IMG/VR virus record: IMGVR_UViG_3300010354_000744
Location: 1-22,330 of that record
Direction: 5' to 3' (one strand)
DNA: 22,330 nucleotides
Source of the DNA: a virus
Positions 1-22,330 of the stretch are shown piece by piece. A program made the position numbers and the translations under genes. Positions within the stretch are counted from its first letter, which is position 1; each line of letters opens with the position of its first letter. The notes under the pieces were generated by a model that made no database searches, was not told where the DNA came from, and saw only the letters and a program-made list of their open reading frames with translations.

Positions 1-51
1 GACATTCGCCGGAAGATTCTTTCTATCGCTAACGGACTGGAGACATCGTGA
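1..51 (+). CDS. 3' end of an unidentified upstream gene (partial)
   Basis: The window opens inside a + strand reading frame that encodes DIRRKILSIANGLETS and stops at a TGA (49-51). The last base of the stop is the first base of the ATG of the next small gene (TGATG), a typical translational-coupling junction. Because the following two junctions in this cluster have the same overlapping form, I take this as the true C-terminus of a gene that begins outside the window. Sixteen residues are too few to name the product. Confidence 0.5.
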   Translation, partial: DIRRKILSIANGLETS

Positions 52-134
52 TGGTCAACATTGACAGCGATTCAATCATCAACCTCGCAGCACTGATCGT
101 GCTGTGCGTCTACCTCTCGCGTTCTCGCCGATGA
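51..134 (+). CDS. tiny single-pass membrane peptide (27 aa)
   Basis: A 27-codon frame from ATG 51 to TGA 134. The product has a short polar N-terminus, one hydrophobic stretch (about residues 9-22, INLAALIVLCVYL) and a basic C-terminal tail ending SRSRR, so an N-out/C-in single-pass membrane peptide is likely. A GGAG Shine-Dalgarno at 39-42 lies 8 bases before the ATG. The upstream stop overlaps the start (TGATG), and its own stop overlaps the next start (ATGA at 131-134). This nested coupling is the main evidence that it is a real gene. The location beside late phage genes allows a holin-like or lysis-accessory role, but that is speculation and no family is recognised. Confidence 0.5.
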   Translation: MVNIDSDSIINLAALIVLCVYLSRSRR

Positions 135-487
135 CCACCCCCGATTGGCGCAAACTCGCCGCCATCCCCTGGTCAGCCCAAACAGCTCAGGTCTGCGCCG
201 CCCTGGGCCACACCGAGATCCCGCCGGAGGGTAGGTCCAGGGTGTTCCAGAGCCCGCTCCTTTTCCTGTCCGTCGAGTACCACGAGGACTATTTCGTGCT
301 CCACCGTGGCAATCGCGCCAGCCAGGCCATGCCCACAGCTGCTGACGTCGCCGAGGCCACCCGCTGCCGTGGCAGTGGGCCCACGAACGAGGCTCTCCGC
401 ACCTGGCTCCGCTGGTGGGGGTGGGACCCGCCAGCCAAAGCCAAGCCAGCCCCAGAACCCACCGATAACACTCGAACCATCATCTGA
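131..487 (+). CDS. unknown protein, 118 aa
   Basis: Not recognised. An in-frame GTG at 104 would extend it by nine residues. I prefer ATG 131 because it overlaps the stop of the preceding membrane peptide as ATGA. The product starts MTTPDWRKLAAIPW, has a central hydrophobic/aromatic part (SPLLFLSVEYHEDYFVL), a Trp-rich segment (TWLRWWGWDPP) and a Pro/Ala/Lys-rich tail that is probably disordered. No signal peptide or membrane helix is evident. The stop overlaps the haloperoxidase-like gene start (TGATG at 485-489), so the two proteins are probably made in fixed ratio. Whether it is a partner of that enzyme cannot be told from sequence. Confidence 0.6.
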   Translation: MTTPDWRKLAAIPWSAQTAQVCAALGHTEIPPEGRSRVFQSPLLFLSVEYHEDYFVLHRGNRASQAMPTAADVAEATRCRGSGPTNEALRTWLRWWGWDPPAKAKPAPEPTDNTRTII

Positions 488-1698
488 TGACCGTCTTCTC
501 TCGCGGCTATGACCCCGCCGCCGTCACCGCTGCCCTCGCTCAGCCGACCATTGAGGGCCTGCAACGGGCTTTCAATTCCCTCTCTACCGGCGCTCGGCGC
601 CTGGTCGATCCTCGCGCCAGTCTCGGCCCAGCTCGTGTTCAGCTGCAGCCGATGCCTGCCATCGACAGTGCCATAACGGCTGCCGAAACCCTCGAGGTCG
701 GCCTGATGGCAGCCCTGCGGGATCAGCGTCTTCTCGACCTGGCGCCGAATCCAGCGCATGCCGCCATCCTCAACGCCATCGCTCCAACGGTGTTTCCCCG
801 CGATCCCGCTGGTCTGTTTCGGCTGCAGCCCGCTGATCGATCGCCTCGAATTGGTCAACTGCTGACTCGCCCAATCCCCACCGGATGGCTCACCACCGGA
901 TTCAGCCCCCGGATTCGCGCAGGGGCCTATGGCGCAACACCATCCGAATGGCAGGCCTGGCAAGACGGCTTCATCCCGGCACCGCAGCAGTTTGACCTCA
1001 ACGACCTCCGCATCACCGGCCAATGGCTCGCCAGCCTGGTTCATCAGGACGCGCCATTCTTGATTCCCCTGCTGGTCTCGCAGCAGCTGCTGGCCGCTAA
1101 AGCTTTGCTCAGCAATCGTTTCCCGGTGCAGTTCAACGAAAGCCCGTTTGTTGCCGGCGGTGGCCCCGTGGCGCTGCAGTGCGCCATTGCCGCACCATGC
1201 CAGGCCGCAATGCACGACGCCTGGCGCTACAAATGGTCCCTCAATCGCCCCCGGCCTGATCAGCTCTGGCGACTTGGCATAGAGGGGAATCTGCACCCCG
1301 ACTTCTTGGCCAAGGGTCAGCCGATCATCGACCTGGTCGGGCCCTATCTCCACAGCTGCTACGCCGAAGGGGCGCCCATCCACAGTGACTTCCCATCGGG
1401 TCATGCCGTGCTTGCCGGCGTCGGGTTCACTGTCCTCAAGGCCTGGTTCGCCAATGGACTGGTCCCGGCCCTTGATATCACCGAGCTCCACCATGAGCTC
1501 AACCTCATGGCCTGGCACATGAGCGTCGGCCGCGCCTGGGCTGGCATCCACACCCGATCCAGCCTCCTCGCTGGCCTGGCCCTCGGCGAGGCCCATGCCG
1601 TGGCTCACCTCAATGCCCTTCGGCTGGCGGAACATCCAGCGCAGATGGTCCGCGAAACTCGGATCTTCGGTTTCCAAGGCCAAGAGCTGCGCGTCTAA
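487..1698 (+). CDS. vanadium-dependent haloperoxidase / PAP2-fold enzyme (403 aa)
   Basis: The C-terminal half carries the full vanadate/phosphate pocket of the haloperoxidase-acid phosphatase superfamily: K249-x6-R256-P257, then P303-S304-G305-H306 (the His is the acid-base residue), then R349-x5-H355 in SVGRAWAGIH. Spacings fit the superfamily signature. Two positions deviate: Gly stands before R349 instead of Ser, and S359 replaces the Asp usually four residues after the second His. The first 240 residues are soluble-looking and Ala-rich, with no signal peptide or membrane helices. That argues for a haloperoxidase-type helical bundle over a membrane lipid phosphatase, which is usually about 200-250 aa. 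Family members oxidise halides with H2O2 or hydrolyse phosphate esters; which applies here is undecided. The gene is coupled to the gene before it and converges on the minus gene at 1695, with overlapping stops. Superfamily assignment is strong; the reaction is inferred. Confidence 0.85.
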   Translation: MTVFSRGYDPAAVTAALAQPTIEGLQRAFNSLSTGARRLVDPRASLGPARVQLQPMPAIDSAITAAETLEVGLMAALRDQRLLDLAPNPAHAAILNAIAPTVFPRDPAGLFRLQPADRSPRIGQLLTRPIPTGWLTTGFSPRIRAGAYGATPSEWQAWQDGFIPAPQQFDLNDLRITGQWLASLVHQDAPFLIPLLVSQQLLAAKALLSNRFPVQFNESPFVAGGGPVALQCAIAAPCQAAMHDAWRYKWSLNRPRPDQLWRLGIEGNLHPDFLAKGQPIIDLVGPYLHSCYAEGAPIHSDFPSGHAVLAGVGFTVLKAWFANGLVPALDITELHHELNLMAWHMSVGRAWAGIHTRSSLLAGLALGEAHAVAHLNALRLAEHPAQMVRETRIFGFQGQELRV

Positions 1699-1994
1699 TC
1701 CACGCCCAGCCGCGCCTTGATTCGTGTCACATCATCCCGCAACGTCTCAAGGCGCTCTCTGACATCCTTGTCGCTTGCTGTATTTGCTTCAAGCTGCTTG
1801 CAGGTCATCTCCACCGTTTTCTCAATGATCTGCAGCCGCTCATAGAGCCGATCACTCGCCTCGCTCATCCGCTGCCCAACGAACAGCACCGCCCCAGCGA
1901 TCACCGCCGGGGCAACCTTTCCAAACAGGTCCAGCCATGGTCCTGCAGCTTGTGCCCAGTCCGGCAGCTTGTCGTCCGCCACAAAACTCCACAC
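1695..1994 (-). CDS. small membrane-anchored coiled-coil protein (99 aa)
   Basis: Minus-strand gene with a GTG start at 1994; an upstream in-frame ATG is blocked by TAG. The product has a short N-terminal amphipathic part (PDWAQAAGPWLDLF), a hydrophobic helix at about residues 27-40 (VAPAVIAGAVLFVG), then a charged heptad-like region to the C-terminus (RLYERLQIIEKTVEM and RLETLRDDVTRIKARL). The order, membrane helix then coiled coil, recalls small phage holin-like or envelope-associated proteins, but no specific family is recognised. Its stop overlaps that of the haloperoxidase-like gene, and only 15 bases (1995-2009) separate its start from the divergent + strand gene at 2010. It is one of only three minus-strand genes in the window. 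GGAAACCTA (2009-2001) precedes it and the other minus-strand operon. Confidence 0.6.
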   Translation of the reverse strand: MWSFVADDKLPDWAQAAGPWLDLFGKVAPAVIAGAVLFVGQRMSEASDRLYERLQIIEKTVEMTCKQLEANTASDKDVRERLETLRDDVTRIKARLGVD

Positions 1995-2009
1995 CTGCTC
2001 TAGGTTTCC

Positions 2010-2228
2010 ATGGATCTACCACTTCACCATTCCCTCACGATTGAGCAGCTTCGTCGTAGCATCGAAGCCGAATCCAATACCGACGCCCTACGGCAGATCT
2101 GTCGCATCCTCCTAGGAGCATGGGTCACGCAACAATCCATGACTCAGCTCGTTATCCAAGACTCTCTCCGCCGTCAGCATGCATCTATCCGTCACGATTC
2201 CTGGGATCCCCGCACCGCAGGGCAGTAA
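2010..2228 (+). CDS. small helical protein of unknown function (72 aa)
   Basis: First gene of the + strand packaging unit. The product begins MDLPLHHSLTIEQLRRSIEAE and predicts as two helices joined by an NTDALRQ turn (LTIEQLRRSIEAE and ALRQICRILLGAWVTQQSMTQLVIQDSL). The tail is polar. I recall loosely similar small proteins in cyanophages but cannot name a family. The last 50 bases overlap the RusA gene in another frame, which is plausible for a tightly packed phage cluster but leaves the C-terminus less certain. No clear Shine-Dalgarno is seen; the 15-base gap to the divergent gene leaves little room for a promoter outside coding sequence. Confidence 0.6.
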   Translation: MDLPLHHSLTIEQLRRSIEAESNTDALRQICRILLGAWVTQQSMTQLVIQDSLRRQHASIRHDSWDPRTAGQ

Positions 2229-2601
2229 GCGTCATGTCGGTAACGGCATCCTTGTTGAATCCAGCAAGCGCCTCAAGCCATGGCGTGCTGATGCCATTGC
2301 TGCCATCCAAGAGCAACAGGCTAAACACAATCAGCCGCAATACACTTGCCCTGTTCACATTATCGTCATCTTCCGTTTCCCTCGCCCTAAGTCACACTTC
2401 AACAAATCTGGCTGGCTTAAGCCTTCGGCTCCCTCCCCCCACATCACCCGCCCCGATCTTGATAAACTCCTCCGTGCACTACTTGATGCCATGACACAAT
2501 CCGGCATCATTCGCGATGATTCGCAGGTTCATCACATCGAAGCACTCAAGGTCTACGCTGAACGTGGAGAAACTGCACTCTGCATTAGGAAAACTCCATG
2601 A
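2179..2601 (+). CDS. rusA: RusA-family Holliday junction resolvase (140 aa)
   Basis: The start MHLSVTIPGIPAPQGSKR matches the N-terminal strand and Gly-Pro loop of RusA proteins. The catalytic block is clear: R91-P-D93-L-D95-K, then D103, then SGIIRDDSQV (D113-D114). These acidic residues bind the divalent metal that cleaves four-way junctions in known RusA enzymes, and the Lys next to the Asp pair is also conserved. Length (140 aa) is normal for the family. In phages, RusA resolves branched replicative DNA before packaging, which fits its place just upstream of the terminase. It overlaps the previous gene by 50 bases and the next by ATGA. The start at 2179 is fixed by the family N-terminus, although no strong Shine-Dalgarno precedes it. 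Confidence 0.9.
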   Translation: MHLSVTIPGIPAPQGSKRHVGNGILVESSKRLKPWRADAIAAIQEQQAKHNQPQYTCPVHIIVIFRFPRPKSHFNKSGWLKPSAPSPHITRPDLDKLLRALLDAMTQSGIIRDDSQVHHIEALKVYAERGETALCIRKTP

Positions 2602-2882
2602 CCTTTGCCCTCTTCGCCCCATCTCCCCTAAACCCAGACTTGGCTATTGGCCTACCGCTTGTCGCCGCTGACGAATCCGACGCCAACCTCGCAGGGTTTG
2701 CCCTCGCTACAACCGGCAAGCTCCTAGGGCTCTACCTGCCAGGCAGCCTCAACTCCTACCTCGTCGCCTACGAACACAACGGCACTCAACTCACCGCCAT
2801 CCGTGCTGAGACAATCGAAGAGGCAGAAAATATCCTCACAGCATGCCTAGAGTACGGTATCGTTGAAAAGGTGGAGGACTGA
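2598..2882 (+). CDS. unknown protein, 94 aa
   Basis: Not recognised. The start ATG overlaps the RusA stop (ATGA, 2598-2601) and AGGAAAACTCC just upstream can serve as a ribosome site. The product is mildly acidic with a Leu/Gly-rich middle (TTGKLLGLYLPGSLNSYLV) that looks like beta strands, a predicted strand (HNGTQLTAIRAE) and a C-terminal helix (IEEAENILTACLEYGIVEKVED). It appears small, soluble and single-domain. Position between the resolvase and TerS is typical for phage hypothetical genes; no function can be assigned. Confidence 0.65.
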   Translation: MTFALFAPSPLNPDLAIGLPLVAADESDANLAGFALATTGKLLGLYLPGSLNSYLVAYEHNGTQLTAIRAETIEEAENILTACLEYGIVEKVED

Positions 2883-2891
2883 TACTTAACA

Positions 2892-3224
2892 ATGGCAGCA
2901 AAAAAGGCCATCCGATCAACAGATGCAACGATCGAACTCCGAGCCGCAGAGTTCGCCAGGATCATTGCTGCCGGTGGTCGTCGGTCTGATTGCTTGCGAT
3001 TTGCCGCAGAAAATTGGGGGGTGCAATCCCGAACCTGCGACGCATACCTCGCCATGGCACGGGATCAGCTCCGTGCTGACTGGGACATCGAGCGCCCGCA
3101 GATGATCGCTGATCTGCTCAGCCAATGCGCCACACTCCAGCAGGAGGCCCGCGCTGCAGGCCATCTCCACATCGCCCTAGGTGCCATCAACACTGCTGCC
3201 AGGCTTGCTCAGCTGGTGTCGTGA
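2892..3224 (+). CDS. terS: terminase small subunit, TerS-like (110 aa)
   Basis: Located directly before TerL and overlapping its start by four bases (GTGA). The product opens with a basic segment (MAAKKAIRSTD), followed by a helix-turn-helix-like region at about residues 27-58: RRSDCLRFAAENWGVQSRTC then DAYLAMARDQL. This resembles TerS proteins that recognise packaging sites. The C-terminal half is helical (RPQMIADLLSQCATLQQEARAAGHLHIALGAINTAARLAQL), which in TerS families drives ring oligomerisation. Length is short but within the TerS range. The call rests on the helix-turn-helix pattern plus position; sequence alone would not give a firm family. Confidence 0.75.
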   Translation: MAAKKAIRSTDATIELRAAEFARIIAAGGRRSDCLRFAAENWGVQSRTCDAYLAMARDQLRADWDIERPQMIADLLSQCATLQQEARAAGHLHIALGAINTAARLAQLVS

Positions 3225-4588
3225 GCTACCTATGGGCAGAAAGGACGGGTCACGTCCTGATGCCGTCTGGCCCGGTCGCTGAAGCCTTCGACCCGCAGCA
3301 GGCGCTCCATGCGATCCGCGCAGGCCTCCACGGTGAGCAGCGCACATTCTTCGATGACCTGCAGACCAGGATCCTCGGGGCAACTGCAGGTTATGGCGCC
3401 GGCAAGACGTGGTCCCTCTGCGCCAAGGCTGTGAGCCTGGCCATCGCCAATCCTGGCATTACCGGCTGCGTCCTGGAGCCCACGGGACCCCTAATCCGCG
3501 ACATCTGGCAGCCGGACTTTGAGGCCTTCATGGATGAGTACAGCATCCCCTACACGGCTAGACAGTCGCCATTGCCGGAATACGTGCTGCATCTACCCGA
3601 TGGTGATACGAAGATTCTGTGCCGATCGTTTGAGAACTGGCGCCGAATCATCGGCCTGAACCTTGCGTGGGTCCTAGCCGATGAGATCGATACGGTTGAT
3701 CCCAAAATCGCCCAGCTGGCATTCCCTAAGATCCTCGGCCGCTTGCGTGCTGGGCAGGTGCGGCAGTTTGCGTCAGCATCCACGCCAGAAGGGTTCCGAT
3801 GGATGTATAAGACCTTCCAGTCAGATGATGGACAGAAACGAGCCGATCGACGACTGGTCAAGATGCGGACTCGTGATAATCCACACCTGCCTGATGATTA
3901 CATTGAAACGCTAGAAGCAAACTACGACCCGCAGCTGCTTAAGGCGTACCTTGAAGGTGAGTTCGTCAACCTCACCAGCGGGCAGGTTTATGACCGCTTC
4001 AATCGTGCGGTACACGTCAAGCCGTGCCATCTGGCAGTTGATGAAGATGACGGCATCCTGGACACGATCTACGCTGGCCTTGACTTCAACATTGGCAACA
4101 CCAACGCCATCTGCTGCATCCGTACAGCAGCCGGCGGCCTACATGCCTTCGCTGAAATCAATGCGCACGATACCGAAGCGATGGGGCAGGAGATGCGGCG
4201 ACGGTTTGGCGATGCAAAAATCCTGGGATACCCCGATGCCAGTGGTAACAATCGGTCAACTAACAGCGCACGATCAGATATTGCGATTCTTGAATCCTAC
4301 GGGATCCGCAATCAAGCACCAGCCAAGAACCCCCCGATCCGTGATAGGGTCGTAGCTGTTCAAGCGCTACTGGAGAACGGCAAGGGGCAGCATCGCCTCT
4401 TTATCGATCCGTCATGCACCGGATTGATCGAAGACCTAGAACAACAGGCATACGATGACCGTGGCGAACCTGACAAGTCGCACGGTAATGATCACAGGCC
4501 TGATGCGCTTGGTTATGTCGTCCACAGATTGTTTGCGGTTGAACGTTCCACATCACGCCAACCCGTACGCGGCATCCGCGTTTATTGA
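3221..4588 (+). CDS. terL: terminase large subunit (ATPase-nuclease, 455 aa)
   Basis: DNA-packaging motor. The N-terminal ATPase has Walker A at residues 56-63 (AGYGAGKT) and Walker B at about 148-155 (LAWVLADE). The C-terminal RNase H-like nuclease shows the expected acidic residues: D288 in GLDFNIGNT, D339 in YPDASG and D428 in HRPDALGYVVHRLF. Length is normal for TerL. The open frame extends upstream to 3125, but that part lies entirely over terS and is Cys/Pro/His-rich nonsense. I choose GTG 3221, which overlaps the terS stop as GTGA; ATG 3260 (442 aa) is the alternative. A sigma factor, not the portal, follows after six bases, which is unusual. Confidence 0.95.
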   Translation: MSYLWAERTGHVLMPSGPVAEAFDPQQALHAIRAGLHGEQRTFFDDLQTRILGATAGYGAGKTWSLCAKAVSLAIANPGITGCVLEPTGPLIRDIWQPDFEAFMDEYSIPYTARQSPLPEYVLHLPDGDTKILCRSFENWRRIIGLNLAWVLADEIDTVDPKIAQLAFPKILGRLRAGQVRQFASASTPEGFRWMYKTFQSDDGQKRADRRLVKMRTRDNPHLPDDYIETLEANYDPQLLKAYLEGEFVNLTSGQVYDRFNRAVHVKPCHLAVDEDDGILDTIYAGLDFNIGNTNAICCIRTAAGGLHAFAEINAHDTEAMGQEMRRRFGDAKILGYPDASGNNRSTNSARSDIAILESYGIRNQAPAKNPPIRDRVVAVQALLENGKGQHRLFIDPSCTGLIEDLEQQAYDDRGEPDKSHGNDHRPDALGYVVHRLFAVERSTSRQPVRGIRVY

Positions 4589-4594
4589 CCTTCT

Positions 4595-5452
4595 ATGTCT
4601 GCACTCAAGTCATCAATGCCCGTCATCTTCGATGGGCTGCCTCGACTGCCATTATTGACCAAGGCCGAAGAGATTCACCTGGCGACTGTCGTTCAGGCTG
4701 GCCTGAAGCCAGGCGCAACACCACGACAACAGGCAGCAGCAAGGCGCGCACGCCATCGGATGATTAATGCCAATATCCGATTGGTGATCACGCAAGTCAA
4801 AAAAGCAGTCAGGCGCGATACGCCAGCCCTTGGATTTGATGATCTGTTTCAGGAGGGAATGCTAGGCCTGTCGCGAGCTGTGGATCTGTTTGATCCAAGC
4901 CGAGGATATAAGTTTTCTACTTATGCGTACTGGTGGATTAAGCAGTCTCTGTCTCGTGCGTTCCCGTCGTATGGCACGACCATTCGATATTCGACGCACA
5001 TTCACGACAAGCGACGCGCCATCCTCAAATGGGTGGCAGCCTATCAGAATGAGCATCGGCATAACCCGACTCTGCCTGAGATCGCTAAGCAGTTCGATCT
5101 GAGCTTGGACATGCTGGCCAAGACGATGGCCTGCGCAGATCAGACGAAATCGCTTGACGCTTCGACTGGTTATGAAGATGCATCATGCTTGCATGAAGTT
5201 ATTGCTGCTCCGCCGCCGGATGATGACTTTGATTACGATGAGTTTGACATTGTCGACGTAATGACCTGCATCAACCTGCTGGACGAAAAGTCGCGCTACG
5301 TCATAGAGAAGCGGTTTCTGACTAAGGAACCGTCATCATTGCAGGCGCTGGCCGCAGAGCTTAACGTCAGCCGTGAACGTGTGCGGCAGATCAACTGCAG
5401 GGCCCTAGGCCAAATCCGGCAACGGCTCGAAATCCTGCGCAGGGCAAGCTAG
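4595..5452 (+). CDS. phage-borne RNA polymerase sigma-70 factor, group-2-like (285 aa)
   Basis: A complete sigma factor. Region 1.2-like LPLLTKAEEIHLA is at about 18-30. Regions 2.1-2.4 are at about 51-125, with LGFDDLFQEGMLGL, FDPSRGYKFSTYAYWWIKQSL and the -10-reading segment (TTIRYSTHIHDK). Region 3 is at about 126-195 and region 4 at about 226-281, with the -35-reading helix-turn-helix AAELNVSRERVRQINCRAL. The architecture matches cyanobacterial group 1/2 sigma factors without the long region 1.1. In 2.4 the usual R-L-P before H-I is R-Y-S, which could shift -10 preference. An acidic insert (PPPDDDFDYDEFD, 206-218) links regions 3 and 4. It sits between terL and portal, so it should be expressed with them and could redirect host polymerase to phage promoters. 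An ATG at 4616 is an alternative start. Confidence 0.92.
   Translation: MSALKSSMPVIFDGLPRLPLLTKAEEIHLATVVQAGLKPGATPRQQAAARRARHRMINANIRLVITQVKKAVRRDTPALGFDDLFQEGMLGLSRAVDLFDPSRGYKFSTYAYWWIKQSLSRAFPSYGTTIRYSTHIHDKRRAILKWVAAYQNEHRHNPTLPEIAKQFDLSLDMLAKTMACADQTKSLDASTGYEDASCLHEVIAAPPPDDDFDYDEFDIVDVMTCINLLDEKSRYVIEKRFLTKEPSSLQALAAELNVSRERVRQINCRALGQIRQRLEILRRAS
5443..5451 (+). repeat. junction element GGCAAGCTA, copy 1
   Basis: First of five exact copies of GGCAAGCTA. It forms the last codons of the sigma factor (reading R-A-S-stop) and lies 13 bases ahead of the portal start. The context GGCAAGCTAGGCCATGG is nearly identical to copy 5 before the tape measure start. Confidence 0.6.
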
Positions 5453-5455
5453 GCC

Positions 5456-6901
5456 ATGGGATACACCGCCTCATCAGCGTCTCTGGCCGGCAACCAGGCG
5501 ACCATCCAAGAGCTAAAGGTAGAGGATCCAGGCCTCGCCTGGCGTCGGATGGCGCCACGTTGGGAGCTGCTCGAAGCGCTGATGGGCGGAACGCTAGGAA
5601 TGCGGCGGCAGTCGACGTTATGGCTGCCGAAGGAGCCAGCAGAGCAGGACGACAGCTACAACCGACGCCTCGGCCAGTCGGTGTGTCCGCCGTACTTCCG
5701 GCGCCTGCTGGCCATGCTGGCCGGCATGCTGACCCGCAAGCCGGTGCGGCTCGAAGATGTGCCTGACGCGATCCGTGAGGATCTGTTTGATGTTGACCTG
5801 CAGGGCAACAATCTGGACGTCTGGCTCAATGCTGCGGCACGTACAGCATTGCAGTATGGCCACGTCGGGGTGCTGGTCGACTATCCGCGATCAGACGAGG
5901 GTGGCGTTGGTGATCGCCCCTACTGGGTGGCCTACAGCCCGCGCGACATTCTGGGATGGCGGACTGAAATGTCATCAGGCCGGCAGGCGTTGACGCAGCT
6001 GCGGCTTAAGGAACGCATCTCCGTAGCCTATGGCGAGTTCGGTGAGGAACTGGTCGAGCAAGTGCGAGTCCTGGAGCCTGGCCGGTTCAGGCTGTACCGC
6101 AAGCAGATCAGCCGCACCGGCAGTTACGACCTAGTCGAAGAAGGAGCGATGACGCTAGATGAAATCCCGTTCGCGGTGGCCTATGCCGATCGGGTCGGGC
6201 TGTTTGAGTCGCAGCCGCCAATGGAAGAGGTCGGTTGGCTGAACCTCCAGAGCTACCAGCGCAATAGCGACCTAGCGAATCAGCTGCACATTGCGGCCGT
6301 GCCGCGCCTTGTCGGCTATGGCGTACCGGTCGAAACCGATGAGGTGGAGAATGGCCCGGAAACCATGATGGCCCTGCCGGTTGATGCAAGGATTGATTAC
6401 GTCGAGCCTGGCGGCACCAGCTATCAGTATCAGTTCCAACATCTGGAGATGATTCGCAGCCAGATCAATGAGCTAGGTGTGGCTGCGATTCTGGGACAGA
6501 AAAACGTCGCCGAGTCTGGCATGGCCAAGAGCATTGAGCGCAGCCAGGGTGATGCGGCATTGATGCAACTTGGGATTCAGCTGCAGGATCTTGTCGACAA
6601 CTGCCTGCGGATGCATGGCGAACTGCGCGGTGTGCCACAGCCTGGCGCTGCAGTGGTCAATCGCGACTTTGTCGAGACCAAGCTGGAACCGGCGCAGGTG
6701 CAGCAGATCATTGCGTTGTACACCAATGGAATGGTGACACTGCAGGCGGCGCTTGAGCAGCTGGAGCAGGGCAATGTCCTATCTGAAGACTTCGACGTTG
6801 AGGCCGAGGTGGAAGCTGTCGGGGCGATGGAAGACGCCAGGCTGCAGAGCAGGGCCGATCAGCTGCAGGGGGCGCTCAATGAGCTGCCAGGGGCAAGCTA
6901 A
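5456..6901 (+). CDS. portal protein, DUF4055-like (481 aa)
   Basis: The portal is the dodecameric ring through which DNA enters and leaves the head. Recognisable features are the N-terminal helical part, the TLWLPKEPAEQDDSYNRRL segment, PYFRRLLAMLAGMLTRKPV, and RTALQYGHVGVLVDYPR, all typical of the DUF4055 portal group. Also visible are a central beta-rich wing (RVLEPGRFRLYRKQ) and a long C-terminal helical region with ILGQKNVAESGMAKSIERSQ, the likely stem/crown. Length agrees with the family. The start at 5456 is four bases after the sigma stop. The C-terminal tail is Gln/Leu/Glu-rich (ARLQSRADQLQGALNELPG). It ends in GAS-stop, which carries copy 2 of the junction element. Confidence 0.88.
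   Translation: MGYTASSASLAGNQATIQELKVEDPGLAWRRMAPRWELLEALMGGTLGMRRQSTLWLPKEPAEQDDSYNRRLGQSVCPPYFRRLLAMLAGMLTRKPVRLEDVPDAIREDLFDVDLQGNNLDVWLNAAARTALQYGHVGVLVDYPRSDEGGVGDRPYWVAYSPRDILGWRTEMSSGRQALTQLRLKERISVAYGEFGEELVEQVRVLEPGRFRLYRKQISRTGSYDLVEEGAMTLDEIPFAVAYADRVGLFESQPPMEEVGWLNLQSYQRNSDLANQLHIAAVPRLVGYGVPVETDEVENGPETMMALPVDARIDYVEPGGTSYQYQFQHLEMIRSQINELGVAAILGQKNVAESGMAKSIERSQGDAALMQLGIQLQDLVDNCLRMHGELRGVPQPGAAVVNRDFVETKLEPAQVQQIIALYTNGMVTLQAALEQLEQGNVLSEDFDVEAEVEAVGAMEDARLQSRADQLQGALNELPGAS
6892..6900 (+). repeat. junction element GGCAAGCTA, copy 2
   Basis: Second exact copy, at the very end of the portal gene (reading G-A-S-stop), 28 bases before the start of the small Lys-rich gene. The downstream ribosome site AGGAAAC follows it. 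Confidence 0.6.
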
Positions 6902-6919
6902 GGGACAGGCAGGAAACTC

Positions 6920-7114
6920 ATGGCCAAGAAACCGACCAAGGGTGAAGAAAAAGTCGCTAAGGTCATGGGCGAATACAAGCGCGGCACATTGCGCACCGGC
7001 AAGCCAGGGCCCGGCAAAGGCGGCAAGGTCACAAGCCGTAAGCAGGCTATTGCTATCGCCATGAGTGAAGCTGGCATGACCAAAAAAGGCAAGGCCAAGA
7101 AACCGAAAAAATGA
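6920..7114 (+). CDS. small Lys/Gly-rich protein, DUF6496-like (64 aa)
   Basis: Short, very basic protein with the pattern KVAKVMGEYKRGTLRTG, then a Gly/Lys-rich turn (PGPGKGGKV) and SRKQAIAIAMSEAGM, followed by a poly-Lys tail (KKGKAKKPKK). This arrangement matches my recollection of the DUF6496 family of small proteins found in bacteria and many phages; its function is not established. AGGAAAC ends 4 bases before the ATG and gives a good ribosome site. It lies between portal and scaffold with two other basic proteins in the cluster, so a DNA- or capsid-associated role is possible but unproven. Confidence 0.75.
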   Translation: MAKKPTKGEEKVAKVMGEYKRGTLRTGKPGPGKGGKVTSRKQAIAIAMSEAGMTKKGKAKKPKK

Positions 7115-7144
7115 CTGGCAACCTTTAAGAGCCGCGATAAATCA

Positions 7145-7579
7145 ATGGCCAGGACTTACAAGCGTGATTCCGCCGGCCGGTTCTCCTCTGGCGGCGGCGG
7201 CAAAAGCGATCGATCAAATAAGCCGGCCAAAGGCAAGACAGCGGGCTATGAACAAAGCCTAAAAAATCTGGACCGCATCAACAAGCTTGAGCAAAGCAAA
7301 AGCAAAAAATCAGCAGATAGGCCAGCTAACAAAATTGCGCCATCACCTCGAAGGTCGTCTCCATTTGAAAAAGCTGTTGCCGATGTGCTGACATCATCTA
7401 AGTTTAGGTCGGACAAAAAGCGAATTGCTGAGCTGTCTCGCCGTGGGTTTCCATCTGACCTTAATAGCATTGCAACAATGCGAGCAAACATTCTGCGCAA
7501 GCAGAAAGCAGATACTCATAAGCCTGAAAGCGTAAAAGCCGCACTAATGCGAGCTGCAGGCAAGAAACCCAAAAAGTGA
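7145..7579 (+). CDS. basic protein with GRFSSGGGG N-terminus (144 aa)
   Basis: Not assigned to a family. The N-terminus, MARTYKRDSAGRFSSGGGG, is nearly the same as that of the protein at 13052 (MARNQKRDSRGRFASGGGG); such RDxxGRFxSGGGG starts recur in phage structural genes. The rest is Lys/Ser-rich, probably disordered to about residue 70, then helical (FEKAVADVLTSSKFRSDKKRIAELSRRGFP and NSIATMRANILRKQKADTH), ending KKPKK. Codon use looks more AT-rich (many aaa/agc) than in the portal. It may be a minor head or DNA-binding protein; that is inference from charge and position. Confidence 0.7.
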   Translation: MARTYKRDSAGRFSSGGGGKSDRSNKPAKGKTAGYEQSLKNLDRINKLEQSKSKKSADRPANKIAPSPRRSSPFEKAVADVLTSSKFRSDKKRIAELSRRGFPSDLNSIATMRANILRKQKADTHKPESVKAALMRAAGKKPKK

Positions 7580-7594
7580 TAACCTATAGGGGTA

Positions 7595-7605
7595 ACCCTG
7601 CGGGT
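7595..7605 (+). other. short hairpin before the scaffold gene
   Basis: ACCC-TGC-GGGT can form a 4-bp hairpin five bases ahead of the scaffold ATG. The ACCC arm could instead pair with the upstream GGGGT (7589-7593). The core CCCTGCGGG recurs inside the larger hairpin ahead of the capsid gene (8328-8336). Weak alone; listed because of the recurrence. Confidence 0.3.
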
Positions 7606-7609
7606 CATT

Positions 7610-8284
7610 ATGTCTGACAGCAACACTCAACCGGCTGCGCCTGTTGATGATCTTGAGGCGCTCAAAGCCTCAATCGCTAAGCTCGAAGCCAAGAATCGCG
7701 AGCTGATCGGAGAGCTGCGAGGCAAAAAAGCCGAACCGCCGGCCGAGGTGATGCAGGAGCTGGAGCAGCTGCGCGAGATGAAGCGGCAGCAGGAGCAGGC
7801 TCAGGCCGAGGCCAAGGGCCAATACGACAAGGCCCTCGAGGCCCATGACCAGCAGTTCCGCGACCGTGAGGCACAGCTGACGGCACGGCTGCAGGAGCTT
7901 GAGGCCCGCCTGCAGCACACGCAGCTGGACGCCAGGGTCCTATCGGTCCTGGCCGATCGTGTCCACGACCCAGAGGCCGCACTGCAGCTCATGCGGTCCA
8001 ATCTGCAGCTCAACGACCGCGGTGAGGTGATCGCCAAGGACGGCTACGACGAACTAGCCCTAGATGCGTTCCTCGAGCGGCAGCAGCAGGCCCGGCCATG
8101 GCTGTTCAGGCAACCCAAAGCGCAGGGCTCAGGGGCGCCTGCAGCCCGTACCGGCGGCCCGGTCGCACCATCTGGCGGCAAGAATCCATTCAGCCGTGAA
8201 CACTACAGCCTGACCGAACAGATGCGGATCTACAAAGCTGATCCGGCTTTGTACGATCGACTGAAAGCGGAAGCGGCGAATTGA
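7610..8284 (+). CDS. capsid scaffolding protein (224 aa)
   Basis: Scaffold proteins guide procapsid assembly and are absent from the mature virion. Evidence is the architecture: a long coiled coil at about residues 12-110 rich in Glu/Gln/Leu (LEALKASIAKLEAKNREL, MQELEQLREMKRQQEQ, LTARLQELEARLQ), then a compact region (RVLSVLADRVHDPEAALQLM), a Gly/Pro/Ala-rich linker (GSGAPAARTGGPVAPSGGKN) and a charged C-terminal segment (REHYSLTEQMRIYKADPALYDRL). This order, and the place directly before the major capsid gene, match phage scaffolds. There is no separate maturation protease gene nearby and no Ser/His/Asp protease motif seen in it. Confidence 0.82.
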   Translation: MSDSNTQPAAPVDDLEALKASIAKLEAKNRELIGELRGKKAEPPAEVMQELEQLREMKRQQEQAQAEAKGQYDKALEAHDQQFRDREAQLTARLQELEARLQHTQLDARVLSVLADRVHDPEAALQLMRSNLQLNDRGEVIAKDGYDELALDAFLERQQQARPWLFRQPKAQGSGAPAARTGGPVAPSGGKNPFSREHYSLTEQMRIYKADPALYDRLKAEAAN

Positions 8285-8297
8285 TGGCAACATAAGA

Positions 8298-8357
8298 CAA
8301 AGGGCATGCCTGCGGTGTGCCTAATCGCCCTGCGGGCATCTGACCCTTTGCTTTTTC
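8298..8357 (+). promoter_or_regulatory. large two-part hairpin with T-tract just before the capsid gene
   Basis: CAAAGGG (8298-8304) pairs with CCCTTTG (8344-8350). After a 1/4-base internal loop, ATGCCTGCGG (8306-8315) pairs with CTGCGGGCAT (8330-8339) through ten pairs including two G-U. The loop is 14 bases. CTTTTTC follows at 8351-8357. This looks like an intrinsic terminator or attenuator, yet the major capsid ATG lies only 11 bases past the stem and has no evident Shine-Dalgarno. It could instead be an RNA-processing or stabilising structure, or a translational control element. The pairing is read directly; the function is inferred. Confidence 0.6.
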
Positions 8358-8361
8358 TCTG

Positions 8362-9411
8362 ATGGCCACGATCCGTTCGGACGTGATCATCCCCGAGATT
8401 TTCACTCCCTACATCGAAGAGCAGACCACCCTCCGCAGCGATTTTCTGCAGAGCGGTGTCGTTGCCCAGATGCCGGAGCTGAACGTCAATGAGGGGGGTG
8501 ACACCGTCCAAGTCCCGTCGTTCACCGCTGATCTCACCGGTGATGCCGAGCGTCTGACCGACACTCAATCCCTGACCCCTGGCAAGATCTCTGCCCGTAA
8601 GCAGATCGGCGTGGTGCTGCACCGTGGCCGTGCGTGGGAATCCCGCGACTTGGCCCGCCTGGCTGCTGGCGCTGATCCAATGGCTGCCATTGGCAACAAG
8701 GTCTCGGCCTACATCGCCAATCAGCAGCAGAAAGACCTGCTGGCCGCTTGCGCTGGGGTGTTTGGCGCCCTCGGGTCGTCCAACTCTGGCGCGGCCTTTG
8801 TCGACCTGACGTTTGACGCTGGCGGCTCTGGTGAGACTCCCCTTTCCCCGCGCCATCTGGCCAAGGCTCGCAGCCTGCTGGGGGATCGTGGTGAACTGCT
8901 GAGCACCGTTGCGATGCATTCGACCGTCTTTTATGACCTGGTCGAACGTCGTGCGATCGATTACGTGACCGCCGATGAGGCGCGAATCACGGCAGCGGGC
9001 TCCAATGCTGCCAACCCGGCAGCGTTCGCCGGTTCGGTCGCTGAGGCCTACACCCAGTCTCTGGGGGTGCCGTTCTATATGGGCATGCGCGTCGTTGTCA
9101 CCGACGACATTCAGCAGACCGGATCTTCTCCCAACAAGAAGTTTGCGGTTTACTTCTTCACCCCTGGCGCCATTGGCACCGGCGAGCAGCAGGCCCTGCG
9201 GACAGAAACCGATCGTGACATCCTCGCCAAGAGTGATGCCATGTCGATCGACTGGCACAACGTCTATCACCCGATGGGCGCACGCTGGAAGACGACTGCA
9301 CCGGTCAATCCGTTGGCCAGTGATCTCAGCACCGCTGCCAACTGGGAGAAGGTGTTTGAGACCAAGAACATCGGTATCGTTCGCGGTACCGTAACCAGTA
9401 ACTTCGACTGA
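8362..9411 (+). CDS. major capsid protein (349 aa)
   Basis: Main shell protein. The N-terminus reads ATIRSDVIIPEIFTPYIEEQ, with TTLRSDFLQSGVV and then GGDTVQVPSF, the typical start of HK97-fold coat proteins of the Gp13-like/coat group. Also present are an SARKQIGVVLHRGRAWESRDLA loop region, a long helix with ADPMAAIGNKVSAYIANQQQKDLL, and MHSTVFYDLVERRAIDYV. The C-terminal part has GMRVVVTDDI and AVYFFTPGAI...ETDRDI, and IDWHNVYHPMGARW is a common motif at this position in such coats. Length fits. It follows scaffold and hairpin, and is followed by decoration-like and fibre-like genes. No N-terminal delta domain needing proteolysis is obvious. Confidence 0.92.
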   Translation: MATIRSDVIIPEIFTPYIEEQTTLRSDFLQSGVVAQMPELNVNEGGDTVQVPSFTADLTGDAERLTDTQSLTPGKISARKQIGVVLHRGRAWESRDLARLAAGADPMAAIGNKVSAYIANQQQKDLLAACAGVFGALGSSNSGAAFVDLTFDAGGSGETPLSPRHLAKARSLLGDRGELLSTVAMHSTVFYDLVERRAIDYVTADEARITAAGSNAANPAAFAGSVAEAYTQSLGVPFYMGMRVVVTDDIQQTGSSPNKKFAVYFFTPGAIGTGEQQALRTETDRDILAKSDAMSIDWHNVYHPMGARWKTTAPVNPLASDLSTAANWEKVFETKNIGIVRGTVTSNFD

Positions 9412-9421
9412 GGAACTATCA

Positions 9422-9820
9422 ATGGCACAACCTTCTCAGTTTGAGGTGTCGACACAGTATTACCTGACTGTGTCGCATGCACAGGCCAGCAGTGTGGCGG
9501 ACCAGCTGTTTTTTGTGGCTCCCGAGCCTCTTGAGGTGGTGGAGATTCATGAGGTGCACGGTACCGCCGGCACTGATGGCAGTGCGGTAACCGCAACGAT
9601 CCGCAAATGCACCGGCACCACGGCCCTGGCCAGTGGTACCGACCTGCTGAGCACGACCATCAACCTGAAGGGCGCGGCGAATACCGTGCAGAGTCCAGCG
9701 TTGACCACAACGACGGCCGACCTTCAGCTGGCTACCGGCGACCGTTTGGCGTTCGATTCAACGGGCACCACAACGGCGCTGGCCAATATGGTGGTCACTG
9801 TTCTGCTGCGGCGGATCTGA
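9422..9820 (+). CDS. small beta-rich virion protein, possible head decoration (132 aa)
   Basis: Directly follows the capsid gene with ribosome site GAGGAAC (9410-9416). The product is Thr/Ala/Val-rich with alternating strands (QYYLTVSHAQAS, QLFFVAPEPLEVVEIHEVHG, SAVTATIRKCTGTTAL, TTINLKGAANTVQS, RLAFDSTGTTTALANMVVTVLLRR), so an all-beta fold is likely. Proteins of this size and place often decorate the capsid or form fibre bases, but I recognise no exact family. Its composition resembles that of the partial protein at the end of the window. The stop overlaps the next start (TGATG). Confidence 0.7.
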   Translation: MAQPSQFEVSTQYYLTVSHAQASSVADQLFFVAPEPLEVVEIHEVHGTAGTDGSAVTATIRKCTGTTALASGTDLLSTTINLKGAANTVQSPALTTTTADLQLATGDRLAFDSTGTTTALANMVVTVLLRRI

Positions 9821-9993
9821 TGGGATTGTTTGCGTTCAGGCGATTGCGTGAGCGTCAACAGGAGGCCTCTGCCACTGCGGCAGGGGCCTTTCCCGTTGTT
9901 GAGCCACCAGAGGCCACGCCTGAGCCTGCAGCCGTGCCACAGCGGCGCGTACAGGCCAGGGGGCGACGGCAAGCTAAAGCACAGGAGGATTGA
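9820..9993 (+). CDS. small basic Pro-rich protein (57 aa)
   Basis: ATG 9820 overlaps the stop of the previous gene as TGATG. The frame is open further upstream (to 9607), but that part lies over the previous gene and is a shadow. The product starts MGLFAFRRLRERQQE, has a Pro/Glu/Ala-rich middle (VVEPPEATPEPAAVP) and an Arg/Lys-rich end (RRVQARGRRQAKAQED); it is probably disordered. No family recognised. It carries copy 3 of the junction element near its end and the strong AGGAGG ribosome site of the next gene (9983-9988). Confidence 0.55.
   Translation: MGLFAFRRLRERQQEASATAAGAFPVVEPPEATPEPAAVPQRRVQARGRRQAKAQED
9968..9976 (+). repeat. junction element GGCAAGCTA, copy 3
   Basis: Third exact copy, near the end of the 57-aa gene and 29 bases before the next start. 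Here it is read in a different frame (R-Q-A-K), so conservation is at DNA level, not protein level. Confidence 0.6.
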
Positions 9994-9996
9994 TCG

Positions 9997-10518
9997 ATGA
10001 GCGTACTGAGTCGCGGCGGTGGTGATACAACGATCCTGAATCGAGGCCAGGGCTATCGGTCGGAGGTGGTGTTCACGCGACCGGCAAACACCACGGCATA
10101 TACGGCCGGCGACATTATCGGCAGTGCCACGAGTGCGGTTCATGAGTTCACGCAGGTGAGCAGTGCCGGCGGTGATGTTGTGATCTTTGCCGCTGAATTG
10201 ATGATTGACCTGTCGGCCGTACCGTCGGGGATGTCAAGTTTCAGGCTGCATGTTTACAGCAATACGCCAACCGCTGCCAGCGACAATGCAGCTTTTGACT
10301 TAAGTGCTGCGGAACGGTCAGTGTATATGGGCTACATTGACTTTACAACGCCTGAAGACCTAGGGTCGACATTGTTCACGCAGACGCGGTTTGTGTATAT
10401 GCAAGGGCAACTGCCTAGCAATGCAACGAGCCTATTTGGTGAACTGCAAACGATTGGAGGATATACACCAACCAGCGGTGAAGGCTATCGAATCAGACTG
10501 CGCACGATTGAGGTGTAA
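9997..10518 (+). CDS. virion structural protein of unknown type (173 aa)
   Basis: Strong ribosome site AGGAGG (9983-9988) eight bases before ATG 9997. The product has short N-terminal Gly-rich residues (MSVLSRGGGDT), then mostly beta strands: YRSEVVFTRPANTTAYTAGD, VVIFAAELMIDLSAVP, SSFRLHVYSNTP, VYMGYIDFTT, FTQTRFVYMQGQL, SLFGELQTIGGYTP, GYRIRLRTIEV. This is a jelly-roll-like pattern seen in small phage head or tail proteins annotated as hypothetical; no family named. Its stop overlaps the start of the fibre-like gene (TAATG), suggesting the two are made together and may interact. Confidence 0.72.
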   Translation: MSVLSRGGGDTTILNRGQGYRSEVVFTRPANTTAYTAGDIIGSATSAVHEFTQVSSAGGDVVIFAAELMIDLSAVPSGMSSFRLHVYSNTPTAASDNAAFDLSAAERSVYMGYIDFTTPEDLGSTLFTQTRFVYMQGQLPSNATSLFGELQTIGGYTPTSGEGYRIRLRTIEV

Positions 10519-11714
10519 TGAATAGGCTGCTACTGCTGGCGCCACGAATCGCGACGAACCGGCTGTGGGCACGTGCCGGCGAGGTCCCGTCGTTCCACAT
10601 CGCCCCGGCGCGAACTCAGAACGCCAGGGACCTGATCACCGGCAACCTGCTCGGCACCTACAACAGTGCATCCCCAGCATGGGCCGTGGGGCCTGATGGC
10701 GTGCTGGCGCTGCCGGCGGCGAATGCTCCGGTGATTGAGTACGACCCGACGACGCTGTCGTGCCTGGGGGCGAGGATTTGGGGGGTGGTGACGAATGACT
10801 CAAAGGCCACAGAAGCTATTGGCGGCACTGGATGGACGAATCAGAATAGTATCGGCGTTTCGCTGAACAGCACAGACGTTATTGATCCTGCCGGTGGAAA
10901 TAAGGCCAGCAAGCTGACATGGGGGGCGACGAATAGTCAAACGCTAATGCCTTTCACTGCGGCAGCAGACGTGTATAGCGCAGGAGTGTGGTTGCGAACT
11001 CTGACAGGAACAGCCAACGTTACTCTCTTTGCGTTCTTGCAAACCAGTCCTTTCACCGTTATTGGAGCGGCAACCGTTGCGGTGACTTCAGCGTGGCAAA
11101 GGCTGAGTGTCACGACTAGCACCGCTACAGCAGCAGGTTACAATTTTGGCATTCAGTTGACTGGCGCTGGATCTGTTTATGCGTTTGGGTCCCAGGTGAA
11201 TCGCGGCACAATCTTGGGACCATACGTTCAGAACAACAGCACAACTCTTGCCGCCAGCAGCACGGCAGATGCGTGGGACATCACCAGCCTTGCAGCGGGC
11301 ATCAACAATCTCAAGACGCTTTACGTCCGCGGTCAAACTCAAGCATTCGGCACCCGAGGCATCGCCAGCCTGAATGACAACACCGCCAACAACCGCCTGG
11401 AGCTGTCAACCAGCGGCACCACAGCGAAGGCCACGGCGGTCACCAGCGCCGCAACTGTGGCCGATCTCAGTGGCGGCATCATCGCCGCCAACACAACGTT
11501 CCGCCTGGCGGCGCGGTTCGACACCGACAGCTACGCGCTGAGCCTCAACGGTGGTGCTGTCGTGACCGACACCAGTGGCGCCAGGGTGCTGGTAAATCGG
11601 CTGTTCATCGGCCGCGATCAGGCCGGCAACTACCAGAACGGCTACATCGAAGAGATGGCCGGCTGGACAAAACCCTGCGCCGATGGTCAACTCTCTGCAC
11701 TTGCAGCATCATGA
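10518..11714 (+). CDS. head-fibre/spike-like protein with carbohydrate-binding and lectin-like domains (398 aa)
   Basis: Residues about 80-240 follow the phage head-spike/CBM-like pattern: GTGWTNQN, a DPAGGNKASKLTW segment, DVYSAGVWLRTLTG, a stretch ending SAWQRLSVTTST, and VYAFGSQVNRGTILGPYV. Residues about 262-385 look like a concanavalin A/LamG-type lectin sandwich: IASLNDNTANNRLELS, TFRLAARFDTDSYALSLNG, RLFIGRDQAGNYQNGYIEEMAGW. Such proteins bind surface glycans. Its place among head genes, not after the tail genes, suggests a fibre on the capsid or collar; a tail fibre is the alternative. The stretch about 10790-11170 is more AT-rich than the flanks, as if the first domain had been exchanged. 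The ATG overlaps the previous stop. Confidence 0.72.
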   Translation: MNRLLLLAPRIATNRLWARAGEVPSFHIAPARTQNARDLITGNLLGTYNSASPAWAVGPDGVLALPAANAPVIEYDPTTLSCLGARIWGVVTNDSKATEAIGGTGWTNQNSIGVSLNSTDVIDPAGGNKASKLTWGATNSQTLMPFTAAADVYSAGVWLRTLTGTANVTLFAFLQTSPFTVIGAATVAVTSAWQRLSVTTSTATAAGYNFGIQLTGAGSVYAFGSQVNRGTILGPYVQNNSTTLAASSTADAWDITSLAAGINNLKTLYVRGQTQAFGTRGIASLNDNTANNRLELSTSGTTAKATAVTSAATVADLSGGIIAANTTFRLAARFDTDSYALSLNGGAVVTDTSGARVLVNRLFIGRDQAGNYQNGYIEEMAGWTKPCADGQLSALAAS

Positions 11715-12064
11715 GCGCCTTTTTTACTCTCCGTTTCAACTCTGAGGCTGAGGCCTTGGCCACTGCCGAGGCCATGCGGCTGCTGCTTCATGGTGACGAG
11801 CAGTTGCCTGAGACGTTGGTGTGTGACAGTCCGGGTCTATTCGGTCAAGCGCAGCTGATCACTGACGTCACGGTGCCCGGCGCCTACGACGAAAACGGCG
11901 CCGAGATCACACCGCCGGTTCCGGTGCCTGGGGTGTTTGTGAACCTAGTCCTGTCTCGTGCTGTCTTGCCCCCTGCGTTGCGCCGTTATCGCGTGCCTTA
12001 CGGTTCTGGTGGCAGGGTCTTTGCTGGCACCGAACCCGAGCCCGGCGCATGGCCTCCGACCTAG
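11711..12064 (+). CDS. small protein following the fibre gene (117 aa)
   Basis: ATGA overlap with the fibre-like gene. The product has an N-terminal alpha-beta part (FFTLRFNSEAEALATAEAMRLLLHG), a Pro-rich loop (ITPPVPVPG) and a C-terminal GVFVNLVLSR...LPPALRRYRVP...GRVFAG pattern. I recall similar small proteins next to phage fibre genes with no set function; a fibre-associated or chaperone role is a guess. The final 16 bases overlap the gpF-like gene. The C-terminal tail is Pro/Glu-rich (GTEPEPGAWPPT). Confidence 0.65.
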   Translation: MSAFFTLRFNSEAEALATAEAMRLLLHGDEQLPETLVCDSPGLFGQAQLITDVTVPGAYDENGAEITPPVPVPGVFVNLVLSRAVLPPALRRYRVPYGSGGRVFAGTEPEPGAWPPT

Positions 12065-13047
12065 ACCGCAGCGTTGAGCGGTTCCTGCGTAATGCCGTCC
12101 GGGAACGCACGACCGAGGATCGCATCCTGCGGCAGGTGTTGCGTGATCTGCGCCTCAGCCTGCAATCAGTGCGGCGGTTCCTCGATGCCGCTGATCTGCT
12201 GACGCCATCGCCAGGCCGTGAACAGGCCATCCGTACCGCCGTCAGCGCCATTGCAGCATCAATGGCTCGCCAGTGGGGCCAGCCGACCCTGCAGGGGTTC
12301 CAAGAGGCGATGGTGCCATGGTTTGAGCAGCAGCTCGAGCTGGCCCGAGACCTAGCCCGCCTATCTGGTGATGCATTGCCGCAGGCCGGCGCTGTGACTG
12401 CTGCTAATGCAGGCCTGGCGCGGATCGTCAATGAGTCGATCGTTGGCGGTAAGACGCTGGCCCAGAGCCTGCAGCAGTCAATCCCGGTATTGGTTGCCGA
12501 TCGTGTTGAGCGGTTGGTGCGGCTCGGCTTGTCTGACGTTGCAGGCGAAACGTATGCAACCTACAAAGATGCGGTCGTGCGAACCACGGAAAATGCAGTC
12601 GAGGCCATCATCCGCACCGGCGTTCATGAGGTTGGATCTGCTGCGCAACAGCTGATCTACGAAGTTGAGACCAGTCCAGAGTTCAGGGCTGCCAAGGCGC
12701 TGGTATGGACGGCAGTGCTTGATGGCCGCACTTGCCCGATCTGCATAGGCCTCGACGGCAAGCGGTTTCCCGTTGACTACCAGAAGGTCAGCCCGCATTT
12801 CAACTGTCGGTGCTACCTGGTGCCGACCGGCTGGCGCGATGAGCCTGGGGCATCACGGCCAAGCGGTGAGGGACTGCAGGGGCCCGAGGTGTCGTTCACG
12901 GTCTCTGCGCGGGACTGGGTCAAGAGCAACCGTGAGGCCGCTCGCGATATTTTCGGCAAGCGGCTCGGGGATCGGCTGGCCGATGGCGAGCTGGATTTCA
13001 ACCAGGCGCTGAAACAATGGCGGCAACCTAGGGGCAGAGGATCTTGA
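12049..13047 (+). CDS. Mu gpF-like head morphogenesis / minor head protein (332 aa)
   Basis: The family signature is unmistakable: W220-x4-D225-x3-C229-P-I-C232-x3-D-G-K, followed by SPHFNCRCY (H250, C253, C255), the Cys/His cluster of the phage Mu protein F group. The N-terminal 200 residues are helical (RSVERFLRNAVRERTTEDRIL, RQWGQPTLQGFQEAMVPWFEQQ). The C-terminus has a second small region (VSARDWVKSNREAARDIFGKRLGDRLADGELDF). These proteins assist early head assembly and DNA ejection and usually sit right after the portal. Here the gene is over 5 kb downstream, after the capsid and fibre genes. Start 12049 overlaps the previous gene by 16 bases. Confidence 0.88.
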   Translation: MASDLDRSVERFLRNAVRERTTEDRILRQVLRDLRLSLQSVRRFLDAADLLTPSPGREQAIRTAVSAIAASMARQWGQPTLQGFQEAMVPWFEQQLELARDLARLSGDALPQAGAVTAANAGLARIVNESIVGGKTLAQSLQQSIPVLVADRVERLVRLGLSDVAGETYATYKDAVVRTTENAVEAIIRTGVHEVGSAAQQLIYEVETSPEFRAAKALVWTAVLDGRTCPICIGLDGKRFPVDYQKVSPHFNCRCYLVPTGWRDEPGASRPSGEGLQGPEVSFTVSARDWVKSNREAARDIFGKRLGDRLADGELDFNQALKQWRQPRGRGS

Positions 13048-13051
13048 GTTA

Positions 13052-13495
13052 ATGGCCCGCAATCAGAAGCGCGACAGCAGGGGCCGATTTGCGTCTGGTG
13101 GTGGCGGGTCATCACCCAAGACGACAACGGCAAAGGGTAGGGCTAGGGCAAAGGAGGCAGCGGCTCGGGCTGAGGTGAAGGCTGGCGGTGGCAGCAAGGC
13201 GACTCGTAGTCTGCTGGTTGCTCAGCGTGCCAGGGATTATTACAAGGCCACTGGCACCGGCACCAAGCGATCGGCGACCAAGGCTGCTGCTGCTGCGCCT
13301 GCGGCCAAGTCCAAGCCGGCCAAGATGAGCAAGGCGCCGGCCAATGCTGCCAAGGCCAAGTACAAGGCCGCTCGAAGCCAGGTCAGGGAACTGAAGATGT
13401 ATCGTGGCGGCAAGTCTGATGCTGTTGTCAAGAAGGCAGAAGCGAAGGTCAAGCGGATGGAGAAGACCCGCCGGTCGTCGAAGGCGAGGATCTGA
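13052..13495 (+). CDS. histone-H1-like basic protein with GRFASGGGG N-terminus (147 aa)
   Basis: The N-terminus MARNQKRDSRGRFASGGGG repeats that of the 7145 protein. The body is Lys/Ala-rich with short AK repeats (KRSATKAAAAAPAAKSKPAK, KAPANAAKAKYKAARSQ), closely resembling eukaryotic/bacterial H1-like tails. A helical segment (KSDAVVKKAEAKVKRMEKTRR) ends the protein. Very basic with low complexity, it is likely disordered and nucleic-acid binding, perhaps packaged with the genome or bound to the capsid interior; this is inference from charge. It follows the gpF-like gene by four bases, and its stop overlaps the next start (TGATG). Confidence 0.7.
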   Translation: MARNQKRDSRGRFASGGGGSSPKTTTAKGRARAKEAAARAEVKAGGGSKATRSLLVAQRARDYYKATGTGTKRSATKAAAAAPAAKSKPAKMSKAPANAAKAKYKAARSQVRELKMYRGGKSDAVVKKAEAKVKRMEKTRRSSKARI

Positions 13496-14064
13496 TGGCC
13501 GTCACCGTTGATGCCAGTGTTGGCGGCGCCAATGCCAACAGTTACCTCACGGTCGCTGATGCCGATGCAATAGCGGACCTACGGCTTGGCACGCTGGCCT
13601 GGGAGGCTGCAACGGTCACGACCGACGACAAGGGCCGAGCGCTGATCGCCGCGACCGCATACCTGGATCAGCTGTCGTGGATCGGTGCCAAGGCCTCGAC
13701 GGCGCAAGCACTGCTGTGGCCACGGTCGGACGTTGAATGTGGTGACAAGGTTTACGCATCAAACGTCATCCCGTCAGAGGTCAAGGCCGGCACCTTCGAT
13801 CTGGCCAATGCTTTGCTGGCGACTCCGGCCCTGCTGACCCCGTCGCCCTCGGGGTTCAACGAGCTGATTCCAGGGATCCCTAACGCCAACCTCAAGCGGG
13901 CAACGGTTGACGTGCTGACCGTTGAGTTTCAGTCCCCCGGCGCTGGCGCTCCAGCGGCCCGTAATGCCCTGACGATGCTGCCCCATCTGATCGACCTGTT
14001 TGGCTGCCTGTGCTTATCGTCGGCACGTGGTAGCGTTGGCACGATCCGTACGGTCAGGAGTTGA
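13495..14064 (+). CDS. head-tail adaptor, DnaT-like family (189 aa)
   Basis: The start GGANANSYLTVADADAIADLRLG followed by the helix DDKGRALIAATAYLDQL, then WIGAKAS...LLWPRSDVECGDKV and IPSEVKAGTFDLANALL, is the classic pattern of the phage proteins labelled DnaT-like ssDNA-binding. In phages these sit at the head-tail connector position (gp6-like adaptor). The C-terminal tail (ARNALTMLPHLIDLFGCLCL) is as in relatives, where it reads as a hydrophobic helix. The role in joining portal and tail is inferred from position. Start overlaps the previous stop. Confidence 0.82.
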   Translation: MAVTVDASVGGANANSYLTVADADAIADLRLGTLAWEAATVTTDDKGRALIAATAYLDQLSWIGAKASTAQALLWPRSDVECGDKVYASNVIPSEVKAGTFDLANALLATPALLTPSPSGFNELIPGIPNANLKRATVDVLTVEFQSPGAGAPAARNALTMLPHLIDLFGCLCLSSARGSVGTIRTVRS

Positions 14065-14067
14065 GCC

Positions 14068-14622
14068 GTGCAGCTGTCGTTGCCGGGCATTGAATCAAAG
14101 CCCGGCCGGCAGCAACGTGGGCCGCTATCACGTGAAGAATCAAAGCGGATCGGTGCTTTGTATGTCGAGCATCGAAAGCTGGTGCATCATTTCACTCGCA
14201 AGCTACGGCAGCGATTTCCGATGATGGCGCCGGAAGATGTGGCGTCATGCGTTGATATTGCGTTTATCAAGGCCGCAAGGGTATGGGACCCTGAACGTGG
14301 CAGATTGTCGACGATTGTTGGCGTTTATGCCATTGGCGAATGCCGACATTATGTAAGGGACCACAACTGGACGATCAAGGCACCAGCCAAAGTGCGAGAG
14401 CTGGGGGTGACAATACGAAGGCTGATGGATAGCGGGATGGGATCTGATGCAGTGGCGCAACAGCTGAACATCGGCCGCGAGGAATTGCGGCTGGCATTAC
14501 TGGCAACGGCTGGCGTTGGCCATGATCGACTTGATTTTGAGCTGCACATTAGTGATGCGGCGACGCCAATGGAGCTATTGGAGGCAGCCGAAGGGCAAGC
14601 TATGGCAGATCATCAGGATTGA
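14068..14622 (+). CDS. second sigma-factor-like protein, region 2 only (184 aa)
   Basis: GTG start with AGGAG (14056-14060) seven bases upstream. Residues about 34-100 match sigma-70 region 2: EHRKLVHHFTRKLRQRF (2.1), then APEDVASCVDIAFIKAARVWDPERGRLSTIVGVYAIGECRHYVRDHNW (2.2-2.4), where WDPERGRLST parallels FDPSRGYKFST in the first sigma factor. TIKAPAKVRELG follows like region 3.0. A predicted helix-turn-helix lies at about 113-146 (TIRRLMDSGMGSDAVAQQLNIGREELRLAL). No region 4 is visible, so -35 reading and part of the polymerase contact would be missing. It may be a minimal sigma, a sigma-derived regulator or an adaptor. Copy 4 of the junction element lies near its end. Similarity is by pattern; a profile search is needed for certainty. 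Confidence 0.75.
   Translation: MQLSLPGIESKPGRQQRGPLSREESKRIGALYVEHRKLVHHFTRKLRQRFPMMAPEDVASCVDIAFIKAARVWDPERGRLSTIVGVYAIGECRHYVRDHNWTIKAPAKVRELGVTIRRLMDSGMGSDAVAQQLNIGREELRLALLATAGVGHDRLDFELHISDAATPMELLEAAEGQAMADHQD
14594..14602 (+). repeat. junction element GGCAAGCTA, copy 4
   Basis: Fourth exact copy, inside the last codons of the second sigma-like gene (frame G-Q-A-M), 32 bases before the GTG of the tail tube gene. The following AGGATTGA is shared in part with the stretch after copy 3. Confidence 0.6.
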
Positions 14623-14625
14623 CGC

Positions 14626-15354
14626 GTGGGCTATTTCGCCGCCTTCAACTACAGGATGTGGGTCAAGGCGGGGACGACCGCCAGCCTGAATCCGACAAAC
14701 CGCACGAGCTTTACCGAACTGGTCAACGGTTCAAACTTCAGCCTGCAGGGCAGCACCGACAGCCAGCAGGTCGTTGACTACGGCTCGAGCTTTGGCTTTA
14801 AGACCCAACTGGTTACCGGCAACAGCTACAGCATCCCGGTCACGATGAACCTGGACGTTACCAGCGCTGGGTATCAGGCCTGCAAGGCGGCCTACAAAGA
14901 TGCAACCGCCGGCGCGACGCTGCAGTGGTGGAGGGAAACCCCGGTCACCGACGGCAGCAGCGCGTCTTACCCCGAGGTGCATACCGGCGTGGCGCAGGTG
15001 TCGGACTTCTCCGAGGATGTGCAGGCCGGCAACATCGCATCGGTCAGCTTCACTCTGACGGGCTACGGCTCCTATGTGTTCGTGAAACAGGGCCTGTCTG
15101 GTGCCGTGACTGCGGTCACAACCAGCGGCGGCAGCGTCGGGTCGGGCCTCAGCAATGCCACCTATACCGGCATTGCGCTCTACGGCGGTTCTGGCGTTGG
15201 CGCAACGGCCACGTTCGTTGTGGGCAGCGGTGCTGTCACCAGCGTGACGCTGGTTGCTGGCGGCCGAGGCTATGTCAACGGTGAAATCCTGACGCCGCTG
15301 CTGGCCAGTATTGGCGGCACCGGTACAGCGCCGACGGTTGTTGCTACCGTGTGA
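14626..15354 (+). CDS. major tail tube protein with C-terminal add-on domain (242 aa)
   Basis: GTG start with AGGA seven bases ahead. The N-terminal 155 residues follow the siphophage tail tube pattern: AFNYRMWVKAGTT, FTELVNGSNFSL, a conserved FGFKTQLVTGNSYSIPVTMNLD, GYQACKAAYKDATAGATLQWWRETP, then HTGVAQVSDFSEDVQAGNIASVSFTLTGYG, which closes the barrel. The C-terminal 70 residues (from SGGSVGSGLS) form a separate beta domain with GSGVGATATFVVGSGAVTSVTLV and GRGYVNGEIL, a common decorative module in phage tail and fibre proteins. The tube forms the DNA channel. It is followed by an intrinsic terminator, closing this transcription unit. Confidence 0.85.
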   Translation: MGYFAAFNYRMWVKAGTTASLNPTNRTSFTELVNGSNFSLQGSTDSQQVVDYGSSFGFKTQLVTGNSYSIPVTMNLDVTSAGYQACKAAYKDATAGATLQWWRETPVTDGSSASYPEVHTGVAQVSDFSEDVQAGNIASVSFTLTGYGSYVFVKQGLSGAVTAVTTSGGSVGSGLSNATYTGIALYGGSGVGATATFVVGSGAVTSVTLVAGGRGYVNGEILTPLLASIGGTGTAPTVVATV

Positions 15355-15376
15355 TGGGTTGATGTGTTGGTGGTGC

Positions 15377-15406
15377 AGCCCCAGGAGTGATGCCCTGGGG
15401 TTTTTT
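15377..15406 (+). terminator. intrinsic terminator after the tail tube gene
   Basis: CCCCAGG (15379-15385) pairs with CCTGGGG (15394-15400) around an 8-base loop, extended by A-T and G-T pairs, and is followed by six Ts (15401-15406). It is oriented to stop + strand transcription 23 bases after the tail tube stop. On the minus strand there is no T-tract after the stem, so it should not stop the opposing minus operon. Confidence 0.85.
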
Positions 15407-15864
15407 CATGCCGTGGCACCAGACAGGCGGCGCCATTGCTGAGCAAAGAACACATCAAGCGGATGCCGATTCAGGGCCGGCAGGATCCAGTTACGGCCTG
15501 GGATGTCTTTAGTGATTGCTCCACGGCCATTGACGTAGCCAGAGGAGCCATTTAGCACGAGAGGCGCATAGGGGGCCTGTGGGCCGCCCCAGCGGTAGCC
15601 AAGGCTCAATCCTGCAGCGCCTAGCGTGATGCGCTGCTGCGAGGCTCTGAGGCGCCCCAGGTCGACGATATCCCGAGGGCTGCCGACCACCTGCCCATTG
15701 CGCCGAACCGTTGTGCGTGGCCACGGGAACTGAGCAGTGCTGATCTCGGTCTTGAAAGCCGGGAAGATCACGGCATCGTATTGCCGAAGGATGATCGGCA
15801 CCCTGGCGGAGATGAACTGCAGCGAGAATCCTGTCAGCTTGGCAGTTGCCCTGATCTGGGTCAT
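15406..15864 (-). CDS. neck / tail-completion protein, HK97-gp10-like candidate (152 aa)
   Basis: Second gene of the inverted pair. Features are an N-terminal helix with TGFSLQFISARVPIILRQYDAVIF, then a conserved-looking block FPWPRTTVRRNG...VGSPRDIVDLGRLRASQQ. RDIVDxGRLxxSQ is the same pattern as the DTGxLxxS region of HK97 gp10-type proteins. Then follow YAPLVLNGSSGYVNGRG and a C-terminal GRNWILPALNRHPLDVFFAQQWRRL. Such proteins seal or complete the head-tail junction. Its start overlaps the stop of the upstream minus gene (ATGA), and its stop directly abuts the T-tract of the + strand terminator. Function from position and motif; medium certainty. Confidence 0.65.
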   Translation of the reverse strand: MTQIRATAKLTGFSLQFISARVPIILRQYDAVIFPAFKTEISTAQFPWPRTTVRRNGQVVGSPRDIVDLGRLRASQQRITLGAAGLSLGYRWGGPQAPYAPLVLNGSSGYVNGRGAITKDIPGRNWILPALNRHPLDVFFAQQWRRLSGATA

Positions 15865-16268
15865 TGTGTTTGGCTGGTCTGCCGATAGCGAACAATGCGG
15901 ACACGATCACCGATGACCTGCTGCAGGGTTGAGCCGATCAATCCGGTGGTGCCATATGGTTCACGACTTTTGACCAGCTCGCATGGCATCGGATCATCAG
16001 CCGAGAATGCAAGCAAACCGCGAACACCGGCGACGATCCTGACGTCTAGCGCCTGCGGATCAATGGCATAACCGTCGAAGACATCAACGGCACTGCCAAC
16101 GCCTGGGACGTCGGTTTCCGAGATGCTGCCTTGTCGTAGATAGAGACTGACCGAGACACGTTCGGTGCGGGGCAGGACGTTACCTGTGCGCTGATCAACG
16201 ATGGTGCCAACGGTCGGCACATCGAAGGTAGCGATAGCGTTCTGCAGTGCCAGGAGAGCTGAAGCCAT
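15861..16268 (-). CDS. unknown protein paired with the neck gene (135 aa)
   Basis: First gene of the inverted pair. The frame is open to 16307, but I choose ATG 16268 (MASALLALQNAIATFDV), because GGAAACC lies a few bases upstream and a longer start would overlap the tape measure start. The product is alpha-beta with GTIVDQRTGNVLPRTERVSVSLYLRQG, DVFDGYAIDPQALDVRIVAGVRG and DRVRIVRYRQ. No motif names it; its place next to the gp10-like gene suggests a head-closure or tail-completion protein. It is translated in a coupled way with the next gene (ATGA at 15861-15864). Only 26 bases separate its start from the divergent tape measure gene. Confidence 0.65.
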   Translation of the reverse strand: MASALLALQNAIATFDVPTVGTIVDQRTGNVLPRTERVSVSLYLRQGSISETDVPGVGSAVDVFDGYAIDPQALDVRIVAGVRGLLAFSADDPMPCELVKSREPYGTTGLIGSTLQQVIGDRVRIVRYRQTSQTQ

Positions 16269-16281
16269 GGGATAGGTTTCC

Positions 16282-16290
16282 GGCAAGCTA
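16282..16290 (+). repeat. junction element GGCAAGCTA, copy 5
   Basis: Fifth exact copy, the only one in non-coding sequence, between the divergent starts of the minus operon and the tape measure gene. It lies 13 bases before the tape measure ATG, the same distance as copy 1 from the portal ATG, and the two contexts agree over GGCAAGCTAGG-N-CATGG. Confidence 0.6.
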
Positions 16291-16294
16291 GGGC

Positions 16295-18487
16295 ATGGCG
16301 GAATCACTCGGCACTGTTGAGCTTGGCATTAAGGTCGAGCAAGATCAGGCGACACGAGACCTGAGGCGATTTGCGACGACGGCAGAGCGTGCCGGCAGTG
16401 AAGCGGCAGCAGCATTCAAGGGCTTTGATCAACGGCTAGGGCTGGCATCAGCAGCCGTCAATTCGCTAGGAGCAGCGTTAGGCACGCTGGCGGTTGGTGA
16501 GTTTCTGCGGCAATCGGTGCAGGCTGCGATTGAGCTTGAAACCATTACACGAAAGCTGACAAATACGCTAGGAGAACAAGGTGCAGCCGGAGCGCTGAAC
16601 TTTACGCGCGGCCTGGCTGATGATCTTGGCCTGTCATTCAAGACGTTAGCGCAAACATTCAGCAGCTTTACGGCAGCTGCAACGGCAGCGAATGTACCGA
16701 TCGAGACTCAGCGCGATCTGTTCGCTGCGGTGAGCAAGGCAGCGCAGCAGCTGGGGCTCAGTGACGATGAATTGTCCGGTAGCCTGCTGGCGCTGCAGCA
16801 GGTCGCGAGCAAGGGCACTGTGCAGATGGAAGAACTGCGGGGGCAGCTTGGAGAGCGCCTGCCGATTGCGTTTGCTGCAGCCGCCAGGGGCCTAGGGCTG
16901 ACACAACAGGAGCTGATCAAACTGGTTGAATCAGGGAAGCTGACCGCCGATCAATTCTTCCCGGCGTTGACCAAGGGGTTAAACGAGCTGACGGCAAGCG
17001 CAGATGGGATGCCAACGGCAGCGCAAAACATTGCAAAGTTCCAGAATGCACTAGACGACCTTAAAACAACAATCGGTCAAGACATCCTGCCGTTAATCGA
17101 GCCCTTCATTAAAGGGCTTGCCGAAGTTGCGCAAGGAATCAAGATTGTCTCGGATGCCTCAAAGCTAGGATTTAACAGTGGCCTTGCTACGTATCTTGGC
17201 TTTATTCCAGATCAAGGTGCTCAAGCTGTCGGCGCATTACGAGCATTACAGGAACAATTTAACCTAACCGACAAACAAGCCCGAGCATTATTCACAGATG
17301 CAGCAAAAGAGTCCGGTGGAACCGTAACGGCCTTTGGTCAGCTGCAATTATCGGCAGAGCAGTTTGAGGCAGTGCTGAAGCGATTGCCGGCACTGGCAAA
17401 AGAGTTCCGTGATAAGTACCCAGATCGGCAAACACAACTGCAGGCCGAGAATGCAGCGGCAGCAGCATTGCTGGCGCAACAGGCCAAGAGCGTCAACAGC
17501 ATTGACAACCTAAACGCAAAGCTCAAAGCTCAACGCGATGAACTGAACAAGGTCGAAATTGGCAGCCAGCGGTTTCAACAGCTGACGCAAGACATCAAGA
17601 GCACCGAAGGGCAACTGAAGACCGCGACTGAGGCAGTCAAAGGAACGGTCAGCGCTTTTGGCCAGCTGCAACGGGTCAGCACGCAAGGTCTTGACTTCCG
17701 GCAGCAGGACATCGGCCTAGCTCAGTCGCGTCTCGACATCATCCGGCAGGTTGCGCAGGCTGAACAGGATGTGGCCAACGCGCGGCTCAGCCTTGAGGGG
17801 GCCTTGCTGAATGCGCAGGAGCAGCGGGCGCTGAAAGGTGTGCAAGGCGAAGAAGCGCGGCAGCAGATTATTGAGGCCTTTCAGCGACGCAGGGAAGAGA
17901 TTGAGGCGCGGCAGTTCGCTATCCGTGAGCAATCAACCAAGCTTGAATTAGAGCAGAAAACTCAGTCACTACGGCTAGAAGCGCAGATCACTGAATTAGC
18001 GGCACAGCGCGGCGTCATTCAAGCCAGGATCGCATTAGCACAGGCAACCAGAACGGGCGACACGAACCAGATTGCAGCGGCGCAAGAAGGTTTGCAGCTG
18101 GCTGAGCGTGAACTGCAGATTGCAAAGCAAATTAACAACGAAAAGCTAACCGGGCAGCAGCGCATTAACCAGTTGAGATTGCAACAGCTTGAGCTAGAAA
18201 AAAATGCAGCTATGGCCGACAACCTGCCGCCATTGCCTAAGCCATTGGACGCCAGGAACGGAATCATTGAGTTTAAGATTGATCCGACTCCAGTTGATCG
18301 CAATAGCCAAGCCGTTGGCGATGCTGCCCAGCAGATCGGCAGCAGTAATCAGGAATTGTTGCAGCAGGTCAACCGAAATACACAAGCGATCGAGACGCTG
18401 GCAAACAAAGACTGGACGGTGCAGGTTCAGGTCGAAAACCAAGCCGGCGGAGACACCACGATCAATTCCTTTAGCCAACTGCAATGA
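16295..18487 (+). CDS. tape measure protein (730 aa)
   Basis: Sets tail length and passes through the tail tube. The N-terminal 240 residues match the tape measure N-terminal domain: LGTVELGIKVEQDQATRDLRRF, AIELETITRKLTNTLG, SFKTLAQTFSSFTAAA and the strongly conserved SKGTVQMEELRGQLGERLP, then GLTQQELIKLVESGKLTADQFFP. The rest is helical and Gln/Ala/Leu-rich with coiled coil at about 395-430 and 480-620. A segment TV(T/S)AFGQLQ occurs at about 344-352 and 450-459, and the protein ends NSFSQLQ. No membrane segment is obvious. At roughly 0.15 nm per residue, a tail of the order of 100 nm is expected. The stop overlaps the next start (ATGA). Confidence 0.92.
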   Translation: MAESLGTVELGIKVEQDQATRDLRRFATTAERAGSEAAAAFKGFDQRLGLASAAVNSLGAALGTLAVGEFLRQSVQAAIELETITRKLTNTLGEQGAAGALNFTRGLADDLGLSFKTLAQTFSSFTAAATAANVPIETQRDLFAAVSKAAQQLGLSDDELSGSLLALQQVASKGTVQMEELRGQLGERLPIAFAAAARGLGLTQQELIKLVESGKLTADQFFPALTKGLNELTASADGMPTAAQNIAKFQNALDDLKTTIGQDILPLIEPFIKGLAEVAQGIKIVSDASKLGFNSGLATYLGFIPDQGAQAVGALRALQEQFNLTDKQARALFTDAAKESGGTVTAFGQLQLSAEQFEAVLKRLPALAKEFRDKYPDRQTQLQAENAAAAALLAQQAKSVNSIDNLNAKLKAQRDELNKVEIGSQRFQQLTQDIKSTEGQLKTATEAVKGTVSAFGQLQRVSTQGLDFRQQDIGLAQSRLDIIRQVAQAEQDVANARLSLEGALLNAQEQRALKGVQGEEARQQIIEAFQRRREEIEARQFAIREQSTKLELEQKTQSLRLEAQITELAAQRGVIQARIALAQATRTGDTNQIAAAQEGLQLAERELQIAKQINNEKLTGQQRINQLRLQQLELEKNAAMADNLPPLPKPLDARNGIIEFKIDPTPVDRNSQAVGDAAQQIGSSNQELLQQVNRNTQAIETLANKDWTVQVQVENQAGGDTTINSFSQLQ

Positions 18488-19230
18488 CCGTCACGATCGG
18501 CGCCTTCTCGTGTTCTGTCCTGTCTGCTCAGCCGTTCGGTTATGACGGTGATGCCAGGGACGGCCTGACGGCTCGCAAATGGGCCATCCAGGGCCTGCTG
18601 ACGGCGGCGCAATGGACAGCGCTGATCGGCGAGTACGACACCTGGCGTAACAGCAGAATCCAGGATCAGGACACCTTGGCCAGCGGTACCGTTGGCACCA
18701 CCGTCAGCCTGACCGCGCAGGGCTTTGGCCAGTCGTGGTCAAACGTGGCTTGCTGGTTTGCGGCAGCTCCCAGCGGCTCGCAGGTCGGCGCCTATGTCGA
18801 GGCGTCAGTGGAGCTGGTCGATGCGACGCAAGCGCTGGCCGTCCTGCTGAGGGGCCTCGAGAAAGGCCGCCAAAACACAGAGGCCACGGTCCCGGCCTAT
18901 GGCACCCTGACCCTTGGCAGTTGCACGCTGACCCTGATCGAAGAGCCGGTCGGCTATCAGGAAGCGCCGGCGCTGCAGCTGACCGCTGGGGGGCGCCATT
19001 ACGTGCAGGGGCCTCTGGCTGCGACCAAGGTGCGGAAGGTGCGTGGCACGACCGATAGTGCCGGCTGGACGGCCTTGCAGGCCTGGTATGAGGCGATCGT
19101 GCAGACGACTCCAGCAGCCGGCACCTATTGGCCTGTGAGCGCCCCTGAGGCCAGCGGTGAGGTGATCATCTCTGGCGGGGCCAAGGCCACGCGCTATACG
19201 GTCACCCTGACGCAGGCATTGGTCCGATGA
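18484..19230 (+). CDS. distal-tail-like protein with internal duplication (248 aa)
   Basis: Position right after the tape measure is that of distal tail proteins. The sequence is beta-rich and appears to hold two related units. The segment KWAIQGLLTAAQWTALIGEYDTW (from residue 32) corresponds to KVRKVRGTTDSAGWTALQAWYEAI (from residue 182), offset by about 151 residues; both precede a beta region. Units of this kind, with a short helix packing on a tail-tube-like barrel, form hexamer or pseudo-hexamer rings at the tail tip. No exact family is recognised. Both ends overlap neighbours by ATGA, so the four tail genes from the tape measure on are coupled. Confidence 0.7.
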   Translation: MTVTIGAFSCSVLSAQPFGYDGDARDGLTARKWAIQGLLTAAQWTALIGEYDTWRNSRIQDQDTLASGTVGTTVSLTAQGFGQSWSNVACWFAAAPSGSQVGAYVEASVELVDATQALAVLLRGLEKGRQNTEATVPAYGTLTLGSCTLTLIEEPVGYQEAPALQLTAGGRHYVQGPLAATKVRKVRGTTDSAGWTALQAWYEAIVQTTPAAGTYWPVSAPEASGEVIISGGAKATRYTVTLTQALVR

Positions 19231-21320
19231 CGATCGACATTCGCGCAAGGGTCTACTGCAGCCTCGGCGAGATCGTGCAGGGGAGCCTGAGCGATACCTA
19301 TGTGCAGGGCAATGGGCTGGTGTTTTGCCGTGGCAGCGTAACGCTGGCCGGGATCTACCAGCCGACGCTAGGGCAGGTGGTGGATTTTGCGTATGAAAAG
19401 AATGGCTACCTGTCAAGGCTGCCGCGACGGCTGCGGGTGTTGTCGAGCTTTGCTGATCCTTTCGCTAGGCAGACCACGATTCAACTGGGTTGCAAGTTGA
19501 CCATGCTGGAAGATCAGAAGCCAAATGCGGCCCGCATTGAAAGGCTCTATGACCAAGCTATTGCAGCAAGCAGCAAGTCAATTCAATACTCAGGAACTGT
19601 CAATGTTCAGCCAAAAGATCAGTGGTATATCCCTGACCACTTACAAGCAAGTATTCTTTTGGCTGATCTTCTTGCAAAGATTGACATTGTACCTGCAGCT
19701 GCAATTCCGCTGCAAAATCGTTTTGTCGTCGATGGCCTTGACCTTTCGGGCGGCTACATCAAGGTCATCAATGACCTGCTAATAAGTGAGAACTACATTG
19801 GCTACTTAAACGAATCTGAACAGCTTGAAATCCGATCAACAACAGCTGAAAACGGTGCTGGCCCAGTGCTGAGGCGTGATGACATCATTGCCCTTGATGC
19901 TGTCAATAGCGGTGAGCTGCCTGCCGAAAATGTCAAAGTTGAATATCAGTATTTCTCAATTCGGCGTGAAAAGGTTGACCCGCCAGAGCCACCGCCGGAT
20001 CCGCCGGATCCGCTACTGCCACCACAGCCACCAACTCGCAAGCCTTCGGCATGGTCTTATGAGGAATCAATCGGCAGCCCAACAGATACGGTTACATATT
20101 ACAAATATAAAATCAACAATGAAACAATTAAGGCAAAACTAACAACAACTCATATTCCGTACACACGAACATGGACTGACTTTAACGCTGACGGTTCGAC
20201 AAGGCGCAGATTCCAGGCAACACGATCAATCGCTCACGCTGCGAATACTCGATATTTTGGCGAGGCGCGAAACAATGGAGTGTCTCCAGAAGTTTCGCCA
20301 ATCGCAGAGATTTGGACATATGTCACCGAAACATTTGCGTATGATCCAGAAACCGGCGATCAAACGGAAGTAACGCGCAAGACTGTCGAGTCTGCATTTG
20401 CGGCATCTGGACGCTTATCGCTGCCGTATTACGTGAACGATTATCTTATTACGCCTGGATACGATCCGGGATCATATGCTGACCCATTGGTTAGAGTTGT
20501 GACTGATCTGACAATTAGCAAGACCAGCCGAGTTCGATTTAAGCAGCCTGTTACTATTAAGCCCGGCAATCGAGACAAGGGCATCCCCCCGATTGAGGTG
20601 CTTCAGACTGTTTATACAGGGGTCACAAAATACACGCGCACTTCATACAAGAACTATGGCGCAACGCAGGAGGGGCAGCAGGCCGCCGCGTGGAACGCCG
20701 ATAATGTTGATACCGTAGCCGAGGTCTTGGATGCGTTTAATGTTGCGCTGTATAACTTGGTCTATGACGATTCAGAAACGCGAATCGTCAACGATCCAAA
20801 CGCATACAGTGAGCAGCTGCCGCCTGGTGCGCAAGAGCTACTGAATCGGCCAATTAAGGATGATCCTGACAATCCTAACGAGAAAGGCCGACCATTAGGG
20901 CAAAATGTCAACCCAGCAAATACGCCGCAAGGAGATTTTGAGACGTTATCAATCTGGTTGATGACTAGCGGCGCTCCTTCGGCACGTGAGCAGGTGTTTC
21001 GGATGCCGTATACGCCGGATGACTTTTTGTTGGCATCAGAGACGATACCGGGTCGGTATGTGGTGTCGGCTGGCAATGCGCCAGAAAAGATTAGAACGTT
21101 TGGCCGCGTACAGAATCGGATGCTGCTGGGTCATCGAAATGGCCTCAGCCTGCAGGTGGCGCCGGAGCTGATGCCACCGCGACCGTTTGATCCGATTTAC
21201 ATCGACCTGGACGGTCTCGCGGGGCAGTATCGGGTCAATGGGCTGAGCTGGGCGTTTGATGCCAACGGTCTAGCCTGCAGCATCGATGCCATGTTCTGGG
21301 GAGGCGTCGGCACAACATGA
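19227..21320 (+). CDS. large hub-like minor tail protein (697 aa)
   Basis: Probably the tail-tip hub. Residues 1-245 look like a hub/gp27-type fold: VYCSLGEIVQGSL, VTLAGIYQPTLGQVVDFAYEKNG, RRLRVLSSFADPFARQTTIQLGCKLTML, LDLSGGYIKVINDLLISENYIGYLNESEQLEIR. A proline-rich linker at about 251-270 (DPPEPPPDPPDPLLPPQPP) separates it from a large beta insert (YYKYKINNETIKAKLTTTH onward). The C-terminal 150 residues (REQVFRMPYTPDDFLL, GRVQNRMLLGHRNGLSLQVAPE, GQYRVNGLSWAFDANGLACSIDAMFWGG) resume the hub-like pattern. The middle (about 19500-20950) is visibly more AT-rich than the ends, which suggests an acquired insertion. Assignment by position and pattern. Confidence 0.7.
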   Translation: MTIDIRARVYCSLGEIVQGSLSDTYVQGNGLVFCRGSVTLAGIYQPTLGQVVDFAYEKNGYLSRLPRRLRVLSSFADPFARQTTIQLGCKLTMLEDQKPNAARIERLYDQAIAASSKSIQYSGTVNVQPKDQWYIPDHLQASILLADLLAKIDIVPAAAIPLQNRFVVDGLDLSGGYIKVINDLLISENYIGYLNESEQLEIRSTTAENGAGPVLRRDDIIALDAVNSGELPAENVKVEYQYFSIRREKVDPPEPPPDPPDPLLPPQPPTRKPSAWSYEESIGSPTDTVTYYKYKINNETIKAKLTTTHIPYTRTWTDFNADGSTRRRFQATRSIAHAANTRYFGEARNNGVSPEVSPIAEIWTYVTETFAYDPETGDQTEVTRKTVESAFAASGRLSLPYYVNDYLITPGYDPGSYADPLVRVVTDLTISKTSRVRFKQPVTIKPGNRDKGIPPIEVLQTVYTGVTKYTRTSYKNYGATQEGQQAAAWNADNVDTVAEVLDAFNVALYNLVYDDSETRIVNDPNAYSEQLPPGAQELLNRPIKDDPDNPNEKGRPLGQNVNPANTPQGDFETLSIWLMTSGAPSAREQVFRMPYTPDDFLLASETIPGRYVVSAGNAPEKIRTFGRVQNRMLLGHRNGLSLQVAPELMPPRPFDPIYIDLDGLAGQYRVNGLSWAFDANGLACSIDAMFWGGVGTT

Positions 21321-22063
21321 CGGCAGTCCTGCTGCAGACGACGACAGCACTGCAGGTGTCAGCAACGACGCCGGCTGCCATCTGGTTTCCGACGGCGCCA
21401 GGTGTCACGAGCCTGCCTGCAGCGCCTGCGGTAACGGTCAATCCATCGCCATACCCACCCAATAGCGTGGCGGTGCCTGCAGGGTTCGACAGGGGCAACC
21501 TCCAGGCCCTATTCGGCAGCATCCTGCCCTATGGCACGGCGGCGGTATGGCCTCGGGAGATGAATGCCACGACGGTCTTGCCGCCATATAACGAGATCGT
21601 CCCAACGGTTGGCGAAACACGCACGGCATGCGATGTCCTGGACTTCCCGTATACGTTCACGCTGCCAGGGGCAACCGCAACACTGCAGACCACAACGGCG
21701 CTGCAGGTGGTCAGCCTGTGGCTGGTTGGCAGTGAGACGCTGACGCTAGGCACGACGACGGCCTGTGATGTGTCGAGCCTGTTTCAGGTTGGCATCCATC
21801 AGGTGCCAGCCGTTATCACGACGCAACTGCACGTGACGACCTATGCCGTCGGGCTGCTGTTCTTTGATACATCGTGTGCCGTTGTAGTGGCGCCGCAGGT
21901 GTCGCTTGAAGTGGCGACGACATCTAGCGTGGTGCGGGCGCCAGATATTGTGCTGACAACAGGGCCACAACTGATGGTTATCGAGCGGACCTACTTCAGT
22001 GATTGGAGCTGGCAGAATTACGAATGGGACGCTGATACGTGGCCGGAGGGATGGGCAAACTAG
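21317..22063 (+). CDS. tail protein with repeated Thr-rich motifs (248 aa)
   Basis: No family recognised. The sequence has a repeated motif LQTTTALQV at residues 6-14 and 123-131, alternating with TRTACDVLDF (101-110) and TTTACDVSSLF (146-156), and looser echoes (TTQLHVTTYAV, SLEVATTSSVV). A beta-repeat or stacked-strand structure is likely. The first half also has a Pro/Ala-rich part (TAPGVTSLPAAPAVTVNPSPYPPN). The C-terminus is Trp-rich (SDWSWQNYEWDADTWPEGWAN), as often at the start of a binding domain. Position after the hub suggests tail-tip fibre or spike component. ATGA overlap with the hub gene. Confidence 0.7.
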   Translation: MTAVLLQTTTALQVSATTPAAIWFPTAPGVTSLPAAPAVTVNPSPYPPNSVAVPAGFDRGNLQALFGSILPYGTAAVWPREMNATTVLPPYNEIVPTVGETRTACDVLDFPYTFTLPGATATLQTTTALQVVSLWLVGSETLTLGTTTACDVSSLFQVGIHQVPAVITTQLHVTTYAVGLLFFDTSCAVVVAPQVSLEVATTSSVVRAPDIVLTTGPQLMVIERTYFSDWSWQNYEWDADTWPEGWAN

Positions 22064-22080
22064 AGAGCCGATGGTGACGG

Positions 22081-22330
22081 ATGACAGCACCGAATCTACG
22101 AACACCAGCGACGGTAACAGGCAAGACCGCTGTGGCATTGGTTAGCACCAGCAATGCAGCGGTGCTGACAAATGCAGCGGCCAGTGGCAAGGCGCTGAAG
22201 ATCACGACGGTACGAGCGGCAAACATTACCGCGAGTGCTGCGACGATCAGCGTCAGCCATTATCGAAGCACGACGCATCGGTATTTGGTGAAAGGCAGCA
22301 GCGTGGATGCTGGAGAGGCGTTGATAGTGA
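22081..22330 (+). CDS. small virion protein, 3'-truncated by window end
   Basis: Starts at ATG 22081, forced because an in-frame TGA lies six bases upstream; the frame is still open at the window end (83 codons). The product MTAPNLRTPATVTGKTAVALV followed by TSNAAVLTNAASGKALKITTVRAANI and SAATISVSHYRSTTHRYLVKGSSVDAGEALIV matches my memory of small cyanophage structural proteins with the VTGKTA...VTNAA...(K)xxxxVxAANx pattern, of beta-sandwich type. It lies after the tail-tip genes, so it may be a baseplate or fibre attachment protein. It resembles the decoration-like protein at 9422 in composition. Family call from recollection, moderate certainty. Confidence 0.7.
   Translation, partial: MTAPNLRTPATVTGKTAVALVSTSNAAVLTNAAASGKALKITTVRAANITASAATISVSHYRSTTHRYLVKGSSVDAGEALIV

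Follow-up and report, generated by a model that had tools for sequence, protein, structure and literature searches.

The window analyzed here, a virus record of 22,330 bases, encodes two sigma-like proteins. The first is a full sigma-70 family factor whose gene lies between terL and the portal gene, in a cassette that has been swapped relative to the nearest relative found. The second, termed sig2, retains regions 2 and 3, lacks region 4, and co-occurs across phages with a short promoter-like motif that points toward the next gene and keeps one of two preferred spacings to the start codon. As a whole, an explanation in which the full sigma would act earlier and sig2 would direct late transcription is judged somewhat probable. 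The genes concerned are as follows.

3125 to 4588, plus strand: terL open reading frame (phrog_2, 2e-38), with a start probably downstream of 3125
4595 to 5452, plus strand: full sigma-70 family factor, 285 amino acids, ATG start, regions 2, 3, and 4 and a partial region 1.2
5456 to 6901, plus strand: portal protein (phrog_145, 4e-103; DUF4055)
14068 to 14622, plus strand: sig2, sigma-like protein, 184 amino acids, regions 2 and 3, no region 4, N-terminal QLSLPG

An intact sigma factor between terL and portal

The frame at 4595 to 5452 confirmed the initial annotation of an intact sigma-70 factor between terL and portal, with matches in Pfam, PHROG, and the PDB. Pfam profiles for region 2 (1.2e-14; 54.3 bits against a cut-off of 24), region 3 (7.5e-07), and region 4 (1.5e-12; 47.3 bits) were all matched above their cut-offs. 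The claim that all regions are recognizable therefore stood for regions 2, 3, and 4; region 1.2 was partial and fell just under its cut-off (21.1 bits against 22, profile positions 13 to 32 only). The protein also matched PHROG 351, “RNA polymerase sigma factor” (1.2e-60), and its closest solved structures by sequence in the PDB were cyanobacterial SigA (6.5e-36) and proteobacterial RpoS (~6e-35). An AlphaFold model (mean pLDDT, 82.8) placed helices where sigma domains are expected. In alignments, region 2.3/2.4 retained the WW, Q, and R residues, the last two of which we take to be the equivalents of E. coli Q437 and R441, with S at the equivalent of T440, and region 4.2 (SRERVRQI) was canonical. 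Region 2.4 read TTIRYSTHIH, compared to TIRLPVHL in a host SigA; the replacement of the host R-L-P by R-Y-S, described from the sequence earlier, was thus seen in the alignment, and the homologue in the nearest relative has R-A-S. Because regions 2 to 4 are complete and the canonical promoter-reading residues are kept, the protein is functional looking and no fragment, as had been proposed, and it is highly probable that it is a functional sigma factor.

The likeness to a housekeeping or group 2 cyanobacterial factor did not hold. The best NCBIfam family was TIGR02997 (cyanobacterial RpoD/SigA, groups 1 and 2), which has the same architecture but differs in carrying R-L-P rather than R-Y-S in region 2.4, and the score of 195.5 bits was below the curated cut-off of 384.5; the nearest bacterial relatives were only ~33 to 37% identical. 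Full sigma factors are known in the cyanosiphoviruses S-CBS3 (rpsD4), KBS-S-2A (RpoD-like), and S-LBS1 (PMC3751600, PMC6157547). Like the factor in the window, these have regions 2 to 4 and ~300 amino acids; those of S-CBS3 and KBS-S-2A are 31 to 36% identical to it, and their genes are located away from terL and portal.

Exchange of the sigma cassette

The nearest relative of the window, L060 (IMGVR 3300029933_000472), has terL and portal proteins that are 95% and 97% identical to those of the window and likewise holds a sigma gene in the slot between them, the product of which is 52% identical in a gap-free alignment. DNA identity between the two records fell from ~92% to ~50 to 70% at ~4560 and recovered at 5443, the right breakpoint coinciding exactly with a copy of the promoter-like motif. 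Synonymous divergence (dS) was 0.44 in terL, 1.65 (near saturation) in sigma, and 0.38 in portal, and the proportions of fourfold sites that differed were 26%, 69%, and 21%, respectively. Since synonymous sites are near saturation in sigma but not in its flanks, rapid evolution in place was ruled out as the source of the divergent sigma, and the pattern is consistent with recombination in the flanking sequence that substituted a divergent homologue. A second replaced segment relative to L060 was observed at 2890 to 3300, covering the small-terminase region and the terL N terminus; DNA similarity of terL to L060 begins at 3311.

The closest isolates by terL and portal were S-H1, KBS-S-2A, and the Prochlorococcus phages MED4-184 and MED4-117, and none of the three checked (S-H1, KBS-S-2A, and MED4-184) had a sigma gene in the slot. 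The slot of S-H1 contained other frames, one of them kinase-like by eye; that of KBS-S-2A contained a small frame, with the phage's own sigma gene ~10 kb away on the opposite strand; and that of MED4-184 contained no annotated gene. Eighty IMG/VR relatives were retrieved with a terL profile, 67 of which had both terL and portal. No sigma gene lay between the two genes in any of the 67, the gap ranged from 6 to 3,144 bp, and the cargo recognized by eye elsewhere included HNH, helicase plus methylase, kinase-like, and PAPS-reductase-like frames. Among contigs retrieved by sigma and having a confident terL, sigma was at least 10 kb from terL, except in L060. A slot sigma as a family trait was thus ruled out by the 67 relatives. 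The varying gaps, differing cargo, and relatives without a slot sigma identify the terL-portal interval as a variable cargo site, at which a sigma gene is, as far as seen, peculiar to the lineage of the window and L060. Within what could be searched, this placement and the cassette swap are new. The interval had been described as normally tight, which the gap range contradicts, and the comparison of synteny found relatives' slots without sigma, L060 excepted. The suggestion that expression is tied to packaging was borne out insofar as sigma is codirectional with terL; against it, a late-promoter-like motif occupies the last codons of sigma and, if it is a late promoter, would begin portal mRNA anew.

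Origin and role of the full sigma factor

Two trees each joined the sigma factors of the window and L060 with full support, placing the pair at the end of a long stem and outside all supported host clades. The pair grouped with phage sigma factors at moderate support (92 in one tree and 79 in the other); a grouping with host sigma factors was not rejected (AU test, P = 0.118). Capture from a cyanobacterial host, as first suggested, is therefore excluded as a recent event, the pair lying outside every supported host clade in both trees; a deeper host origin is tolerated by the AU test and may underlie the lineage.

It is possible, with some doubt, that the full sigma works for the phage ahead of its late phase. 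A host-derived factor directed chiefly at host promoters, for instance to sustain host metabolism, and inessential to the phage program would also have kept its core promoter-reading residues and would be compatible with the AU result, with the lack of recognized phage target promoters for this factor, and with its absence from some relatives. That reading is nevertheless unlikely given the long phage-only stem and the L060 slot, which holds another intact sigma and so suggests selection for having one.

sig2, a second sigma-like protein

The gene at 14068 was not mentioned in the initial annotation. Its product, sig2, matched Pfam region 2 above the cut-off and, like the full sigma, PHROG 351 (1.6e-12), although over only ~120 of the 928 profile positions; all 22 aligned sig2 members matched the same profile. 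Nearly all PDB matches of a sig2 profile were sigma factors (SigB, 2.7e-8), together with one probably spurious match to a CAP repeat; T4 gp55 was absent from the matches. Profile alignment (hhalign) to full sigma factors gave 96.5%, in regions 2 and 3 only. The AlphaFold model had a disordered N terminus, and the listed Foldseek matches were nearly all sigma chains; whole-chain superposition was poor, and the isolated SigE N-terminal domain superposed at 2.1 Å over 76 columns. The region 2.3 tryptophan pair was lost in the alignment.

Relatives of sig2 were found in L230 (97% identity), L231 (74%), L232 (72%), and ~48 more IMG/VR loci (40 to 53%). In the window, sig2 sits between a head-tail adaptor gene and a tail gene, and in the relatives inspected it also follows the adaptor gene. 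No clear relative was present among 50,697 phage records, and the combination of the sig2 family and the motif was found neither in isolates nor in the open-license papers searched.

In T4, gp55 is a region 2 sigma factor with a C-terminal clamp-binding tail (PMC7892883, PMC2988020). The T4 gp55/gp45 system resembles sig2 in architecture (a region 2 homologue of ~185 amino acids without region 4), in a late motif of the −10-only type, and, as far as most sig2 members go, in a flexible end with a motif of the clamp-binding kind. It differs in that the clamp-binding tail of gp55 is C-terminal and the clamp-binding-like motif of sig2 N-terminal, and sig2 keeps part of region 3; the T4 late element also differs from the GGNAASCTAGG of sig2 phages, which have siphovirus head genes.

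The absence of region 4, the loss of the tryptophan pair, and the position between adaptor and tail genes would suit a sigma-derived protein that no longer initiates transcription and acts instead as an antagonist of host sigma or in virion assembly. Such a role appears improbable, because T4 gp55 works even though it lacks region 4 (PMC7892883, PMC2988020) and because the motif that co-occurs with sig2 is of −10 type without a −35 block, as predicted for such a factor.

The N terminus of sig2

In bacteria, the consensus for clamp binding is QL[S/D]LF (PMC9690074). Most sig2 members carried N-terminal forms QLDLF, QLSLF, QLCLF, QLDFF, or QLALF, and several subclades had the canonical form. The subclade of the window carried QLSLPG, QLALPG, or QLAFPG, the QLSLPG of the window being noncanonical; another subclade had a weaker EQPSLDL form, and a third (L235, L266, and L271) had no clamp-like motif. 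Of 36 distinct sig2 proteins, 8 had QL[SD]LF at the N terminus and 23 had a relaxed form; among 5,909 other frames, the corresponding counts were 0 and 13.

A phage-borne gene for a DNA polymerase III beta clamp was seen in several relatives that lack sig2, namely L147 (18187 to 19236) and G073 to G075; the sig2-bearing contigs yielded none. A clamp of the phage's own as the partner of sig2 was therefore unsupported, and the host clamp must be assumed. By analogy with T4, tethering of sig2 to that clamp is a credible if still tentative proposal. The full sigma factor of KBS-S-2A (L148, 7779 to 8708) ends in a clamp-binding-like QLPLIP, a single case that its near relatives lack.

A promoter-like motif at gene starts

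The following motif copies were found in the window.

2001 to 2009, minus strand: GGAAACCTA, preceding the minus-strand gene at 1994 to 1695
5443 to 5451, plus strand: GGCAAGCTA, portal ATG 4 nt downstream; right breakpoint of the sigma cassette
6892 to 6900, plus strand: GGCAAGCTA, preceding the gene at 6920
9968 to 9976, plus strand: GGCAAGCTA, preceding the gene at 9997
13022 to 13030, plus strand: GGCAACCTA, preceding the gene at 13052 (basic protein, followed by Ad1 and then sig2)
14594 to 14602, plus strand: GGCAAGCTA, preceding the gene at 14626
16273 to 16281, minus strand: GGAAACCTA, back to back with the copy at 16282; ATG of a minus-strand gene 4 nt downstream
16282 to 16290, plus strand: GGCAAGCTA, tape measure ATG 4 nt downstream
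22054 to 22062, plus strand: GGCAAACTA, preceding the gene at 22081

All five exact copies of GGCAAGCTA in the window were on the plus strand and within 40 nt before a gene, and five copies of any 9-mer were reached in 0 of 1,000 trials of random placement of upstream windows. Allowing one mismatch at any position gave a count that 6 of 100 shuffles reached, which is unremarkable alone; the case for the motif rests on the exact copies, their placement and direction, and the wider set of phages. The pattern GGMAAVCTA occurred at 9 sites (0.53 expected), a count that is partly circular because the variants were drawn from the window itself; all nine faced the next gene, two minus-strand genes included. 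Copies were conserved at the same junctions in L060 and L230 to L232. Standard sigma-70 promoters showed no excess in the window (4 sites, with 5.7 expected by chance).

A blind search for overrepresented 9-mers at gene starts recovered the same motif family in G069, G068, G071, G056, G061, and G064 and did not find it in S-H1, KBS-S-2A, MED4-184, S-CBS3, or G073. Across 20 sig2-bearing sets, some of them near copies of one another, the window-derived pattern was found at 100 sites (18.2 expected; 5.5-fold), 85 of which preceded a start codon. Across 19 sets without sig2, in 6 of which absence was judged by the phrog_351 search only, it was found at 32 sites (29.4 expected), 3 of them before a start codon. 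With the window, L231, and L232 removed, 82 sites remained against ~16.9 expected, and the pattern outnumbered each of 300 scrambles of its own letters. In the 106-kb contig G056, enrichment was limited to the sig2-bearing stretch, the first 60 kb being near chance.

Among 106 nonredundant sites, information was confined to GGNAA[C/G]CTAGGnCA and a weak stretch rich in A downstream of it, and no −35 block was present upstream. The distance from the motif to the first possible start codon was either 4 nt (18 sites) or mostly 18 to 25 nt, with few between, and several sites formed back-to-back divergent pairs, such as that at 16273 to 16290. Sigma region 2 reads an A and a T at two positions of the −10 hexamer; the NAASCT of the motif keeps both, and the CA falls where transcription would be expected to start. 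From its form and distribution, the motif is very likely a promoter. If transcription began at the A of the ATG or beside it, the portal and tape measure mRNAs would be leaderless, and the copy at 13022, upstream of sig2, may allow sig2 to boost its own supply.

The swapped sigma segment ends on its right exactly at the copy at 5443, which would suit a recombination sequence at module boundaries; a translation signal was also considered. Both are quite unlikely: the motif tracks gene direction on both strands and forms divergent pairs, whereas a recombination linker would have no orientation rule; its spacing is 4 or mainly 18 to 25 nt, whereas a ribosome-binding signal would have a single spacing; and a CA stands where the transcript would be expected to begin.

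Which factor reads the motif

Motif copies were most numerous in G070 and G071 (~46 kb), which have sig2 and lack the full sigma; no enrichment was seen in KBS-S-2A, S-CBS3, and G074 to G076, which have a full sigma. Because of this pattern, sig2 is reasonably likely to be the factor that reads the motif. Both sig2 and the motif are clade-wide, so that their co-occurrence essentially counts as one contrast in evolution, and no clade member lacking sig2 was found in which the relevant region was clearly complete. Although the window carries both genes and the altered region 2.4 (RYS) of the full sigma could shift −10 specificity, it is very unlikely that the full sigma rather than sig2 reads GGNAASCTA and controls late genes, since the pattern just described speaks against it and the motif has no −35 block although the full sigma retains a canonical region 4.2. 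This reading would also need the full sigma of L060, which differs, to recognize the same motif, a copy of which precedes portal there.

Other features of the window and its relatives

A tRNA scan of the window found none, and megablast of the window against phages gave no match. A PAP2/vanadium-haloperoxidase-like gene (PF01569) lies near the left end (487 to 1698); it is also in L060 (86% identical) and is thus apparently phage-borne, an odd cargo for a siphophage. Two genes, probably for head closure and tail completion, are inverted within the plus-strand late region (15406 to 16307, minus strand), with a strong terminator-like hairpin at 15377 to 15402 and the divergent motif pair at 16273 to 16290; the inversion is common to L230, L231, and L232, and such genes are on the plus strand in KBS-S-2A. 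Lysine-rich basic proteins are encoded at 6920 to 7114, 7145 to 7579, and 13052 to 13495, and those at 7145 and 13052 start with MAR..KRDS.GRF.SGGGG, which recurs in frames in the terL-portal gaps of L159, L164, L166, and L170. G056 (IMGVR 3300027151_000002) seems to be two joined phages or phage-like segments with separate tape measure genes. L077, a contig filed as a Sphingomonadales genome, encodes a sigma that nearly matches the one in the viral contig L025 and is probably a phage contig that ended up in the bin.

Proposed model and implications

In the proposed model, region 2 of the full sigma would bind the host's core RNA polymerase, which the factor, with its kept −10- and −35-reading residues, would steer to phage promoters ahead of the late phase. 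The full sigma would not be a required step, because it is absent from some sig2 phages whose size is nearly complete. Late genes would begin from the short GGNAA[C/G]CTAGGnCA promoters without a −35 element. These would be read by sig2, which has no region 4 and the N terminus of which may tether it to the host replication clamp, as T4 gp55 is tethered to gp45. We infer from this, rather tentatively, that an uncultured group of cyanobacterial siphophages may have independently evolved replication-coupled late transcription through a clamp-motif sig2, with some leaderless mRNAs, and with the full-sigma cassette acting earlier.

The literature describes the activation of late transcription by a clamp as particular to T4-related phages (PMC2988020). 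If the model is true, these phages would provide a second, apparently independent case, and clamp-coupled late transcription would be a convergent solution. The motif is concrete and can be tested in vitro, and it would allow promoters to be mapped in uncultured cyanophages. The swapped cassette indicates that phages trade promoter-reading factors while the surrounding genes barely change.
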